Shown here piece by piece: positions 1-64,000 of a DNA stretch of 64,000 bases. A model generated the notes under the pieces. The model was not told where the DNA came from, searched no databases, and saw only the letters and a program-made list of their open reading frames with translations. The position numbers and the translations under genes were made by a program. Position 1 is the first letter of the stretch; every line of letters begins with the position of its first letter. This stretch comes from Sphingopyxis sp. Lineage in GTDB: Bacteria; Pseudomonadota; Alphaproteobacteria; Sphingomonadales; Sphingomonadaceae. Location of the stretch: assembly GCF_016793825.1 (NCBI RefSeq), contig NZ_JAEULM010000052.1:1-64000 (forward strand), given 5' to 3'.

Positions 1-19
1 GGATCAAACTCTCAAGTTT
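1..19 (-). rRNA. rrs: 16S rRNA gene, first ~19 bases (5' end only)
   Basis: Read on the minus strand, the left edge carries the conserved 16S start AACTTGAGAGTTTGATCC, which every bacterial 16S gene has at positions ~1-20. The mature 5' end is placed at base 19 by alignment with E. coli numbering (AGAGTTTGATC beginning at nucleotide 8). The rest of the gene lies to the left of the window, so this is a fragment only because of the window edge. The upstream leader and promoter are inside the window. Confidence 0.93.
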
Positions 20-364
20 GATGTTCGAATCTGCAAAGGTGGAATATCCCTCGCAAACCCGCTCATTTTAAGGAGCCTGGCCTACACAAGAAGCAACCTT
101 CGAAAAGGCTGCTTCCACGTTATGGAAACGTGTAAGACATGCAGGTCAGGCTTGGCTTTTTATCCTGAGTTGCTTGCACCCTAAAGCTGCAAGACCCAGG
201 GCCGCCGCCCACATGTCCCTTCATCGACAATCACAATGTCAAAGAGCTCACCGACAAGAAATGGCGGACAGTTGTCGTTCCCCGCTATTTCTATCGGGGG
301 ACATCTGTCCGTATCTGTTGGCGACCGGGTGGTTCGTGGCGTCTGGCGCCGCGCCCCGTCCGGT
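20..364 (-). other. rRNA operon leader (5' external transcribed spacer)
   Basis: About 345 bases separate the predicted rRNA transcription start from the 16S 5' end. No protein-like reading frame here is convincing. A boxA antitermination signal lies inside it, as expected for a transcribed but untranslated rrn leader that pairs with the 16S 3' spacer for RNase III processing. The transcription start is inferred from the promoter position and is not directly visible. Confidence 0.7.
237..248 (-). promoter_or_regulatory. rrn boxA antitermination site
   Basis: The minus strand reads AGCTCTTTGACA, a close match to the boxA consensus TGCTCTTTAACA used by the NusB/NusE(S10) antitermination complex. 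Its position in the leader, between the promoter and 16S, is the canonical one. Confidence 0.85.
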
Positions 365-371
365 GAACAGG

Positions 372-430
372 CCTCTAGGCCCCTGCCTGAGTCGGGTCAA
401 CAGCTTTTTGCAATTTTGTTTCAACTTTTC
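372..430 (-). promoter_or_regulatory. rrn P1-type promoter with UP-like element
   Basis: On the minus strand TTGACC (400-395) is followed after exactly 17 bases by TAGAGG (377-372). Directly upstream of the -35 box (about 401-430) is an A/T-rich tract containing AAAATTGCAAAAAGCTG, standing out from GC-rich surroundings as UP elements do. The -10 hexamer is weak by consensus, but position, spacing and the downstream boxA support the call. Confidence 0.75.
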
Positions 431-617
431 GCGAAACCCGCAAAAATCCGTGGATCTTCCTTCCTTCTTCTCGGGTCTGGCCCACGCGCCCGCACGCCGC
501 GCCGGCACGAGAATCGCGCCGACGGGATTCGAAACGCACCGAAATGCGCCGCGAATCCGCGTTCGCCCGCGATTCCCTTCAATCATTGCTTAGCGGATCC
601 ATGCTAGGGAACCGGCG

Positions 618-1613
618 ATGAATAGTTCTCCCGCCCAGCCTGCCCCGCGGATCGCGGTGATCGTTCCCGCTTACGGCGTCGCGCAGTTCCTGCCCGCGGC
701 GCTCGATTCGCTTCAGGCGCAAAGCCTTGGCGACTGGGAAGCGATCGTCATCGACGACGGCGCGCCCGACGACGTCGCCGGCGCGGTGCAGCCGTATCTG
801 GCCGATCCGCGAATCCGGTTCCTGCAAACGTCGAACGGCGGCGTTTCGTCCGCGCGCAATCGCGCGATCGCGGAGGCCCGCGCGCCGCTGATCGCACTGC
901 TCGACGGCGACGACCTGTTCCGCCCCGACTATCTAGCGGCAATGGTCGCCGCGATGGACGCCGATCCCTACGCCTGCATCGCGACGTGCAACGCCCGTGT
1001 CTTCGGCGCGGTCGCCATCGAAAGCGAGGTCGTGCAGGCCGGGCAGAATCGCACCGCGACGGGAACACTGGCCGACCTGCTCTGTGGGCGCCTCAACATC
1101 TATATCGGTTCGACCTTCCGCCGCGCCGACTTCGAAGCGATCGGCGGGTTCGATCCTGCAATGACCCATGCCGAGGACCTCGACCTGTGGGTCCGGCTGT
1201 TCCTGCACGGCGGACATGTGCGGTATGTCGATGCGGTTCTTGGCGACTATCGAGTACGCGGCGTGTCGGCATCGCGCCATCTGCTCAAGATGATTCGCGG
1301 CAATATGTGCGTTTACGACAAGATCATCGCAGCGCGACCGGGAAGCCGCGAAGCCGAACTCGCCCTGACGCTCCGCACGCGCGAGGAAGATCGCGTCGCG
1401 GTCGAGGAAGCCGTCGCGGCGGTCATCGCCGGGGACACCGATGTGGCCCTCAGGGCGCTGCGAACCCATCGCCGCCAGATGCGCAACCCGGGCTGGTCGC
1501 TCGCCTTCGCGCTGTGGCAGATCTTTCCGCGACTCGCGCCACCGATGCTCGCCTGGCGCCAGAGCCGCCACGCGACGACGGTGGCGCCTTCGCCCGAATT
1601 CCGCGCCGGTTGA
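618..1613 (+). CDS. Family 2 glycosyltransferase (GT-A fold)
   Basis: Predicted cytoplasmic glycosyltransferase adding a sugar from a nucleotide-sugar donor to a growing surface glycan. The 331-residue protein opens with the GT2 pattern RIAVIVPAYG (11-20), then VIDDGAP (44-50), the NGGVSSARN acceptor-site segment (73-81) and the metal-binding LDGDD (95-99). An ED pair near 186 (HAEDLDLWVRL) fits the catalytic base region. No transmembrane segment is evident, and the last ~100 residues are unassigned. It is divergent from the rRNA operon and is followed after 8 bases by a flippase and a second GT2, so the three form an exopolysaccharide, O-antigen or similar operon. Donor and acceptor cannot be read from sequence. 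Confidence 0.9.
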   Translation: MNSSPAQPAPRIAVIVPAYGVAQFLPAALDSLQAQSLGDWEAIVIDDGAPDDVAGAVQPYLADPRIRFLQTSNGGVSSARNRAIAEARAPLIALLDGDDLFRPDYLAAMVAAMDADPYACIATCNARVFGAVAIESEVVQAGQNRTATGTLADLLCGRLNIYIGSTFRRADFEAIGGFDPAMTHAEDLDLWVRLFLHGGHVRYVDAVLGDYRVRGVSASRHLLKMIRGNMCVYDKIIAARPGSREAELALTLRTREEDRVAVEEAVAAVIAGDTDVALRALRTHRRQMRNPGWSLAFALWQIFPRLAPPMLAWRQSRHATTVAPSPEFRAG

Positions 1614-1621
1614 ACGCAGAC

Positions 1622-3100
1622 ATGTCGGTCCGCAAAGCCATAGCGTGGGCGAGCGCCAGCAAGCTGCTGAGCTTCAGCATCGCCTTCGCCGGCAGCATCA
1701 TCGTCGCGCGCTATTTCCTGACGCCGGCCGAAGTCGGCCTGTTCTCGATCGCCTTTGCCGCGACCGCGCTGATCGCGGTACTTCAGGAGTTCGGCCTCAA
1801 CCGCTATATCGTCGGCGAGGCCGAGTTGGGGAAGGAGAAGCTCCACACTGCCTTTTCGGTATCGCTCGCGGTCGCCTGGGGCGTCGCGCTCGTGATCCTT
1901 GCCGCCGCAAAGCCACTGTCGTGGCTCTATGGCGACCCAAAGCTCTTTCCGCTGATGCTGGTCATCGGTTCATCCTATCTGTTCGTCCCACTGGCGATCG
2001 TGCCGACCGCGCTTCGCCAGCGCGCGATGGATTTCCGCTCGGACTTCATGATCGAGGTCGCCGCATCGGTCACCAATGCGGTGGTGACGATCAGCTTAGC
2101 GGCGGCGGGTCAGGGTCCCATGGCGCTCGCTTGGGGCGCCCTGGCGCAGCAGATCGCGCGCGCCCTTGTCAGCCAGTGGCGGAACGGGTGGATCTTTCCC
2201 TGGCCGCTGCGATTCACCGGCGCGTCGCATGTCCTGCGTTTCGGCGGCGGCTCCACACTGCTCCAGATTTTCGATTCGGTGGGTACGCGCTCGCCCGATC
2301 TGATCGTCGGCGGGATCGCCGGCAACACGGCCGTCGGCCTCTATTCGCGGGCAAGCGGGCTCGCCGTACAGCTCGTCAACCTGATGACCGGCGCGGTGAA
2401 CAGCGTCTTCTACCCCGCCCTCGCGCAGATGCGCAACGAAGGCAAATCGCTTGGCGAACCCTATCTGCGACTCGTCGGCGGCTACACAGGAATCGTCTGG
2501 CCGGCGCTCGCCGGCCTCGCGGCGGCGTCCTATCCGCTGGTTCATGCATTATATGGTCCGCGCTGGACCGACGTCGCGCCGATCCTCAGCCTGCTCGCGA
2601 TCGCCGAGATGATCTTCGTCGCGCTGCCGATGAGCGTGCAGGTCCCGATCCTGCTCGGCCGACTCGACGGCGTGCTGAAACGCACCGGCACCGCTACCGC
2701 CGTCGCGGTCGTCCTGCTGCTGGTCGGCGCCCGACATGGGGGGCAGGCGGCCGCGGCCGCCTATGTCGTTTACGCCGCTTTCTGGTTCTGCCTCTATGCC
2801 GTCTTCCTGCGGAGCCTGACCGGCTTCGCCTGGCGCGGGCTTCTGGCCGACTATGGTCGCAGCCTGATCGGCGCCGCGGCGGCGGTCGCGCCGCTACTCG
2901 CCTGGTATCGCTGGATCACGCCGCCGACGGCGATGGGCTTCGCCGAATTGCTGGTGCCGGTGTCGGCCGGCGTCCTCCTCTGGCTCGCCGCCCTGTTCGC
3001 TACCAGCAACCACCTCACGGACGACATACGCCGGCTCGTCGTCACCACCCTCGACCGGATCGGCCTGCGCCGGCCCGCCTCGAAGCAACCCCTGCCATGA
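1622..3100 (+). CDS. Oligosaccharide flippase / Wzx-like polysaccharide transporter
   Basis: A 492-residue multispanning inner-membrane protein of the MOP (MATE-like) superfamily, expected to flip lipid-linked oligosaccharide to the periplasm. The N-terminus WASASKLLSFSIAFAGSIIVARYFLTPAEVGLFSIA is typical of the polysaccharide_synt family: two helices joined by a loop containing RYxLTPxEVG. About 12-14 hydrophobic segments follow, and the Sxx(D)xLxxGxxxGxxxxGxYxRA pattern (SPDLIVGGIAGNTAVGLYSRA, split across about 224-244) is characteristic. The ATG at 1622 is chosen because it starts the first membrane helix correctly and lies 8 bases after the upstream glycosyltransferase stop. Its stop overlaps the ATG of the next gene in an ATGA, indicating translational coupling. 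Confidence 0.88.
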   Translation: MSVRKAIAWASASKLLSFSIAFAGSIIVARYFLTPAEVGLFSIAFAATALIAVLQEFGLNRYIVGEAELGKEKLHTAFSVSLAVAWGVALVILAAAKPLSWLYGDPKLFPLMLVIGSSYLFVPLAIVPTALRQRAMDFRSDFMIEVAASVTNAVVTISLAAAGQGPMALAWGALAQQIARALVSQWRNGWIFPWPLRFTGASHVLRFGGGSTLLQIFDSVGTRSPDLIVGGIAGNTAVGLYSRASGLAVQLVNLMTGAVNSVFYPALAQMRNEGKSLGEPYLRLVGGYTGIVWPALAGLAAASYPLVHALYGPRWTDVAPILSLLAIAEMIFVALPMSVQVPILLGRLDGVLKRTGTATAVAVVLLLVGARHGGQAAAAAYVVYAAFWFCLYAVFLRSLTGFAWRGLLADYGRSLIGAAAAVAPLLAWYRWITPPTAMGFAELLVPVSAGVLLWLAALFATSNHLTDDIRRLVVTTLDRIGLRRPASKQPLP

Positions 3101-4095
3101 CCACGGAGCCATCGCCCGCCATGCGTTTCACCGTCCTTATCGTGACCTATAATCGCGCCGACCTGATCGAACGGTCGCTCGACAGCATCGCGCGGCAGAC
3201 GCTGCCGCCCGCCGAGATCATCGTCGTCGACGACGCCTCGACCGACAACACCGCCGAAGTCGTGGCCCGCTGGGCCGGGCGAAATGCGATCCCGGTCAAC
3301 TATATCGTGGCCGAACGGAATGGCGGCGAAGGCGTCGTCCGCAACATCGGGATGAAGGCGGCAAAGACGCCGCTGATCGCCTTCCTCGATTCGGATGACG
3401 AATTCCGCCCCGACGCAATGGAACGGCTGATCGCACCACTCCTCGCCTATTCGTCCCTTGCCGTCAGCTTCGGCGACGCCTTCGTGCTGCCCGAACCGGG
3501 TCCGGGCTTGCCGCCCCGTCTTGTCGAAAGCCGCCTTGCCGCCGACGAGACCAGCCCGATGCCAGACGCGCCCGCTGGGTCGGGCTGGCGCCGGCTCGAC
3601 GATCCGCAATCGACGCTGCTGCTGATCAGCATGATCCCGACCTGTTCGGCGATGTTCCGCCGCGATGCGGCCGAGGCGGCCGGCTGGTTCCCCGAATATC
3701 GCCGCGCGGGCGACTGGCTCTTCTGGCTCAAGCTGACCGGCCAGGGCGGGTTTGCCTGCCAGTTCTTCGATGCCGCCAACGTCTATCGCCAGGGCGACAA
3801 TCTGACGAGCGCGGGAACCGATGCGCTGTGGGCGCAGCAGATGCTGCACGTCTACCTCGGCCTCCGGGACGGTTCGATCCCGCTCGACCTGACGAGCGCG
3901 AACCGGGCGCGGCTCGAGACCGCGATCGTCGAGAAGACAGGTCACTATCGCTATTGGTATTCGCGCAAGGGGTGGCCCGCCTACTGGCGGGCGCTGGGCG
4001 AAGCGGAGGCGCGCGCAACCGGCAACCGGCTGACGCATCTGCTGCGCGACCCCAAAAGCGCTGCCCGCGCGCTCTATTCCAGTATCCGGTCCTGA
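3097..4095 (+). CDS. Family 2 glycosyltransferase
   Basis: Second glycosyltransferase of the operon, 332 residues. GT2 hallmarks are FTVLIVTYNRADLIERSL (11-28), IIVVDDASTDNTAEV (41-55), the NGGEGVVRNIG segment (75-85) and the DxD-type FLDSDDEFRP (97-105). A later RAGDWLFWLKL stretch matches the ED/GDWxxWxR helix that shapes the acceptor site. The first ATG (3097) overlaps the flippase stop by four bases, so coupled translation is likely; a second in-frame ATG at 3121 is a possible alternative. The gene ends the operon, with the next gene convergent 4 bases on. Specificity is unknown. Confidence 0.9.
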   Translation: MTTEPSPAMRFTVLIVTYNRADLIERSLDSIARQTLPPAEIIVVDDASTDNTAEVVARWAGRNAIPVNYIVAERNGGEGVVRNIGMKAAKTPLIAFLDSDDEFRPDAMERLIAPLLAYSSLAVSFGDAFVLPEPGPGLPPRLVESRLAADETSPMPDAPAGSGWRRLDDPQSTLLLISMIPTCSAMFRRDAAEAAGWFPEYRRAGDWLFWLKLTGQGGFACQFFDAANVYRQGDNLTSAGTDALWAQQMLHVYLGLRDGSIPLDLTSANRARLETAIVEKTGHYRYWYSRKGWPAYWRALGEAEARATGNRLTHLLRDPKSAARALYSSIRS

Positions 4096-4099
4096 ACGG

Positions 4100-4525
4100 T
4101 CAGGACGCGATATAGTCGCGCATCGCCGCGGCTTCGGCCTCGATATTGTCGATGCGATGTTTGACGAGGTCGCCGATCGAAACGAAACCGACCAGCCGCC
4201 CGTCATCGACGACCGGCAGGTGGCGGATACGCTTCTGCGTCATCTGCGATAGTGCCGCGATCACCGCCATGTGCGGATCGCACGTCACCGGCGACTTGGT
4301 CATCACATCGCCAAGGGCGCGGTCGAGCGCCTCCGGGCCATAGGACGACATCAGTCGCACCAGATCGCGTTCGGAAAAAATGCCGACGATGGCGTCACCC
4401 TCGACCACCGGAACCGCGCCGATGCGGTGCTGCGCGAGCAGGTCGATCACCGCGCGGACCGTGTCGCCGGGCCGCGCCGAAATCACCGCGCCCGTGCGCC
4501 CGTGAAGAATCGCTCCGATCGTCAT
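4100..4525 (-). CDS. CBS domain-pair protein
   Basis: A 141-residue stand-alone tandem CBS (Bateman) module. The two repeats span roughly 10-62 and 72-130, each with the CBS pattern of hydrophobic strands ending in GIFSERDL (48-55) and GFVSIGDLVK (113-122). Bateman modules bind adenine nucleotides (AMP, ATP, SAM) and act as sensors; here no effector domain is fused, as in the short alphaproteobacterial 'inosine-5-monophosphate dehydrogenase-like' CBS proteins. The ATG at 4525 precedes MTIGAILHGR, the usual start of such proteins. It is transcribed convergently with the glycan operon, 4 bases from its stop. Target and ligand are unknown. Confidence 0.9.
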   Translation of the reverse strand: MTIGAILHGRTGAVISARPGDTVRAVIDLLAQHRIGAVPVVEGDAIVGIFSERDLVRLMSSYGPEALDRALGDVMTKSPVTCDPHMAVIAALSQMTQKRIRHLPVVDDGRLVGFVSIGDLVKHRIDNIEAEAAAMRDYIAS

Positions 4526-4645
4526 AGTCGTGCCGCTCCCATCTCTATGTCCGTTGCGGGCAAAGCCTATCATGATTCGCGGCCAAGCCCAAAGCGGCGC
4601 CTTTGCGGCTTGGCCTGCCGGCCGTCTTGGTTCATGGAGGCGCGC

Positions 4646-4954
4646 ATGGTCAAACCCTCGCCCCTCGACAATCGCGACACCTCGAACATCGCCTGGACGC
4701 GCTACCGCCGACTGATGAAGGGCATGACCTTCGTCTCGTTCGCGGCCGTCCTGCTGGCGCTTGGCTGGCTGCGCTATACGCTGGGCGACCAGTTCAGCAT
4801 CCACATGGTCATCGCCACCACCGCAGGAGTCGGCCTGTCGGTGATGCTGGGCGCCGCGCTGATGGGTCTGGTCTTCCTGTCGAGCGGCAGCGGCCACGAC
4901 GAAGCGGTCGAGGACCCGTTCGAAAACGACCCGGACATGAACCATGACCGATAA
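4646..4954 (+). CDS. Small two-helix membrane protein, unknown function
   Basis: A 102-residue protein with two clear transmembrane segments (about 27-43 and 53-77: FVSFAAVLLALGWLRY and MVIATTAGVGLSVMLGAALMGLVFL), a basic N-terminal tail (WTRYRRLMKG) and an acidic C-terminal tail (DEAVEDPFENDPDMNHD). The start at 4646 is preferred because GGAGG lies five bases upstream; an ATG at 4634 is in frame but lacks this spacing. Its 3' end overlaps the next gene by 11 bases, so the two are coupled. Small conserved membrane proteins of this shape are common in sphingomonads and I do not recognise a function. Confidence 0.8.
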   Translation: MVKPSPLDNRDTSNIAWTRYRRLMKGMTFVSFAAVLLALGWLRYTLGDQFSIHMVIATTAGVGLSVMLGAALMGLVFLSSGSGHDEAVEDPFENDPDMNHDR

Positions 4955-5342
4955 GACCGCCGCCGATTCGGACTGTCCGCGCGATCCCATCCTGCGCGTC
5001 GTCCCCCGCCCCGCCGACATCAACGCCAACGGCCATATCTTCGGCGGCTGGGTGCTGAGCCAGATGGACATCGCGGGCGGCATCGTCGCCGGGCGCGTTG
5101 CCCAGGGCGCGGTCGCGACCGTCGCGATCGAGACGATGGAATTCATCGCGCCGATCCTGCTGCGCGACATCATCTCCCTCTATGCGCATGTCGAGCGGCG
5201 TGGACGTACGTCGCTGGCGATCCGGATCGAGGTCATAGCGACGCGCGACGGCGGCCGAACCGAAGAGCGGGTGACCGAAGGCGTGTTCACCTTCGTCGCG
5301 CTCGACGAGAATCACCGCCCGCGCGCGCTTCCGACCATCTGA
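4944..5342 (+). CDS. yciA: Acyl-CoA thioesterase, YciA-type hotdog
   Basis: A 132-residue single hotdog-domain thioesterase that hydrolyses acyl-CoA to free acid and CoA in the cytoplasm. The family signature is clear: ADINANGHIFGGWVLSQMDIAG (split about 24-45) holds the Asn/Asp-Gly-His-Phe-Gly-Gly-W motif with the catalytic Asp in MDIAG, followed by VATVAIETMEFIAPI and DIISLYAHVERRGRTSLAIRIEV, as in E. coli YciA and the acyl-CoA hydrolase family. Length is normal. It overlaps the small membrane protein gene upstream, suggesting co-expression. Substrate chain length cannot be inferred. Confidence 0.9.
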   Translation: MTDKTAADSDCPRDPILRVVPRPADINANGHIFGGWVLSQMDIAGGIVAGRVAQGAVATVAIETMEFIAPILLRDIISLYAHVERRGRTSLAIRIEVIATRDGGRTEERVTEGVFTFVALDENHRPRALPTI

Positions 5343-5348
5343 CCGGCG

Positions 5349-6929
5349 CTATTTGACGCGAAAGACCTGGACGATCCGGTCGTTCGCAGGAATGCGGACG
5401 CGCCAGACCCACGCATTGCCGCGCCGCTCCCACCCCTCGGGCTCGGGATCGAGCCGCAGCGGCACCAGCATCTCGACCTCCGCATCAAACGGCCGCGCGT
5501 TGGTCAGCGTGACCTGCCACAGGCGCTTGTCCTTATTCTCCGGATCGATCTGGACGACGGTCTGCGCCTGCACCGCCGGACTGGCACCGATATCGTAATC
5601 GACCCGCTCGTCCTTCGCCTTGTCCCCGATTTTCGCTTCACCGACGAGCAGGCGGCGACCGCCGACCGTCTCGAACACCGTCGCCATGCCAGCCGGAAGC
5701 GCGAAGCCGAGCCCGTCCGATTCGCGATTCTGCACGCGCAGCCGCGTCACCAGCGGCACCGGACTATCACTATAATTCTGATAGACCGTCCCGGCGTAAA
5801 GCTGTTCGACCGCCACCTTGTCGCTCGCCAGCAGCGCGACCTGTTTCTGCCCCTTGGCCGACACATCGACGCGGAACGGCACTCGATAGAATTTGAGGTC
5901 GCCGAGATCCTCGGGCGGCGGCGGGGGCGGCGGAGCGGGCGGCGGAGGCGGCGCCATCGCCATCGCGGGCGGCGGCGCGCCCCGGCCCCTCCGATTCGCG
6001 GTTACGACCACCTCCATGGCGTCGGACTCGTTATACGCCTGCTCGACCTCGATGATCGGCGGCAGGCTCCACAATGGATGCGTGCTGGTGATGTCCATCG
6101 GCCAGCACTTCAGGATCAGCGGCCCCGGCGTGCTGCGCGGCAACGGGGGGCTGTACATCTTGTTCAGCCGGCCGGCGATCACGTTCATCTGCGCGTTCGG
6201 GAAACTCGTCACCCCGCCGTTGGCGACGGTGATCCAGCCGGTCAGCCCCAGCGACTTTCCATCGGCTGCGCGATCCGCGACATAGTTCGCAGCCCAGTCG
6301 AATCCCTCGGCCAGATAGAGTAGCTGGACAGTGACGGTGCGCGCGGTCCTGCTTTCGACGAGCACCGACAGCGTCGGCTTCGCCGACAGATCCTTCGGCA
6401 CGCGGGCATAGAGCATCCGTTCGGGCAGCCCTGCGCAACCGAGCGCTTCATATCCGTTCGCGGTCTGGAGGATGACACCGCCACCAGGACCGGCCTGGAT
6501 CAACGCATCCTGTTCGACGACCTTGCCGGTCGCGCGATCCGTCCGACGCAGCGTCACGCTGCGTTTCAGATAGGCGTCGACAAGCCCGGCGGGTGAAAGC
6601 AGTCGGGCGTCGCGATTCTTTTCGATCACCCCGTCGGGAAGCCCGCTCACCACCGCGGTCTCGGGCAACAGGCCCTCCGCCACCCCCTCAAAGCGCAGCA
6701 CCGACACGCCGGCCGGCAGCGTCACCTTGCGCGTCTCGGTGATGAAGGCGAACCCCTGCGGCCAGTTCGGGTCGATGCCCCCGCCGCCGCGATTCGGGGC
6801 GCGGTAGACGGTGACCGCGACGTCGGCAATCTGCGACGACACCGTGACCGGCGGCTCGGCTTGCGCATGGGCGATCGCCGGCGTCAGCAACGCCGCCACC
6901 CACATCAGCAGGAGCCGGGCCCACGCCAC
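5349..6929 (-). CDS. Secreted DUF4139 protein with proline-rich insert
   Basis: A 526-residue exported protein of the DUF4139 (mucoidy inhibitor MuiA-like) family. It has a signal peptide (WARLLLMWVAALLTPAIAHAQA, in two parts up to about residue 24). The N-terminal half forms a beta-rich domain with VSSQIADVAVTVYRA, and the C-terminal half carries the conserved RVPFRVDVSAKGQKQVALL and terminal LRLDPEPEGWERRGNAWVWRVRIPANDRIVQVFRV pieces. Between the halves is a linker with EVVVTANRR, which resembles a TonB-box/plug start, followed by a run of prolines. The start is a GTG at 6929. It is 10 bases downstream of a second DUF4139 gene, so they form an operon. Function in this family is not established. 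Confidence 0.85.
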   Translation of the reverse strand: MAWARLLLMWVAALLTPAIAHAQAEPPVTVSSQIADVAVTVYRAPNRGGGGIDPNWPQGFAFITETRKVTLPAGVSVLRFEGVAEGLLPETAVVSGLPDGVIEKNRDARLLSPAGLVDAYLKRSVTLRRTDRATGKVVEQDALIQAGPGGGVILQTANGYEALGCAGLPERMLYARVPKDLSAKPTLSVLVESRTARTVTVQLLYLAEGFDWAANYVADRAADGKSLGLTGWITVANGGVTSFPNAQMNVIAGRLNKMYSPPLPRSTPGPLILKCWPMDITSTHPLWSLPPIIEVEQAYNESDAMEVVVTANRRGRGAPPPAMAMAPPPPPAPPPPPPPEDLGDLKFYRVPFRVDVSAKGQKQVALLASDKVAVEQLYAGTVYQNYSDSPVPLVTRLRVQNRESDGLGFALPAGMATVFETVGGRRLLVGEAKIGDKAKDERVDYDIGASPAVQAQTVVQIDPENKDKRLWQVTLTNARPFDAEVEMLVPLRLDPEPEGWERRGNAWVWRVRIPANDRIVQVFRVK

Positions 6930-6939
6930 GCCCTCTACC

Positions 6940-8328
6940 TCAGTATCGGGTGTCGAATGTTGCGGTCAGTTCGACCTTGCCGTTGGCGGGAACCGGCACC
7001 TGCCATTCGACGCGGTCGGCGGACACCCGCTCGCTCTTCAGGCTTTCGTCCGAAATCCGCACGTCGCCATACAGGCCGTCCTGCGCGACCAGCACCGTCG
7101 CCGCCTGCGGCCGCGCGTTGGTGACGACATATTTCATCTTCGTCACCCAGCGCGAGTCGCTCTTGCGCGTGCGCGAGACGACGGTGGTCTGGACCTTGAC
7201 GTCGAAGGCATCGCCGGTCCGCAGCGACATGTTCGAACCCATCGGCGTATGATCGATCCGGTTTTCGCCGATGAACTGCGGATCGCCGCGCGCATCACGC
7301 ATATAAACGCGGATCGTACCGGCGGGGAGTTGATCGCCCAGCCCGCCCTGCCGCGAGGTCGAGAATCGCAGCACGCTCGCCGTGCTGACCGGATCGGTGC
7401 TGCTGCCCAGCCAGCGGTTGACGAATTCATAGGTCGAACGCGCGGGGGCGCCCTTCACATCGAGAAAGCTGACCTGCTTTTGCTGCGCGTTGGCGATCGT
7501 CGTGCGTTCCGCCAGCGGATAGAGATAATAGTCGCCCAACCGTTCGCGATCGTTGCTCTCGGTCCCCGCCGAATCCATCGTCCCGGCGAGCTGGCGAAAC
7601 CCGCCGCCGCCGCCCGGATTGCCCGCGACCAGCAGCGTGCGCGCATTGGTGAAGGTCGTGCCCGTGCTGTTGGTGAGCGTCACCCAGCCCTGAATGTCCA
7701 TCGCGCCCTTCGCGGCGTCGAACAGCGCGACATAATCGGCCGTCCACCCCAGATTGGGTGTCAGATAGGACAGGCGGGCCGGAATGGTTCCCGCGTCGGC
7801 CGCATCGACCGTCACCGACAAGGTCGGCCGCGCGCGCAGATTGGGGGGCAGCCGGTCGAATACCGCGCGCACCGGCAGGCCGTCGTCACGCAGCACCTCG
7901 ATCCGCTCGCCGACCTGCAGCACGATACCGCCGTTCGCCGCGAGCACCTTGGCGCGCTCGCTGCGTTCGGCGCCGGTCGCCGGATTGGTACGGATCAGCG
8001 TGATCTGCTGTCCGACCGCCTTGTCCATCAACTTGTCGGGAGTCAGCAGGTCGAAATCGAAATTCTGCTCGACGATACCGATGCCGGGCCCCGACAGCGT
8101 CACCGTCTCGGGCCGGATGCGCGCCGACACGTCGGGGAATTCGATGCGGTTGCGGCCGCGCGTGACGGCAAGCTGGCGGTCGTCCTGAACCAGCGACTGG
8201 CCGTTGTTATAGATGGTGACGGCAACGTCGCCCTGCGCATTGCCCAGAACCGCGTCCTGCGCCTGCACGGGTGCGATGGTCGCACTCCCGGCCAGCACGG
8301 CCATCATGACCAAAGCGCGCATACCCAT
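6940..8328 (-). CDS. Secreted DUF4139 family protein
   Basis: A 462-residue paralogue of the downstream gene, upstream in the same two-gene operon. A signal peptide (MGMRALVMMAVLAGSATIAPVQAQ) is followed by an N-terminal beta domain (GDVAVTIYNNGQSLVQDDRQL; RIRPETVTL) and the DUF4139 body (ARLSYLTPNLGWTADYVALFD; LTNSTGTTFTNARTLLVAG; VPVPANGKVELTATFDTRY at the C-terminus). It lacks the proline-rich insert and VVVTANRR segment of its neighbour. Exported or periplasmic location is inferred from the signal peptide, and no catalytic motif is visible. The pair likely arose by duplication followed by divergence. Confidence 0.87.
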   Translation of the reverse strand: MGMRALVMMAVLAGSATIAPVQAQDAVLGNAQGDVAVTIYNNGQSLVQDDRQLAVTRGRNRIEFPDVSARIRPETVTLSGPGIGIVEQNFDFDLLTPDKLMDKAVGQQITLIRTNPATGAERSERAKVLAANGGIVLQVGERIEVLRDDGLPVRAVFDRLPPNLRARPTLSVTVDAADAGTIPARLSYLTPNLGWTADYVALFDAAKGAMDIQGWVTLTNSTGTTFTNARTLLVAGNPGGGGGFRQLAGTMDSAGTESNDRERLGDYYLYPLAERTTIANAQQKQVSFLDVKGAPARSTYEFVNRWLGSSTDPVSTASVLRFSTSRQGGLGDQLPAGTIRVYMRDARGDPQFIGENRIDHTPMGSNMSLRTGDAFDVKVQTTVVSRTRKSDSRWVTKMKYVVTNARPQAATVLVAQDGLYGDVRISDESLKSERVSADRVEWQVPVPANGKVELTATFDTRY

Positions 8329-8397
8329 CCTCCCCGCAGACGTCCGGCAGGGAGGCTAGGTTATGTCGATTCCAAAGGCTAGCCGAAAATCGGCTGC

Positions 8398-9252
8398 TTA
8401 TTCCGCAGCTTCGACACCGCTACCACGTGGCGCGAGCGTGCGGCGCGTACGGCGAGCCTTGGGAGCGGGGGCCTCTTCGGCGTCGCTTTCGGCGTCCTCG
8501 ACCCGTTCGGGCCGGCCGATCGCGGGCGGCAACACGGCGCTGTCGATTCCGGCGTCGCCATTGTCGTCGGCTTCGACCGGACGCGCGGCGCGGCGCGGAC
8601 CACGGCGACTGGTACGCGGTGCGGGCGCGGCCTCTTCGGCGACCACCGCCTGTTCGTCGCCTTCGTCGGCGACGGGTTCGGCCACGGATCCACGATCCTG
8701 GCGATTTCCGCGGCCCTGCTGCGGACGATTGCCGCGATCCTCGTCGCGGTCGCGACCGCTACGCTCGCCACGCTCGCGATTTTCGCGATTGCCTTCGCGG
8801 TTGCTCTCACGGCCGCCGTTGTCGCGGTTGCCGTCCCGATCGTCGTTGCGTTCGGCTTCGAGTTCGTTTTCGAAGCCACTGTCGTCATGGCCGTCGAAAT
8901 CCTCGACGCCGCGGATTTCGCGGCTGCGGTCGTGGCTGCGTTCCTGTCCGTTCGCGGCGGCCTTTTCTTCCTGACGGATGCGAAAATCGCTCACGACGCG
9001 GAAATAATGGTCGGCGAACTGGAGATAATATTCGGTCTGGACCCGATCGCCCGCAAGCTGCGCATCGCGTGCGAGGTTGCGATATTTCTCGATCATCTGG
9101 GCCGCATTGCCGCGCGCGCGGCTGTCGATGCGATTGGCCTGATCGACACCGCCGCGTCCGCCGGACTGCGAGCGGTTATTATTGTTGTTGCTGTTATTGT
9201 TGCGGCCGCGACGGCGACCGCTCTGCCGGTTGTTCATGTTCAACTGAGACAT
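8398..9252 (-). CDS. DUF4167 domain protein, Arg/Asn-rich, probable RNA-associated
   Basis: A 284-residue protein with a short conserved domain and long disordered flanks. The N-terminus is basic and asparagine-rich (RRRGRNNN followed by runs of Asn, about 12-30). Residues about 40-100 carry the DUF4167 core: RARGNAAQMIEKYRNLARDA, then DRVQTEYYLQFADHYFRV. The rest is dominated by Arg, Asp, Glu and Asn repeats such as RENRERGERSGRDRDEDRGN, ending in a basic TRRTLAP tail. The core is conserved across alphaproteobacteria; RNA binding is suggested by composition only. The Asn run is encoded by a near-perfect AAC/AAT trinucleotide tract (about 9177-9210). It is transcribed alone, away from prmC. 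Confidence 0.85.
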   Translation of the reverse strand: MSQLNMNNRQSGRRRGRNNNSNNNNNRSQSGGRGGVDQANRIDSRARGNAAQMIEKYRNLARDAQLAGDRVQTEYYLQFADHYFRVVSDFRIRQEEKAAANGQERSHDRSREIRGVEDFDGHDDSGFENELEAERNDDRDGNRDNGGRESNREGNRENRERGERSGRDRDEDRGNRPQQGRGNRQDRGSVAEPVADEGDEQAVVAEEAAPAPRTSRRGPRRAARPVEADDNGDAGIDSAVLPPAIGRPERVEDAESDAEEAPAPKARRTRRTLAPRGSGVEAAE

Positions 9253-9495
9253 CCTGTCGAAAAGCTAATAAGCTACGCCAACCCCTTTTGGCCGATCGCG
9301 CGATTCCGCGCGTCGCGCCCGCGCCCTTTGCGCGGTTGTTGCCCTTTACCGCTTGCGCCGGACCCCTCGGCCCCGCACCAGCATCGTAATTGGGAAGCAG
9401 GCCGGCCGAACCCTCTAAAGGTGTCCCGATCGGGCCTGTGAGCCGCCCCTACAGCGCTTTGCGGCGGAAACCAAGCAATTTCTTGCAGGCGCCGA

Positions 9496-10320
9496 TCAGG
9501 CGCGGGTCAGCAAAAGCGCCCTGTCGCGCCCGCCCAGATCCCGGCGGCAAACGACCGAAAACCCGGCCGCTTCGGCCAGCGTGCGCACAGGTTCATGCTG
9601 GGTATGGCCAATTTCAAGAATAGCTATGCCGCCCGGCGCCAGCAGCCGGGGCAAATCGGGCAGGATCCGGCGATAATCGTCGAGCCCGTCCGCGCCGGCA
9701 AACAACGCCCCCGCCGGCTCGTGCCGGGCGACATCGGGCATGAGTTCCTCGCTGTCAGCGATATAAGGCGGGTTGCAGAGGATGAGGTCGAACTGGCCGT
9801 CGAGCCCCGCAGCCCAGTCGCCGACCCGAAAGCGCGCGCGCTCTTCCATACCAAGATCGCTGGCGTTCATTTCGGCCCAGCCGACGGCCTTTTCGGATTC
9901 GTCGATACCAAGGCCATGGGCTTCAGGCCATTCAGCCAGCACCGCGAGCAACAGGGTTCCGGGACCGACCCCGAGGTCGAGCACGCGCTCGGGTCCACTA
10001 TCGCGAAAATGATCGACCGCCGCCTCGATCAGCGTCTCGCTGTCGGGACGAGGGATCAGCATACCGGAGCCGACCGCCAGCCGGATCGTCCAGAAATCGC
10101 GGTAGCCGACGATATAGGCAACCGGTTCATGTGCCATGCGCCGCTCGATCAGCGCGGCAAAACCGGTCGGCACCGCAAACCGCGACGGGTCGAGCAGCAA
10201 CACCTGTCGTTCGACTCCCAGCGCATGCGCCATCAGCAGTTCGGCATCGAGCCGCGGCGTGTCGGACACGCCCTCCAGCCGCGCCGCCGCCTCGCGCAGC
10301 GCGGTACGGACCTCAGTCAC
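9496..10320 (-). CDS. prmC: Release factor glutamine methyltransferase PrmC (HemK)
   Basis: PrmC methylates the glutamine of the GGQ motif in peptide release factors, using SAM. The 274-residue protein has an N-terminal helical domain (1-75), the LIPRPDSE loop (88-95; family norm is PRPETE), a SAM site [16 protein letters not shown] (113-128, usually GTGSG) and the catalytic NPPY (183-186). The start is a GTG at 10320 overlapping the end of prfA by eight bases, the usual prfA-prmC coupling, which places the enzyme beside its substrate gene. The VGPG variation of the SAM loop is a mild departure, but the fold and catalytic motif are intact. Confidence 0.95.
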
Positions 10321-11380
10321 CCAGCCCCGCCAGCCGCTGCGCCTGATCCTCGGCGATCAGCGCATCGATCAGTTCGTCCATCTGCCCTTCCAATATCTCG
10401 GGCAGGCGGTGCAGGGTCAGGTTGATCCGGTGATCGGTCACCCGCCCTTGCGGAAAATTATAGGTGCGGATGCGTTCGGAACGATCGCCCGAACCCACCA
10501 TCGATTTGCGCGCCGACGCCTCGGCGCTGTGAATCTTCTCGCGCTCCAGATCATACAGCCGCGCGCGCAGGACCTGCATCGCCTTGGCGCGGTTCTTGTG
10601 CTGGCTGCGCTGGTCCTGCTGGATCACGACGAGGCCGGTCGGGATATGCGTGATGCGGATCGCGCTGTCGGTCGTGTTGACATGCTGGCCGCCCGCGCCC
10701 GACGCGCGATAGATGTCGATCTTGAGGTCATTGTCGTTGATCGCGACATCGACCTCTTCGGCCTCGGGCAGCACCGCGACGGTCGCGGCGCTGGTGTGGA
10801 TGCGGCCCTGGCTTTCGGTGGCGGGGACGCGCTGCACGCGGTGAACGCCGCTTTCGAACTTCAGCTTGGCGAACACCCCCTGCCCGCTGACCGACGCGAC
10901 GACTTCCTTGTAACCGCCAACCTCGGCCTCATTGGCGGAGATGACCTCGACCTTCCAGCCCTGGCCGTCGGCATAGCGGCTGTACATACGCAGCAGGTCG
11001 CCCGCGAACAGCGCCGCCTCGTCGCCGCCCGTCCCGGCGCGGATTTCGAGCATTGCCGCGCGCGCGTCAGCGACGTCCTTGGGCAGCAGCTTGATCGCAA
11101 GGTCGTGCTCGGCGTCGGGCAGCGCCGCCTCGACCGCGACGATTTCCTCGGCCGCCATCGCCTTCATCTCCGGATCGGCCAGCATCTCGGTCAACGAGGC
11201 GACCTCCCCGCGCAGCCGCACGACCTCGCGCGCCGCCGCGGCGACAGGTTCCAGCTCGGCAAACTCCTTCGACGCCGCAACAAAGTCGGCAGGCGCCATA
11301 TCGCCCGTCGCCATGCGCGCCTGCAACGCGGCATGGCGTTCGATGATCGCGTCGATCTGCTTTTCGGAAACGCTGGTCAT
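10313..11380 (-). CDS. prfA: Peptide chain release factor 1
   Basis: RF1 recognises UAA and UAG stop codons in the ribosomal A site and triggers peptide release. The 355-residue length is standard. The tripeptide anticodon-like motif PAT is at 186-188 ([15 protein letters not shown]), the RF1 form of the P-x-T motif and distinct from the SPF of RF2. The catalytic GGQ is at 230-232 ([15 protein letters not shown]). The [10 protein letters not shown] segment (113-121) is also typical. Its ATG overlaps the hisS stop by one base (TGATG) and its 3' end overlaps prmC, so hisS-prfA-prmC is one operon. Confidence 0.98.
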
Positions 11381-12627
11381 CAGAGCGCGCGGACGACTGC
11401 CTCGGCCGCCTTCGAACGGTCGCCTTCGCCACGAACATTGATGTGCGGTTCCCCGTCGCGGATGCCGACGGAGATCAGCGCATGTGCGGGAATCTTCGCT
11501 GCCTTGTCAAAGCGTTTGCGCGGCGATCCGCTCGCGACGATTTCGGTTGCGAAGCCGCCGTTGCGAAGCGCGGCGAGCGCCCTTGTCGCGAGGGCCAGCT
11601 GGCTGTCGTCCTCAACCGCGATCACCGCATCGAGCCGGTTGTCGATGACATCGTCGGCCAGCAGCATTGCCAGCCGCTCGATCCCCGCCGCCCAGCCGAC
11701 CGCCGCAGTCGGCGGTCCACCCAGCGCTTCGATCAGCCCGTCATAGCGCCCGCCGCCCAGCACCGTGCCCTGTGCACCCAGCCGGTCGGTGACGAATTCG
11801 AACGCGGTGTGGCGATAATAGTCGAGCCCGCGCACCAGCCGCGCATTGCGCTCCCACGCGACCCCGGCCGCATCGAGCCCGGCAGTCACCGCGCCAAAGA
11901 AATCCTGCGCTTCGCCGGTCAGAAAGGCGTCGATGTCGGGCGCGCTGTCGGCGATCGGTCGATCGCGCGGATCCTTGCTGTCGAGGATGCGCAGCGGGTT
12001 CTTGTCGAGCCGCGCGAGACTGTCTTCGCTAAGATTACCGCGATGCGCTTCGAAATGCTCGACGAGCGCGGCGCGCCATGCATCGCGGCTTTCGGCATCG
12101 CCAAGCGTGTTGAGCGTCAGCGTCACGCCCTCCGCGATCCCCAGTTCCTTCAAAAGCTGGTCGGCGAAGACGAGCAGTTCGGCATCGGCGAGCGGACTGT
12201 CGCTGCCCAGAACCTCGGCATCGAGCTGGTGGAACTGGCGATAGCGCCCCTTCTGCGGGCGCTCATAGCGAAACAACGGCCCGTGCGTCGCGACCTTCAG
12301 CGGCGCGAACTGCTGCCATCCGTTGGTGATATAGGCTCGCGCGATTCCGGCGGTGAATTCAGGGCGCAACGTGATCGATTCGCCGCCGCGATCGTCGAAC
12401 GAGTACATTTCCTTCGCGACGACGTCGGTCGTTTCGCCCAGCGACCGAGCGAACACCGCAGTCGGTTCGATCACCGGCACCTCGACGCGCTTGAACCCGT
12501 AAAGACGGCGCACCCGTTCGAACGTGTCGACGACATGCGCGAAACGGTCGGCGAAATCGCCCAGCATGTCCTGGGTGCCGCGCACGGCCTGCGGCGTCGC
12601 TATTCTGGCGGATTTGTCCTTGCTCAT
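11380..12627 (-). CDS. hisS: Histidyl-tRNA synthetase
   Basis: Class II aminoacyl-tRNA synthetase charging tRNA-His. The 415-residue protein starts with [20 protein letters not shown] (11-30). It shows motif 1, motif 2 ([25 protein letters not shown], split), the histidine-specific [15 protein letters not shown] and [29 protein letters not shown] for motif 3, then an anticodon-binding domain with [19 protein letters not shown]. The ATG at 12627 gives the family-typical N-terminus; an upstream in-frame ATG at 12663 would add 12 unconserved residues. First gene of the hisS-prfA-prmC operon. Confidence 0.97.
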
Positions 12628-12704
12628 GGCGGCGGCGTCTAATGCTTTTTCGCCGAAAGGCAAAGCGGGCTTGCGCCGGCCTTCGCCTCGTCTAGGGTCG
12701 AGGC

Positions 12705-13343
12705 ATGGCCCGCACGCTCGGCAACCGGATCGCGCCGCCGCGCTTTATCGCCTATACGGTGGGGCTGGGGGTCGTCGCCCTGTACGCCGCCAGCCGCGAC
12801 GGCGCGGCGCTTCCCGATTTCCTGATCGGTTTCGACATCGTGACGGCGCTGTTCCTGCTGTCGACAATTCCGCTGTTCCGCATTCACGACCCCCGCATCA
12901 TCGCGCGGCATGCGGCCGACAATGACGCCAATCGCGTCGCGCTGCTCGTCCTGTCCTTCGCGATCAGTGCGGTGGTCCTTGGCGCGCTGACGCTGCTCGT
13001 CACGGGCGCCGGTTCCTATTCGAAGCCGCTGGTCATCGTCACGCTCGCGCTGGCCTGGCTGTTCGCCAATCTCGTCTACGCGATCCATTATGCGCATCTC
13101 TATTACCGCCCCGACGCGGCCGAGGGCGGCCATGCCGGCGGGTTGTCGATCCCCAGCACCAAAGCCCCGGATTATTTCGACTTTCTTCATTTCGCGCTGA
13201 TTCTCGGCATGACGTTCCAGACCGCGGACATCGACATCACCGGCCGGGCCATCCGGCGCGCATCGACCTGGCATTGCCTGGAAGCCTTCATTTTCAACAT
13301 CGGCATCCTGGCCTTCTCGATCAACATGATGGCGGGGCCCTGA
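12705..13343 (+). CDS. DUF1345 family integral membrane protein
   Basis: A 212-residue membrane protein with about five hydrophobic segments: [75 protein letters not shown] and the C-terminal [15 protein letters not shown]. The motifs [36 protein letters not shown] and [15 protein letters not shown] are the conserved DUF1345 features. Function is unknown for the family. A GGTCGAGG ribosome site precedes the ATG. It is divergent from hisS. Confidence 0.9.
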
Positions 13344-13423
13344 CGCCGCGCTTTGTCGAACCGCGATGCCCGCTGGCAGACCCTTCTCTGGACCTCGCGC
13401 CGGTTTGGCGGCAGAGAAACATC

Positions 13424-15349
13424 ATGAAAAATACCCTGTTCGTCGCAACCGCCCTGACCGCCATCGTCACCCCGCTCCATGCGCAGGAGGGGAACAGCCG
13501 CCCGCAACCGGTGATCCAGGCGCACAGCATCCCGCTGCCCGCCGACAAGCCCTATCCGGGCACGATGCTGCTGAAGGTCGATGCGACCGACTATGCCCGC
13601 GGTATCTTCCGCGTCCGCCAGACGATCCCGGTCGCGAAGGCGGGCAAGCTCACGCTCCTCTATCCGCAATGGCTACCCGGCAAACATGCGCCGCGCGGCG
13701 CCATCGCCGAAATGGCGGGTTTCCGGCCCAGTGCGGGTGGCAAGCCGCTGACGTGGACGCGCCAGCCGACCGACGTCTATGCGTTCGACATCGACGTGCC
13801 GGCGGGCACGAAAAGCATCGACGTCGCGTTCGATTTCCTGTCGCCGACGCGCACGACCGAGGGCCGCATCGTCGCGACCCCGGCGATGATGAATCTGCAG
13901 TGGGAACAGGTCAGCCTTTATCCCGCCGGCTATTTCACGCGCGGTATCCCGGTACAGCTCGACGTGACGCTGCCCGATGGCTGGACCGGGGCCGCGGCGC
14001 TCGACGGCCTGAAAATTTCGGGCAACCGCTACAGCTATGCGCCGACCAGTTATGAAACGCTGGTCGACAGCCCGATGTTCGCCGGAAAATATTTCCGCAA
14101 ATGGGACCTTGGCCAGGATGTCACGCTGAACGTCGTCGCCGACGAAGCGAAATATCTGGCGGCGAAGCCCGATCATATCGCCCGCCACGCAGCGATGGTG
14201 GCCGAGACGCTGGCCCTGTTCGGGACGAAGCATTTCGACCGCTATGAATTTCTTCTCGCGCTCAGCGACGAATTGGGCGGCATCGGTCTGGAACATCACC
14301 GGTCGAGCGAAAACAGCCGCAACCCCGATTATTTCACCGCGTGGGACGACAATGACTCGGAACGCGGCCTGCTCCCGCACGAATTCACCCATAGCTGGAA
14401 CGGCAAGTATCGCAGGCCCGACAAGCTGTGGACCCCCGATTTCCGCACCCCGATGCAAGGCAATCTGTTGTGGGTCTATGAAGGGCAGACCAGTTTCTGG
14501 GACCTCGTCCTCGCGGGGCGTTCGGGAATGCAGTCGAAGGAAACGATCCTGGGCGAATGGGCCAGCCTCGCGGGGCTCTACAGCGTGCAGGCGGGCCGCG
14601 AATGGCGGTCGGTCGAGGACACGACCCTCGACCCGGTGATGGCGGCGCGCAAACCCCGCCCCTTCCCCACCGCGACGCGCACCGAGGATTATTACAACGA
14701 GGGATCGTTGATGTGGCTCGACGCCGACATGATCATCCGCACCGCGACGAACAATGCGAAGAGCCTCGACGATTTCGCAAGGATCTTTTTCGGCGGCAAG
14801 GGCGGCGACTGGGGCGAGGCGACCTATGATTTCGACGATGTCGTCGCGGCGCTGAACGCCGTCCACCCTTATGACTGGGCGAAATTCCTGCACGAGCGGA
14901 TGCAGCTTCCCGGCCAGCCGGCCCCGACGGCGGGGATCGAAAAGGCGGGTTACCGCCTCGTCTGGCGCGATACACCCAACGTCTATGACCGCGACCGCAT
15001 GCGCAGCGCCAAAAATTATGACCTTGTCCATTCGCTAGGACTGGTGATCGACAAGGATGGCGTCGCGGGCAGCATCCTGTGGGACGGCCCGGCTTTCCGG
15101 GCGGATATCGTGAACGGCACAAAGATCGTGGCGGTCGATGGCGTAAGTTATAGCAAGGACCGGCTGGAAGCCGCGATCAGGACGGCGACCGACGGCAAGA
15201 CGCCGGTCCGGCTGCTGGTCGAACGCGGCGGGCGCTATCGCAACGTCGATATCGATTATCACGGCGGGCTGCGCTGGCCGCATCTCGAAAAGGTCGGGAC
15301 CGGCCCCGACGGGTTCGACCGGCTACTTGCCGCGAAGCGGGCCCTTTAG
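13424..15349 (+). CDS. M61 family metallopeptidase (glycyl aminopeptidase-like), exported
   Basis: A 641-residue zinc peptidase of the M61 family (glycyl aminopeptidase type), probably periplasmic. A signal peptide (MKNTLFVATALTAIVTPLHA) precedes an N-terminal beta domain (residues ~30-245) with YPQWLPGKHAPRGAIAEMAG, then the catalytic domain with LPHEFTHSWNGKYRRP: the zinc ligands are in HEFTH (319-323) and the third ligand is a downstream acidic residue, probably in the NLLWVYEGQTSFW stretch. A C-terminal PDZ-like domain (about 535-635) holds AGSILWDGPAFRADIVNGTKIVAVDG. The ATG at 13424 is chosen because it begins the signal peptide. M61 enzymes remove N-terminal Gly or Ala; the physiological substrate is unknown. 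Confidence 0.93.
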   Translation: MKNTLFVATALTAIVTPLHAQEGNSRPQPVIQAHSIPLPADKPYPGTMLLKVDATDYARGIFRVRQTIPVAKAGKLTLLYPQWLPGKHAPRGAIAEMAGFRPSAGGKPLTWTRQPTDVYAFDIDVPAGTKSIDVAFDFLSPTRTTEGRIVATPAMMNLQWEQVSLYPAGYFTRGIPVQLDVTLPDGWTGAAALDGLKISGNRYSYAPTSYETLVDSPMFAGKYFRKWDLGQDVTLNVVADEAKYLAAKPDHIARHAAMVAETLALFGTKHFDRYEFLLALSDELGGIGLEHHRSSENSRNPDYFTAWDDNDSERGLLPHEFTHSWNGKYRRPDKLWTPDFRTPMQGNLLWVYEGQTSFWDLVLAGRSGMQSKETILGEWASLAGLYSVQAGREWRSVEDTTLDPVMAARKPRPFPTATRTEDYYNEGSLMWLDADMIIRTATNNAKSLDDFARIFFGGKGGDWGEATYDFDDVVAALNAVHPYDWAKFLHERMQLPGQPAPTAGIEKAGYRLVWRDTPNVYDRDRMRSAKNYDLVHSLGLVIDKDGVAGSILWDGPAFRADIVNGTKIVAVDGVSYSKDRLEAAIRTATDGKTPVRLLVERGGRYRNVDIDYHGGLRWPHLEKVGTGPDGFDRLLAAKRAL

Positions 15350-15450
15350 GGTCTCTTGCGCGAACCGGCGGGAAGTATCTCGCCCCTCGACTTTGCAGCG
15401 CTTCCGGCGCTAAAGGCGCGCGCAATCCAAAATAACTAAGGACATCTCCC

Positions 15451-15987
15451 ATGCGCATCGACCTGATCCCGGCCGGCGACAATCCGCCTGACAGCCTCAA
15501 CGTGCTGATCGAAGTGCCGATCGGCGGCGAGCCGGTGAAATATGAGTTCGACAAGGCGTCGGGCGCGCTGTTTGTCGATCGTTTCCTCCACACGCCGATG
15601 CGCTATCCCGCCAATTACGGTTTCGTGCCGCACACGCTGGGCGAGGACGGCGACCCGCTCGACGCGCTGGTCGTCGCGCGAACCTCGGTGATCGCCGGCG
15701 CGGTGGTGAAATGCCGGCCGATCGGCGTGCTGCTGATGGAAGACGACGCCGGCGGCGATGAAAAGCTGCTGTGCGTACCGGTCAACAAGACCTTTCCTTA
15801 TTACGACAAGGTCACGACCTATCGCGACATGCCCGAAATCGTGCTGCAGCAGATCGAGCATTTCTTCACCCACTACAAGGATCTCGAACCCGGCAAATGG
15901 GCCAAGCTCAACGGCTGGGGCGATGTCGATGACGCAAAGCGCATCATCATCGAAGGGATCGAGCGCGCGAAGCAGGCCGGCCTTTAG
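15451..15987 (+). CDS. ppa: Inorganic pyrophosphatase, family I
   Basis: Soluble cytoplasmic pyrophosphatase hydrolysing PPi to two phosphates and so pulling biosynthetic reactions forward. The 178-residue length is normal for the bacterial hexameric type. The sequence holds the family I landmarks KYEFDKASGALFVDRFL, RYPANYGFVPHTLGEDGDPLDALVV (the D-x-D-P-x-D metal-binding motif at about 69-74) and the C-terminal HYKDLEPGKWAKLNGWGD. An AAGGA-type ribosome site lies upstream of the ATG. A monocistronic unit is likely: the neighbour downstream is convergent, 9 bases away. Confidence 0.97.
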   Translation: MRIDLIPAGDNPPDSLNVLIEVPIGGEPVKYEFDKASGALFVDRFLHTPMRYPANYGFVPHTLGEDGDPLDALVVARTSVIAGAVVKCRPIGVLLMEDDAGGDEKLLCVPVNKTFPYYDKVTTYRDMPEIVLQQIEHFFTHYKDLEPGKWAKLNGWGDVDDAKRIIIEGIERAKQAGL

Positions 15988-15996
15988 GTCCGCCTG

Positions 15997-16917
15997 CTAT
16001 TGGCGCTCCGGCGTTTCGACGATCCGCACATCCTGCCGCGGATAGGGGATGCGGATTCCTGCTTCGCCGAACCGATCCCAGATACCCAGGAACACGTCGC
16101 CCTGGATATTGCCGAGTCCGGCCTCGGGGTCCGAAATCCAATAGCGCAGCTCGTGTTCGACCGCGCGCTCGCCAAAGGCGGTGATCCAGACGACCGGTTC
16201 GGGGTCGCTCAGGATGCGCGGATTCGCCTTCGCGACTTCGACCATCAGCCGCTGCGCTTCGCGAAGGTCGCAATCATAAGCGACCGGCACGCGCATCCGC
16301 ACGCGCACGTCGCGGCTGGAATAGCTCCAGTTCTCGACCGGCTGGGTCATCAACAGTTCGTTCGGGATCAGGTGCTTCTTGCCATCGCGCGTCACGACAT
16401 TGACCGCGCGCACACCGATCTTGGCGACGCGACCGACGTTGGGAACACTTCCCGGTCCGTTCGTCCCGCCCATGCTGCTGCCGTCGCCGACGACGATCAC
16501 GTCGCCCGGCTTGATCGACCGGTCCATGAGCAGGATGATCCCCGCGATCAGGTTGCCCACCGTCTTCTGGAGACCGAAACCGATCGCGAGACCGGCCGCG
16601 CCCGAAAAGACAGCCAGCGCGGTGAGGTCGATGCCGAGCAGGTCGATGCCGAGCAGCAGCGCGAGCGAGAACAGCGCGATCGCGATCAGCTTTTCGGTGA
16701 GCAGCCGCTGCGCCTCGTCGATCCGGGGGTTACGGCGTAACAGCCATTTGATCGCGCGCATCGCCAGCTTGACCGTGACCCACAGCAGGATCGCGACGAC
16801 GATCGCCGCAAAGACGCCATAGAGCGACAGCCGGTACGACCCGACGTCGAGCCCGATGTCCTTCATCACCGCAAGGGTGCGCCCCGCGCCTTCGCGAAAG
16901 CCGGCTTCCGCGCTCAC
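15997..16917 (-). CDS. Small-conductance mechanosensitive channel (MscS family)
   Basis: Inner-membrane MscS-type channel releasing solutes under osmotic downshock. Hydrophobic helices lie near SLYGVFAAIVVAILLWVTVKLAM and KLIAIALFSLALLLGIDLLGI. The pore helix AVFSGAAGLAIGFGLQKTVGNLIAGIILLMDRSIKPGDVI is the MscS signature with its Gly/Ala face, and the beta domain follows (VRAVNVVTRDGKKHLIPNELLM). A GTG at 16917 overlaps the stop of the upstream metC-like gene as GTGA, which suggests coupled translation (306 residues). An ATG at 16866 would give 289 residues and is the main alternative. The protein is of the short, three-helix MscS size with a small extension. Confidence 0.9.
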   Translation of the reverse strand: MSAEAGFREGAGRTLAVMKDIGLDVGSYRLSLYGVFAAIVVAILLWVTVKLAMRAIKWLLRRNPRIDEAQRLLTEKLIAIALFSLALLLGIDLLGIDLTALAVFSGAAGLAIGFGLQKTVGNLIAGIILLMDRSIKPGDVIVVGDGSSMGGTNGPGSVPNVGRVAKIGVRAVNVVTRDGKKHLIPNELLMTQPVENWSYSSRDVRVRMRVPVAYDCDLREAQRLMVEVAKANPRILSDPEPVVWITAFGERAVEHELRYWISDPEAGLGNIQGDVFLGIWDRFGEAGIRIPYPRQDVRIVETPERQ

Positions 16918-18113
16918 AGCGCCGCGAGTCCCCGTTCGAGGTCGGCGATCAGGTCGGCCGGGTCTTCCAGCCCGATCGACAGGCGGACCAGCGGGTCGGG
17001 GTCGGTCCATGCGACCGCCGTGCGGATCGCCGCCGGATCGCTCGGCACGACCAGGCTTTCATAACCGCCCCAGCTGAACCCGATGCCGAAATGCGCAAGC
17101 GCATCGACGAAGCGGGTGCGGGCCGCCTCGTCAACGCCCTTCAACGTGAAACCGAAGAGCCCGCTCGTCCCCCGAAAGTCGCGCGTCCAGATGGCATGGC
17201 CGGGATCATCGGGCCGGGCCGGATGCAGCACCCGCCCCACTTCGGGCCGTCCGGCCAGCCAGTTCGCGACCGCGAGGCCGTTGGCGCCATGGCGGGCCAT
17301 GCGCACGTCAAGCGTGCGAAGCCCGCGCAGCACCATCGCGCAATCGTCCGGCGAAACCGCATGGCCGAGTTGGTACGTCGCGCTGCGCAGCTTCGGCCAC
17401 ACCGCGCGCGTCGAGGTGAGCGAACCCATCATCACGTCACTATGCCCGCCGGCATATTTGGTCAGGCTCATCATCGTCACATCGACGCCATGCGCGAGCG
17501 CGGGGAACAGCAACGGCGTCGCCCAGGTGTTGTCGAGCATCGTCAGCACGCCGCGCGTGCGCGCGATCGCGGTGATCGCCGGAACATCTTGCACCTCGAA
17601 GGTCAGGCTACCCGGCGATTCGAGGAAGATCAGTTTCGTTTCGGGGGTGATCAGGTCGGCGATACCGGTACCGATCAGCGGATCATAATAGGTCGTCCGC
17701 ACCCCCATCCGCGCGAGCATGCCGTTGCAAAAGGCGCGCGTCGGTTCATAGGCGCTGTCCACCATCAACAGGTGATTGCCGGGCGACAGCAGCGCGAGCA
17801 GCCCCGCCGAATTGGCCGCGACGCCGGAAGGATAGAGCAAGGTTCCCTCGCCCCCCGGCTCCAGATCGGTCAGCGCATCGGCCAGCGCCCAAACCGTCGG
17901 CGTCCCGCGCCGGCCGTAATAGAGTTTGTCGTGCGTCGCATGGCCCCGCGCCTTCAGGTCGGCGATCGAGTCGTAAAGGATCGTCGAGGCGCGCCACACC
18001 GGCGGATTGACCACCCCGCCACCAAGCCGGGGGTCGCCGGTCCATTCGGGCCGCCGCCCGCCCTGAACAAGCTTCGTTGCGGGGCGCAGGCTGTCATCGT
18101 CACTTTTGCTCAT
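16914..18113 (-). CDS. metC: Cystathionine beta-lyase (PLP, Cys/Met metabolism family)
   Basis: PLP-dependent fold-type I enzyme of the Cys/Met metabolism family, 399 residues, cytoplasmic. Landmarks are the tetramer tyrosine/arginine segment YYGRRGTPT (65-73), the cofactor-stacking YPSGVAANSAGLLALL (94-109), LDNTWATPLLF (193-203) with the PLP-binding Asp, and the Schiff-base lysine K219 in SLTKYAGGHSDVMMG. GRRGTPT and the C-terminal FGFTLKG...HFGIGFSWGGYESL pattern favour cystathionine beta-lyase (cystathionine to homocysteine, pyruvate and ammonia) over gamma-synthase. The ATG at 18113 fits the family start; an extended frame upstream has no conserved residues. A sulfurtransferase gene lies upstream, fitting a sulfur amino acid theme. 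Confidence 0.9.
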   Translation of the reverse strand: MSKSDDDSLRPATKLVQGGRRPEWTGDPRLGGGVVNPPVWRASTILYDSIADLKARGHATHDKLYYGRRGTPTVWALADALTDLEPGGEGTLLYPSGVAANSAGLLALLSPGNHLLMVDSAYEPTRAFCNGMLARMGVRTTYYDPLIGTGIADLITPETKLIFLESPGSLTFEVQDVPAITAIARTRGVLTMLDNTWATPLLFPALAHGVDVTMMSLTKYAGGHSDVMMGSLTSTRAVWPKLRSATYQLGHAVSPDDCAMVLRGLRTLDVRMARHGANGLAVANWLAGRPEVGRVLHPARPDDPGHAIWTRDFRGTSGLFGFTLKGVDEAARTRFVDALAHFGIGFSWGGYESLVVPSDPAAIRTAVAWTDPDPLVRLSIGLEDPADLIADLERGLAAL

Positions 18114-18228
18114 GCCCGCCTTGTTAGCGGAGCGCGACGTAAAATCCAGTAGCCAGCCCTCGCCATCGCGTGAGGCAAAATAGCGCCGCGCGCCGATCGA
18201 AAACCAGCAGCGCGGCCTTCGCCCCGAA

Positions 18229-19071
18229 TCAGGCCGCGCCGGTCGCCTTGGGAGTTGCCGTGTCCGAACCCCATTCAAGCCAGCTTCCGTCGTACACCGC
18301 GACATCTTCCTTGCCGAGCAGGTGGGCGCCAAAGGCGACGACCGTCGCGGTCATGCCGCTACCGCAGGTGGTAACCAGCGGCTTGTCGAAATCGACGCCC
18401 GCCGCGTCGAACGCGGCCTTGAGCTCGTCGCCGCGCTTCCAGGTGCCGTCGGCGTTGAACAGGCCGCCAAACGGCAGGTTGCGCGAGCCCGGGATATGGC
18501 CCGGCGCAAGGCCCGGCCGCGCGTCACGCTCTTCGCCCGTGAAACGCTTGGCGTCGCGCGCATCGACGAGCTGTTCGGCGCCGCTGTCGATATTCGCGAG
18601 GATCTGGTCCTTGGTGCGCACCGCCTTCGCATCGCGCCACACGGTGAAATGACGGTGGCGCAGCGTCTGCTTGCCCATTTCGAGCGGTCGGCCTTCTGCC
18701 TTCCACTTGGCGAGCCCGCCGTCGAGCAGCGCGACATCGTGCGCGCCGAACAGCTTCAGCAGCCACCAGGCGCGCGCCGCGCTCTTCAGCGGACTGTCGT
18801 CATAGATCACGATGCGGCTGCCGTCGCCCAGGCCAAGCGATTGCATGCGGCTGGCGAATTTTTCCGCGGGCGGCGCCATGTTGTCGACAGCGTTGTTCGC
18901 ATCGGCCAATTCGGTCAGGTCCATGAACACCGCGCCCGGAATGTGGCCCGCTTCATATTCGGCCCGCGCATCGCGTCCCGCGTCTGCAGCGAATTTCGTC
19001 GCGTCGACGACTCTCAGGTCCGATGCCCCCAGTTCGCGTTCCAGCCAGTCGGTAGTGACCAAGGCGTCCAT
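18229..19071 (-). CDS. sseA: 3-mercaptopyruvate sulfurtransferase
   Basis: Tandem rhodanese-domain enzyme moving sulfur from 3-mercaptopyruvate to thiol acceptors or cyanide. The 280-residue length is standard. Domain one (about 5-125) has LVTTDWLERELG, GHIPGAVFMDL and VIYDDSPLKSAARAWWLLKLFG. Domain two (about 155-275) has the active-site loop CGSGMTA with the nucleophile near Cys236, the loop form typical of mercaptopyruvate rather than thiosulfate sulfurtransferases, and GHIPGSRNLPFG. The ATG at 19071 is chosen because of the CAGGAG ribosome site upstream; the frame stays open to 19293 but is not family-like there. It lies 115 bases upstream of metC on the same strand. Confidence 0.95.
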   Translation of the reverse strand: MDALVTTDWLERELGASDLRVVDATKFAADAGRDARAEYEAGHIPGAVFMDLTELADANNAVDNMAPPAEKFASRMQSLGLGDGSRIVIYDDSPLKSAARAWWLLKLFGAHDVALLDGGLAKWKAEGRPLEMGKQTLRHRHFTVWRDAKAVRTKDQILANIDSGAEQLVDARDAKRFTGEERDARPGLAPGHIPGSRNLPFGGLFNADGTWKRGDELKAAFDAAGVDFDKPLVTTCGSGMTATVVAFGAHLLGKEDVAVYDGSWLEWGSDTATPKATGAA

Positions 19072-19321
19072 GTCATGCTCCTGTTGCGACCGGGCGAGGG
19101 CTCGTTTGCTGTCCCTGCGCCGGCCAATCCTGCTGTGGTCCGGGATCAGGACCGCTTCACACCTCGAACAGGCCTGAAGCGACCCGACCCCTGCTTTCCT
19201 GAGGAAGCGAAGCCTATGCCCCGACGTACCCTTTTTCAAGCGCGGTCGCGGTCTGCCCCAGTCGATGCTGCGCCGCAACAAAAAAGCGGCCATCCCGAGC
19301 GATCGGAGGCTGGCGATCGGG
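19072..19321. other. Intergenic region upstream of sseA with several potential hairpins
   Basis: A 250-base gap between sseA and the convergently placed end of the Pro/Ala-rich gene. On the minus strand (the sseA leader) short complementary arms are visible: CGCTTCA with TGAAGCG, and GGTCC with GGACC. I tested it by eye for SAM-II, SAH, T-box, 6S and SRP RNA features and found none of their diagnostic sequences. It may be a long sseA leader or a small RNA, or nothing; the call is only that the region has no supported gene. Confidence 0.3.
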
Positions 19322-20689
19322 TTATAGCACCCGCCGGATCGCGGTCGTCCGTGCCGCCGGACGGTTCACGACGAAGTTCGGATGATCAAGGGGCAGCGGC
19401 GCAAGCTTCTCGCTCCCGCTCGCACCCTGCTCGCGGCCGAGGACGAAGGTGCCGGCATTCTGCCCGAACGCCTCCCCCTCACCATCCCAATGATAGGTCA
19501 CGTCGAAGGCCATGACCGGCACAAGCACAGGCTTCCCCCCGACCATCAACGGTTCGACCGCCAGGCGGGGCAGCATCACTTCGGTACTGAGCTGCTCGCC
19601 CGCGCCGGGCGCGAGGGTCATGTCGTCGCGAAGAACGCTGCCGCCCGCACCGTCGAAGAAGCGCGCGAGGACTGGCTCGGTCATCGCGGAGCCCTGATTC
19701 AGCGCGATCCGCACCATAAGCCCGGTCGCGGCGACGGGCCCCTGATTGGCAAGATTGAGCGCGAAAGCGACGATCAGTTGGTCGCTCGTCATCCGGATTC
19801 CCCGGATATCCAGCGCCATCGACACGGAAGCCCGCTGCTCGTCCGCCGGCCGGGTGACGAGCGGCGAGGCGGCCGGCGGCGCCGTGCGGGCTGGTACGGA
19901 CGGCGGGGCTGGCGGGGGCGGGGTCGAAGCGGCACGGGGTGCCGCCGGAGCAGGCGTGGCGGGGCGCGGCAACGGGTTGGGGGCAGCCGCCGGATCGTCA
20001 AAATCCGCCGCGGCATCGGCCGCTATCGCCGGACGACGGCGCCAGTACCAGACGCCGGCACCCACCGCGGCAAGCCCTGCGAGCAGCCACGCCCAGATCG
20101 GCGCACCGCCTGCACCGCCGGATGGCGATGCGGCGGCGCCGCTGTCGGACGGCGGCGCAACGGCGACCGGCGCGGTCGGATCGTTCGAAAATCCCGGCGC
20201 AGCCGTCGCGGACGCATCGTCGGCAGGCTGTGGCGTGTCCGCCGGGTTCGCCGATGCCGGGGAGACCGGCGCCGAATCGATCGGGCGCGATGCGGGTTGC
20301 GGTTGGCGTGGCGGCGTGGTGGCGGACGCATCGCGGCGAGCGGGCGCGGCCGCGGCAGACGGGGTCGAAACAGGCCGCGCGGGCTGCGTCGCAACGACCG
20401 GCGGCGCTGGCGTCGGCGCCGGGGTCGGCGCGGGGGCTGGCGTCGGCGTCGGCGTGGCGCGATCGCGCGGCCCCAGCGGCGGAATATTATTGTCGGTCGG
20501 CCCCTGCACCCCCGGCGTGCGGCCATCGTTCGCGGGCGGCAGCCGGAAGGTCGAGGAGGGAGTCGGCGTTGGGGCGGGCGTATCGGCTTGCTGCGCCGTG
20601 GCGGGCGTGATCAGCGCAAGCGATGCCGCCAACGCGCCCAGCGACAACCGCGCCGCCTTGTCCCTCTGTCCGATCGTCCGCACCGTCAT
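19322..20689 (-). CDS. Pro/Ala-rich exported single-pass membrane protein, unknown
   Basis: A 455-residue protein with a signal peptide (GALAASLALITPATAQ, cleaved near residue 33). A long disordered Pro/Ala/Thr region (about 34-215) is rich in TPTPAPAP repeats. One transmembrane helix (APIWAWLLAGLAAVGAGVWYW, about 220-240) is followed by RRR, then a second Pro-rich linker. A C-terminal beta-type domain (about 300-455) holds SVSMALDIRGIRMTSDQLIVAFALNLANQGPVAATGLMVRIALNQG, which reads like an immunoglobulin-like or DUF11-like module. The start is placed at 20689 to give a proper signal peptide. The topology places the Pro-rich part in the periplasm and the globular part in the cytoplasm, although the globular domain looks extracytoplasmic. 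I do not recognise a function. Confidence 0.75.
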   Translation of the reverse strand: MTVRTIGQRDKAARLSLGALAASLALITPATAQQADTPAPTPTPSSTFRLPPANDGRTPGVQGPTDNNIPPLGPRDRATPTPTPAPAPTPAPTPAPPVVATQPARPVSTPSAAAAPARRDASATTPPRQPQPASRPIDSAPVSPASANPADTPQPADDASATAAPGFSNDPTAPVAVAPPSDSGAAASPSGGAGGAPIWAWLLAGLAAVGAGVWYWRRRPAIAADAAADFDDPAAAPNPLPRPATPAPAAPRAASTPPPPAPPSVPARTAPPAASPLVTRPADEQRASVSMALDIRGIRMTSDQLIVAFALNLANQGPVAATGLMVRIALNQGSAMTEPVLARFFDGAGGSVLRDDMTLAPGAGEQLSTEVMLPRLAVEPLMVGGKPVLVPVMAFDVTYHWDGEGEAFGQNAGTFVLGREQGASGSEKLAPLPLDHPNFVVNRPAARTTAIRRVL

Positions 20690-20816
20690 TCTGATACCCG
20701 CAATCCCGAGACCACTCATTCGGCAGCACCACTGAATTGGCGCTGAACCCCGATTTCGCGCCGATGCTGCGTATCCACCGGATGACATCGGCCGCGCGCG
20801 TCCCTAGAGGGTTTCC

Positions 20817-21287
20817 ATGTCCGATTCTACCCCCGCGCCGCTCGCACCCAAACATCTTGGCCAGTCCAGCGAACTGCCTGCCTCACCCGGCGCCGCGATC
20901 CTCGACTATGTCCCGAACCCGCGGACGGGCGATCTGTATCTCGTCCGGTTCGCCGCGCCCGAGTTTACCTCGCTCTGCCCGGTCACCGGCCAGCCCGATT
21001 TCGCGCACCTCGTGATCGACTATGCGCCGGGGGAAACGATCGTCGAATCGAAAAGCCTCAAGCTCTTTCTCGGCGCCTTTCGCAACCATGCCGGCTTCCA
21101 CGAAGATTGCACCGTCGGCATCGGGCGCCGCCTGTTCGACGAAATGCGGCCGCGCTGGCTTCGCATCGGCGGTTACTGGTATCCGCGCGGCGGGATTCCC
21201 ATCGACGTCTTCTGGCAATCGGGCCCGCCGCCGGAGGGCTTGTGGCTTCCCGACCAGGGCGTCGCGCCCTACCGTGGACGCGGTTGA
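20817..21287 (+). CDS. queF: NADPH-dependent 7-cyano-7-deazaguanine reductase (QueF, short form)
   Basis: QueF reduces the nitrile of preQ0 to the aminomethyl of preQ1 in queuosine tRNA modification. The 156-residue protein is the short, YkvM-type unimodular form. The nucleophilic Cys sits in [15 protein letters not shown] (about 44-58), which is diagnostic. The QueF signature [22 protein letters not shown] (split, about 80-101) and the C-terminal [21 protein letters not shown] also match. No other queuosine gene and no preQ1 riboswitch signature is visible nearby. It is divergent from the Pro/Ala-rich gene. Confidence 0.95.
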
Positions 21288-21313
21288 AGATTCATCTTTC
21301 CGTCACAAATTGT

Positions 21314-21327
21314 TGACACTAATGTCA
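21314..21327. promoter_or_regulatory. Inverted repeat just upstream of a thioesterase start
   Basis: TGACA-CTAA-TGTCA is a perfect 5-base inverted repeat with a 4-base centre, ending 5 bases before the ATG at 21333. It contains a TTGACA hexamer. A repressor site or chance are both possible; no cognate regulator gene is adjacent. Confidence 0.35.
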
Positions 21328-21332
21328 GCGCT

Positions 21333-21743
21333 ATGACCGCCGCTTCGCTCCCGCATGACCACGACATCAAGGTCGGCGCCGACCAGATCGATTTCATGGG
21401 GCATGTAAACAACGCCCATTATCTAAGTTGGGTACAGGAAGCGGTCCTGTCGCACTGGCGTCACATCGCGCCGCCCGATGCAGTTGCGGCGCATCTGTGG
21501 GTCGCGCTGAAGCACGAGATCACGTATCGCCGCCCCGCCTTCCTCGACGATCAGGTGATCGCAACCGTGATCCTCGAGAAAGTCCAGGGCGCGCGCGCTT
21601 TCTATGAAACGATCATCAAGCGCGGCGAGGAAGTGCTGGCCGAAGTCAAATCGAGCTGGTGCTGCATCGACGCCGAAACGCTACGCCCCGCCCGCCTCGC
21701 GAGCGACGTGATCGCGCGCTTCTTTCCGGCCGAAAAACCCTAA
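21333..21743 (+). CDS. Acyl-CoA thioesterase, 4-hydroxybenzoyl-CoA thioesterase-like hotdog
   Basis: A 136-residue hotdog-fold thioesterase of the YbgC/FadM/4HBT-II group. The catalytic motif is IDFMGHVNNAHYLSWVQEAV (about 19-38): the Asp-x-x-G-H-V-N-N-x-x-Y arrangement is diagnostic. It is followed by KHEITYRRPAFLDDQVIATVILEKVQGARAFYETII, matching the central helix and strand packing of the family. It is expected to hydrolyse cytoplasmic acyl-CoA or acyl-ACP, substrate unknown. It is 46 bases downstream of queF on the same strand but preceded by its own palindrome, so may be transcribed separately. It converges on the next gene, overlapping its end by 4 bases. Confidence 0.88.
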   Translation: MTAASLPHDHDIKVGADQIDFMGHVNNAHYLSWVQEAVLSHWRHIAPPDAVAAHLWVALKHEITYRRPAFLDDQVIATVILEKVQGARAFYETIIKRGEEVLAEVKSSWCCIDAETLRPARLASDVIARFFPAEKP

Positions 21744-22129
21744 CTCGACCCCGCGATCATCGCATCGACGAGCGTTTCCATGAATTCGCAGCTGTCCTTG
21801 ATTTCGCGTAACCTCTCAAGGTTCGCGGGATTGTCCGGCTGCTCGGCAAGTTTGCCGAACATCGCGATCTGCTTGTTGAGGTCTGCCTGGATCTGGTCCT
21901 TGTCCTCATCCGCAAGGACGGTCGCGACCGCCAGGAACTTGGTGCCCGACGCGGCAGCCTTGGGGTCTTCGGGATCCTTGTCGCCGCCAAGGCCCGCCAT
22001 GATACCGTAAAAGGCCATGCACTGGACGCTGTCGTCGTAAAGCTCGCGTTCGTCCGCGTCGATGGTCATCGCGGCCGCCGGCGCGGCGGCACCGAGCAAA
22101 AGCGCCGCAGCCAATATCGTATATTTCAT
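21740..22129 (-). CDS. Small secreted protein, unknown function
   Basis: A 129-residue protein with a signal peptide (MKYTILAAALLLGAAAPAAAM). The mature part is helical and acidic, with two cysteines (SVQCMAFYGIMAGL and IKDSCEFMETLV) that could form a disulfide in the periplasm. It resembles the small helical periplasmic proteins common in sphingomonads, which have no assigned role. The ATG at 22129 is chosen because it begins the signal peptide. It lies 118 bases downstream of the P450 gene on the same strand, so co-transcription is possible. Confidence 0.8.
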   Translation of the reverse strand: MKYTILAAALLLGAAAPAAAMTIDADERELYDDSVQCMAFYGIMAGLGGDKDPEDPKAAASGTKFLAVATVLADEDKDQIQADLNKQIAMFGKLAEQPDNPANLERLREIKDSCEFMETLVDAMIAGSS

Positions 22130-22247
22130 CGATTCCCTCACAAGAAATCGACCCACGCCTTGCCTTGGCATGGCATCCTGCGATCACAAAGCGCTAAATG
22201 CCCGGGCGTGCGTCGCAATTCGTGGACACGCGCAGGGCTAAAGGATC

Positions 22248-23534
22248 CTACACCGCCTCGAAACGCAGCGGCAGGCGTTTCAGTCCGCCGACAAACGCCG
22301 ATTCGACCCGCGCGGGCTCGCCAGCAAGTTCGAGGCGCTGCAACCGCGGCAACAACTCCTCCATCAGGATCCGCATCTCCATCCGCGCCAGATGCTGACC
22401 AAGGCAGACGTGGGCGCCAAAGCCGAACGCGATCTGCTGGTTCTTCTCGCGGTCGGGATCGAAAACGAACGGGTCGGCAAAAATGGTCTCGTCGCGGTTG
22501 GCCGAGACATAGTTCAACATCAGCCAGTCGCCCTCGCGGATCGTCTGGCCGCCGATGTCGACATCCTCCCTCGCGCTGCGCATGAAATGCTGCACCGGCG
22601 TGGTCCAGCGGATCGCTTCCTCGATCAGCCCCGCCTTCTCGCTGTCCGAACCGCGAAAGCGTTCGAACAGCGCCGGGTTCTTCGCCAGTTCCATCATGGC
22701 ACCCGCCGTCGATGCGCTCGTCGTGTCGTGCCCGGCGGTCGCGATGATCATGTAATAGCCGGCGAGTTCGCGATCGGGGATCTGCTCGCCGCCGACCATC
22801 GCGTTGGCAATCACCGTCGCGATGTCTTCGCGCGGGTTCGCGCGGCGGTCGGCGGTCAGCGCGCCGAAATATTGTTCGAAATCGGCGATGACATAATGGA
22901 GCATCGCGATCGCCTGTTCGGCGCTCGTGATCGCTTCGCGGCTGCGGTTGAGTTCGGGATCGGTCGGACCGAAAAGCTGCTGCGTCAACATCAGCATGCG
23001 CGGCTCGTCCTCGGCCGGGACCCCCAATATGTCCATGATCACGCGCAGCGGATAATGCGCCGCGACGTCGCGCGCGAAATCGCAGGTCTCGCCCGCCGCC
23101 AGCATCCGTTCGACCGTTTCGCGCGCGATCTGGCGAACGCGGTCTTCGACGATCTTCAGATTCTTCGGCATGAACCAGCTTTGCGTCAGCAGCCGGTATT
23201 TCATGTGGTCGGGCGCGTCCATCTGCACCAGCGAGCGGATCAGATGACCGTCGTTGTTCGGTGTCGCCGCCCGTGCGAGCGCCTCGCCGTCGCGATTGGT
23301 CAGCACGGTCGGACGGATGCCGCTTGCAAAGCGCTGCGGATCGCGGCCGATCGCCATGATGTCGGCATGCCGCGTGACGAGCCAGAAAGGGTCGTGGTCG
23401 TCGTTCTCCGCAACAGCGAGCGGCGCGTTGGCGCGGGCCCACGCAAGGTGTCGGTGAAGCCCGTCCCACTCGCCATAGGCGACCGGATTGACGACGGCGG
23501 CGGCTACCTCTCCAGGCAATATAGGTTTTGTCAT
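22248..23534 (-). CDS. Cytochrome P450
   Basis: Soluble bacterial P450 monooxygenase of 428 residues. The I-helix oxygen-activation motif AGHDTTS, the K-helix ExxR in EEAIRWTTP, the FVFDPDRE meander, and the heme loop FGFGAHVCLGQHLARME with the cysteine thiolate at residue 377 are all present and spaced normally. Substrate recognition loops do not let me name a CYP family, though the short class-I form needs a ferredoxin and reductase, neither of which is in the neighbourhood. The ATG at 23534 is the first in a frame that extends upstream without similarity. Divergent from the M1 aminopeptidase gene. Confidence 0.95.
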   Translation of the reverse strand: MTKPILPGEVAAAVVNPVAYGEWDGLHRHLAWARANAPLAVAENDDHDPFWLVTRHADIMAIGRDPQRFASGIRPTVLTNRDGEALARAATPNNDGHLIRSLVQMDAPDHMKYRLLTQSWFMPKNLKIVEDRVRQIARETVERMLAAGETCDFARDVAAHYPLRVIMDILGVPAEDEPRMLMLTQQLFGPTDPELNRSREAITSAEQAIAMLHYVIADFEQYFGALTADRRANPREDIATVIANAMVGGEQIPDRELAGYYMIIATAGHDTTSASTAGAMMELAKNPALFERFRGSDSEKAGLIEEAIRWTTPVQHFMRSAREDVDIGGQTIREGDWLMLNYVSANRDETIFADPFVFDPDREKNQQIAFGFGAHVCLGQHLARMEMRILMEELLPRLQRLELAGEPARVESAFVGGLKRLPLRFEAV

Positions 23535-23657
23535 GAAACCAAAACTGCCTGATCGCGTGTCATCTGTCGAGAGCCATCGGCCGCCTGCCGAAAGAACGCG
23601 CGGCTCCATGTCACAGGGGCGTAGCGCAGCGCCCAAATTATACCGGGGATCGCAACC

Positions 23658-26360
23658 ATGAAATATTCAACTCGTCATCTGCTTATTACCGCCGTCTCGT
23701 CGCTCGGCCTTGCCGCCTGCGCCGCGCAGCCGGGGATCGAACCCGTTGCCGCGCCCGTAGCCGCCGAGCCGGTGTTCACCGGCGCTCCGCTCGATGCGAG
23801 CGTGCCCAGCCAGTTGCCGCGCATTGCCGCGCCGCTGCACTATGACGTCAGCGTGACGCCCGACGCCGGGGCGCTGACCTTCACCGGAGAAGCCGGGATC
23901 GACTTTGAGCTGTACGAACCTTCCGCGACTTTGACCCTGAACGCGCTCGACCTGAGCTTTACCAGCGCCAGCCTGACCGGCGTCGACGGCCGGCCGATAG
24001 CGCTGACCGTGGCCACCGATGGGACCGCACAGACCGCGACCTTTACCGCCCCTACGCCGCTCGCGCCCGGAAAATATCGCCTGACAACCGCCTACACCGG
24101 CGTGATCAACACGCAGGCGAACGGCCTTTTCGCGCTCGATTATCCCGACAAGACGGGTGGCGGCGACGTGCGCGGGCTGTTCACCCAGTTCGAGGCGCCC
24201 GATGCGCGCCGTTTTCTGCCCAGCTTCGACGAGCCGAGTTACAAGGCGACCTTCAGCCTTTCCGCAACGGTGCCCGCCGATGACCTCGCGGTCAGCAATA
24301 TGCCGGTAGCGAGCGAAACCCCGGCCGTCGGCGGCAAGAAGACCGTCGTCTTCCAGACGTCGCCGAAGATGTCGTCCTACCTGCTCTTCTTCGCGACCGG
24401 CCGTTTCGAGCGACTCGCCGAAAAGAGCGAAAGCGGCGCCGAGGTCGGCATCGTCTCGCCCAAGGGCTCGGGCGAACAGGCGCGCTTTGCGCTCGACAGC
24501 CTCGGTCCGCTTCTCACTTACTACCGCGACTATTTCGGCCAACCCTATCCGCTGCCGAAGCTCGACAATGTGGCGGGGCCCGGCCAGTCGCAGTTCTTCG
24601 GCGCGATGGAAAATTGGGGCGCGATCTTCACCTTTGAACGCATCCTGCTCGACGATCCCAGGATCACCAGTGAAGCGACCCGACAGCAGATTTACACCAC
24701 GCAGGCCCACGAAGTGGCGCACCAATGGTTCGGCGACCTCGTCACCATGGCATGGTGGGACGACCTGTGGCTCAACGAAGGCTTCGCAAGCTGGATGGAG
24801 ACCAAGGCGAGCGATCACTTCCACCCCGACTGGCAACCGCTGCTCGACCGCGTCGACGGGCGCGAACGCGCGATGACGCTCGACGCTTTCGCGACGACGC
24901 ACCCGATCGTCCAGACGATCCGCACCGTCGAGGACACGAACCAGGCGTTCGACGCGATCACCTATCAGAAGGGCGAGGCCGTCATCACCATGCTCGAATC
25001 CTACGCGGGCGAGGATGTGTGGCGCGACGGTCTGCGCGCCTATATGGCGAAGCACAAATATGCAAACACGCGCACCGACGATCTCTGGAACGCGGTCGAA
25101 GCGGCGGGGGCAAAAGGGCTGACCGCGATCGCGCATGATTTCACCAACCAGCCCGGCATTCCGCTGCTCCGCGTCGGCGGCATCACCTGCGCAAGCGGCC
25201 AAACGACGGTCCAGCTTGTCCAGAGCGAATTTTCGCGCGACCGCAAGGATCGCGTGGATGCCGACGGGCGACGCTGGCGGGTTCCGGTGCTGGCACGCGC
25301 CGGAAATGGCGCGGTGGCGCGGCAGGTCGTTACGGGCGGTGCGACCACGCTAACGCTGCCCGGATGCGGCCCGGTGCTGATCAACGCGGGGCAGGCGGGC
25401 TATTATCGCACGCTCTATTCGCCCGCGGCGCTCGGCGCGCTGAAGGGGAGTTTCACGTCGCTCGCGCCGATCGACCAGCTCGGGCTGCTCGGCGACAATT
25501 TCGCGCTCGCCAATGCAGGCTATCAGCCGATGGGCGCCGCGCTCGACCTGCTGGCCGTCACGCCGCCAGGCGCAAACCAGAAGGTTCTTGGCGATGCGGC
25601 CGGACGCTATGAAATCCTCTATGGCTATTTCGACGACCAGCCCGCCGTGCAGAAACAGATCGCCGCACGCGCCAGCGCCGCTCTGGCGCCGGCTATGCGG
25701 CGGCTTGGTTTCGACGCGCGGCCGGGCGAACCGGCGCTCGACAGCATCCTGCGGTCCGAACTGCTCGGCGCACTAGGCACGATGGGCGATGCGAAGGTGC
25801 TGGCAGAAGCGCGCCGCCGCTTCGCGCTGCTCGACACCGATCCCGCCGCGCTCGACGGACCGCTGAAATCCCGCTGGCTCGGTATCGTCGCCTCGAATAC
25901 GAGCGCCGCCGAATGGGACAAGCTGCGCGCGATGGCGAAGGGATCGAAGTCGGCGGTCGAACGCAGCGCCTTCTACACGCTGCTCGGCAATGCAAAGGAT
26001 CCCAAACTCGCGCAACGCGCGCTCGACCTCGCGCTCACCGACGAGCCGGGCAAGACCGTCAGCGCCGCGATCATCGGCGCGGCCGCGCGCAATCACGCCG
26101 AACTGGCGGTCGATTTCGCGCAGAAGAACCAAGTCGCGGTCGACCGGCTGATCGACGCCTCCGCTCGCGCTCGCTTCCTTGCTGGACTCGCGGCCTCGTC
26201 GAACGATCCGGCGATGATCGCGAAGCTCGAAGGCATCGCGGCGCCGCTGCCGGCCGACGCCCGCAAGCCCTATGACAAAACGATCGCGACCCTGAAGGAA
26301 CGCAGCGTCAGCCGTCCGCGCATCAAGGGCGAAATCGCCGCTTGGCTGAAGGCGAAGTAA
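23658..26360 (+). CDS. M1 family aminopeptidase, predicted lipoprotein
   Basis: Zinc aminopeptidase of the M1 (aminopeptidase N/ERAP-like) family, 900 residues. A lipoprotein signal with a lipobox (LGLAACAAQ, lipidated Cys at 21) predicts membrane anchoring on the periplasmic side. The exopeptidase motif GAMENWG is at 315-321; zinc ligands are H351, H355 (HEVAHQWFGDLVTM) and E374 (WLNEGFASWME). The N-terminal beta saddle and C-terminal ERAP1-like helical repeats (about 560-900) complete the architecture. Its stop is followed by a strong hairpin. It presumably trims peptides in the cell envelope, supplying amino acids. Confidence 0.95.
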   Translation: MKYSTRHLLITAVSSLGLAACAAQPGIEPVAAPVAAEPVFTGAPLDASVPSQLPRIAAPLHYDVSVTPDAGALTFTGEAGIDFELYEPSATLTLNALDLSFTSASLTGVDGRPIALTVATDGTAQTATFTAPTPLAPGKYRLTTAYTGVINTQANGLFALDYPDKTGGGDVRGLFTQFEAPDARRFLPSFDEPSYKATFSLSATVPADDLAVSNMPVASETPAVGGKKTVVFQTSPKMSSYLLFFATGRFERLAEKSESGAEVGIVSPKGSGEQARFALDSLGPLLTYYRDYFGQPYPLPKLDNVAGPGQSQFFGAMENWGAIFTFERILLDDPRITSEATRQQIYTTQAHEVAHQWFGDLVTMAWWDDLWLNEGFASWMETKASDHFHPDWQPLLDRVDGRERAMTLDAFATTHPIVQTIRTVEDTNQAFDAITYQKGEAVITMLESYAGEDVWRDGLRAYMAKHKYANTRTDDLWNAVEAAGAKGLTAIAHDFTNQPGIPLLRVGGITCASGQTTVQLVQSEFSRDRKDRVDADGRRWRVPVLARAGNGAVARQVVTGGATTLTLPGCGPVLINAGQAGYYRTLYSPAALGALKGSFTSLAPIDQLGLLGDNFALANAGYQPMGAALDLLAVTPPGANQKVLGDAAGRYEILYGYFDDQPAVQKQIAARASAALAPAMRRLGFDARPGEPALDSILRSELLGALGTMGDAKVLAEARRRFALLDTDPAALDGPLKSRWLGIVASNTSAAEWDKLRAMAKGSKSAVERSAFYTLLGNAKDPKLAQRALDLALTDEPGKTVSAAIIGAAARNHAELAVDFAQKNQVAVDRLIDASARARFLAGLAASSNDPAMIAKLEGIAAPLPADARKPYDKTIATLKERSVSRPRIKGEIAAWLKAK

Positions 26361-26371
26361 CCACGCCATCC

Positions 26372-26410
26372 TTGGGCCGTCACCCCTGCCAGAGCGGGGG
26401 TGGCGGCCAA
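26372..26410. terminator. Strong GC-rich hairpin after the M1 aminopeptidase gene
   Basis: TTGGGCCGTCACCCC pairs with GGGGTGGCGGCCAA across a short loop (centre near 26391), giving a long stem with a few mismatches. No run of T follows on the plus strand, so it may act as a weak or bidirectional terminator, or be a relic of a repeat. Confidence 0.5.
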
Positions 26411-26426
26411 GCTTAGGGGCCTGACC

Positions 26427-26870
26427 CTAGTCCGCGAGTTGCGGCGCGCCCGCCGGCATCGCCGCCTTCCATTGGGCGCGCGCCTTGCGGATCATGGCTT
26501 TGAGCGCGTCGGCGTTGCGCTGCCACGCCGATGCCGCTTCCGCCGTCCAGGCATCGCCGGCGGCATCCCCCAGTTGCGCGACCGTCATGTCGATGAAGGC
26601 GTCATATTCGGCGATCGGCAGCGCACCATAGCTGCGGTGGGTGAAGACCAGTTCGGCAACGAGAGGCCACACCCAACCTTCGCCTTTTGCAAGGCCCAGC
26701 ATCATCTCCAGCGTCTCGTCAGTCATCCGCCGCGAGGCGGCATCGACCGAAATGAAGCTCGCGCGCCGTTCGGGGAAAGCAGCAAAGAAGCGTTCGAACA
26801 ATGGCAGGCGCATGTCCACGTCGGCAGAGGCGGCCAGGCTCGCCTCCATCGACGGGACATCCCGTTCCAT
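26427..26870 (-). CDS. Globin-like single-domain protein
   Basis: A 147-residue protein that I read as a divergent globin. LFERFFAAFPERRASF (24-39) matches the A-B helix pattern (xxRFFxxxPExxxxF). LVFTHRSYGALPIAEYDAF (74-92) aligns with the F-helix and FG corner of Hmp-type globins, such as AQKHTSFQIKPEQY in E. coli Hmp, placing His78 at the proximal F8 position. WTAEAASAWQRNADALKAMIRKAR (111-134) matches the H helix, with its WxxxxxxAW. No reductase domain follows. Ribosome site AGGAGG precedes the ATG. The E7 residue cannot be assigned with confidence, so heme binding is inference. Convergent with the M1 gene. Confidence 0.6.
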   Translation of the reverse strand: MERDVPSMEASLAASADVDMRLPLFERFFAAFPERRASFISVDAASRRMTDETLEMMLGLAKGEGWVWPLVAELVFTHRSYGALPIAEYDAFIDMTVAQLGDAAGDAWTAEAASAWQRNADALKAMIRKARAQWKAAMPAGAPQLAD

Positions 26871-26884
26871 CAGAGCCTCCTCTG

Positions 26885-26961
26885 GTCATCCCGGCGAAGG
26901 CCGGGATCTCGCCAGTGCGTCACATTGCATCGTTGAGAGCCCGGCCTTCGCCGGAGTGATG
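26885..26961. repeat. REP-like inverted doublet
   Basis: CATCCCGGCGAAGGCCGGG and its near-exact inverse CCCGGCCTTCGCCGGAGTGATG flank about 40 bases between the HerA-like gene and the globin-like gene. This CCGGCGAAnGCCGG core is a palindromic repeat widely seen between genes in sphingomonad genomes. Each arm is itself a hairpin and the pair is inverted, as in REP/BIME units. No tyrosine transposase (RAYT) gene is nearby. Confidence 0.75.
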
Positions 26962-26980
26962 GAAAGAAAGATACCGACAG

Positions 26981-28576
26981 TCACTTGAACAGGCTGCCCA
27001 GAATGCCCCGCATCAATTGACCGCCGAACTTGCCCGCGACCTGCCGCCCGATGCTCGTCGCCGCGGAGCGCGCGGCCGACTGCACCATCTTTTCGGTAAA
27101 GCTCGGCTTCGCGGCTTCGCGTGCCGCGACCTTTTCCTGCTGAAGGCGAACGCGCTCTTCCGCCGCCTTGCGCTTCGCGTCTTCCTTGGCGGCGATCGCG
27201 GCCTGCTTGTCGGCCTCGACCTGCGCCTTCGCTTCTATCGCCGCCGCCTGCGCCTGCTCGGCCTTGGCGGCGAGCAGCTCCTCGGCACTCTCGCGATCGA
27301 CCACGGTGTCGTACTTGCCCGCAACCGGCGATATCGATTGAATGATCGCACGTTCCTTGGCCTCCAGCGGCCCCGCACGCGAACAGGGCGCCTTGATCAG
27401 CGTCCGTTCGACCGGCGATGGCGCGCCATCGGCCATCAACAGCGAGACTAGCGCCTCGCCGACCTTGAGTTCGGTGATCTCGCGTTCGACATCGACTTTC
27501 GGGTTGGGGCGGAAGGTGTCGGCGGCGGCCTTCACCGCCTTCTGGTCACGCGGCGTGAAGGCCCGCAGTGCATGCTGGACACGATTGCCAAGCTGCCCGG
27601 CGATCGTCTCGGGAACGTCGATCGGGTTCTGCGTGACGAAATAGACCCCGACGCCCTTCGACCGGATCAGGCGGACAACCTGTTCGATCTTCTCGGTCAG
27701 CGCCGGCGGCGCATCGTCGAACAGCAGGTGCGCCTCGTCGAAAAAGAAGACGAGCTTCGGCTTGTCGGGATCGCCGACTTCGGGAAGCGTCTCGAACATT
27801 TCGCTCAAGAGCCACAGCAGGAAGGTCGCATAGAGCTTCGGGCTTGCCATCAGCTTGTCGGCGGCGAGGATGTTCACATAGCCGCGGCCATTTTCGTCAA
27901 GCCGGATCATGTCCTGGATGTCGAGCGCCGGCTCTCCAAAGAAATGATCGCCGCCCTGCGTTTCCAGCGTCAGAAGCTGGCGCTGGATCGTGCCTACCGT
28001 CGCCTTCGACACATTGCCATATCTTGTCGTCAGCTCATCGGCATGCTCCGCGCACCAAACGAGCATCGCCTGCAGATCGCCCATGTCGAGGAGCAACAGA
28101 TTCTGCTCGTCGGCGACACGAAAGGCGATCGCGAGAACCCCTTCCTGCACTTCGTTGAGCCCCATCAATCGCGCCAGCAGCAGCGGCCCCATTTCGGAAA
28201 TGGTAGTGCGGATCGGATGCCCCTGTTCGCCGAACAGGTCCCAGAAGATCACCGGATTGTCGCGATAAGCCCAACCGGTGTCGCCGATCTCGGCCGCGCG
28301 CTTGGCAAAGATCTCGTGCATTTTCGACGTCGGGCTTCCCGCCATCGCCAGGCCCGACAGGTCGCCCTTCACGTCCGCGACGAAGACCGGCACGCCGACC
28401 GCCGAAAAGCCCTCGGCCAGGCCCTGCAGGGTCACGGTCTTGCCGGTGCCGGTTGCGCCGGCGATCAGCCCGTGGCGGTTCGCCCGTTTCAGGACCAGCG
28501 ACTGGCGCGGTCCGTCGGGCGCTCCACCGCCGCCAAGGCCAATATAGATTTCGGTCGCTTCGCCGCCATCGCTCAC
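26981..28576 (-). CDS. yjgR: HerA/YjgR-like DUF853 ATPase
   Basis: A 531-residue P-loop ATPase of the HerA-FtsK superfamily (DUF853, E. coli YjgR). Walker [14 protein letters not shown] (about 40-52) sits behind the [15 protein letters not shown] strand. The Walker B is [15 protein letters not shown], followed by a sensor-like [38 protein letters not shown], all characteristic of the family. A coiled, Ala/Lys/Glu-rich segment (about 440-500, [20 protein letters not shown]) precedes a basic, Gly-rich C-terminus. A GTG at 28576 follows GGAGG by nine bases and is preferred; an upstream ATG at 28600 is in frame. Its role is unproven, with DNA handling suggested by family. Confidence 0.9.
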
Positions 28577-28654
28577 TGCGCTTTTCCTCCACTCAGGCAC
28601 CTGTCCAAAGGTCTAGAGCGGAGGGGCAGGAAATCAAGCGAACAGCGCGGGGGC

Positions 28655-29023
28655 TCACCCCATCACAAAGGCATTGAGCTTGTTACCGTCGGGGTCGCGA
28701 AAATAGCCGGCGTAGAATCCCTCGCCGCGCGGCCCCGGCTCCCCTTCGCTCGTCCCGCCGTTGGCCAGTGCGATGTCATAGAGCCGCTGGACCTGCGCCT
28801 CGTCCTTCGCCTCCAACGCTACCATCACGCCGTTGCCGACGCTCGCGGGATTGCCGTCGAACGGCTTGGTCAGGCCGATGCCCGCACCACCGCCCGGCTT
28901 GCCCCAAGCGATGAAGCCGTCGAACTCCATCATCCGCGGCGTATCCAGTTCGGCCGCGATCGCGTCGTAAAAGACCGCCGCCCTGGCGAGGTCGCTCGTG
29001 CCCAGCGTGACATACCCGATCAT
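28655..29023 (-). CDS. VOC-fold glyoxalase/bleomycin-resistance-like protein
   Basis: A 122-residue single vicinal-oxygen-chelate protein with the paired beta-alpha-beta-beta-beta modules: MIGYVTLGTSDLARAAVFYDAIAAELG-like start (1-25), and a C-terminal RDPDGNKLNAFVMG. The candidate metal ligands are reduced: the first-position His found in true glyoxalases is replaced (MIGYVTLG), and the last Glu by Asn/Ala (KLNAFV), so it is probably not a metalloenzyme like glyoxalase I. This is the common, functionally diverse bacterial VOC subgroup. It is on the same strand as degQ but separated by a terminator. Confidence 0.8.
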   Translation of the reverse strand: MIGYVTLGTSDLARAAVFYDAIAAELDTPRMMEFDGFIAWGKPGGGAGIGLTKPFDGNPASVGNGVMVALEAKDEAQVQRLYDIALANGGTSEGEPGPRGEGFYAGYFRDPDGNKLNAFVMG

Positions 29024-29087
29024 TCTTCTTCTCCCGACTCGAAATGATGTCGAACATAATAGGAACATTTTGCCTTGGGGGCAAAGA

Positions 29088-29122
29088 AAAAGGGCGCCGG
29101 ACCCGTTGGTCGCAGCGCCCTT
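29088..29122 (-). terminator. Rho-independent terminator for degQ
   Basis: On the minus strand AAAGGGCGC pairs with GCGCCCTTT around a 17-base loop, then TTTTTCTTTGCC supplies a T-rich run. It begins 23 bases after the degQ stop codon (29145) and separates it from the VOC gene. Confidence 0.85.
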
Positions 29123-29144
29123 TCGAACCGCTGACGCGAAAGGC

Positions 29145-30641
29145 TCACGGCTTTACGCGGATGGCGAAGAAGACAGAGGGCCCACCACGCCGCAGGATTT
29201 CCAGCAGCACTGCTTCGCGGCCCGCCGACTTCGCATCGCTGACGATCTTTGCAAGCGCTTCGCTCGACGTCACCGGGGTACGGTTGGCGCTGACGATCAC
29301 GTCGCCCCGACGCAGCCCCTTGCGACCGGCATCGCTGTTCGCCGAAGCGGCGCCGATCACGAGCCCCCTGGTGCCGGCGTCGACCCCGACCGCGCGCGCG
29401 ATATCGGGGGTCAGCGTCTGCACGGCCAGGCCAAGTGTGGTCTGGATCGTCGTGTCGGCGGCCCCCTTCGGATCGTCGGGCGTCGCCTGCTCGTCCTCGG
29501 GATCGAAATTCGAACCGGCAAGCTGCTCTTCGGGCGGGCGGGTGCCGACGACGGCATAAATCGTCGTGCTCTTGCCATCACGGATCACCTCCAGCGGGAT
29601 GCGCGCGCCGGGCTTGGTATTGGCGACGATGTACGACAGCGTCTGCGACGGCGTCACGTCCTTGCCATCGACCTTGGTCACGACGTCGCCGCGTTTCAGG
29701 CCGGCCTTCGCCGCCGGGCCGTCATCCTCGACGCGCTGGACGAATTCGCCGCGATCCTTCGGCAGGCCCAGCGCCGCGGCCAGATCCTCGTCGACCGGCG
29801 CGATGCCGATGCCAAGATAGCCGCGCTCGATCTTCTGACCGGCGCGCAGCGAATTGATCACCGGGATCGCCGCTTCGGCGGGAATCGCGAAATTGACGCC
29901 GATATTGGCGCCGACCGGCGAGATCAGCATGTTGTTGATGCCGACGACATTGCCATGAAGGTCGAACAGCGGACCGCCCGAATTGCCGCGGTTGATCGCG
30001 GTATCGGTCTGGATAAACCGGTCATAGGCGCCGCCCTGGCCCAGGTTGCGCTGCACGGCCGAGATGATGCCCGCGGTCACCGTCGAACCAAGGCCCAGCG
30101 GATTGCCGATCGCGACCACCCAGTCGCCAACGCGCGCGCGGCTGCTGTCGGCAAACTTCACAAAGGGCAGCCCCGTCGCGTCGATCTTGAGCAGCGCCAG
30201 GTCGGACGCGGCGTCACGACCGACGATCCGCGCCTTATATTCCTTGCCGTTGGTCAGGGTGACCGTGACCTGATTCACCGCCTCGGCCCGCGGGCCGCCG
30301 GTGACGACATGGTTGTTGGTGACGATATAGCCATCGTCGGAGATCAGAAAGCCGGATCCGCCGCCCTGCTGTTCCTGCGTGACGGGTTCGCGCGTTCCCG
30401 CAAAAGGATCGAGCCTAACGCCCAGCGTGACTTCCTGCTTGGTCGAAATATTGACCACCGCGGGCTGCAATTGCTCGACGAGGTCCGCGAAGCTCTCGGG
30501 CGCGCCGGCGCGCGGAACGGCTTTCGCGATCTCGCTGCTTTCATTCTGCGCGACCTGCGCGATGACGGGCGACTGGGTGACGAGCGCCAGCGCGGTGCCA
30601 CCCACCAGCAAGGCCGAAGTGATGCCATAAACATAACGCAC
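29145..30641 (-). CDS. degQ: DegP/DegQ-type periplasmic serine protease
   Basis: Exported serine protease and chaperone of the Do family, 498 residues: signal sequence or N-terminal anchor (YGITSALLVGGTALALVTQS), trypsin-like domain, and two PDZ domains (about 270-360 and 405-490). The catalytic triad is H111 in VTNNHVV, D147 in ASDLALLKI and S221 in INRGNSGGPLFD. The first PDZ has GYLGIGI and the second GAASANSDAGRKGLRRGDVI. The start is a GTG at 30641 after an AAGGAATT ribosome site; no ATG fits. It follows hflK-hflC on the same strand with a 115-base gap that holds an inverted repeat, matching the hflKC-degQ order seen in other alphaproteobacteria. Confidence 0.93.
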   Translation of the reverse strand: MRYVYGITSALLVGGTALALVTQSPVIAQVAQNESSEIAKAVPRAGAPESFADLVEQLQPAVVNISTKQEVTLGVRLDPFAGTREPVTQEQQGGGSGFLISDDGYIVTNNHVVTGGPRAEAVNQVTVTLTNGKEYKARIVGRDAASDLALLKIDATGLPFVKFADSSRARVGDWVVAIGNPLGLGSTVTAGIISAVQRNLGQGGAYDRFIQTDTAINRGNSGGPLFDLHGNVVGINNMLISPVGANIGVNFAIPAEAAIPVINSLRAGQKIERGYLGIGIAPVDEDLAAALGLPKDRGEFVQRVEDDGPAAKAGLKRGDVVTKVDGKDVTPSQTLSYIVANTKPGARIPLEVIRDGKSTTIYAVVGTRPPEEQLAGSNFDPEDEQATPDDPKGAADTTIQTTLGLAVQTLTPDIARAVGVDAGTRGLVIGAASANSDAGRKGLRRGDVIVSANRTPVTSSEALAKIVSDAKSAGREAVLLEILRRGGPSVFFAIRVKP

Positions 30642-30723
30642 GATCGCAATTCCTTTTCTCTTGCGAAAACTCTGACCCCGGCAGGCCGCTATCTGCTCAC
30701 CGCAGGCTGAACGACGTTTGAAC

Positions 30724-30751
30724 ATGAACGGCGGTTGCACGCACCGTTCAT
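30724..30751. promoter_or_regulatory. Inverted repeat between hflC and degQ
   Basis: ATGAACGG and CCGTTCAT are exact inverse arms around 12 bases, and outer TTGAAC/GTTCAA extend the symmetry. It lies in the 115-base gap upstream of degQ and immediately downstream of hflC, so it could be an operator for degQ or a terminator/attenuator for hflC. There is no T run. Confidence 0.4.
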
Positions 30752-30756
30752 ATTGT

Positions 30757-31617
30757 TCAATTTCCCCGGAACTGGCGCAGATATTCGCTGTTCGGCGACA
30801 ATATGATCGAATTGTTGGCGTTCTTCGCCGTGTCGCCGAGGAAGGTCTGCCGATAGCTCTGCATCGCGCGGTAGAAATCGTAGAATTGCGCGTCCTTGCC
30901 ATAGGCTTCGGCATAGATGCGCGCCGCCTCGGCATCGGCGTTGCCGCGAATGATCTGCGCTTCCTTCTGGCCAAGCGCGCGGATCGCGACCGCTTCCTGT
31001 TCACGCGCCGACCGCATCCGGTTGAACGCGGCGTCCAGCGGCGTGCCGGCGGGCAGGTCGGCGCGCTTGATACGCACATCGATGACTTCTGCGCCATATC
31101 GCCGCGCTTCGCGGTTCAGAGCGTTCTGGATATTGGTCATCACATTACCGCGCTCGGCGGAAAGCAGCGACGCAAAGCTGCGTTTGCCAAGCTCGTTGCG
31201 AAGCGACGATCCGAGGATCGAGGTCAGCTGGCCCTTCAGATTCTCCTCACTGCGGATCGACGTGTAGGTGCGCGACGGATTGGTAATCCGGAACCGCGCA
31301 AAAGCGTCGACCTCAAGCAGATATTGGTCGGTCGTCAGCACGCGCTCATTCTGCATGTTGGCGCCAAGGATTCGCTTGTCGAAAAACACGACCGAATCGA
31401 AGAAGGGAATCCGCGCGACCAGTCCGGCGCCCGAACTGCCGAAGCGTTCGTTGGGCTTGTACTGGTTCACGACGCTGTTGATCTGGCCGTAACGGATAAT
31501 CAGTGCCTGCTTGTCCTCGGGGACGATCACCAGCGTCAGGCTGGCGATCACGAGGAGCACGACGAGGCCGAATATCAGCCGGAGAGGACGGGAGAGGACG
31601 GTATCGAAAAAGCTCAT
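30757..31617 (-). CDS. hflC: HflC, SPFH modulator of FtsH protease
   Basis: Band-7/SPFH membrane protein that, with HflK, forms the cage around FtsH and modulates its proteolysis. The 286-residue protein has one N-terminal helix (RLIFGLVVLLVIASLTLVIV) then the SPFH domain with VPEDKQALIIRYGQINSVV, ERVLTTDQYLLEVDAFARFRITNP, and ends in the helical ARIYAEAYGKDAQFYDFYRAMQSYRQTF typical of HflC. The ATG overlaps the hflK stop as ATGA, so stoichiometric coupled synthesis is likely. Periplasmic orientation of the bulk follows known topology. Confidence 0.95.
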   Translation of the reverse strand: MSFFDTVLSRPLRLIFGLVVLLVIASLTLVIVPEDKQALIIRYGQINSVVNQYKPNERFGSSGAGLVARIPFFDSVVFFDKRILGANMQNERVLTTDQYLLEVDAFARFRITNPSRTYTSIRSEENLKGQLTSILGSSLRNELGKRSFASLLSAERGNVMTNIQNALNREARRYGAEVIDVRIKRADLPAGTPLDAAFNRMRSAREQEAVAIRALGQKEAQIIRGNADAEAARIYAEAYGKDAQFYDFYRAMQSYRQTFLGDTAKNANNSIILSPNSEYLRQFRGN

Positions 31618-32765
31618 TGTCCACCCTCCGTGACCGGCGCGGCCCGCCGCCGCAATTCGGGAAGCGGAAGATAGGGCGTCACTCCGCCCGATTCGACGAT
31701 CACCTTGTCCACGGGGGCAAGCACCTGTTCCATCGTTTCATAATAGAGGCGTCGCTTGGTCACCTCGGGGGCCAGCTTGTACTGTTCGTACAGCTTGTCG
31801 AACTCGGCCGCCGCACCGCGCGCGCGTTCGAGCTGCGCGCTGGCATAGGCCTCGGCCTCGTTGATGTTCGATTCGCGTTCCTGCTGCGCCGCCGTCACCT
31901 TGTTGAAGGCGTCGGTGACCTGCTCGGGCTGCACCGCCCGCTGCAACTGGATCGCCTCGATCGTCACGCCTGCGCGATATTTGTCCAGCAACTGCTGCAT
32001 GCGCGCACGCACTTCGCTTTCGATACCGGCACGGCGCGGACCGATCGCGTCGGTCAGCGTATAATTGGCGACTGTCGCGCGCATCGCGCTTTCGGCGACC
32101 TCGCGGATCGTATTTTCCTGATCCGCGATCTGGAACAGATATTGGTGCGGATCGCGTACCCGCCAGCGCACTTCATAGCCCAGGTTGATGATATTCTGGT
32201 CCTGCGTCAGCACGAAATTCTGCGAATCATTGCTGGTCGCGCCGATCTTCAACTCGCGAATCGACTGGACATCCTCGATCTGCACGCGTTCGAACGGCTC
32301 GGGAAGCTTGAAATTGATGCCCGGCCCCATCGTCCGCGAATAGCTGCCAAGCGTGGTCACGACGCCGGCCTGTCCTTCGCCGATGATCTTTACCGACGAA
32401 AAGACGAGCCACAGCACGACGACCGAGCCGATGCCCCATTTCCACACCCTGGCCGAATCGCCGAAATTGAAGCTGTTGCCGCCGCCCGAACCGCCGCCGC
32501 CGAAACCGCCGCGTCCCTTGCGGAGCAGTTCGTCGAGCGCCGACGGACCACGGGGCTTGCGCGGACGAGCCGGACCGGCGGGGTCGGGCGTCACCCACGG
32601 GTTGCGCGGACCAGGACGTTCGGTCCCCTCGTCCTTGCCATCGCCCCCTTCGCCCTTGCCGCCCTTCGGGCCCCAAGGACTGTTCGCCATCAGGCTGATC
32701 CGGTGGAAAAATTGCCGCAGCCCCCCTGGGACGCGGCCTTCCATGTTGCCGTCATTTTCGCTCAT
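31614..32765 (-). CDS. hflK: HflK, SPFH modulator of FtsH protease
   Basis: Partner of HflC, 383 residues. A Gly/Pro/Lys-rich cytoplasmic N-terminus (about 25-95, with WGPKGGKGEGGDGKDEG-like repeats and the FGGGGSGGGNSFNFG stretch) is followed by one membrane helix (WGIGSVVVLWLVFSSVKII). The SPFH domain then reads GEGQAGVVTTLGSYSRTMGPGINFKLPEPFERV, with a C-terminal region including RLYYETMEQVLAPVDKVIVES. The start is taken at 32765; a second in-frame ATG at 32768 directly precedes it and cannot be excluded. First gene of hflK-hflC-degQ, divergent from mrp. Confidence 0.94.
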   Translation of the reverse strand: MSENDGNMEGRVPGGLRQFFHRISLMANSPWGPKGGKGEGGDGKDEGTERPGPRNPWVTPDPAGPARPRKPRGPSALDELLRKGRGGFGGGGSGGGNSFNFGDSARVWKWGIGSVVVLWLVFSSVKIIGEGQAGVVTTLGSYSRTMGPGINFKLPEPFERVQIEDVQSIRELKIGATSNDSQNFVLTQDQNIINLGYEVRWRVRDPHQYLFQIADQENTIREVAESAMRATVANYTLTDAIGPRRAGIESEVRARMQQLLDKYRAGVTIEAIQLQRAVQPEQVTDAFNKVTAAQQERESNINEAEAYASAQLERARGAAAEFDKLYEQYKLAPEVTKRRLYYETMEQVLAPVDKVIVESGGVTPYLPLPELRRRAAPVTEGGQ

Positions 32766-32859
32766 CATGCCTGCTTTTATAGGGAGGGTCTGCGCGATTA
32801 ACAGGGGGGCTAGCGAAAATGGCTGGCAATCGTCCGCGCCATCCCTATCTGCGCAGGAC

Positions 32860-33837
32860 ATGACAGACACTGCTCCGCTCGCCAGCATCGCTACCGATCT
32901 TAGCGGCGGCCGCACCTCCGGCCTTCGTTTCCTCGATGACGGCGGAACACTCGCGATCGTCCTCGATGTCACGGGATTGGCGGCCGAGGAGCGCGCCCCG
33001 CTGGAGGAAAAGCTGCGTGCCGGCCTGCTCGCGAGGCCGGGCGTGACGTCGGTGCGCGTCGCGATGACCGCCGAACGACGCGGCCTCACGATCATCGCCG
33101 TCGGCAGCGGCAAGGGCGGCGTCGGCAAATCGACGCTCGCCGCCAATCTGGCGGTCGCGCTGCAACGGCGCGGGGTGAAGGTTGGGCTGGTCGATGCCGA
33201 CATCTATGGCCCGTCGCAGCCACGGCTGATGGACAGCGAAGGCGTCAAGCCCGAAGCGCGGGGATCCAAGCTGATCCCGGTTCCCAACGCTTTTGGCGTG
33301 CCAATGCTGTCGACCGGGCAGATCGCGGCGCCGGGCCAGGCGATCGCCTGGCGCGGCCCGATGGCGGGCAAGGCGCTCGAACAGCTTGTCGATGCAAGCT
33401 GGGGCGATATCGACACCCTGATCGTCGACCTGCCTCCCGGGACCGGCGACGTCCAGTTGACGATGATCCAGCGCCACAAGCCGGCGGGTGCGGTGATCGT
33501 ATCGACCCCGCAGGATCTCGCCCTGATGGACGCAACGCGCGCGATCGCCTTTTTCGAACAGGCCGACGTGCCGATGATCGGGCTTGTCGAGAATATGGCC
33601 GGCTATGCCTGCCCGCACTGCGGAGAGGTCAGCGATCCTTTCGGCAGCGGCGGCGCAGAAGCGGCGGCGGGCGTGATGGGCCTCGACTTCCTGGGCCGGA
33701 TTCCGCTGTCGATGGGAATCCGTCTGGCGAGTGACGGCGGAGTTCCGCCTGCGGCCGGAACCGACCCGCAGGGCGAATCGTTCCACGCCATAGCGGCAAA
33801 GGTCGCCGCCTGGATCGACGCAAGGAAGGGTAAATGA
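32860..33837 (+). CDS. apbC: Mrp/ApbC iron-sulfur carrier ATPase
   Basis: P-loop scaffold (Mrp/NBP35 family) that carries Fe-S clusters to apoproteins; 325 residues. The N-terminal segment (about 1-75) resembles a degenerate MIP18 (DUF59) domain. The deviant Walker A VGSGKGGVGKSTLAANLAVAL (split, 82-102) carries both lysines of the Mrp/MinD class, and VDADIYGPSQPRLM is the switch I signature. CPHC (C251, C254) is the Fe-S ligand motif. The ATG at 32860 fits the N-terminal domain. Its stop overlaps the start of the next gene (ATGA), indicating coupling. Divergent from hflK. Confidence 0.93.
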   Translation: MTDTAPLASIATDLSGGRTSGLRFLDDGGTLAIVLDVTGLAAEERAPLEEKLRAGLLARPGVTSVRVAMTAERRGLTIIAVGSGKGGVGKSTLAANLAVALQRRGVKVGLVDADIYGPSQPRLMDSEGVKPEARGSKLIPVPNAFGVPMLSTGQIAAPGQAIAWRGPMAGKALEQLVDASWGDIDTLIVDLPPGTGDVQLTMIQRHKPAGAVIVSTPQDLALMDATRAIAFFEQADVPMIGLVENMAGYACPHCGEVSDPFGSGGAEAAAGVMGLDFLGRIPLSMGIRLASDGGVPPAAGTDPQGESFHAIAAKVAAWIDARKGK

Positions 33838-34259
33838 TGGCCATCAACGACGACGCCGAAATCCGCGAGCTGCTGGCAAGTCCGCGCCGCATTGCCGTCG
33901 TCGGCGCCTCGCCGAATCCCGCGCGCGCGTCGAACGAGGTCCTCGCTTTCCTGATCCGTCAGGGTCATGACGTGATCGCTGTGAACCCCGGCCATGCCGG
34001 CAGCACGATTCATGGCGCGCCGGTCGTCGCGACCCTCGCCAACGTCGAACCGCCAGCCGAGATCGTCGATATCTTCCGGAACAGTGCCGACGCCGGTGCG
34101 GCGGTCGACGAAGCGATCGTCCACGGCGCGAAAGCCGTCTGGCTGCAGATCGGCGTCATCGACGAGGCTGCGGCAAAGCGGGCCGTGTCGGCGGGACTGG
34201 TCGTCGCCATGGACCGCTGCCCCAAGATCGAGATTCCGCGCCTCGGCCTGTTGCGCTGA
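33834..34259 (+). CDS. CoA-binding (YccU-like) protein
   Basis: A 141-residue Rossmann-fold protein of the CoA_binding family. The nucleotide loop is RRIAVVGASPNPARASNEVLAFLIRQGHDVIAVNPGHAG (18-56), with VVGASPNP as the phosphate-binding turn, and VDIFRNSADAGAAVDEAI (74-91) followed by WLQIGVIDEAAAKRAVSAG. Proteins like this (E. coli YccU) bind CoA; their role is undefined. The ATG overlaps the mrp stop. Four bases of overlap and no promoter imply co-expression with the Fe-S carrier. Confidence 0.9.
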   Translation: MMAINDDAEIRELLASPRRIAVVGASPNPARASNEVLAFLIRQGHDVIAVNPGHAGSTIHGAPVVATLANVEPPAEIVDIFRNSADAGAAVDEAIVHGAKAVWLQIGVIDEAAAKRAVSAGLVVAMDRCPKIEIPRLGLLR

Positions 34260-34302
34260 ATTTCTTTGCGCCGATTCACCGCTCTGACTATCAGCAGCGG
34301 GC

Positions 34303-36591
34303 ATGACCGGCATCAGGGACAAAGTGGGGAAAAGCCAGTCGCGACTGCCGCACGTCAGCCGCCGTTCGATGCTGATCGGTGCGACCGCGGCGGGCGGGCT
34401 TGCAATCGCCTGGACGCTGTGGCCGCGCGACTATCAGCCGAACCTTGCCGCGGCGAAGGGCGAGCATGTCTTCAACGCCTTTCTGAAGATCGGTGACGAC
34501 GGTCATATCGCGATGATCGTCCCCCAGTGCGAAATGGGTCAGGGCGTCACCACCCTGCTGCCGCAGATCATGGCCGACGAACTGGGCGCCGACTGGCGCA
34601 CGATCGCCGTGGAAACCGCGCCGATCAATCCGCTCTACACCAATACCCTGCTGGTGGATGAGGACAGCGCGACCTTCATGCCGCGCAGCTTCGTCCCCGA
34701 TTTCGTGTCGGACGTGCGCAGTTGGGCGCGGCGCGAATGGGCGGTGCGGCATGCCGTGATGCTGACCGCCAATTCGTCGTCGGTTCGGATGTTCGAGGCC
34801 CCGTGCCGCGCCGCCGCGGCGCAGGTGCGCGCGCTGCTGATGATGGCGGCCGCGCGGCACTGGGACGCCAATTGGGAAGACTGCGACACGCAGGACGGCT
34901 TCGTCATCCTCGGTCGGAAAAAGCTCCGCTTCGGCGACGTGGCGGCGGCGGCGGCCCTGCTCGCCCCCCCGGCGGAGCCGGTGTACCGCGCGTCGAGCGG
35001 CGACCCGCTCTACGGCAAGGAACTGACGCGGCTCGACCTGCCGGCAAAGATCGACGGATCGGCCAACTACGCAGGCGACATCCGCCTGCCCGACATGGTG
35101 TTTGCGGCGATCCGGCAAGGGCCGCTCGGGGCGACCCGGCTGAAAAGCATCGACCGCAAGGCCGGGATGAAATCCCCCGGCCTGCTCCACATCGTCGAGC
35201 ATGACCGGTGGTTCGCCACCGTCGCGCGCAATTGGTGGGCCGCGAACGAGGCTCTCGACCGGTTCGCCCCGGTGTTCGAGACTACGGGGCCGCCGATCTC
35301 GTCCGATGGCATCGACAAGGCGCTGAAGGCCGCGCTGAAGGCGGACGGTTATCGCATGCGCCGGAACGGCGACGTTGCCTCGGCGATGGAGGGACGGCGG
35401 AGGATTTCGGCGCATTATGCCGTCGCCCCGGCGCTCCATGCGCCGATCGAGACGCGCACGGCGACCGCGGCCCCCGACGGCAACCGCCTGCGCATCTGGG
35501 TCGCGACGCAGGCTCCCGCGCAATGCCGCGACGCGATCGCCCGCGCGACAGGACTTTCGGCGGCGGGCGTGACCCTGTTTCCGATGATGGCGGGTGGCTC
35601 GTTCGACGCCTGTCTCGACCATAGCGTCGCGGTGCAGGCGGCCATCATCGCGCTGCAGGTGAAACGCCCCGTCCAGCTCGCATGGTCGCGTGCCGAGGAA
35701 ATCATGCGTGATATCCCGCGCGCTCCGGCACGGGCGCAGATGACCGCGACGCTCAATGCGGCGGGCGGGATCGATGCCCTGGTCGCGCGGATCGCGGTGC
35801 CGCCGACCAGTCACGAGGTCCGCAGCCGCCTCTTCGACAACACACCAGCCGACGTCGCGCAGCGCGAAGCGGCTGGATCACCCGACGCAGTCGCGGTCGA
35901 GGGGCTTGCCGCCCCCTATTCGATCCCGCATCTCGCGGTCGATCATTGTCCGGGCGATATCGGCCTTCCGACCGGGCGCTGGCGGGGTAACGCCGACAGC
36001 TACACCGCCTTCTTCACCGAATGTTTCATCGACGAACTGGCGACGCGCGCCGGATCGGACGCCCTGTCCTATCGCATGTCGATGCTAGGGCAATCGCCGT
36101 TGCTCGCGCGCTGCCTGCTTACCGTCACCAGCCTCGGCGGCTGGGAGGGCGGCGTATCGGGGACTGCGCAGGGCCTCGCCTGTCACAGCATGCGCGGCAG
36201 TCACATCGCGCTGATGGCGACCGCGCGGCCGGGTGAAAATGGTTTGCAGGTCGAACAGCTTGTCGCGGTCGTCGATGCGGGCCGTCTGGTGAATCCCGCG
36301 ATCGCGCGGCAACAGATCGAGGGTGGCCTGATTTTTGGCCTGGCCGCAGCTGTCGGCGCGACAGCCGATTACAGGGGAGGCATCGCCACCGCGCGCAAGC
36401 TTGGCCAGCTCGGCCTGCCGCGCCTGGCGCAAAGCCCTCAGATCCTGATCGAGTTCATCGAAAGCGACCGCGATCCCGGCGGCTTGGGCGAAATCGGGGT
36501 TCCGGTCGTCGCACCCGCCATCGCCAACGCGATGGCCGCCGCCACCGGTCGCCGCATCCGCCGCCTGCCGCTTTCGGCCGAGCCGGTATGA
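34303..36591 (+). CDS. Xanthine dehydrogenase-family molybdopterin-binding subunit (IorB-like), exported, divergent
   Basis: A 762-residue molybdenum-hydroxylase-like large subunit of the isoquinoline 1-oxidoreductase beta / aldehyde dehydrogenase group. A twin-arginine signal (SRRSMLIGATAAGG, 19-32) predicts Tat export or anchoring. Family segments are VPQCEMGQGVTTLLPQIMADELGADW, LDLPAKIDGSANYAGDIRLPDMVFA and the C-terminal GLGEIGVPVVAPAIANAMAAATG that holds the catalytic Glu. The usual GGGFGRR Moco-binding loop reads AGGSFDACLDHSVAVQAA, so its arginines are missing. No 2Fe-2S small subunit is in the window. The 3' end overlaps hemH by four bases. Activity is uncertain. Confidence 0.85.
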   Translation: MTGIRDKVGKSQSRLPHVSRRSMLIGATAAGGLAIAWTLWPRDYQPNLAAAKGEHVFNAFLKIGDDGHIAMIVPQCEMGQGVTTLLPQIMADELGADWRTIAVETAPINPLYTNTLLVDEDSATFMPRSFVPDFVSDVRSWARREWAVRHAVMLTANSSSVRMFEAPCRAAAAQVRALLMMAAARHWDANWEDCDTQDGFVILGRKKLRFGDVAAAAALLAPPAEPVYRASSGDPLYGKELTRLDLPAKIDGSANYAGDIRLPDMVFAAIRQGPLGATRLKSIDRKAGMKSPGLLHIVEHDRWFATVARNWWAANEALDRFAPVFETTGPPISSDGIDKALKAALKADGYRMRRNGDVASAMEGRRRISAHYAVAPALHAPIETRTATAAPDGNRLRIWVATQAPAQCRDAIARATGLSAAGVTLFPMMAGGSFDACLDHSVAVQAAIIALQVKRPVQLAWSRAEEIMRDIPRAPARAQMTATLNAAGGIDALVARIAVPPTSHEVRSRLFDNTPADVAQREAAGSPDAVAVEGLAAPYSIPHLAVDHCPGDIGLPTGRWRGNADSYTAFFTECFIDELATRAGSDALSYRMSMLGQSPLLARCLLTVTSLGGWEGGVSGTAQGLACHSMRGSHIALMATARPGENGLQVEQLVAVVDAGRLVNPAIARQQIEGGLIFGLAAAVGATADYRGGIATARKLGQLGLPRLAQSPQILIEFIESDRDPGGLGEIGVPVVAPAIANAMAAATGRRIRRLPLSAEPV

Positions 36592-37562
36592 CCGGTATCG
36601 CGCCGGGCGTCGGCGTCCTGCTGGTCAATCTCGGCACGCCCGACGCGCCGACGGCGGCTTCCGTCCGGAAATATCTGGCCGAATTCCTGAGCGACCGGCG
36701 CGTCGTCGAGATTCCAGCTTTGCTGTGGCAACCGATCCTTCGCGGCATCATTTTGCCGTTTCGGCCCCGAAAATCGGCGGAAGCCTATGCGCAGGTCTGG
36801 ACCGATGAAGGATCGCCACTCGCCGCGATCACCCGCCGACAGACGGCCGCGCTTCAGGCTGCGCTCGGCCCCGATGTCGCGGTTTCCTATGCCATGCGCT
36901 ATGGACAGCCGGCCATCGGCACGGCAATCGACGCGCTGTTCGCGGCGGGTTGCCGCCGCCTTCTCGTCGCGCCGCTCTATCCGCAATATTGCGGCGCCAC
37001 GACCGCAACCGTCACCGATGCCGTGAACGCCCATCTTGCCGGACTGCGCTGGCAGCCCACGATGCGCTTCCTGCCGCCCTATCCCGCCGACCCCGCCTAT
37101 ATCGGCGCGCTGAAGGCGCGGATCGAGACGGGTCTCGCCGCGCTCGATTTCGCGCCCGACGTTCTGCTCGCAAGCTTTCATGGCATGCCCGAACGCACCC
37201 GTACACTCGGCGACCCCTATCACGACCAATGCCGCACGACAGCACGGCTCCTCGCCGAAGCACTCGGTCGCCCGATCGAGGTGGCGTTCCAATCGCGCTT
37301 CGGGCGCGCCAGATGGCTCGAACCCGCAACCGACGCCACGCTTGCACGGCTTGGCAGTGAAGGAAGAAGCGTTGCGGTCGTTGCCCCCGGCTTTGCCGCC
37401 GACTGCCTCGAAACTCTGGAAGAGCTGGCGATCAGGGGGAAGGAACAATTCACCGCTGCCGGAGGCTCCGCTTTCGCCTATCTTCCCTGCCTCAACGACG
37501 ACACAACGGGAATGGCAATGCTCGAAGCCCTTGTCCGGCGCGAACTTGCCGGATGGCATTGA
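36588..37562 (+). CDS. hemH: Ferrochelatase
   Basis: Inserts Fe2+ into protoporphyrin IX to make protoheme, the last step of heme synthesis; membrane-associated in the cytoplasm. The 324-residue protein shows GVLLVNLGTPDAPTAASVRKYLAEFLSDRRVVEIP (8-42), LLVAPLYPQYCGATTATV (125-142), the metal-binding H198 in LLASFHGMPERT and a conserved Glu in CLETLEEL (near 275). The ATG overlaps the upstream Mo-hydroxylase stop (ATGA), so the genes are coupled although no functional link is established. Confidence 0.96.
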   Translation: MTGIAPGVGVLLVNLGTPDAPTAASVRKYLAEFLSDRRVVEIPALLWQPILRGIILPFRPRKSAEAYAQVWTDEGSPLAAITRRQTAALQAALGPDVAVSYAMRYGQPAIGTAIDALFAAGCRRLLVAPLYPQYCGATTATVTDAVNAHLAGLRWQPTMRFLPPYPADPAYIGALKARIETGLAALDFAPDVLLASFHGMPERTRTLGDPYHDQCRTTARLLAEALGRPIEVAFQSRFGRARWLEPATDATLARLGSEGRSVAVVAPGFAADCLETLEELAIRGKEQFTAAGGSAFAYLPCLNDDTTGMAMLEALVRRELAGWH

Positions 37563-37658
37563 AATGGAAGGCGCTTACTTCCTGTTTAGGTCCTTGGGCT
37601 AAGCCTGTCCGAAGCGGCGCCGGACCCGACCGGCCACCGCACCATGGAAGGATGGGCG

Positions 37659-39407
37659 ATGAGCGATCTCAACGGCGCAGCGCTGATGCTCGGCGGCCTT
37701 ATGCTCGTGTGGGCGCTCGGCATGTTCGCCTTCTGGTGGATGCGCCGTCCACGCCCTGACCCGGCCGCCTATGCCGCGCCGGCGGCGCCGCGCGAGATCC
37801 GCATCCCGAAGCTCACGCGCAAGGCCGAACCCGAAGCCGCGCCGATCGAAATTTCCGCGTCACGCCTCGCGCGGATCAGCGGTAAGACGACCCCGGACAA
37901 GTTCGACGACGCCTTATCGTTCTACGAATCCGAAACCGACGCCCCGTCCGCTCTCCCGCCGATCAGAGACGAACCCCCGGTCGTGGTCGAACTCGACAGC
38001 GCCGCGCCGCAGGACTCGACACCTGTCGAGGCTGTGCATGAAACTGCGCCGGTTTCTGAAAACCCGCCTGTCGTCACGATGCCAGAGCCCGCAATCGCGG
38101 CGCCCGCGCTCGACGAAGAGCTGCTCGAATCACTTGCCGCCGACGTCGAGCGCCGGGCCCGGATCGCCGATGTCCCGCTCGCCGATACCCCATTTTCCGA
38201 GGCTCCGCCCGCCAGCGCGGTGATCGACAAGCCCGTCAACGGCGTTGTCGCTTATCTGGTTCCCCAGACCCCACCTCGCGACGCGATCTTCCGCAAGAGC
38301 TGGCTGGGCGGTCGGCCTCACCTGCCTGCGGATATCGCATGGCCGCGCGTCGACGGCAGCGACGCCGATTTTCTGGCGCAGATCGCGTGCACCGACTTGC
38401 CCTCCGCCTTGTGGGACGGTCTGGGTCCGCGCACCGGCTCGCTGGCCTTCTTTGCCAATCCCGACACGGGCGCGGTAGCCGCGCTCCACCTCATCGACGA
38501 AGGCGAGCCGCGTGAGCCGTCTCGCCCTGTCGGCGGCGCCTATTTCCATCCCTATGGCATCGATTCGGCTGACCTCATGCAGCTGACAATCCGCGCCTTT
38601 CCCGAATGGCCAGTCGATGTCGTGATCGTGGAGCCGGGCGACGCCGGTCCGCGCCAAGCCGAAGCCAGCGATGTCGCCGCTCAGCTTGCGGCGGATTATG
38701 ACATCGCCGACCCCGCCTTCCATCCGTTCGACTGGGCGAGCATGCTCGCGCTCGCCGACATCCTCGAAAGCCGCCTCGCGCAGCAACCGCTGGGCGGGCC
38801 GGCGCCCGACGATGCAAGCGATGAACTGGCGCAGGCGATGGTTGATGCCGACGACGCGAACCGTGACGCCGTCCAGCGCGCCGCGGAGATCATCACTATC
38901 ATCCGCGAGGGCTCCGAACAGGGTGCCGGATTCTCTCCGCCCGATGCGACCGCTGTGATGGCCGGACTGCACGCGATCCGTTGGGCGCGCGTCTGGGCCG
39001 TTGCCGACGAGGAATCGGGCGAGGACCGTGTCGAAACCTTGGTTCTCCCGCTCACCCGCCACCGCCCCGACGGGGATTTGTGGGTCGACGCCTATCGCAC
39101 CGTCCTGTTCGATCACGCGAAGCACGCCTGGTGCCGGAACCCTGGAATCCTGTCGGCTCCGGCACGCGCCTTTTTCGAGCCGCTGTGGGGAGTGATGGCC
39201 ATTTCCGAAATCCCGTCGATGGGCAATTTCCCGTCGCTGCACGCAGTCGGCTTTGACGACGAGCGTGATGTCGTGATGCTGGAATTCCCGGCTGGGGGCC
39301 TGATGAGCCGCGGGGTTCGCGAGGGCGGAAACCTTGTCCTCGCGATGCGCAAGGCAGATCTTGCGGCCGGCGACTTTTCCGCGATGCGGGCCCTGCGCAG
39401 TAACTGA
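37659..39407 (+). CDS. DUF1963 (YwqG-like) protein with membrane anchor and disordered linker
   Basis: A 582-residue protein beginning with one transmembrane helix (ALMLGGLMLVWALGMFAFWWM, about 7-26) and a basic loop (RRPRPDPAAY). A low-complexity Pro/Ala/Glu linker follows (about 35-190; EAAPIEISASRLARIS, then PSALPPIRDEPP). The C-terminal half holds two DUF1963-like pieces: IFRKSWLGGRPHLPADIAWPRVDGSDADFLAQIACTDLP and the final FDDERDVVMLEFPAGGLMSRGVREGGNLVLAM. The start at 37659 follows a GGAAGG ribosome site; an ATG at 37644 is an alternative. DUF1963 proteins have no assigned activity. The single membrane helix with a large cytoplasmic C-terminus suggests an anchored scaffold. Confidence 0.8.
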   Translation: MSDLNGAALMLGGLMLVWALGMFAFWWMRRPRPDPAAYAAPAAPREIRIPKLTRKAEPEAAPIEISASRLARISGKTTPDKFDDALSFYESETDAPSALPPIRDEPPVVVELDSAAPQDSTPVEAVHETAPVSENPPVVTMPEPAIAAPALDEELLESLAADVERRARIADVPLADTPFSEAPPASAVIDKPVNGVVAYLVPQTPPRDAIFRKSWLGGRPHLPADIAWPRVDGSDADFLAQIACTDLPSALWDGLGPRTGSLAFFANPDTGAVAALHLIDEGEPREPSRPVGGAYFHPYGIDSADLMQLTIRAFPEWPVDVVIVEPGDAGPRQAEASDVAAQLAADYDIADPAFHPFDWASMLALADILESRLAQQPLGGPAPDDASDELAQAMVDADDANRDAVQRAAEIITIIREGSEQGAGFSPPDATAVMAGLHAIRWARVWAVADEESGEDRVETLVLPLTRHRPDGDLWVDAYRTVLFDHAKHAWCRNPGILSAPARAFFEPLWGVMAISEIPSMGNFPSLHAVGFDDERDVVMLEFPAGGLMSRGVREGGNLVLAMRKADLAAGDFSAMRALRSN

Positions 39408-39515
39408 TTGGACCGCTCGCCCGAATTGCCCGGCGATTGACGTTCCGGTCAACTTGCGGGGTGCCGAGACGGGTCCTAAGCAAGGTCAAGAACGTCGTTT
39501 TGGGAGATCGGCAAC

Positions 39516-40238
39516 ATGGCACGTATCGCAATCGTCACGGGTGGCAGCCGCGGCATCGGGGAGGCAATCAGCCTCGCGCTGAAAGACGCAGGGGCGACCG
39601 TTATCGCCAACTATGCCGGCAATGATGAAAGGGCCCGCGAATTCAGCGAGCGGACGGGCATCAGGACCTATAAATGGGATGTCGGCGATCATCAGGCGTG
39701 CCTCGATAGCTGCGCACAGATTGCCGCCGAGGTCGGGCCGATCGACATCGTCGTTAACAACGCCGGAATCACGCGCGACGGAACGCTCGCGCGCATGAGC
39801 TATGACGACTGGCATGATGTGATGCGCGTCAACCTTGGCGGATGCTTCAACATGGCCAAGGCGACGTTCGGCGGCATGGTCGAACGCGGCTGGGGCCGCA
39901 TCGTCAACATCGGGTCGATCAACGGTCAGGCCGGCCAATACGGCCAGGTCAACTATGCCGCCGCCAAATCGGGCATCCATGGCTTCACCAAGGCGCTGGC
40001 GCAGGAAGGCGCGAAGAAGGGCGTGACGGTCAACGCCATCGCGCCGGGCTATATCGACACCGACATGGTCGCCGCCGTGCCCGCGCCGGTGCTGGAAAAG
40101 ATCGTCGCCAAAATCCCGGTCGGCCGCCTCGGTCAAGCCGAGGAAATCGCGCGCGGCGTGGCGTTTCTGTGCAGCGAAGATGCGGGGTTCGTGACCGGAT
40201 CGACAATGAGCATCAACGGCGGGCAACACATGTATTGA
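39516..40238 (+). CDS. phaB: Acetoacetyl-CoA reductase (PhaB, SDR family)
   Basis: NADPH-dependent short-chain dehydrogenase reducing acetoacetyl-CoA to (R)-3-hydroxybutyryl-CoA for polyhydroxybutyrate synthesis. The 240 residues contain the cofactor motif TGGSRGIGEAIS (8-19), NNAGITRD (81-88) and the catalytic S134, Y147 and K151 (IGSINGQAGQYGQVNYAAAKSG, split). The overall pattern, including the WHDVMRVNLGGCFNM and GYIDTDMV segments, matches PhaB rather than FabG. The ribosome site GGGAGA lies upstream of the ATG. No PHA synthase or phasin gene lies in the window, so it acts from a separate locus. Confidence 0.92.
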   Translation: MARIAIVTGGSRGIGEAISLALKDAGATVIANYAGNDERAREFSERTGIRTYKWDVGDHQACLDSCAQIAAEVGPIDIVVNNAGITRDGTLARMSYDDWHDVMRVNLGGCFNMAKATFGGMVERGWGRIVNIGSINGQAGQYGQVNYAAAKSGIHGFTKALAQEGAKKGVTVNAIAPGYIDTDMVAAVPAPVLEKIVAKIPVGRLGQAEEIARGVAFLCSEDAGFVTGSTMSINGGQHMY

Positions 40239-40262
40239 GGGCTGCCCGCCGCTCCGAACGCC

Positions 40263-41021
40263 CTATTCGATCGTACAGCCGACCACACGCCAGCTATCGC
40301 CTTCCAGCGCGAGCGAGAGCGTTTCGGTGGCATCGGCCTTGTTCGCGTAGCTCGTCTTGAACGTCACGATCTGATAGCCGTAAGGCGGCGCGGGCACATG
40401 ATCCTCTCGCACCAGTTTACGCGACACGACCGCACCCAGCGGCGCACGCACCGATTGCGAAACGGCTGCCCACTGATCGCTGGTGTTCAACGACTTGAAT
40501 GCCTGACCCGTGGCGTTCCAGCTGGCGTTCCAGTCGCCCGCATCGACAAGCGCGAGCCATTCCCGCGCCGCATGGACGGGCGCGGTTTCAGCCACGGACG
40601 CCGATGAAGCAGAGGACAGCGAGATTGCGGGCGTCACCGCTGGTCCCGAAAGGGACGAAACGGCAAACAAGGCAAGACTGATCGACATGAGAATTCCTCC
40701 AACGACCCAGCCGGCGCGCCGCACCATGCGGCGCGCCGGGGCTGGTGAGGAAACATCTGTCACTGCGGCGGCTGCCCCGGCATCCCCGAAAGATTCGTAC
40801 CCGACGGGTTCGGGGGTCCGGCGTTCGATGTCGCGGAGCTGACGTGCGGCCTCGCGGCTGCTCGAAACCGCCATCTTGCGCCGCGCGTCGCGAAGCCGCT
40901 CATTGATCGTATGCACCGAAAGGCCAAGGTGGCGCGCCATCGATTTCGCGTCATAACCGCTGACGAGCAGGCGAAGCGTCTCCTTTTCCTTTTCGGTGAG
41001 GGCCTGAAATCCTGGGGTCAT
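40263..41021 (-). CDS. Membrane-anchored LuxR-type HTH protein with DUF4019 domain
   Basis: A 252-residue protein joining three parts: a LuxR-family HTH (TEKEKETLRLLVSGYDAKSMARHLGLSVHTINERLRDARRKM, about 9-50), one membrane helix (GWVVGGILMSISLALFAVSSL, about 104-124) and an extracytoplasmic DUF4019 domain (about 145-250: REWLALVDAGDWNASWNATGQAFKSL, ending TLSLALEGDSWRVVGCTIE). The order predicts a cytoplasmic DNA-binding head and a periplasmic domain, a one-component membrane-tethered regulator. The first HTH residues are not preceded by a receiver domain, so no phosphorelay is implied. It converges on phaB, 24 bases away. Target genes are unknown. Confidence 0.88.
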   Translation of the reverse strand: MTPGFQALTEKEKETLRLLVSGYDAKSMARHLGLSVHTINERLRDARRKMAVSSSREAARQLRDIERRTPEPVGYESFGDAGAAAAVTDVSSPAPARRMVRRAGWVVGGILMSISLALFAVSSLSGPAVTPAISLSSASSASVAETAPVHAAREWLALVDAGDWNASWNATGQAFKSLNTSDQWAAVSQSVRAPLGAVVSRKLVREDHVPAPPYGYQIVTFKTSYANKADATETLSLALEGDSWRVVGCTIE

Positions 41022-41133
41022 GGCTTGCCTGCGGTCGCGCGGTTCGGAAGGAGCGGTTTATGAAGCACGGCCCCGGCGATCCACCCCAAATAAATCGTAC
41101 CTCGATTGTCCATGCAGGCTGTACACGCGGGGC

Positions 41134-41382
41134 ATGGTCTCGCCCTATCATCCTCCCGTCAAACGATCGGTGACCATTGCCGGGCATCCGACATCGATCA
41201 GCCTCGAACCCCTGTTCTGGGATGCTCTGGAGGCGGAGGCCGAACGGCAGGCTCTGCCCGTCAACGCGCTGGTCGCGCGGATCGACGTCGCGCGGATGGA
41301 AGTCGACGATCCGCCGAACCTGACGTCGGCGATCCGGCAATGGCTATGGCGGGCCCGCGCTGCCGACCAGGGAGGCCCCTAG
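41134..41382 (+). CDS. Ribbon-helix-helix domain protein
   Basis: An 82-residue protein matching the RHH_4 family: a strand (PVKRSVTIAGHPTSISL, 8-24) then two helices with EPLFWDALEAEAERQALPVNALVARIDVAR, ending with NLTSAIRQWLWRARA, the pattern PPNLTSAIRxWLL typical of this alphaproteobacterial group. Such proteins are small DNA-binding repressors. The ATG at 41134 has GGGG upstream. It is divergent from the LuxR-HTH gene and convergent with the ATP-grasp gene 9 bases downstream. The operator is unknown. Confidence 0.85.
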   Translation: MVSPYHPPVKRSVTIAGHPTSISLEPLFWDALEAEAERQALPVNALVARIDVARMEVDDPPNLTSAIRQWLWRARAADQGGP

Positions 41383-41391
41383 AGCGGAACT

Positions 41392-42249
41392 CTATATCGC
41401 CGCGTACACGGCCCTGCCGAACGCCGCCCCCTTGTCGGGGGAGTGGTGGAGGAACAGCGAAGGTTCGATCAGTTCGAGTTCGATGATGTGGAGCGTGCCC
41501 GCGGCATCACCAACCATGTCGACCCGTGCGTAGACCGTCTCGGCAGGCGCCGCGGCGAGCGCCGCCAACGCCAGGCTTCGCGCCTCGGCGCTTGCATCCC
41601 AATCGGCCTCACGGCCACCGAACTGTTCCTGCACGCGAAAGTCGCCCGACGCGGGGCGCTTGACGATCGCGTGGCTGAAATTGCCGTCAAAGAAGAAAAG
41701 CGAAAATTCGCCGTCGGTCAGGATTCCCGGCATCAACGGCTGGACGAGACGGCGCTGGCCGATCGCATCCGCCGGAATCGGCGCCCCCGCGGCGACGCGA
41801 TGCGTGCCGTCCGCACCGCCGGAAATCGCCGGCTTCACCACCACCTCACCGTGACCGAGCGCGGCCCGCGCGGCGGTAAGGCTCGACTGGTCGAGCGACG
41901 CGACCTCGACGGTCGGCACGACACGAACGCCCGCCTCGGCAAGTTCGGCAAGATAGGCCTTATCGCTGTTCCAGCGCAGCACCGGCACCCGATTGACGAC
42001 AGGCAGCGCTTCGCGCTCCAGTCTGTCGAGCAGCGCATACCAGGTCGCGACCTCGCGCTGATAGCCCCAGGCGAACAGTGGTAGGATCAGGTCATAGCCG
42101 CCAAGGTCGCCGGGATCGCTCCACACGCGCTGTTCGACGGCCAGCCCGGCCCCTGTCAGAGCGGCCGCCTTGCGCGCAAAGGCGGGCTGCCAAAGCTCGT
42201 AATAGTCAGGCGCCGGAACGAGGATCGCAACGCGCGGCTGATACGGCAT
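41392..42249 (-). CDS. ATP-grasp domain protein
   Basis: A 285-residue protein of the ATP-grasp superfamily. It has an N-terminal substrate domain (RVAILVPAPDYYELWQPAFARKAAALTGAGLAVEQ), then the ATP-grasp core with RWNSDKAYLAELAEAGVRVVPT (the lysine of the first ATP contact), GHGEVVVKPAISGGADGTHRV (VVKP is the second conserved lysine), and the metal-binding ARVDMVGD...LHIIELELIEPSLFL. This is the RimK/PurT-like form whose products form an amide or phosphate ester; the substrate is unknown. Its ATG overlaps the stop of the glutamate dehydrogenase gene by one base (TAATG), so it is translationally coupled to it and expressed downstream of it. Glutamate or an amino acid is a reasonable but unproven substrate. 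Confidence 0.85.
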   Translation of the reverse strand: MPYQPRVAILVPAPDYYELWQPAFARKAAALTGAGLAVEQRVWSDPGDLGGYDLILPLFAWGYQREVATWYALLDRLEREALPVVNRVPVLRWNSDKAYLAELAEAGVRVVPTVEVASLDQSSLTAARAALGHGEVVVKPAISGGADGTHRVAAGAPIPADAIGQRRLVQPLMPGILTDGEFSLFFFDGNFSHAIVKRPASGDFRVQEQFGGREADWDASAEARSLALAALAAAPAETVYARVDMVGDAAGTLHIIELELIEPSLFLHHSPDKGAAFGRAVYAAI

Positions 42250-45200
42250 TACCGGCCCAGAAGTCCGCGCGCCTGACCCGCGATGTGCGACAGCATCGCG
42301 CCGTTGGGATTCGGGATCGTGCGCGCCCGATCGACTGTCGCCCGGAACTGTCCGACCCGCGCGCCATTGTCGGCCAGCCATTTCGTCACGGCTGTGTCGA
42401 GGTCGCCCTTCGGCAGCCCCGCCAGGAAGCTGAGGCGCATCTGCTGGAAATCGCGCGCGAGGCTGTTGACCAGCAGGCGCTCCCACGGGTCCGCCGGGCT
42501 CATATGCGCCGCAAGCGTTTGTGCCCAGTCGAGCCCCAGCGCTTCGCCCAGATGGGTGAAGGCGTGCGTCACCGCCACCTCATCATCGCCGCGACGCGCG
42601 GCCAGATCAACGATGCCGATCGCGCCGTCGGTCTTGAACAGACCCACGACCGCCGACGTCAGCGTTGCGGGTGCGCCGGCGTCGAGCAACTGCTGCGCCA
42701 GCATGTCCCACTGGCGCCGTACCGAGTCGCTAAGCAGCCCGTCGACGCGCGCCATCAGGCGATCGACCCCCGGCTCCAGCCGGGCAACCACCGGCCCCGG
42801 CTGGGCAAGCGTCGAGGTGACGCGCAACAGGTCTGCCATCTGCGATGTCATGGCCGAGGCAGCCTGGCTGAACAGCGACAGGCGAATGCCTTCGTCGATC
42901 TTTGCGGTGTCAAGCGCCGACCAGATATCCTTCATGTCCAGCAACCGTTCGACCGCGACGAATGCCGATGCGACGTCGCCTAGCGAACAACCTTCCTCTT
43001 CGACAAGCTCGAAGGGATGGACGACGCCCAGGCGGTTGATCATCCGATTCGCCAGCTTGGTCGCGATGATTTCGCGGCGCAGCTGATGTTCCGCAATCGC
43101 CGTAGCAAAGTCGCGCTGCATCTCCGACGGAAAGGCTGCGGCAAGATCGCTCGCGAGCGCCGGATCGTTCGGCAACACGCTGTCCTCGATCGCGTCCTGA
43201 AGCGCGAGCTTCGCGGTCGAGAGCAGCACCGCGAGTTCGGGACGGGTGAGCCCTCGCCCTTCCTGCGCGCGGCGCAGCAATTCGTCGTTCGCCGCCAGCC
43301 CCTCGACCTTGCGGTCGAGCCGGCCGGTGGTCTCGAAAGTTTCCATGATCCGCACGAGCGACGGCACCGCTGCCGCGCCGCCCTTTTCGGCGATCGACAA
43401 CGCCAGTGCCTGAAGGCGATTGTCTTCAAGCACAAGGTCCGCGACATCGTCGGTCATGCGCACGAGCAACGCATCGCGATCGTCCTTGGCCAGGCGCCCT
43501 TCGATCATCTCGCGGTTCAGCGCGATCTTGATGTTCACCTCATTATCCGAACAATCGACGCCCGCGCTGTTGTCGATGAAGTCGGTGTTGATGCGGCCGC
43601 CCTTGGCAGAAAAGGCAATGCGCGCCGCCTGCGTGACGCCCAGATTCGCCCCTTCGCCCACCGCACGGACGCGCAGATCCTCGGCATCGACACGCAGCGC
43701 ATCGTTCGCGGGATCGCCGACCTCGGCATTGTTCTGGCTTGCGGCCTTCACATAGGTTCCGATGCCCCCAAACCAGAGCAGATCGGCCGGCGCCTTGAGA
43801 ATGGCGGAGATCAGCGCCATCGGTTCGATGTCCGCCTGCGACAACCCCAGAACAGCCTGCACTTCCGCGGTCAGCGGAATGCTCTTCTGGCTGCGCGGGA
43901 AAACCCCGCCGCCCTTCGAAATCAGCTTTCGGTCATAATCATCCCAGCTCGACCGCGGCAGTTTGAACAGCCGGTCGCGCTCCTTCCAGCTTTTCGCCGG
44001 ATCAGGATCGGGGTCGAGGAAGATGTGACGATGATCGAACGCCGCGACCAGCTTGATCGCTTTCGACAGCAGCATGCCGTTGCCGAAGACATCGCCCGAC
44101 ATGTCGCCGCAGCCGACAACCTGGACGGGATCGGTCTGCACATCGATGCCCATTTCGGCAAAATGGCGTTGCACCGATACCCACGCCCCGCGCGCGGTGA
44201 TCGCCATGCCCTTATGATCATAGCCGTTCGATCCGCCGCTCGCGAATGCATCGCCGAGCCAGAAATTGCGTTCCATCGCCAGCGCGTTGGCGACGTCGGA
44301 GAAGGTCGCCGTGCCCTTGTCGGCAGCAACGACGAAATAGGGATCGTCGCCGTCGCGGATCACGACGTCCTTCGGGTGGACGACCTTGCCGCCGACCAGA
44401 TTATCGGTGACCGAAAGCAGCGAGCGGATGAAGATGCGATAGCATTCGGTGCCTTCAGCGAACCAGGCATCGCGATCCTCCGCCGGGCTCGGCAGCGCCT
44501 TGGGATAGAAGCCGCCTTTCGCACCGGTCGGCACGATGACGGCGTTCTTCACGCGCTGCGCCTTCATCAGCCCCAGCGTCTCGGTACGGAAGTCGTCGCG
44601 GCGGTCCGACCAGCGAAGCCCGCCGCGCGCGACCGGACCGGAGCGCAGGTGGATGCCCTCTACCCGCGGGCTGTACACCCAAACCTCGCGCCAGGGCAGC
44701 GGCTTGGGCAGTCCGGGGATGAGTGCGCTATCGATCTTGAATGCCAACGCCTCGGCCGCCGCGGGGGCAAAAGCGTTGGTGCGCAGCGTCCCGCCGATCA
44801 CGGCGTGGAAAAGACGCAAGATGCGATCGTCGTCGATCGACTTGATCGCGGCGAAGCCAGCGAGAATCTCGGCATTGAGCGCTTCGGCTCGCGCAACATC
44901 GGCTGCCTTCGGATCGTGCAGCGCGCGGAACCGGTCAACGAGCGCCGCCGTGAGTTGCGGCGCGTGGCGCAGCGCGGCGACAACCGTGTCCATGCCATAG
45001 CTCGACCCGCCCTGGCGCATGTAGCGGAACCAGGCACGCAGCCACACAATGGCCTTCGGATCGGTCTGCGTGACCAGAACCAGTTCGTTGAAGGCGTCAT
45101 TCTCGGCCTTGCCGTCAAGGACCGCGGCGATCGCGCCTTCGATCACCTCGACATGCGGAAGCAGCGCAGCCTCGTCGACCGACGAGGGAAGACGAAGCGA

Positions 45201-46955
45201 AAAATCGTGAATGAAGGTCGGTGCATCGGCCCCGTCATCGTCGGATCCGGCACGAACATGAAGCTCGGTCGGGATTTCCTCGAGCACCTCGAACCCGAAA
45301 TGTTCGAGTGCGGGTACCACATCGGACAGCGCAAGCGGACCTGCCGCGCTGTACACCTTGAGCCGCAGCCGGTCGTCGCCGTCGAGGCTCTTGCGCGCCA
45401 GCCGGACACTGCGCGGACTTTCGGTATCGAGATCGCGCAGGCGCAGGATGTCGCGCGCCGCTTCTTCCGGATTATAGAGGTTGCGATAATTCGCCGGGAA
45501 CAGCGGTGCGAAGCGCGCCGCCAGCGCCGCAGCACGGCCCGCGTCGCCGCGCTTGGCGAGCGCCGCCTCGACCTCGGGCTGCCAGCCGCGAACCATCTGT
45601 TCGAGCTGGGCGTTCAGCGTTTCCGCGTCGGGAACGACGCCGCCGCTACGCAGGTCGAGCGTATAGCGCAGCAACGCCGCCCCGCCGTCCTCAAGCACCA
45701 TCGTCCAGCCGATCACGGCCGCCTTTGCCTCCCGCACGAGCAGCGATTCAACCGCAAGGCGGCGCCCCGTCGAAACCTCGTCGCGCGGCAGCCACACAAA
45801 GGCAAAGAGATGGCGGCCAAGTGCGCTCCGCACCATCACGATCTTCGGTCGCGGCCGGTCGGTGATCGACATCGAAGTCAGTACCAGTTCCTCAAGCGAG
45901 GCCGTATCGAACGCGATGAGCAGATCATGCGGCAGCGCCGTGAGCGCGTGCGCGAGCGCCTTGCCCGCGTGCCCCGTCGGATCGAAGCCGAATTTCGCCA
46001 TCAGGGCGTCCAGCTGCGCGCGCAACATCGGCACCTTCGCAGGCGGCGTGGAGAGCGCGGCGCTCGTCCACAGGCCGGCGTGGATCGACAGACGCTCGAC
46101 CGTCTTCCCCTTGAGTTCGGGAACGACGACGAGGTCGAGCAATACGCGGCGATGCACCGCGGACAGGCGGTTCGACTTGATCAGCAGCGGCCCCGAGCCG
46201 CCCTGATCAAACCAGGCGAAAGCGGCGGCGAGCGCATTGGGCGAAAGAAGCTGGCTCGCGCCGGTCGCCGAAATTCCGAGCGCGTCGTGAACCGCGCCAT
46301 CGCGCGTACGCCATTCGTGCCCCAGCTGCGTCATCGCGCCGCCCTCGAACCAGCGCAACAACTCGGCGGCTTCACCATCGGCGCGCATCGCAGCGTCGGC
46401 AAGCATCGCCGCGCGCATGGCCTTCCAGTCAATGACCGCGGCCCGCACATCGGAAAGCGCGGCCTCCAGCGCGTCGAGTAGGCGGCGGCGCGCCCGCGCG
46501 TCGCCGCGCTCAAGCTCCATATAGATGACCGACTCACGGTCGCCGCCCGTACGCGCCGCCTCGGCACTCGTCAGCTTTCCTTTGGCGTCGCGTTCGACCG
46601 AGACGACAGGATGCAGGATGCGGTGGATCGCCAGCCCCTGAGCCCCGACGATCTGCGATGTCGAGTCGACGAGGAACGGCATGTCGTCGTTGACCACGAC
46701 CAGCCGCATCCGGCGGTCGGTGCCATCGACCGTCGCCGGTTCCAGCAACAGCGACGGCTTGCCGGCCGTACGCTCGAGCGACGCGCGCGCCGCGAACTCG
46801 CCCGCAGCCGCGAGCGCCTTCGCATCGAGGTCGTCACCCTCGCCGGGCAGCGCGCTGCTCTGCAACGCGGCCTGATAGACCTTGGAAATTTTGGCAGGAG
46901 CCTGCGGCGCCGACGCAACGTCAGCTTCCGGCGAGTCAGTCTGATTAGAAGGCAT
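42249..46955 (-). CDS. NAD-specific glutamate dehydrogenase, large (GDH180) type
   Basis: Very large NAD-dependent glutamate dehydrogenase, 1568 residues, catalysing glutamate to 2-oxoglutarate, ammonia and NADH in catabolism. The N-terminal about 600 residues are regulatory (ACT-like segments, PFLVDSTSQIVGAQGLAIHR at about 93-112). The catalytic core begins near RGGLRWSDRRDDFRTE, with the catalytic lysine region IVPTGAKGGFYPK near residue 810, the NAD-binding GDMSGDVFGNGMLLS and the dehydrogenase-typical IVEGANL equivalent GEGANLGVTQAARI. The family length (about 1560-1650) matches. Single intact frame. It is the first gene of a two-gene unit with the ATP-grasp protein. Confidence 0.95.
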   Translation of the reverse strand: MPSNQTDSPEADVASAPQAPAKISKVYQAALQSSALPGEGDDLDAKALAAAGEFAARASLERTAGKPSLLLEPATVDGTDRRMRLVVVNDDMPFLVDSTSQIVGAQGLAIHRILHPVVSVERDAKGKLTSAEAARTGGDRESVIYMELERGDARARRRLLDALEAALSDVRAAVIDWKAMRAAMLADAAMRADGEAAELLRWFEGGAMTQLGHEWRTRDGAVHDALGISATGASQLLSPNALAAAFAWFDQGGSGPLLIKSNRLSAVHRRVLLDLVVVPELKGKTVERLSIHAGLWTSAALSTPPAKVPMLRAQLDALMAKFGFDPTGHAGKALAHALTALPHDLLIAFDTASLEELVLTSMSITDRPRPKIVMVRSALGRHLFAFVWLPRDEVSTGRRLAVESLLVREAKAAVIGWTMVLEDGGAALLRYTLDLRSGGVVPDAETLNAQLEQMVRGWQPEVEAALAKRGDAGRAAALAARFAPLFPANYRNLYNPEEAARDILRLRDLDTESPRSVRLARKSLDGDDRLRLKVYSAAGPLALSDVVPALEHFGFEVLEEIPTELHVRAGSDDDGADAPTFIHDFSLRLPSSVDEAALLPHVEVIEGAIAAVLDGKAENDAFNELVLVTQTDPKAIVWLRAWFRYMRQGGSSYGMDTVVAALRHAPQLTAALVDRFRALHDPKAADVARAEALNAEILAGFAAIKSIDDDRILRLFHAVIGGTLRTNAFAPAAAEALAFKIDSALIPGLPKPLPWREVWVYSPRVEGIHLRSGPVARGGLRWSDRRDDFRTETLGLMKAQRVKNAVIVPTGAKGGFYPKALPSPAEDRDAWFAEGTECYRIFIRSLLSVTDNLVGGKVVHPKDVVIRDGDDPYFVVAADKGTATFSDVANALAMERNFWLGDAFASGGSNGYDHKGMAITARGAWVSVQRHFAEMGIDVQTDPVQVVGCGDMSGDVFGNGMLLSKAIKLVAAFDHRHIFLDPDPDPAKSWKERDRLFKLPRSSWDDYDRKLISKGGGVFPRSQKSIPLTAEVQAVLGLSQADIEPMALISAILKAPADLLWFGGIGTYVKAASQNNAEVGDPANDALRVDAEDLRVRAVGEGANLGVTQAARIAFSAKGGRINTDFIDNSAGVDCSDNEVNIKIALNREMIEGRLAKDDRDALLVRMTDDVADLVLEDNRLQALALSIAEKGGAAAVPSLVRIMETFETTGRLDRKVEGLAANDELLRRAQEGRGLTRPELAVLLSTAKLALQDAIEDSVLPNDPALASDLAAAFPSEMQRDFATAIAEHQLRREIIATKLANRMINRLGVVHPFELVEEEGCSLGDVASAFVAVERLLDMKDIWSALDTAKIDEGIRLSLFSQAASAMTSQMADLLRVTSTLAQPGPVVARLEPGVDRLMARVDGLLSDSVRRQWDMLAQQLLDAGAPATLTSAVVGLFKTDGAIGIVDLAARRGDDEVAVTHAFTHLGEALGLDWAQTLAAHMSPADPWERLLVNSLARDFQQMRLSFLAGLPKGDLDTAVTKWLADNGARVGQFRATVDRARTIPNPNGAMLSHIAGQARGLLGR

Positions 46956-47156
46956 AAGGGTCTTACATCCCGAACCAAGGTTGGCAGGCCTCTACCGGGG
47001 GGACCGGCCGGCCCGTTCGCGAGCCCACCCTATGCGCCTCTGGCGCGCGCGGTTCAACACCCCGCGTCGCTTCGCGCAAAATAATTTCAATTCTTGGGTT
47101 GTCTGTTACGCGAACGACACGCGACGGGGTCAGCTCGATTCCCTCGCGGCCATATC

Positions 47157-48506
47157 TCAAGGAGCGATCGGAATCGCTTTCTTGGCAAGCCTCGCGATCA
47201 GCGTGGAATCCTCGGCCGCCTTTGCCACGATACCGATATGGCCACCCGGCATGGTCCGCGCGATCAGGACGACGAATTCGGCGTCGCCCGCATCATGTTC
47301 GAGGATGACGGCGGGATGCGCACGGCGCAGGGCATCGACGGCGCCCTCGCCCTGCTCTTCGCTTTTCTCGGGCTTGCGACGGGCCCGCGCGTTCTTGACG
47401 AGACCCTTGAGCCCCCCCGGATAGCGGTCGAGATAGCTGGCAAGTTCGCCGCGACCGACGCCTTCTTCCCTGGCGTGTCCCAGTACGCAGGCATATTCGG
47501 CAAGGCGCGTCTTGTCATAGGTCGCGCCGAAGACAAGCTTCACCACCGGCGTCATCGGCGCGCGGTCCTGCGCCTGCAAACCGGCATCGGCGAGAAGTTC
47601 GGCGAAGGCTTCGGGCTGTGCGTCGGCCGCGATGGCGAAATCCCATGCCTTGCCGACCGCCTGATACAGCGCGGAGCGGCTGCGACTGTCCGCCGCGATC
47701 GCGCGTTCCGCCGTTTCGCGCGCCAGTGCTAACCAGTCGGCGAGTTCGGCGTCGCCTGCCGGATCGGCCGCGCTCGCGGCGTCTTCGACGAAAGCGTCGT
47801 CAAGCGGATCATTTTCGTTTTCGACGCTGTCGTTCAGCGCCGCGAAGCCCGGAAGCGCGTCGACGCCGGTCACTTCATGGTCGATATGCTCCGAATCGGG
47901 TCCGTCGGCCCATACAGGGACGGGCGCGGTCAGCGGCGCCGCGCTCCGCAGCGCCTGCTCGACCGAAAGCTGCAGTTCCTCTTCCTGCTCGGCGGGAACG
48001 CCTTCTTTCCAGTTGATCACACCCATGATGAAGTCGATCGAGTCGTCGTCAGACGAAAAGGGGAGAAGGATGCCTCGGTACATGATCGTGATGCCGCGAT
48101 CGTTGACGAATTCCGCCTCGAAGCCGATCGGCGCGCGGTTGGCAATGATCTGAAGATAATGGTCGGTCAGCCGCGACAACAGCGAACGGCCAGGAATCTG
48201 GCTGATATAATGGACATCCTCATCGATCTGCGATTCTTCGCGCAGCGTTTCGCCGACAAAGGACAGGCCGGGATTCTCAATTCCAGCGGTGAAATCGAGC
48301 AGCACCGAATACGGCCCGAAGTCGGCGCCGTCGAGATCGAGGTCCTCGACCGAAGGATAAGCCCGGTCGGAAAGCAGCGAGGCCCAGTAATTATAGGCCC
48401 GGACCTGCATCCGGCGTTCATCGACGCCGACCGAAGGGGGCGCGTCGATTGCGCCATCGTCCTGGTCGTGGCTGCCCGAAAGCAGCCCGCGCAAGCTGTC
48501 CATCAT
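47157..48506 (-). CDS. PAS-domain protein, alphaproteobacterial PAS_5 type
   Basis: A protein of about 449 residues. The N-terminal third (about 15-190) matches the PAS_5 group: RRMQVRAYNYWASLLSDRAYPSVEDLDLDGADFGPYSVLLDF, then NPGLSFVGETLREE, DRGITIMYRGILLPFSSDD and DFIMGVINWKEG. The middle is acidic and low-complexity (VENENDPLDDAFVEDAASAAD), and the C-terminal region is helical (SALYQAVGKAWDFAIAAD; VGRGELASYLDRYPGGLKGLVKNAR). The start is uncertain: 48539, 48506 and 48503 are all in frame, and the ATG at 48506 or 48503 follows GGGGA. PAS_5 proteins are soluble and often linked to cell-cycle or envelope regulation, but function here is unknown. Confidence 0.8.
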   Translation of the reverse strand: MMDSLRGLLSGSHDQDDGAIDAPPSVGVDERRMQVRAYNYWASLLSDRAYPSVEDLDLDGADFGPYSVLLDFTAGIENPGLSFVGETLREESQIDEDVHYISQIPGRSLLSRLTDHYLQIIANRAPIGFEAEFVNDRGITIMYRGILLPFSSDDDSIDFIMGVINWKEGVPAEQEEELQLSVEQALRSAAPLTAPVPVWADGPDSEHIDHEVTGVDALPGFAALNDSVENENDPLDDAFVEDAASAADPAGDAELADWLALARETAERAIAADSRSRSALYQAVGKAWDFAIAADAQPEAFAELLADAGLQAQDRAPMTPVVKLVFGATYDKTRLAEYACVLGHAREEGVGRGELASYLDRYPGGLKGLVKNARARRKPEKSEEQGEGAVDALRRAHPAVILEHDAGDAEFVVLIARTMPGGHIGIVAKAAEDSTLIARLAKKAIPIAP

Positions 48507-48694
48507 ATGTCCCCAGTCGCAAACATCGACGGATGTCATGCACCGGAACTGGTAAAGGCGGCGTAAACGATGCTCGGCGGCGACACCTTTTGCGCCCCGT
48601 TTGCCTGCCGCGCCAGGCCGCGTTTATGCGATGCCGCGCCTTGTAACGGTCAGTGTGGCCGAGGCTTTAGGGTCGGGGACCCCGATAGCCGGCA

Positions 48695-49075
48695 TCACGC
48701 AAGCCGCGTGTCGATCGGCAACCCGGCCTTCAGCGTCAGCGTCACCGGCGTGCGTTCGGCGATATCGGCCATGCGGGCGTTCTGGTCCGCGTCGAGTCCC
48801 GTAATCGTCAGCGTGCGTTCGATGCGGCGCTCTTCCGACCCATGCAGGCGCAGCGCCACATCGACCGATTCGAGCGGCCAGCCCTTGCGGTCGGCATACA
48901 TGCGCAGCGTGATCGCGGTACAGGCGCCAAGCCCGGCGAGCAGCAGATCATAGGGCGCAAAGCCCGCATCCTGACCGCCCAGCGCGACCGGTTCGTCGGC
49001 GACAAGATCGCGGCCGCCGACGCTGATCTCGGTGCGATATCTGTCCTTGCCGATATGGGCGGTGCCGTGAGCCAT
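48695..49075 (-). CDS. OsmC/Ohr family redox protein
   Basis: A 126-residue OsmC-like peroxiredoxin. Conserved segments are DRYRTEISVGGRDLVADEP, the helix GFAPYDLLLAGLGACTAITLRMYADRKGWPLESV (about 38-71) with one cysteine (GACTAIT, Cys51 or near it), and RRIERTLTITGLDADQNARMADIAERTPVTLTL. The second cysteine of classical Ohr/OsmC (in a CPxH-type context) is replaced, as VTLTLKAG lacks it; the protein therefore may belong to a one-cysteine subgroup. It is expected to reduce organic hydroperoxides in the cytoplasm, or may be inactive. It lies downstream of the TetR regulator on the same strand. Confidence 0.87.
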   Translation of the reverse strand: MAHGTAHIGKDRYRTEISVGGRDLVADEPVALGGQDAGFAPYDLLLAGLGACTAITLRMYADRKGWPLESVDVALRLHGSEERRIERTLTITGLDADQNARMADIAERTPVTLTLKAGLPIDTRLA

Positions 49076-49154
49076 GTCGTATCTCCTGCTGTATGAAATC
49101 CACCCGATATCGGAGCGCCGCGACCATATCTACAGCCCGCGCCCGTACCCCGCG

Positions 49155-49793
49155 CTACCCGATCCGGAAGTGGCTGATAAAAGGTCGCAGCCGCCACCAG
49201 ATCTGTTCCTCGTCGAGGATCCCGTCCTCGACACCCGCAAGCCTGCTGAGCATCGAATCGCCCGTGACGATCGACAGGAACAGGTGCGCTGCGGCGGCGG
49301 GATCGTCGATCTCGGCCTCCCCGGCGGCGGTCCAGGCCGCGAACAGGTCGGACAGTTCGGCAATGAAGGGAAGGTGCAGATCGCGGTATGTCTGCAGTGC
49401 AAAGTCCCGATCGCGCAGGCATTCGGACACCAGCATCCGCATCAGCGCCACCGAACGGGGCGATTGCCAGACATCGCATTCGCGGCGGACATAGGCCATC
49501 AGCATATCGACGTTCGAATGGCTGGCGCCGCTGGCACAGCAACCCGTCCGTTCCTCGGTCGTCTCGTCGCGCCAGCGGATCGCAATGGCATGGAGCAGGC
49601 CCTGCTTGTTGCCGAACAGGTCGTAAAGCGTCGCGAGAGACCCTCCCGAGCGCCGGACGATGTCGGCAAGACCCGTTCTGTCATATCCCTGTTCTATGAA
49701 CAGCGCCTCCGCCGCGTCGAGGATCGCTTCATGCCTCCTCTCGCGCACGCGCGACCTATCTGTTTGACATGACGTCAATTCATTTATGTCCAA
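49155..49793 (-). CDS. TetR family regulator, probable repressor of the divergent RND operon
   Basis: A 212-residue TetR/AcrR-type repressor. The HTH is at about 20-66: ILDAAEALFIEQGYDRTGLADIVRRSGGSLATLYDLFGNKQGLLHAI, a very clear match with the LYxxFGNKxxLL signature. The remainder is the ligand domain (a C_7-type, AefR-like). The start codon is TTG at 49793: no in-frame ATG precedes the HTH, and the strong ribosome site GGGAGAGGAAC lies six bases upstream, which supports it. The gene is divergent from an RND efflux operon, and a perfect 16-base palindrome lies between them, so this is its likely operator. The inducer is unknown. Confidence 0.93.
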   Translation of the reverse strand: MDINELTSCQTDRSRVRERRHEAILDAAEALFIEQGYDRTGLADIVRRSGGSLATLYDLFGNKQGLLHAIAIRWRDETTEERTGCCASGASHSNVDMLMAYVRRECDVWQSPRSVALMRMLVSECLRDRDFALQTYRDLHLPFIAELSDLFAAWTAAGEAEIDDPAAAAHLFLSIVTGDSMLSRLAGVEDGILDEEQIWWRLRPFISHFRIG

Positions 49794-49820
49794 CGGCAGT
49801 TCCTCTCCCTTGCCCTTTGG

Positions 49821-49836
49821 TGTAATTTAAATTACA
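49821..49836. promoter_or_regulatory. Perfect palindrome, likely TetR operator of the efflux operon
   Basis: TGTAATTTAAATTACA is a perfect 16-base palindrome, unusually A/T-rich against the GC-rich surroundings. It sits in the divergent region between the TetR start (49793) and the RND adaptor start (49905), where it would block both promoters. The spacing and symmetry match AcrR/MtrR/TtgR-type operators. Confidence 0.8.
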
Positions 49837-49904
49837 TGGCGCCGAAGCGCAACGGTTTCATCCCGTTCGACGTTCACCAAGCAGCGAATTCTCCAGGGGT
49901 CCTT

Positions 49905-51062
49905 ATGAGTCGCGTCCTTCCTTTTGCAAGCGCCGCGCTGGCGCTGTTGCTCGCCGCCTGCTCGTCGGAAGCGCCGCCCGCGCCGCCGCCGCCCGAGGTC
50001 AATATCGTGACGGTCGGCACCCAGGCGATCCCGAACGTCATCGAATTGCCCGGCCGCGTGCAGGCCTATCGCACGGCCGAGGTGCGTGCGCGCGTGGACG
50101 GCATCGTCGAACGCCGCCTGTTCGAAGAAGGCAGCTATGTCGCGGCGGGCAAGGCGCTGTTTCGCATCGACCCGCGCCAGCTTACCGCCAATGCCAATGC
50201 CGCGCGCGCGCAGCTTGCCCGCGCACAGGCGACCGCTGCCAACGCCCGTCAGGTCGTCAGCCGCTATCAACCGCTGCTGTCCGAGCAGGCGATCGGCAAA
50301 CAGGAATATGACGCCGCGGTCGCCGCCCAGCGTACGGCGGAAGCCGACGTCCAGTCGGCGCAGGCCAATCTCGATTCGGCGCGGCTCAGCCTGGGCTATG
50401 CGACCGTCACGGCGCCGATCAGCGGCCGCGCGCGCCGCGCCGAGGTGACCGAAGGCGCTCTGGTGAGCGCCGGGCAGGGCACGCTGCTGACGACGATCGA
50501 ACAAATCGACCGCGTCTATGTCAATTTCGGTCAGTCGAGTTCGGACCTGATGGCGATCCGCCGCGACATGGAAAGCGGCAAGCTGGAAGTGCCGCCGGTC
50601 GGGCGCGTCGCGGTCGACCTGATCCTCGAGGACGGCACCCCCTATCCAGTCGTCGGGCATCTCGATTTCTTCGACCTGTCGATCGACGAGGCGACGGGCA
50701 CCGCCGCGCTGCGCGCCGAATTCCCGAACCCGGTCAACGGGCTGCTCCCCGGCCAGTTCGTCCGCGCGCGCATCAAGGCCGGCATCCGACCGAACGGCAT
50801 CCTGATCCCGCAGCGCGCGGTGAAGCTGTCTTCCGATGCGGCGACGGTGATGATCCTCGATTCCAAGAATGTCGTCACGATCCGCCCGGTCAAACTGGGG
50901 ACGATGGAGCAGGGGCAGTGGGCGATCCTCGACGGGCTTCGCCCCGGCGACCGCGTGATCGTCGACGGCCTGCAAAAGGTCCAGCCGGGGCAACCGGCAA
51001 AGGTCGCCGGTACCGCATCGACGCGGCCCAAGCCCGCGAAAACCCCGACGACCAAGCGCTGA
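49905..51062 (+). CDS. RND efflux periplasmic adaptor (AcrA/MexA-type), lipoprotein
   Basis: Membrane fusion protein linking an RND pump to an outer-membrane channel; 385 residues. A lipoprotein signal ends in LLLAACSSE with the lipidated Cys near residue 17. The sequence has the lipoyl-like ELPGRVQAYRTAEVRARVDGIVERRLFEEGSYVAAGKALFRIDPRQL (about 45-90), an alpha-helical hairpin (ARAQLARAQATAANARQVVSRYQPLLSEQAIGKQEYDAA), the second lipoyl half with GYATVTAPISGRARRAEVTEGALVSAGQGTLLTTI, and a C-terminal beta barrel. The ATG at 49905 is chosen because of the lipobox and an AGGGG site; an upstream ATG at 49836 gives no signal peptide. The pump gene follows 10 bases on. Confidence 0.94.
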   Translation: MSRVLPFASAALALLLAACSSEAPPAPPPPEVNIVTVGTQAIPNVIELPGRVQAYRTAEVRARVDGIVERRLFEEGSYVAAGKALFRIDPRQLTANANAARAQLARAQATAANARQVVSRYQPLLSEQAIGKQEYDAAVAAQRTAEADVQSAQANLDSARLSLGYATVTAPISGRARRAEVTEGALVSAGQGTLLTTIEQIDRVYVNFGQSSSDLMAIRRDMESGKLEVPPVGRVAVDLILEDGTPYPVVGHLDFFDLSIDEATGTAALRAEFPNPVNGLLPGQFVRARIKAGIRPNGILIPQRAVKLSSDAATVMILDSKNVVTIRPVKLGTMEQGQWAILDGLRPGDRVIVDGLQKVQPGQPAKVAGTASTRPKPAKTPTTKR

Positions 51063-51072
51063 GCAGCCGATC

Positions 51073-54000
51073 ATGACACCCCGCTTTTTCATCGACCGGC
51101 CCATTTTCTCATGGGTCATCGCGATCGGCATCCTTCTCGCCGGGATCATCGCGCTGCGCGGGCTTCCCGTGGAACAATATCCGTCGGTCGCGCCGCCATC
51201 GCTGACGATCAGCGTCACCTACCCCGGCGCCGACGCCGGCACGCTCGAACAGAATGTCACGCAGGTGATCGAGCAGGAGCTGAACGGCGTCGAAGGCTTC
51301 CTCTACATGGCCTCGACCAGCGAATCGAACGGCACCGCCTCGATCACGCTGACCTTCGAGGCCGGAACCGACATCGACACCGCGCAGATGGAAGTGCAAA
51401 ATCGCCTGCGCCGCGTCGAACAGCGGCTGCCGGAGGATGTCCGCCGTCAGGGAATCTCGGTCACGGAAGCCAATTCCGGTTTCCTGCTGATCGTCGCGAT
51501 CACCTCGAAAAGCGGCAACACCGACCCGATGGAGGTCAATAATTTCGCCAACACGCGCGTACTCGACGAGCTGCGCCGCGTGAACGGGGTCGGCAATGTC
51601 CAGGCGTTCGCCCCCGAATATGCGATGCGGATCTGGCTCGATCCGCAAAAGCTTGCCTCGCACAATCTGTCGCCGGCCGAAGCGCTCGCCGCCGTGCAGG
51701 AACAGAACAGCCAGACGCCGGGCGGTCAGCTTGGCGACCAGCCGCTCGCCAAGGGCGCGCAGCTCAACGCCGTGATCACGACGCAGGGACGCTTCACCAA
51801 ACCCGAGCAGTTCGAAAGCATCATCCTGCGCGCCAACCCCGACGGATCGGCGGTCACGCTGGGCGACGTCGGCCGCGTCGAACTGGGCGCCGCAAGCTAC
51901 CTCTTCTCGTCCGAACTCAACGGCAAGCCGATGGCCGGGCTTGCCGTCCAGCTCACCCCCGGCGCGAACGCACTGTCGACCGCCGAGGGCATCCGCACGC
52001 GGATGGACGAACTGTCGAAGGGCTTCCCGCCCGACATCACCTGGTCGATCCCCTATGACACGACGCCCTTCATCAGCCTGTCGATCGAGGAAGTGGTAAA
52101 GACGCTGGGCGAAGCGATGCTGCTCGTCTTCCTCGTCATGTTCCTGTTCCTCCAGAACTGGCGGGCGACGGTGATCCCGACCGTCGTCGTGCCGATCGCG
52201 CTGGCGGGCGCCTGCCTCGGCCTCTGGATGGCGGGCTTCTCGATCAACGTGCTGACCCTGTTCGGCATGGTGCTGGCGATCGGCATCCTCGTCGACGATG
52301 CGATCGTCGTGATCGAAAATGTCGAACGCATCATGAGCGAGGAGCATCTCTCGCCCTATGAAGCGACGGTGAAGGCGATGGGCCAGATCACCTCGGCGAT
52401 CATCGGCATCACGCTGGTGCTGATCGCGGTGTTCATCCCGATGGCGTTCTTCCCCGGATCGACGGGGGGCATCTACCGCCAGTTCTCACTGACGCTCGCG
52501 ATCTCGATCGCCTTCTCGGCGTTGCTGGCGCTGACGCTGACGCCCGCGCTTTGCGCGACGCTGCTGAAACCGCACGACAATAGCGTCCGCAAGGGTCCGG
52601 TCGGCGAGCGGCTCGACCGCTTCTTCGCCGGCTTCAACGGCTGGTTCGGGCGCACGACCGACCGCTATCAGGGCGGTGTCGGTCGCATTTTGTCGGCGCC
52701 GCTGCGCTGGCTGGGCATCTTCCTTGCAATGGTCGCGGTGACGGCGCTGCTGTTCACGCGCCTGCCCGGCTCGTTCCTGCCGCAGGAAGACCAGGGCTAT
52801 CTGATCACCGTCGTGCAGGCGCCGCCCGGCGCCACGACACAGCGCACGAACGAGGCAACGAAGCAGGTGAAGGCCTTTTTCGCCCAGCAGCCGCAGGTCG
52901 CCAACGTCGTGTCGGTCAACGGCTTCAGCTTTTTCGGGCAGGGTCAGGCGAACGCGATCATGTTCACCCCGCTGAAGCCGTGGGAGGACCGCAAGGGTCA
53001 CGAAAACAGCGCCGATGCCATTGCAGGCAAGGCGATGGGCGCCTTCATGGGCATCAAGGAAGCCTTCGTCTTCTCGCTCAGCCCGCCGTCGATTCCCGAA
53101 CTCGGCACCGCGAGCGGTTTCACCTTCAAGCTTCAGGATCGCGGCGGGAATGGCCGCGCGGCCCTGATGCAGGCGCGAAACCAGATGCTCGGCGGCGCGA
53201 TGCAGAGCAAGCTGCTCGCCAATGTCCGGCCCGAGGGGCAGGAGGATGCGCCGGTGCTGAAGGTCGATATCGACCGCATCAAGGCGCGCGCGCTCGGCCT
53301 GTCGATCGGCGACGTCAACGCCACGCTCGCGATCGCCTTCGGTAGTGCCTACGCCAACGACTTCACGCGCGAGGGCCGCGTGCTGCGCGTCCTGATCCAG
53401 GCCGATGCGGCCAGCCGGATGACGCCGCAGGACGTGACCGATCTCAAGGTCCGCAGCGCCGACGGGCAGATGGTGCCCTTCGGGTCGTTCAGCACCGCCA
53501 CATGGTCGGCCGAGGCGCCGCAGCTTCAGCGGTACAATGGCTATCCGGCGATGACGATCTCGGGCGAGCCCGCACCCGGACAGTCGACCGGCGAAGCGAT
53601 GGCGGAGATGGAGCGGCTCGCCTCTGCGCTGCCTTCGGGCTTCGCCTATGAATGGACCGGCATCTCGTACGAGGAGAAGCAGTCGTCGGGCCAGATCGGG
53701 ATGCTGCTCGGCCTGTCGCTCGTCGTCGTCTTCCTGCTGCTCGCGGCGCTTTACGAAAGTTGGTCGGTGCCCGTCGCGGTACTTCTGGTGGTGCCGCTGG
53801 GCGTGCTCGGTGCTGTCCTCTTTTCGATGCTTCGCGGGCTTTCGGCCGACATCTATTTCAATGTCGGGCTGATCACGATCATCGGCCTGTCCGCAAAGAA
53901 CGCGATCCTGATCGTCGAATTCGCGATCGAGCAGGAGGCCGAAGGCAAGTCGACCCTCGACGCGGTGATGGAGGCGGTGAAGCTGCGCCTGCGTCCGATC

Positions 54001-54240
54001 ATCATGACCAGCCTCGCCTTCATCCTCGGCATGGTGCCGCTGGTGATCGCAAGCGGCGCGGGCGCGGCGAGCCGTATCGCGGTCGGATCGGGCGTGATGG
54101 GCGGAATGATCGCGGCCACGTTGCTCGGCATCTTCTTCATCCCGCTTTTCTACCTCTCGGTGCGCAAATGGCTGAGCCGCAAGCGTCCGCCAGCGCCCAC
54201 CGAAAAGGGTCATCATGACCCGGAGCCCGATCATGCGTAA
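51073..54240 (+). CDS. RND multidrug efflux permease (HAE1, AcrB/MexB-type)
   Basis: Inner-membrane proton-driven efflux transporter of 1055 residues, the usual HAE1 size. Landmarks include the N-terminal FFIDRPIFSWVIAIGILLAGIIALRGLPVEQYPSVAPP, the QEQNSQTPGGQLG porter-loop, the GMVLAIGILVDDAIVVIENVERIM transmembrane motif (TM4) with the paired aspartates that carry protons, and TM10 GLITIIGLSAKNAILIVEFAIE with its lysine. Twelve membrane segments and two large periplasmic loops are evident. The best match is to multidrug pumps such as MexB and AcrB; the range of substrates cannot be set from sequence. Its end overlaps the outer-membrane factor gene. Confidence 0.95.
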   Translation: MTPRFFIDRPIFSWVIAIGILLAGIIALRGLPVEQYPSVAPPSLTISVTYPGADAGTLEQNVTQVIEQELNGVEGFLYMASTSESNGTASITLTFEAGTDIDTAQMEVQNRLRRVEQRLPEDVRRQGISVTEANSGFLLIVAITSKSGNTDPMEVNNFANTRVLDELRRVNGVGNVQAFAPEYAMRIWLDPQKLASHNLSPAEALAAVQEQNSQTPGGQLGDQPLAKGAQLNAVITTQGRFTKPEQFESIILRANPDGSAVTLGDVGRVELGAASYLFSSELNGKPMAGLAVQLTPGANALSTAEGIRTRMDELSKGFPPDITWSIPYDTTPFISLSIEEVVKTLGEAMLLVFLVMFLFLQNWRATVIPTVVVPIALAGACLGLWMAGFSINVLTLFGMVLAIGILVDDAIVVIENVERIMSEEHLSPYEATVKAMGQITSAIIGITLVLIAVFIPMAFFPGSTGGIYRQFSLTLAISIAFSALLALTLTPALCATLLKPHDNSVRKGPVGERLDRFFAGFNGWFGRTTDRYQGGVGRILSAPLRWLGIFLAMVAVTALLFTRLPGSFLPQEDQGYLITVVQAPPGATTQRTNEATKQVKAFFAQQPQVANVVSVNGFSFFGQGQANAIMFTPLKPWEDRKGHENSADAIAGKAMGAFMGIKEAFVFSLSPPSIPELGTASGFTFKLQDRGGNGRAALMQARNQMLGGAMQSKLLANVRPEGQEDAPVLKVDIDRIKARALGLSIGDVNATLAIAFGSAYANDFTREGRVLRVLIQADAASRMTPQDVTDLKVRSADGQMVPFGSFSTATWSAEAPQLQRYNGYPAMTISGEPAPGQSTGEAMAEMERLASALPSGFAYEWTGISYEEKQSSGQIGMLLGLSLVVVFLLLAALYESWSVPVAVLLVVPLGVLGAVLFSMLRGLSADIYFNVGLITIIGLSAKNAILIVEFAIEQEAEGKSTLDAVMEAVKLRLRPIIMTSLAFILGMVPLVIASGAGAASRIAVGSGVMGGMIAATLLGIFFIPLFYLSVRKWLSRKRPPAPTEKGHHDPEPDHA

Positions 54241-55633
54241 TCTCGCCATCCTCATCGCCGCGACAGCGCTCGCCGGCTGCGCCAATCTCGCGCCGCCGCA
54301 TGTTCGGCCGCCGCTGCCGACCGACACGCAATATCCTGACGGTTTCGCGAACGACGTCGCGCCGGGACAGCGCGCGACCGAAATCGGCTGGCAGGATTTC
54401 TTCGCCGATCCGCAGCTCGCGGTGCTGATCGCCCGCGCGGTTGAACGCAACCGCGACCTCGCGATCGCCGTCGCACGGATCGAGGAGGCGCGGGGGCAGT
54501 ATCGCATCCAGGACGCCGATCGCCTGCCGACGGTGGGCGCGAGCGCCGGGGCGACGCGGAGCCGCGGCGCCTCGCTCACAGGCGTCGGAACCGACACCAC
54601 GAACCGCTATTCGGTCGGGGTCGGCGTGACCTCGTTCGAGCTCGATTTCTGGGGGCGGGTGAAAAATCTCTCGGACGCCGCGCGCAGCCAGTATCTTGCG
54701 ACCGGACAGGCCGAACGCGCCTTTCGCCTGACGCTGGTCCGCGACGTCGCCTCGGCCTATTTCGCCTCGCGCGGCGCCGAGGAGCAGATCAAGCTTGCCG
54801 AAGCGACGGTGACGAGCCGCAAGGAAGGGCTGCGCATCGCAAGGCTGCGGCTCGACGCGGGGGTGACCTCGGCGCTCGACTACCGCCAGTCGGAAACGCT
54901 GCTCACCCAGGCCGAGACCGAGCTCGCCAGCCTCAGGCTCGCGAAGGCGCAGAGCGACAATTTCCTCGCCGTGCTGGTCGGCGGACCGCTGCCGCCCGAC
55001 CTTCCGGCCCCGCTACCGCTAGCCGCGCAGTCGAGCCCGCCCGCACTGTCCGCCGGCCTGCCCTCCGACCTGCTGGTCGCGCGGCCCGACATCCTGTCCG
55101 CCGAGGAACAGCTTCGCGCCGCGCGCGCCAATGTCGGCGCCGCGCGCGCCGCATTCTTTCCGTCGATCTCCTTGACCGGCTCCGTCGGCTTCGCGTCGAG
55201 TTCGCTCGACAACCTGTTCGGCAACAACGGCCTGACGTGGAGTTTCGGCCCGTCGATCAGCCTGCCGATCTTCGACTTCGGGCGCAACAAGGGCAATCTG
55301 ACCGTTGCCGAGGCGCGGGAAAATATCGCGGTCGCAACCTATGAAAAGACGGTCCAGACGGCGTTTCGCGAGGTCGCCGACGCGCTCGCGGGGCGGCGCT
55401 ACCTCGCCGAACAGGTCGAAGCGCAGGAACGCGGCACGCTCGCCCAGCGCCGCATCGCCGACCTCGCGCGCAAACGCTATCGCGAAGGCGTCTCGACCTA
55501 CCTCGAAGTCCTCGATGCCGAACGCAACCTCTTTGCCGCCGAACAGGCGTTGATCGAACTGCGCCGGGCGCAGGTCGACAATCTGGTCACGCTTTATGTG
55601 GCCCTGGGCGGCGGGCTGGTCGAACGGCGCTGA
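54215..55633 (+). CDS. RND outer-membrane channel lipoprotein (OprM/TolC/NodT family)
   Basis: Outer-membrane factor of the pump, 472 residues. A lipoprotein signal (MRNLAILIAATALAGC with lipobox LAGC) anchors it; two OEP domains follow, the first with NRDLAIAVARIEEARGQYRIQDADRLPTVGASAGATRSRG and the second with ARANVGAARAAFFPSISLTGSVGFASSSLDNLF, and YREGVSTYLEVLDAERNLFAAEQAL near the C-terminus. Two starts are plausible: 54215 (AAAGGG five bases upstream) and 54233 (GGAG seven bases upstream), both overlapping the permease stop (54240). The gene completes a self-contained three-component pump under the TetR operator. Confidence 0.93.
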   Translation: MTRSPIMRNLAILIAATALAGCANLAPPHVRPPLPTDTQYPDGFANDVAPGQRATEIGWQDFFADPQLAVLIARAVERNRDLAIAVARIEEARGQYRIQDADRLPTVGASAGATRSRGASLTGVGTDTTNRYSVGVGVTSFELDFWGRVKNLSDAARSQYLATGQAERAFRLTLVRDVASAYFASRGAEEQIKLAEATVTSRKEGLRIARLRLDAGVTSALDYRQSETLLTQAETELASLRLAKAQSDNFLAVLVGGPLPPDLPAPLPLAAQSSPPALSAGLPSDLLVARPDILSAEEQLRAARANVGAARAAFFPSISLTGSVGFASSSLDNLFGNNGLTWSFGPSISLPIFDFGRNKGNLTVAEARENIAVATYEKTVQTAFREVADALAGRRYLAEQVEAQERGTLAQRRIADLARKRYREGVSTYLEVLDAERNLFAAEQALIELRRAQVDNLVTLYVALGGGLVERR

Positions 55634-55671
55634 TCGGACCGCACCGGCTCCGGTAACGGGCGTCGCGGTTC

Positions 55672-55702
55672 GCGGGGCGCCCGAAGCTTCGTTTCGCCCC
55701 GC
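55672..55702. terminator. GC-rich hairpin after the RND operon
   Basis: GCGGGGCG (55672-55679) and CGCCCCGC (55695-55702) form an exact 8-base GC stem with a 15-base loop, 38 bases after the stop of the outer-membrane channel gene. There is no T run, so Rho-independent termination is not assured; the position fits an operon end. Confidence 0.5.
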
Positions 55703-55880
55703 CAAACCACCCGCCCGGCAAGTGAACGGCGCTTTAACCCCCTTATCGCCTTCCAACTATCGCCGACGAAGCGCAGCCTGCGCACAGGTGTCGTCCTAAA
55801 AAAGCGGATGCCCGCCATCTTTACGCGGCGGATCTTCCCGAAAAACCAAAAACATAGTCAGACCAACAGGAGAGACTGCC

Positions 55881-57365
55881 ATGCCTCGTCACGGCGTATA
55901 TCCGCGCGACATCGTTCCGCCTCGTTCCCAATATTCCGACGCCGGCCGTTTTGGCCGCATGTTCGGCGAACTGCCGCCCTTCGCGGCCGACACCCCCGAC
56001 GTTCGCGCGGCCCTGATCGAGATCGGCAAGGTCGGCGGCATCATGGATGCCAAGGACAATCTGACCAAGACCCCCGCCGAACTCATCACCAACCCCGCAC
56101 TGTCGGCCAAGAACAGCGATAACCCGAACCTGACCGCCGGCTTCACCTTTCTCGGTCAGTTCCTCGATCATGACATGACCTTCGATCCGACCTCCAGCCT
56201 GGAACGGCAGGTCGATCCCGAACAGATCGCCAACTTCCGGACCCCCAGTCTCGGCCTCGACAATGTCTACGGCGCCGGGCCCGGCGGCAGTCCGCATCTC
56301 TATGACACGCAGGGCGGCAAGGGCGGCAAGTTCCTGCTCGAACCGACAGGCACCGCGAACAAGTTCGACCTGCCGCGCAACAGCCAGAAGGTGGCGCTGA
56401 TCGGCGATCCGCGCGACGACGAGAATCTGATCATCGGCCAGTTGCAGGTCGCCTTCCTCAAATTTCACAACGAGGTCGTCGAATATGTGAAGACCAAGAT
56501 CAAGCTGACGGGGTCGGACGAGATCTTCGCCGAAGCGCAACGGATCGTGCGCTGGCACTATCAATGGATCATCGTCCATGAATTCCTGCGCCGCACGTGC
56601 GGGGACGCGGTGGTCGACGACGTCCTCCAGAACGGCCGCAAATTCTATAGCTGGCATAACGAGCCCTACATCCCGGTCGAATTTTCGGTCGCGGCGTATC
56701 GGTTCGGGCACAGCCAGATCCGGCCGTCCTATCGCGCCAACTTCACCGGAAACGGCGGCAATCCCTTTTTCGCGATGATCTTCACCCCGACGCCATCGGA
56801 CCCGAACGACCCCGATGACCTGTCGGGCGGGTGCCGCGCGCCGCGGCGGTTCGTGGACTGGCCGACCTTCTTCGACTTCAGCGACGGCAATGTGAAGCCG
56901 AACAAGAAGATCGACACGACGCTGTCGACAGCGCTGTTCCGCCTGCCCGGATCGGTCGTTCCGAATCCCGATCCCAAGACGAACCCCGCGTCGCTGGCCC
57001 AGCGCAACCTGCTGCGCCACCTGACCTTCTCGCTTCCGTCGGGACAACGGGTCGCGCGCGCGATGAAATTGCCCGAACTGTCGAAAGGCGACCTCGCCGA
57101 CCTCAAGCCGCACGGCTTCGACGACCGGACCCCGCTGTGGTTCTATATCCTTCGCGAAGCGCAGGTGACGCAGAATGGCGAACGGCTGGGGCCGGTCGGG
57201 GCGCGGATCGTGACCGAGGTCTTCCTTGGCCTTCTCCAGGGCGACAAGGGATCCTATCTCGCGCAGGATCCCGAATGGCAGCCGTTCCTGCCGACGGTCG
57301 ATGCGTCGAAACAGGGCGACGATTTCAAGATGGTGGATCTCCTGAAATACGCGCAGGTCGCCTGA
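55881..57365 (+). CDS. Animal-type haem peroxidase (peroxidase-cyclooxygenase superfamily)
   Basis: A 494-residue heme peroxidase with no signal peptide. LGQFLDHDMTFDP (91-103) matches the distal-histidine motif of myeloperoxidase-type enzymes (WGQFLDHD), giving distal His97. GDPRDDENLIIGQLQVAFLKFHNEVVE matches the RxNEq-type family signature (about 176-202), and SVAAYRFGHSQIRPSYRANF matches the proximal-heme RFGHS motif with His277. No covalent-heme glutamate/aspartate assignment is attempted. It stands as a monocistronic gene, 247 bases downstream of the RND operon and preceded by a CAGGAGAG ribosome site. Bacterial members of this superfamily are few in function and poorly understood. A cytoplasmic or non-classically secreted location is implied. 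Confidence 0.9.
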   Translation: MPRHGVYPRDIVPPRSQYSDAGRFGRMFGELPPFAADTPDVRAALIEIGKVGGIMDAKDNLTKTPAELITNPALSAKNSDNPNLTAGFTFLGQFLDHDMTFDPTSSLERQVDPEQIANFRTPSLGLDNVYGAGPGGSPHLYDTQGGKGGKFLLEPTGTANKFDLPRNSQKVALIGDPRDDENLIIGQLQVAFLKFHNEVVEYVKTKIKLTGSDEIFAEAQRIVRWHYQWIIVHEFLRRTCGDAVVDDVLQNGRKFYSWHNEPYIPVEFSVAAYRFGHSQIRPSYRANFTGNGGNPFFAMIFTPTPSDPNDPDDLSGGCRAPRRFVDWPTFFDFSDGNVKPNKKIDTTLSTALFRLPGSVVPNPDPKTNPASLAQRNLLRHLTFSLPSGQRVARAMKLPELSKGDLADLKPHGFDDRTPLWFYILREAQVTQNGERLGPVGARIVTEVFLGLLQGDKGSYLAQDPEWQPFLPTVDASKQGDDFKMVDLLKYAQVA

Positions 57366-57419
57366 TCGTCCGCGCGGACTGGCGGCACCATCGCAGTGCC
57401 GTCAGTCCGCGCGCCGCAC

Positions 57420-58202
57420 TCAGTCGGCGGCGAATGCGATCCGGTCGGCGGCCGCGCCCGCCATCATGAAGCCGACGGGGCGCTCGCTCTCTTCCTGAAG
57501 GTGCCCGATCAGGCTGGCGGTGCGCGCAAGAAGCGAAATCCCTTTCAACGCCTCGAGCGGATAGCCGACATCCAGCATCACCGCGGGAATCGCTCCGTTG
57601 ACGTTGATCGGCAGCGTCCGGCCGATCGTGTCGGGCAGCGCATCCTGTACCGCATGGAGCATGGCGACATGCCGGCCATCGACGCCATGTTCGCGGGCAA
57701 GCGCCAGCAGGCGGATCGCGCGCGGATCGCCCGCCGAATGTTCGGGATGGCCGAGGCCGGGGATCGCCTGCCTGTCGGCGCGAAGCGCGGCGATGCCCGC
57801 TCTGGCGGAGTCGGCCTCGGTCAGGCCGTCGCGGTCCATCGCCTCGATCCTCCCGGCCAGGAAGCGGCCAGCGGTTTCCGCACTCCCCAGCACGACCGAT
57901 CCGCAACCGAGCAATCCCGCCGCGACCGCGCCCTGAAACGCTTCCGGCGCGGCAGCCATCGTCATCCGCGCAACGGCGACGCTCGGCACCAAACCATGCT
58001 CGGCAATCGCGCACAGCACGGCGTTGGCAAAGAATTTCTGCGTCTCGGTCGGCGGCGTCCCGGTGACCAGCAGCCAGAAATAATGCGTGAAATCGAGATG
58101 GCCGATGACCTCATCGGCAACATTCAGCCCGCGGACCGTGATACTCTTCGCATCGGAGGTCGCGATCGACGTATAGCCATTGTCCTGTTTGCCGATGCGC
58201 AT
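57420..58202 (-). CDS. Citryl-CoA lyase-like (citrate synthase superfamily) protein
   Basis: A 260-residue one-domain member of the citrate synthase superfamily, like the citryl-CoA lyases annotated in proteobacteria. Segments include DEVIGHLDFTHYFWLLVTGTPPTETQKFF, CAIAEHGLVPSVAVARM (the EHG histidine takes the place of the citrate synthase His274), IPGLGHPEHSAGDPRAIRLLALA and the VNGAIPAVMLDVGYP segment near the catalytic Asp. The second substrate-binding histidine region of citrate synthase (GPLHGG) reads GCGSVVLGSAETA, so that His is absent. It likely cleaves or forms a CoA-linked hydroxyacid, with substrate unknown. It lies divergent from a CoA transferase, with a shared operator between. 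Confidence 0.85.
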   Translation of the reverse strand: MRIGKQDNGYTSIATSDAKSITVRGLNVADEVIGHLDFTHYFWLLVTGTPPTETQKFFANAVLCAIAEHGLVPSVAVARMTMAAAPEAFQGAVAAGLLGCGSVVLGSAETAGRFLAGRIEAMDRDGLTEADSARAGIAALRADRQAIPGLGHPEHSAGDPRAIRLLALAREHGVDGRHVAMLHAVQDALPDTIGRTLPINVNGAIPAVMLDVGYPLEALKGISLLARTASLIGHLQEESERPVGFMMAGAAADRIAFAAD

Positions 58203-58218
58203 GGCCTTTTCCTCTTTT

Positions 58219-58250
58219 TTCGATCATCGAAGTTGATTTCACTATGCGAA
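58219..58250. promoter_or_regulatory. Probable IclR operator, copy 1 (citryl-CoA lyase / CaiB intergenic region)
   Basis: A 13-base perfect palindrome TTCGAT-C-ATCGAA (58219-58231) is followed by TTGATT and the imperfect palindrome TTCACTATGCGAA (58238-58250). A 32-base match to this composite recurs before the TonB receptor. It would overlap the plus-strand promoter (TTGATT at 58233, then TAGGAG after 17 bases) and lies just upstream of the minus-strand start at 58202. Confidence 0.75.
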
Positions 58251-58253
58251 TTT

Positions 58254-58269
58254 TTTAGGAGGGCTGTCA
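58254..58269 (-). promoter_or_regulatory. Possible -35/-10 of the citryl-CoA lyase-like gene
   Basis: On the minus strand the sequence TTGACA (58270-58265) is followed after 18 bases by CATAGT. This is a plausible but not exact sigma-70 promoter for the minus-strand gene, and its -10 region overlaps the operator copy 1. Confidence 0.45.
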
Positions 58270-58290
58270 AGTTGCTCCGGGAGAGACAGA

Positions 58291-59442
58291 ATGGCAAAGC
58301 CGCTGGCCGACATAACCGTGCTCGAAATGGGCACTTTCATCACCGGTCCGGCCGCCGGAATGCTGCTGGCGGACCTCGGTGCGAAGGTCATCAAGATCGA
58401 ACAGCCGGTCACTGGCGACCCCTTTCGCGCGTTCAAAGGCGGTCTCTACAGCCCGCACTATCAGACCTATAACCGCAACAAGCACAGCGTCACGCTCAAC
58501 ACGCGCGACCCCGACGACCTGGCCGTCTTCGACGCCCTTGTGGCCGATGCCGACGTCTTCATCCAGAATTTCCGTCCCGGCGTGGCGGCGAAGCTCGGCG
58601 TCGATGCGGATCGGCTGCGCGCCATCAACCCGCGTCTTGTCTATGCCTCGATCTCGGGCTTCGGCGCGGAAGGCCCCGACCGCGACCGCCCGGCGTTCGA
58701 CACCGTGGCGCAGGCCGCCAGCGGATTTCTGCGCCTGCTCGTCAATCCGGCGAATCCGCGCGTCGTGGGACCGGCGATCGCCGATTCGATGACCGGATTC
58801 TACACCGCGCTCGGCGTTCTGGCGGCGTTGAACGAACGGCATGCGACGGGGCGCGGACGCCGGGTCGAAACGTCGATGTTCGAATCGATGTGCCACTTCA
58901 ACCTCGACGACTTCACCCACCTGTTTTCCGCCGGCGAAATCATGGGACCGCTCAGTCGGCCGCATGTGTCCCAATCCTATGTCTTCGAATGCAGCGATGC
59001 GAAATGGATCGCGCTCCACATGTCGTCTCCGGCCAAGTTCTGGGAGAATCTGGCCGAGGTCGTCGGCCGGCCGGACATGCTGTCGTTGCCCGAATTCAAG
59101 GGGCGAGACGAACGGATCGCCAATTACGAAAATGTCGTCGCGCTACTGGCGCCGCTGTTCCGGCAGCGGAAACGCGATGAATGGTGCGACCTGCTGACCG
59201 CGCGCGAAGTGCCCCATTCGGCGATGCGGACGTCGGAGGAGGCGGCCACCTGTCCACAGGCGGAGGCATTGGGTCTGGTCGTCGAAGACGCGAATGGACC
59301 CCAGGGTCCATTCCGGACTATACGCTTTCCCGTCAGCTTCGACGGCGAGCGCATGACCGACGTCGTGGCGCCGCCGTTGCTCGGGGCCGACAATGACGCG
59401 ATCACAGAACCCCTCCGGAAAAGACCGCCAGGAACTCCATGA
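58291..59442 (+). CDS. CaiB/BaiF-type CoA transferase
   Basis: Class III CoA transferase of 383 residues moving CoA between a CoA thioester and a free acid. Family hallmarks are ITVLEMGTFITGPAAGMLLADLGAKVIKIEQPVTGDPFR (8-46), HSVTLNTRDPD (65-75), the AINPRLVYASISGFG region (111-125) and the catalytic aspartate near Asp137 in RPAFDTVAQAASGF. The C-terminal segment REVPHSAMRTSEEAATCPQAEALGLVVE is also normal. It is the first gene after the operator and overlaps the IclR gene (ATGA), so regulator and enzyme are coupled. Substrate pair is unknown. Confidence 0.94.
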   Translation: MAKPLADITVLEMGTFITGPAAGMLLADLGAKVIKIEQPVTGDPFRAFKGGLYSPHYQTYNRNKHSVTLNTRDPDDLAVFDALVADADVFIQNFRPGVAAKLGVDADRLRAINPRLVYASISGFGAEGPDRDRPAFDTVAQAASGFLRLLVNPANPRVVGPAIADSMTGFYTALGVLAALNERHATGRGRRVETSMFESMCHFNLDDFTHLFSAGEIMGPLSRPHVSQSYVFECSDAKWIALHMSSPAKFWENLAEVVGRPDMLSLPEFKGRDERIANYENVVALLAPLFRQRKRDEWCDLLTAREVPHSAMRTSEEAATCPQAEALGLVVEDANGPQGPFRTIRFPVSFDGERMTDVVAPPLLGADNDAITEPLRKRPPGTP

Positions 59443-60248
59443 CGAACAAGGCCGATAAAGACCCTGAGTATCTCTCGACGCTCGAACGCGGACTCAGGGT
59501 TTTAAGGGCCTTTGACGAACAAAATCCCGAAATGCGGCTCAGCGAGGTCGCGGCCAAGGCCGACCTCAGCCCCGCCGTCGCGCGGCGCTGCCTGAACACG
59601 CTGGTTTCGCTCGGCTATGTGGGCCAGCACGGCCGCAATTTCCTTCTGAAGCCCGAAGTCCTGGCGTTCGGTTCGGCCTTCATGTCGTCGATGAACATCG
59701 AACAGGTCGTCGCCCCGTCGTTGCAGCGGCTGCGCGACGAGACGGGCGACAGCGCGTCGATGGCGGTTCTCGCGGGCGAAGACATCCTCTATCTCGCCCA
59801 TGTCTCGACGCGGCGGCAGATCCGCCTCGGCGCCGCCGCGGGCACGCGCTTTCCGCTGCACGCCACGTCGATGGGCAAGGCGATCCTCGCGTTCCGACCC
59901 GATGCGGAGATCGAGGCCTTTCTGGCGTCGGCGGACCTCAGGTCCTTCACCCCGAACACGATCACCCGGCCCGATGCACTGCGCGAGCGGCTGCTGCAAA
60001 CGCGCGCGCAGGGTTATGATTCGACCTGCGAGGAACTCGACATGGGTATCATTTCCCTTGCCGTCCCGATCTTCGATGCGCGCCACAATTCGATCGCCGC
60101 GATCAACTGCTCGACGACGACAGGCCGGACCAATCCCCAGGAAATGATCGCGACCCGCCTCGACGATCTGCGCGCCGCCGCCAGCGAAATTCAGCAGGCT
60201 TTGCGGCGGTGGCCGGCGCTGCTCCACGCGATGGAGACATCACCCTAA
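59439..60248 (+). CDS. IclR family transcriptional regulator (PcaR-like subgroup)
   Basis: A 269-residue IclR protein: N-terminal winged HTH (YLSTLERGLRVLRAFDEQNPEMRLSEVAAKADLSPAVARRCLNTLVSLGYV, about 9-60) and a C-terminal effector domain (about 80-255) with GTRFPLHATSMGKAILAF, LRERLLQTRAQGYDSTCEELDMGIISLAVPIFDARHNSIAAINC. That last stretch is close to the PcaR/PcaU/PobR subgroup that binds aromatic-acid or ring-cleavage metabolites, which is suggestive only. The ATG overlaps the CaiB stop. The likely targets are the two near-identical operators flanking the cluster, so it probably autoregulates through CaiB. Confidence 0.93.
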   Translation: MTNKADKDPEYLSTLERGLRVLRAFDEQNPEMRLSEVAAKADLSPAVARRCLNTLVSLGYVGQHGRNFLLKPEVLAFGSAFMSSMNIEQVVAPSLQRLRDETGDSASMAVLAGEDILYLAHVSTRRQIRLGAAAGTRFPLHATSMGKAILAFRPDAEIEAFLASADLRSFTPNTITRPDALRERLLQTRAQGYDSTCEELDMGIISLAVPIFDARHNSIAAINCSTTTGRTNPQEMIATRLDDLRAAASEIQQALRRWPALLHAMETSP

Positions 60249-60251
60249 TTT

Positions 60252-60283
60252 TTCGATTATCGAATTTGACTTCGCATTTCGAA
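60252..60283. promoter_or_regulatory. Probable IclR operator, copy 2 (upstream of the TonB receptor)
   Basis: TTCGAT-T-ATCGAA (60252-60264) and TTCGCATTTCGAA (60271-60283) repeat the composite seen at 58219-58250 with the same internal spacing. The two copies agree at about 25 of 32 positions, far above chance for intergenic DNA. Confidence 0.8.
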
Positions 60284-60294
60284 AGTCATATAGC
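60266..60294 (+). promoter_or_regulatory. Promoter of the TonB-dependent receptor gene
   Basis: TTGACT (60266-60271) and TATAGC (60289-60294) are separated by exactly 17 bases, a good sigma-70 promoter. The -35 box and the spacer lie inside the operator copy 2, so a bound regulator would overlap RNA polymerase. The receptor ATG is 33 bases downstream of the -10 box. Confidence 0.75.
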
Positions 60295-60326
60295 CACTCC
60301 CAACTAAACAATATAGGGAGAGGGGC

Positions 60327-62501
60327 ATGAATGCTTTTGCACGTTCGGGCGTCGCTTTGCTGCTGGCATGCAGCGCGCTGACGCCGGCCTGGGCACAAGA
60401 AGCCAGCCAGGATAATTCAGCGGAAGACGGCAACGATATCGTCGTGACCGCGCTGCGCCGCGACGGCAATCTTCAGGACACCCCCGCCGCGGTCACCGCG
60501 TTCACGTCCGACACGATCGAAAGCGCCGGGATCGAACGGCCGGCCGACTTCGTGAACCTCACCGCCAACGTGAACCTTGTCGAGACGCAGAACGCGGGCA
60601 ATGCCTTCGTGATCATCCGCGGGATCACGCAGGCCCGCAACAGCGAACCCTCGGTCGCGGTCGTCATCGACGGCGTGCAGCAGGTCAATCCCGCCGCGTT
60701 CAACCAGGAACTGTTCGACATCGACCAGATCGAAGTGCTGAAGGGACCGCAGGGCGGCCTGTACGGGCGCAACGCGATCGGCGGCGCGATCATCATCAAC
60801 ACCAAACAGCCGACCGACACCTTCGAAGGCAAGATCAAGGTCGGGGTCGAAAACGGCTTCGGATGGCAGGCGCGCGGGGGGATCAGCGGTCCGCTGTCGG
60901 ATAACATCCGGTTCCGCGTCTCGGGGTCCTATGTCGACAGCGACGGACACCTCCGCAATACCTTCCTCAAGGAAAAGGCCGATCCCTACAAGGACATGGC
61001 GGTTCGCGGGAATCTGCTGATCGATGCGGGCGGCGGGCTGGCCGTCGACCTGCGCGCTTCCTATGCGCGGCTCGAAACGCAGGCGCTCTATTTCAACATC
61101 GTCCAGGACGTCAACGACACCAGCCTGCCGATCCGGGTCAACAATTCGGGCCAGAATGATCGCGACCTGATGAACGTCGCGGCCAAGATCAGCTATGACA
61201 CCGACAATTTCTCGGTCACGTCGATCTCCTCCTATGACACGGTGAAGGAAGTCCTGACCGGCGACGCCTTCGACTTCCTGCCGATCCAGGACTCGCTGTT
61301 CTTTCAATTGCTGGGCTTCGACCTCAACCAGAGCCAGTATCTGAACGTGAAGGCGTTCAGCCAGGAACTGCGATTCCAGTCGGCGCCGAGCAGCAAGCTG
61401 TTCTGGATGTTCGGCGGCTACCTGATCGACACCAGCCGTTTCATTTCGACCGGCAACATGGTCGATACGGGCAACGGCGTCTTCCCCGTGTATCGCACGC
61501 CCAGCACCAACCCGCTCAATCCGCAGGCGACCTTCCTGTCGGACAGCCAGAAGAATTTCGCCTGGGCGGTGTTCGCCAACCTCGGCTATGATTTTTCCGA
61601 CACGCTGCGCGTCGATGCGTCGCTGCGCTATGACCATGACCGGCGGCGCAATACCACGCTGACGCCGACCGCCTTCCTGCCCAACCTGCCGGGCTTCCCG
61701 CAGGGCGCGACCGGCGACGTACGCCGCGACACGTTCAGCGACTGGCAGCCGAAAGCGACGCTGACCTACAAGCCGTCGGACGATGTCACGCTCTATGGCG
61801 GTTACAGCCGCGGTTTCCGGTCGGGCGGTTTCAACCAGACCGGCGTCGGCTCGATCGCGGCATCGAACGGCATCGTCGGGGTCGGCGACGTGTTCGAGGC
61901 GGAAACCGCCGACACGTTCGAGGTCGGCCTGAAGACGCGGTTCGCCGATCGCAAGATCACGTTCAACGCCGCCGCCTACACGACGATGTCGAAGAACAGC
62001 TATTTCTTCGTTTTCCTCGCCGCCAACTCGACCCAGAATCTGGGCAACATCCCCAGGACGCGGATCCAGGGTTTCGAGATGGAGCTGCAGGCGCGCCCGG
62101 CCCCGTCGGTCCAGCTCAACGCGGCCGTCGGTTACACATGGAGCGACATCAAGAAATTCCCCGATCCGACCGTCATCGGCAACGAGGCACCGCTCATCTC
62201 GCGCTACACGTATAACCTCGGCGCGCAGTTCACGCCGTCGCTGGGCGGCAGCCTGGAGGGGCTGTTCCGCGTCGATTACCGGCGCACCGGCAAGACCTGG
62301 TGGGAACCGTACAACACCACGGTCCGCAAGCCGGTCGACCTCGTCGACCTGCGCGCCGGGGTGAAGAGCGACGCCTGGAGCCTCACCGCCTATGCGACCA
62401 ACCTGTTCAACAAGAAATACAACGCCGAATTCTCGCCGGGCGGGTTCGTCTTCAAGGCACGGCCGCGCGTTTACGGGCTCGAGGCGACCTATTCCTTCTA
62501 A
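60327..62501 (+). CDS. TonB-dependent receptor
   Basis: Outer-membrane TonB-dependent transporter of 724 residues. A signal peptide (ACSALTPAWAQ, ending near residue 24) is followed by the TonB box region DIVVTALRRDGNLQDTPAAVTAF and the plug domain with DGVQQVNPAAFNQELFDIDQIEVLKGPQGGLYGRNAIGGAIIINTKQP. A 22-strand barrel then closes with GLEATYSF, ending in the aromatic residue needed for outer-membrane assembly. It matches the sphingomonad type that imports non-siderophore organic substrates. The ribosome site is GGGAGAGGGG. It is preceded by an IclR operator and its own promoter, and its 3' end runs into wrbA in 9 bases, so it is likely the uptake step of the cluster. Confidence 0.95.
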   Translation: MNAFARSGVALLLACSALTPAWAQEASQDNSAEDGNDIVVTALRRDGNLQDTPAAVTAFTSDTIESAGIERPADFVNLTANVNLVETQNAGNAFVIIRGITQARNSEPSVAVVIDGVQQVNPAAFNQELFDIDQIEVLKGPQGGLYGRNAIGGAIIINTKQPTDTFEGKIKVGVENGFGWQARGGISGPLSDNIRFRVSGSYVDSDGHLRNTFLKEKADPYKDMAVRGNLLIDAGGGLAVDLRASYARLETQALYFNIVQDVNDTSLPIRVNNSGQNDRDLMNVAAKISYDTDNFSVTSISSYDTVKEVLTGDAFDFLPIQDSLFFQLLGFDLNQSQYLNVKAFSQELRFQSAPSSKLFWMFGGYLIDTSRFISTGNMVDTGNGVFPVYRTPSTNPLNPQATFLSDSQKNFAWAVFANLGYDFSDTLRVDASLRYDHDRRRNTTLTPTAFLPNLPGFPQGATGDVRRDTFSDWQPKATLTYKPSDDVTLYGGYSRGFRSGGFNQTGVGSIAASNGIVGVGDVFEAETADTFEVGLKTRFADRKITFNAAAYTTMSKNSYFFVFLAANSTQNLGNIPRTRIQGFEMELQARPAPSVQLNAAVGYTWSDIKKFPDPTVIGNEAPLISRYTYNLGAQFTPSLGGSLEGLFRVDYRRTGKTWWEPYNTTVRKPVDLVDLRAGVKSDAWSLTAYATNLFNKKYNAEFSPGGFVFKARPRVYGLEATYSF

Positions 62502-62510
62502 GGAGCGACA

Positions 62511-63113
62511 ATGGCCAGGATTCTCGTTCTCTATTATTCGGGCTATGGCCATGTCGAGGCGATGGCCGCGGCGGTCGCCGAAGGCGCAGCCAGCGTCGCG
62601 GGGTGCACCTGCGACGTCCGGCGCGTGCCCGAACTCGTGCCGGCGGAGGTCGCGGCGGCATCGGGCATGAAGGTCGATCAGGCCGCGCCGGTCGCGGCCG
62701 TCGACGACCTGCCGTCCTATGACGCGATCATCTTCGGCACGCCGACGCGCTTCGGCAACATGGCGGCGCAGATGCGCAACTTCCTCGATCAGACGGGCGG
62801 CCTGTGGTTCACGCGCGCGCTGGTCGGGAAAGTCGGCAGCGTGTTCGCGTCGACCGCCAGCCAGCATGGCGGGCAGGAGACGACGATCACTTCCTTCCAT
62901 ACCAGCCTGCTGCATCACGGCATGATCATCGTCGGCCTGCCCTACAGTTTCGAAGGCAATGCCGAGATGGGCGAGATCAGCGGCGGCACCCCCTATGGCG
63001 CGACGACGATCGCCGGCGCCGACGGATCGCGGATGCCCAGCGCGAACGAACTTGCCGGCGCGCGCTTCCAGGGACAACATGTCGCCGAAATCGCGAAGAG
63101 GCTGTTCGGCTGA
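62511..63113 (+). CDS. wrbA: WrbA-like NAD(P)H:quinone oxidoreductase (flavodoxin fold)
   Basis: A 200-residue WrbA-type FMN protein, NAD(P)H-dependent quinone reductase. The FMN phosphate loop is [22 protein letters not shown] (5-26). [27 protein letters not shown] (about 70-96) and [34 protein letters not shown] are the standard WrbA segments, and the C-terminal [21 protein letters not shown] also fits. It is 9 bases after the receptor stop, so is in the same transcript. WrbA proteins keep quinones reduced without radical formation; in this cluster a role in handling a quinone-like product of ring cleavage is a guess. Confidence 0.93.
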
Positions 63114-63151
63114 TCGACCCCGCCATTGACGACAAGCAAAGGAAACGAGCG

Positions 63152-63700
63152 ATGACTGCACCCTTGGCCAATCGGCTGCACCACACCGCCTATGTCGTGA
63201 AGAATCTGGAAGCGACGCGGCATTTCTATGAAGATATCCTCGGCTTCCCACTGGTCGCCACCTGGTGCGAGCAGGAGGAGTTGTTCGGATCCGAACGGAC
63301 CTATTGCCACTGCTTCTTCGCGCTTCGCGACGGCAGCGCGCTCGCCTTTTTCCAGTTCGTCGATCCCGGCGACCAGGATGAGTTCGGCCCCGACCTGCCG
63401 CCCAGCCCCTTCCGTCACGTCGCCCTCAACGTCGACGCCGAGGCGCAGGCCGAACTGGAGCGGCGGATCGACGCGGCGGGCTTCGTCGCGCCGCAGACCT
63501 ATGTGCTCGAACATGGCTATTGCCGGTCGGTCTATGTCATCGATCCCGACGGGATGATCCTCGAATTCACTCTCGATGCGACAAACGCCGACCAGATCAA
63601 CGCGGCCCGCGCCGCCGACGCGCATAGCGAACTCAAGCGCTGGCTCGCAGGCGATCATCGGCCGAACAACGACGTGCGCCATTTCGCCGAAACCCACTGA
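63152..63700 (+). CDS. VOC-fold protein, extradiol dioxygenase-like
   Basis: A 182-residue VOC protein with two paired modules. The first begins LHHTAYVVKNLEATRHFYEDILGFPLVATW (10-39) and the second FRHVALNVDAEAQAELERRIDAAGFV (about 91-116), ending VIDPDGMILEFTLDA. Candidate metal ligands are the early His in the HHTAYVV segment (H11), the second His in FRHVALN and the final Glu in ILEFTLD, the two-His-one-carboxylate pattern of extradiol dioxygenases and glyoxalases. Its N-terminal module is longer than in resistance proteins, favouring an enzymatic VOC. It is 38 bases downstream of wrbA. Reaction unknown, ring cleavage or epimerisation both possible. Confidence 0.85.
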   Translation: MTAPLANRLHHTAYVVKNLEATRHFYEDILGFPLVATWCEQEELFGSERTYCHCFFALRDGSALAFFQFVDPGDQDEFGPDLPPSPFRHVALNVDAEAQAELERRIDAAGFVAPQTYVLEHGYCRSVYVIDPDGMILEFTLDATNADQINAARAADAHSELKRWLAGDHRPNNDVRHFAETH

Positions 63701-63714
63701 CGGGTCGCCCCGCG

Positions 63715-64000
63715 ATGAGCCATGACCGCTTCCTGACCACGCATGTGGGGTCGCTGCCGCGCGAGGATGACCTTGTCGACCTGATGGTCGCGCAGGAAGA
63801 GGGGGAAGCCGTCTCCCCCGACGCGCTCGCCGCGCGGATCGAGGAGGCGGTGCATTTCGTCGTGCGCAAGCAGGCCGAGGCCGGCATCGACATCATCAAC
63901 GACGGCGAACAGTCGAAACCCAGCTATGCCACCTACATCAAGGACCGACTGAACGGCTTCGGCGGTTCGGGCAATTCCTATGTCTTTCAGGACCTGGAGG
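63715..64000 (+). CDS. MetE-like protein (cobalamin-independent methionine synthase C-terminal family), cut by the window edge
   Basis: The first 95 residues of a protein of the cobalamin-independent methionine synthase (MetE C-terminal) family. RFLTTHVGSLPR (5-16) is the family start, with the zinc-binding-domain strand pattern, and EAGIDIINDGEQSKPSYATYIKDRLNGFGG (about 59-88) is the substrate-binding segment. The catalytic cysteine-histidine-cysteine zinc site, expected in the missing C-terminal part, is not visible. Stand-alone copies of this domain outside methionine synthesis are found in catabolic clusters and may transfer methyl or alkyl groups, but this cannot be decided here. It starts 12 bases after the VOC gene stop, so is part of the same operon. 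Confidence 0.85.
   Translation, partial: MSHDRFLTTHVGSLPREDDLVDLMVAQEEGEAVSPDALAARIEEAVHFVVRKQAEAGIDIINDGEQSKPSYATYIKDRLNGFGGSGNSYVFQDLE

What the first reader, a model, noticed from the sequence alone, without database searches (positions are those of the whole stretch)
57420..64000. Uncharacterised IclR-controlled uptake and CoA-ester catabolic module
A citryl-CoA-lyase-like protein, a CaiB-type CoA transferase, an IclR regulator, a TonB-dependent receptor, a WrbA-like flavoprotein, a VOC-fold enzyme and a MetE-like protein are compact and share operator copies. The set implies import of an organic acid or aromatic, activation to a CoA ester, and C-C cleavage or group transfer, but it matches no textbook pathway I know. 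The MetE-like partner is cut by the window edge, so the cluster is incomplete here.
Basis: partly seen in the sequence, partly recalled or inferred. Interest (0 to 1): 0.75.

Follow-up and report, generated by a model that had tools for sequence, protein, structure and literature searches.

The report
Likely quinone-degrading bacterial gene module
A compact, repeatedly co-inherited set of bacterial genes looks like an undescribed way to take up an aromatic, quinone-like compound, open its ring and cut the opened chain as a coenzyme-A ester; the exact compound is still unknown.

Summary
Citryl-CoA-lyase-like (CCL), CaiB, IclR, TonB, WrbA, VOC and MetE-like genes lie at 57420-64854 (last gene completed from the genome), followed by an alpha/beta hydrolase. 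They are co-conserved: among 196 genomes of the order, the 19 with the VOC orthologue and the 15 with the MetE orthologue all belong to the 21 with the CCL orthologue. The palindrome TTCGATnATCGAA occurs exactly twice in the 3.86 Mb genome, in the cluster's two promoters. The VOC profile's one solved-structure match (E<=1e-6) is titled homogentisate 1,2-dioxygenase. Elsewhere related CCL genes stand beside LigB-type or hydroxyquinol-dioxygenase-type ring openers (6 of 8 plasmid contexts viewed show some ring opener). I read it as ring-opening catabolism of a p-(hydro)quinone (TonB import, WrbA reduction, VOC cleavage) ending in CoA-dependent C-C cleavage by CaiB and CCL, perhaps bypassing maleylacetate reductase; MetE-like proteins may handle an O-methyl group. 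Gene content, co-conservation and operator are shown; substrate and chemistry are inferred. The name "citryl-CoA lyase" is doubtful: the catalytic Asp is absent in all 77 aligned rows. My searches found no paper describing the route. New variant of a known kind, interest 0.6.

The parts
57420..58202 (-). citryl-CoA-lyase-like protein (citrate synthase fold, PRK06224.1-5 subfamily), 260 aa; Asn202 at the catalytic-Asp position
58219..58231 (.). operator-like palindrome TTCGATCATCGAA in the divergent CCL/CaiB promoter
58291..59442 (+). class III (CaiB-type) CoA-transferase, 383 aa; catalytic-Asp position is Glu198
59439..60248 (+). IclR-family regulator, closest to the PcaR/PcaU/PobR model (259.5 bits, cut-off 284.75), 269 aa
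60252..60264 (.). operator-like palindrome TTCGATTATCGAA upstream of the TonB receptor gene
60327..62501 (+). TonB-dependent outer-membrane receptor, 724 aa
62511..63113 (+). WrbA-type NAD(P)H:quinone oxidoreductase, 200 aa
63152..63700 (+). single-domain VOC-fold enzyme, 182 aa; best solved match 9u42 (titled homogentisate 1,2-dioxygenase); probable ring-opening dioxygenase
63715..64000 (+). MetE-like protein (catalytic domain only, 379 aa), cut by the window edge; ends at G000:C1:64854; an alpha/beta hydrolase follows at G000:C1:64882-65619

Best explanation
A regulated aromatic-catabolism module. The TonB receptor imports a p-benzoquinone or p-hydroquinone-type aromatic (likely bearing O-methyl groups in this lineage). 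WrbA keeps it reduced as the hydroquinone. The VOC enzyme opens the ring between a hydroxylated carbon and its neighbour, giving a maleyl-type keto acid (maleylacetate or a substituted or methyl-ester form). The alpha/beta hydrolase and, where present, the MetE-like Zn enzyme(s) remove ester or methyl groups. CaiB moves CoA onto the opened chain, and the citrate-synthase-fold 'citryl-CoA lyase' cuts the C-C bond, releasing acetyl-CoA plus a C4 acid, which would replace maleylacetate reductase plus thiolase. The PcaR-like IclR protein, probably sensing an aromatic acid or ring-fission product, controls two promoters through TTCGATnATCGAA. Shown: gene content, co-conservation, operator, family and fold assignments, kept and lost catalytic residues. 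Inferred: substrate class, ring opening, order of steps, CoA-ester cleavage, demethylation, regulator-operator binding. My odds: ring-opening catabolism ending in CoA-dependent cleavage 0.7; p-hydroquinone-type ring 0.55; maleylacetate-type intermediate 0.35; MetE-like demethylation 0.3.
For: Co-conservation: 21 of 196 order genomes have the CCL orthologue (58-100%); VOC orthologue (62-100%) in 19, MetE orthologue (61-100%) in 15, all inside those 21 (Fisher 1.8e-24 and 5e-18). Of 38 loci fetched by MetE from the species collection, 30 carry CCL and 30 VOC. VOC: one PDB chain at E<=1e-6 in a profile search, 9u42 (E 5e-16), titled homogentisate 1,2-dioxygenase, also Foldseek rank 1 (E 1.2e-12, TM 0.73/0.78); H11, H53, H89, H121, Y128, E138 invariant in 49 of 49 rows. 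Ring openers beside related CCL genes: VOC on a Niveispirillum plasmid and, with an FAD monooxygenase, a Rhodococcus plasmid; LigB-type in Martelella, Aminobacter, Neorhizobium; intradiol in B. glumae, C. necator, G234, G424. The B. glumae one is hydroxyquinol-type (8r2x 9e-88, 1tmx 3e-76, catechol types from 9e-31), hence maleylacetate, with CaiB, CCL and LeuCD beside it and no maleylacetate reductase in the (incomplete) gene table. 10 of 15 module-bearing genomes have no Fe-ADH over the Pfam cut-off. Operator. Three of eight MetE-homologue contexts viewed lie near demethylase-type genes (DesA by model in one: 849.9, cut-off 800).
Against: No substrate, product or activity is known. 9u42's name is the depositors' title; I found no paper on it, and FosA/glyoxalase structures also match (E about 1e-8 to 1e-7). 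The CCL keeps H69, R161 and R227 (77 of 77), which by recall correspond to oxaloacetate-binding residues of citrate synthase; that suits a 2-oxo-acid product better than maleate. Loss of the catalytic Asp leaves the cleavage step without a demonstrated acid/base. LigB-type neighbours resemble gallate dioxygenase, which fits a different ring. Methyl transfer to homocysteine at growth scale would overproduce methionine. Two of eight CCL plasmid contexts viewed (Agrobacterium, Paraburkholderia) show no ring opener, and of 17 class-level CCL loci (L129-L145) only three have a close CaiB with a ring opener of a type I searched. Of 51 module loci, 13 show no matching alpha/beta hydrolase, 16 no close WrbA, 6 no close VOC. 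A VOC relative (49%) in G260 stands without the module. The window's own genome has two Fe-ADHs over the cut-off.
Confidence: 0.5

Rival explanations
1. The ring is a vicinal triol of the gallate/pyrogallol type. Extradiol and intradiol cleavage then give the same 4-oxalomesaconate-type tricarboxylate; CaiB and the CCL split its hydrated (citrate-like) CoA ester into acetyl-CoA and a 2-oxo acid, an alternative to the LigK aldolase.
For: Martelella and G234 share amidohydrolase, IclR, CCL, CaiB, YciI and TRAP genes but have LigB-type versus intradiol dioxygenase; the LigB-type neighbour is closest to gallate dioxygenase 3wku (E 7e-20); CCL keeps residues that by recall bind oxaloacetate; a MetE homologue in Croceicoccus sits with LigA, LigB, LigK and oxalomesaconate tautomerase.
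Against: VOC matches a p-hydroquinone (homogentisate) dioxygenase, not a gallate enzyme; the B. glumae opener is hydroxyquinol-type; the nine gene families found in five or more of 39 loci include no hydratase.
Confidence: 0.2
2. No ring is opened: the VOC protein is a glyoxalase, epimerase or thiol transferase and the module degrades a branched organic acid (citramalate- or citrate-like) through CaiB and a true CoA-ester lyase.
For: CCL fold and best structure are citryl-CoA lyase 6hxp; VOC also resembles FosA and glyoxalase I; TRAP transporters and tcuAB near the Martelella copy.
Against: Ring-cleavage dioxygenases of unrelated families beside CCL in other lineages, WrbA or other flavin/NADPH reductases in several, PcaR-like regulator, invariant His121/Tyr128.
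Confidence: 0.15
3. The MetE-like genes make this mainly a methyl-scavenging/methionine module: a folate-independent methionine synthase fed by methyl groups of the imported compound.
For: Four Zn ligands and the Ser/Glu/Asp positions aligned to homocysteine-binding residues are invariant in 51 of 51 MetE rows and 24 of 24 MetE2 rows (residue roles recalled); folate-independent MesD-type synthases are known (PMC7857596, passages).
Against: No MetE match at E<=1e-40 in 6 of 21 CCL genomes; none within the flanks examined of the Rhodococcus, Martelella and B. glumae loci. The MesD partner MesX was not searched for.
Confidence: 0.07
4. Chance neighbours with shared labels.
For: Patchy: 0 of 7 other genomes of the same genus carry the CCL, VOC or MetE orthologue.
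Against: Co-occurrence and operator statistics.
Confidence: 0.01

Closest known systems
Hydroxyquinol / hydroquinone pathway (ring opening to maleylacetate, maleylacetate reductase, CoA transfer, thiolase; recalled)
   Same: hydroquinone-type substrate, quinone reductase, ring-opening dioxygenase, CoA transferase, PcaR-like regulator
   Different: no reductase or thiolase among the recurrent gene families; CaiB-type transferase; citrate-synthase-fold enzyme at the C-C cleavage step
Homogentisate pathway (VOC-type homogentisate 1,2-dioxygenase, PDB 9u42)
   Same: the VOC enzyme's nearest solved relative in sequence and fold
   Different: 26% identity; no isomerase or fumarylacetoacetase among the nine families found in five or more of 39 loci
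Citryl-CoA lyase (6hxp, Hydrogenobacter) and ATP-citrate lyase C-terminal module
   Same: fold, length, 29% identity to 6hxp, conserved GH and DPR motifs
   Different: NVD motif is NVN or N-x-S/T/Q/A in 77 of 77 rows; GHR is GHPxH (P in 76 of 77); aromatic-catabolism context
Syringate/3-O-methylgallate catabolism of sphingomonads (DesA, LigM, LigAB, DesC/D)
   Same: MetE-like homologues (44-46%) lie near DesA or aminomethyltransferase-type genes and alpha/beta hydrolases in three plasmids
   Different: no folate-dependent demethylase or LigAB in this module
Core methionine synthases (MesA-D, core-MetE)
   Same: catalytic-domain-only MetE fold with Zn and homocysteine residues
   Different: below the NCBIfam cut-off of every methionine synthase model listed; catabolic context

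Membership tests
Citryl-CoA lyase (NF004868) | NCBIfam score over curated cut-off | tested here: met
   305.6 vs 193; a subfamily label, not an activity
Citryl-CoA lyase | catalytic Asp of the NVD motif | tested here: not met
   0 of 77 rows have Asp (N57, S12, T5, Q2, A1); NVD in 6hxp and bacterial ATP-citrate lyase
Citryl-CoA lyase | cleaves citryl-CoA | not testable with these tools
   no assay
Class III CoA-transferase | CoA_transf_3 domain | tested here: met
   343.1 vs 23.3 bits
Class III CoA-transferase | catalytic Asp (recalled from formyl-CoA transferase) | tested here: inconclusive
   Glu in 55 of 56 rows, but a PDB formyl-CoA transferase, 10uh, also has Glu there
PcaR/PcaU/PobR regulators (TIGR02431) | score over curated cut-off | tested here: not met
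   259.5 vs 284.75; best of the eight models listed, so 'like', not 'member'
WrbA quinone oxidoreductase (NF002999, TIGR01755) | score over curated cut-off | tested here: met
   341.2 vs 141; 311.4 vs 132.5
VOC-type ring-cleavage dioxygenase (homogentisate type) | metal ligands His/His/Glu plus second-sphere His and Tyr | tested here: met
   H11, H89, E138, H121, Y128 invariant in 49 of 49 rows and aligned with the same residues in 9u42; roles recalled
VOC-type ring-cleavage dioxygenase (homogentisate type) | O2-dependent ring opening | not testable with these tools
   no assay
Cobalamin-independent methionine synthase MetE | catalytic domain with Zn ligands | tested here: met
   PF01717 49.1 vs 21; H245, C247, E279, C343 in 51 of 51 rows
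Cobalamin-independent methionine synthase MetE | N-terminal folate-binding domain / curated cut-off | tested here: not met
   379 aa, only Meth_synt_2 found; NF003317 99.3 vs 406
TonB-dependent receptor | plug and barrel domains | tested here: met
   PF07715, PF00593
Hydroxyquinol/maleylacetate pathway | maleylacetate reductase (Fe-ADH family, recalled) linked to the genes | tested here: not met
   none among the families found in five or more of 39 loci; 10 of 15 module genomes have no Fe-ADH over cut-off; the window's genome has two, on another contig

The most novel reading that the evidence does not exclude
The module is an undescribed aromatic route with two new chemistries: a folate- and cobalamin-free O-demethylation by MetE-fold Zn enzymes that pass the methyl of a methoxy-hydroquinone (or of its ring-opened methyl ester) to homocysteine or another thiol, and a citrate-synthase-fold C-C hydrolase that, with a CaiB-type transferase, turns maleylacetate-type acids directly into acetyl-CoA and maleate/fumarate, skipping maleylacetate reductase and thiolase.
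Probability: 0.15. Interest if true: 0.82.

Novelty: new variant of a known kind. Interest (0 to 1): 0.6.

Why it matters
Genomes carry proteins labelled 'citryl-CoA lyase', 'VOC family protein' and 'cobalamin-independent methionine synthase II'. This module ties such genes to one another, to one regulator and operator, and to ring-opening dioxygenases, so the labels can be tested. If right, it adds a CoA-dependent end to hydroquinone-type aromatic degradation and would correct a misleading enzyme name.

Tried and rejected
Caulobacter papers holding 'citryl-CoA lyase' (PMC11005374, PMC3751524; [quoted passage not shown] The Acinetobacter ADP1 paper (PMC4213383; passages) lists a caiB gene near an IclR-type regulator (dcaS); no further match. 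Word counts in three sphingomonad papers (passages only): 'methionine' 0 in PMC8091115; 'methionine synthase' 0 in PMC6888825; 'methionine synthase', 'citryl' and 'CoA transferase' 0 in PMC12710314. Pfam scans of ten extra neighbours in L076 and L093-L095 gave no common enzyme. The second operon-like stretch at G000:C1 about 66.2-76.6 kb is not conserved beside the module, so I left it out. The MesD idea (PMC7857596, passages) was set aside because no core-synthase model reaches its cut-off; MesX was not searched for. The CaiB Asp-to-Glu change looked striking until 10uh showed it too. Isoprene and DMSP pathways were considered from memory only. A first count of MetE2 (23 of 51 loci; 30 rows) had taken in some MetE paralogues; with identity floors it is 21 of 51 loci and 24 rows.

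Novelty rests on ten full-text searches of a CC-licensed PMC library only: (listings; the last, for maleylacetyl-CoA and kin, found 0 papers). Subscription papers are mostly not held.
Full report
WHAT IS THERE. The CCL gene (57420-58202) is on the minus strand and diverges from CaiB (58291-59442), IclR (59439-60248), a TonB receptor (60327-62501), WrbA (62511-63113), VOC (63152-63700) and a MetE-like gene (63715-64854) on the plus strand. The window is the first 64 kb of contig C1 of a 3.86 Mb, 52-contig genome. Extending to the right completes the MetE-like protein (379 aa) and adds an alpha/beta hydrolase (G000:C1:64882-65619).

CO-CONSERVATION. In a sample of 196 genomes of the order, 21 hold a CCL orthologue (58-100% identity; a twenty-second hit, G185, is 37%). 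VOC orthologues (62-100%) occur in 19, all among these 21; weaker VOC homologues (32-43%) exist elsewhere and in the other two. MetE orthologues (61-100%) occur in 15, all among the 21; one further genome, G073, has a 49% homologue and no CCL. Fisher P is 1.8e-24 for VOC and 5e-18 for MetE, ignoring relatedness. Within the window's own family all 15 such CCL genomes have MetE; in the other families 0 of 6 do. None of 7 other genomes of the same genus has CCL, VOC (E<=1e-15) or the MetE orthologue, though two of them hold a MetE2 homologue (60-61%): the module is patchy, as a mobile catabolic island would be. Independently, a MetE search of the species collection gave 38 loci; 30 of 38 carry CCL, 30 VOC, 28 CaiB, 28 IclR, 29 TonB and 24 WrbA within the fetched DNA, several contigs being cut. 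The carriers are mostly Sphingomonadales and other Alphaproteobacteria, with one Lysobacterales MAG (L048) that has CCL (41%), TonB, VOC, IclR and both MetE types; the eight loci without CCL include Methylocapsa (L045) and an Erythrobacter MAG (L047). Gene order varies, and the module is split in G123 (WrbA-VOC-MetE2-MetE about 160 kb from CCL-CaiB) and G158. A second MetE-type protein (MetE2) joins it in 21 of 51 loci with CCL and CaiB but not in the window's genome at E<=1e-30.

OPERATOR. TTCGATnATCGAA occurs exactly twice in the whole assembly: in the CCL/CaiB divergent promoter and in front of the TonB gene. In 51 related loci, sites with up to two mismatches number 137 in 79,872 promoter bases and 46 in 923,591 other bases, a 34-fold excess. 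Loci with a linked IclR gene have a promoter site in 43 of 44 cases, loci without it in 1 of 7 (P 2.7e-6; exceptions L072 and L095). The pattern was taken from the window, the promoter zones are broad, and the loci are related (some duplicated). The regulator's best model is PcaR/PcaU/PobR (259.5 bits), under its cut-off of 284.75. I recall that PcaR-type sites contain GTTCGATAATCG; this comes from no call.

VOC ENZYME. A profile of 26 module VOC proteins matches a single PDB chain at E<=1e-6: 9u42 (E 5e-16); the single sequence also matches it best (2e-11, next 4e-4). The predicted structure (pLDDT 90.8) has 9u42 as top Foldseek hit (E 1.2e-12, TM 0.73/0.78, 26% identity), titled homogentisate 1,2-dioxygenase from Acinetobacter; a glyoxalase/dioxygenase, GloA2, FosA and others follow from E 3e-8. 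H10, H11, H53, H89, H121, Y128 and E138 are invariant in 49 of 49 rows. Homogentisate is a p-hydroquinone, and the module carries a bona fide WrbA quinone reductase by two models, so a p-hydroquinone-type ring is the simplest reading. I found no paper on 9u42.

RING OPENERS BESIDE CCL. Of 130 plasmid records with a CCL match I opened eight, from the top of the list. Six show a ring-opening dioxygenase within the flanks: VOC in Niveispirillum (tblastn); LigB-type, with a small neighbour that looks LigA-like by eye in Martelella and Aminobacter (and a homologue of it in Neorhizobium), in Martelella, Aminobacter and Neorhizobium; intradiol in Cupriavidus necator and Burkholderia glumae. Two do not (Agrobacterium, Paraburkholderia). 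Found through VOC instead, a Rhodococcus rhodochrous plasmid has a 57% identical VOC beside CCL (39%), CaiB (35%), an FAD monooxygenase, an NTF2-like protein, an alpha/beta hydrolase and a PcaR-like regulator. Among 385 class-level genomes, 32 have CCL at E<=1e-30; of the 17 loci opened from that search (L129-L145; L129 is probably the Niveispirillum plasmid again), L129, L130 (G234) and L135 (G424) have a close CaiB (61-68%) with VOC or intradiol genes, L145 a distant CaiB and IclR, and the others no close partner among my references. So the pairing is strong for the CaiB-linked branch, not for every 'citryl-CoA lyase'. Martelella and G234 share amidohydrolase, IclR, CCL, CaiB, YciI and TRAP genes but differ in LigB versus intradiol type. 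The B. glumae enzyme is hydroxyquinol-type, which by established chemistry gives maleylacetate; its neighbours are an MhpA-like hydroxylase, CaiB, CCL and LeuCD. In C. necator an AMP-binding CoA ligase stands next to CCL, a distant CaiB (32%) further off. The PLSDB gene tables are incomplete.

THE LYASE. Its fold and closest solved relative are citryl-CoA lyase 6hxp (29% identity, TM 0.75/0.76; model pLDDT 79.1). But the catalytic Asp of the NVD motif is Asn, Ser, Thr, Gln or Ala in 77 of 77 rows, and GHR has become GHPxH. PDB titles show ATP-citrate lyase D1026A and D541A mutants with bound substrates; by recall this is the same Asp. So the database name should not be taken as function. H69, R161 and R227 remain in 77 of 77. 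My inference: the enzyme still holds an acyl-CoA and a carboxylated or hydrated carbonyl and breaks the bond next to it, another residue (perhaps His155, 77 of 77) standing in for the Asp. For maleylacetyl-CoA, attack of water on the ketone followed by the same bond cleavage would give acetyl-CoA and maleate. Ten of 15 module-bearing genomes have no Fe-ADH over the Pfam cut-off, hence (maleylacetate reductase being, by recall, an Fe-ADH) no recognisable one; the window's genome has two, on contig C43.

METE-LIKE PROTEINS. Both types have only the catalytic domain. Zn ligands (H, C, E, C) and the Ser/Glu/Asp aligned to homocysteine-binding positions are invariant in 51 of 51 MetE and 24 of 24 MetE2 rows (roles recalled). 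MetE2 is the 'uroporphyrinogen decarboxylase family protein' next to CCL in Aminobacter, 71% identical. Of 207 plasmid records with a MetE match I opened eight. In three sphingomonad plasmids the homologue (44-46%) forms a trio with NTF2-like and IclR genes: near DesA, syringate O-demethylase by its model (849.9, cut-off 800), MetF, PurU, a FolD-type enzyme and LigAB in N. pentaromativorans; near an annotated aminomethyltransferase, MetF, PurU, FolD, LigK, LigAB in Croceicoccus; about 6 kb from a GcvT-barrel protein in Sphingobium RAC03. In three roseobacters it precedes an alpha/beta hydrolase and an RraA-type gene. In Dietzia and Halorussus (43-44%) the neighbours suggest no such link. This ties part of the family to methoxylated aromatics but does not show what it does; growth-scale transfer of methyl to homocysteine is a real difficulty.

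CONCLUSION. The module is real, coherent and carries one operator. The best reading is ring-opening catabolism of a p-(hydro)quinone-type aromatic with a CoA-dependent end; a gallate-type ring is the main rival. No paper in the held library was found to describe it.

Noticed in passing
window 58291-59442, residue Glu198: The catalytic-Asp position of the CaiB-type transferase is Glu in 55 of 56 homologues aligned (Ala in the Rhodococcus one); a PDB formyl-CoA transferase (10uh) also has Glu.
   Followed up: partly
L009 9168-19569 (G000:C1 about 66.2-76.6 kb): A second catabolic-looking stretch (VOC2, flavin monooxygenase-like, TetR, SDRs, LysR, GlcG-like, CocE/NonD-like hydrolase, second TonB receptor) follows the module but is not conserved with it; labels by eye.
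   Followed up: partly
L074, L154, L155: MetE-like, NTF2-like and IclR genes form a recurrent trio in three sphingomonad plasmids, two of them in clear O-demethylation regions.
   Followed up: partly
L098 5974-6999: A protein annotated 'uroporphyrinogen decarboxylase family' is a 71% homologue of MetE2 and scores best with methionine synthase models: a misleading label.
   Followed up: yes
window 51073-57365: Upstream of the module lie ORFs that look by eye like an RND efflux pump, its outer-membrane partner and a heme-peroxidase-type protein; not searched.
   Followed up: no
G000:C4:47319-47922 (L002): A second region 67% identical in DNA to the WrbA gene exists in the genome, so the module's WrbA may be a dedicated paralogue.
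   Followed up: no
L148 (G185:C9): A locus with no CCL match holds a MetE2 homologue (72%) and a MetE-type homologue (about 40%) with an SDR, suggesting another pathway for the MetE pair.
   Followed up: no
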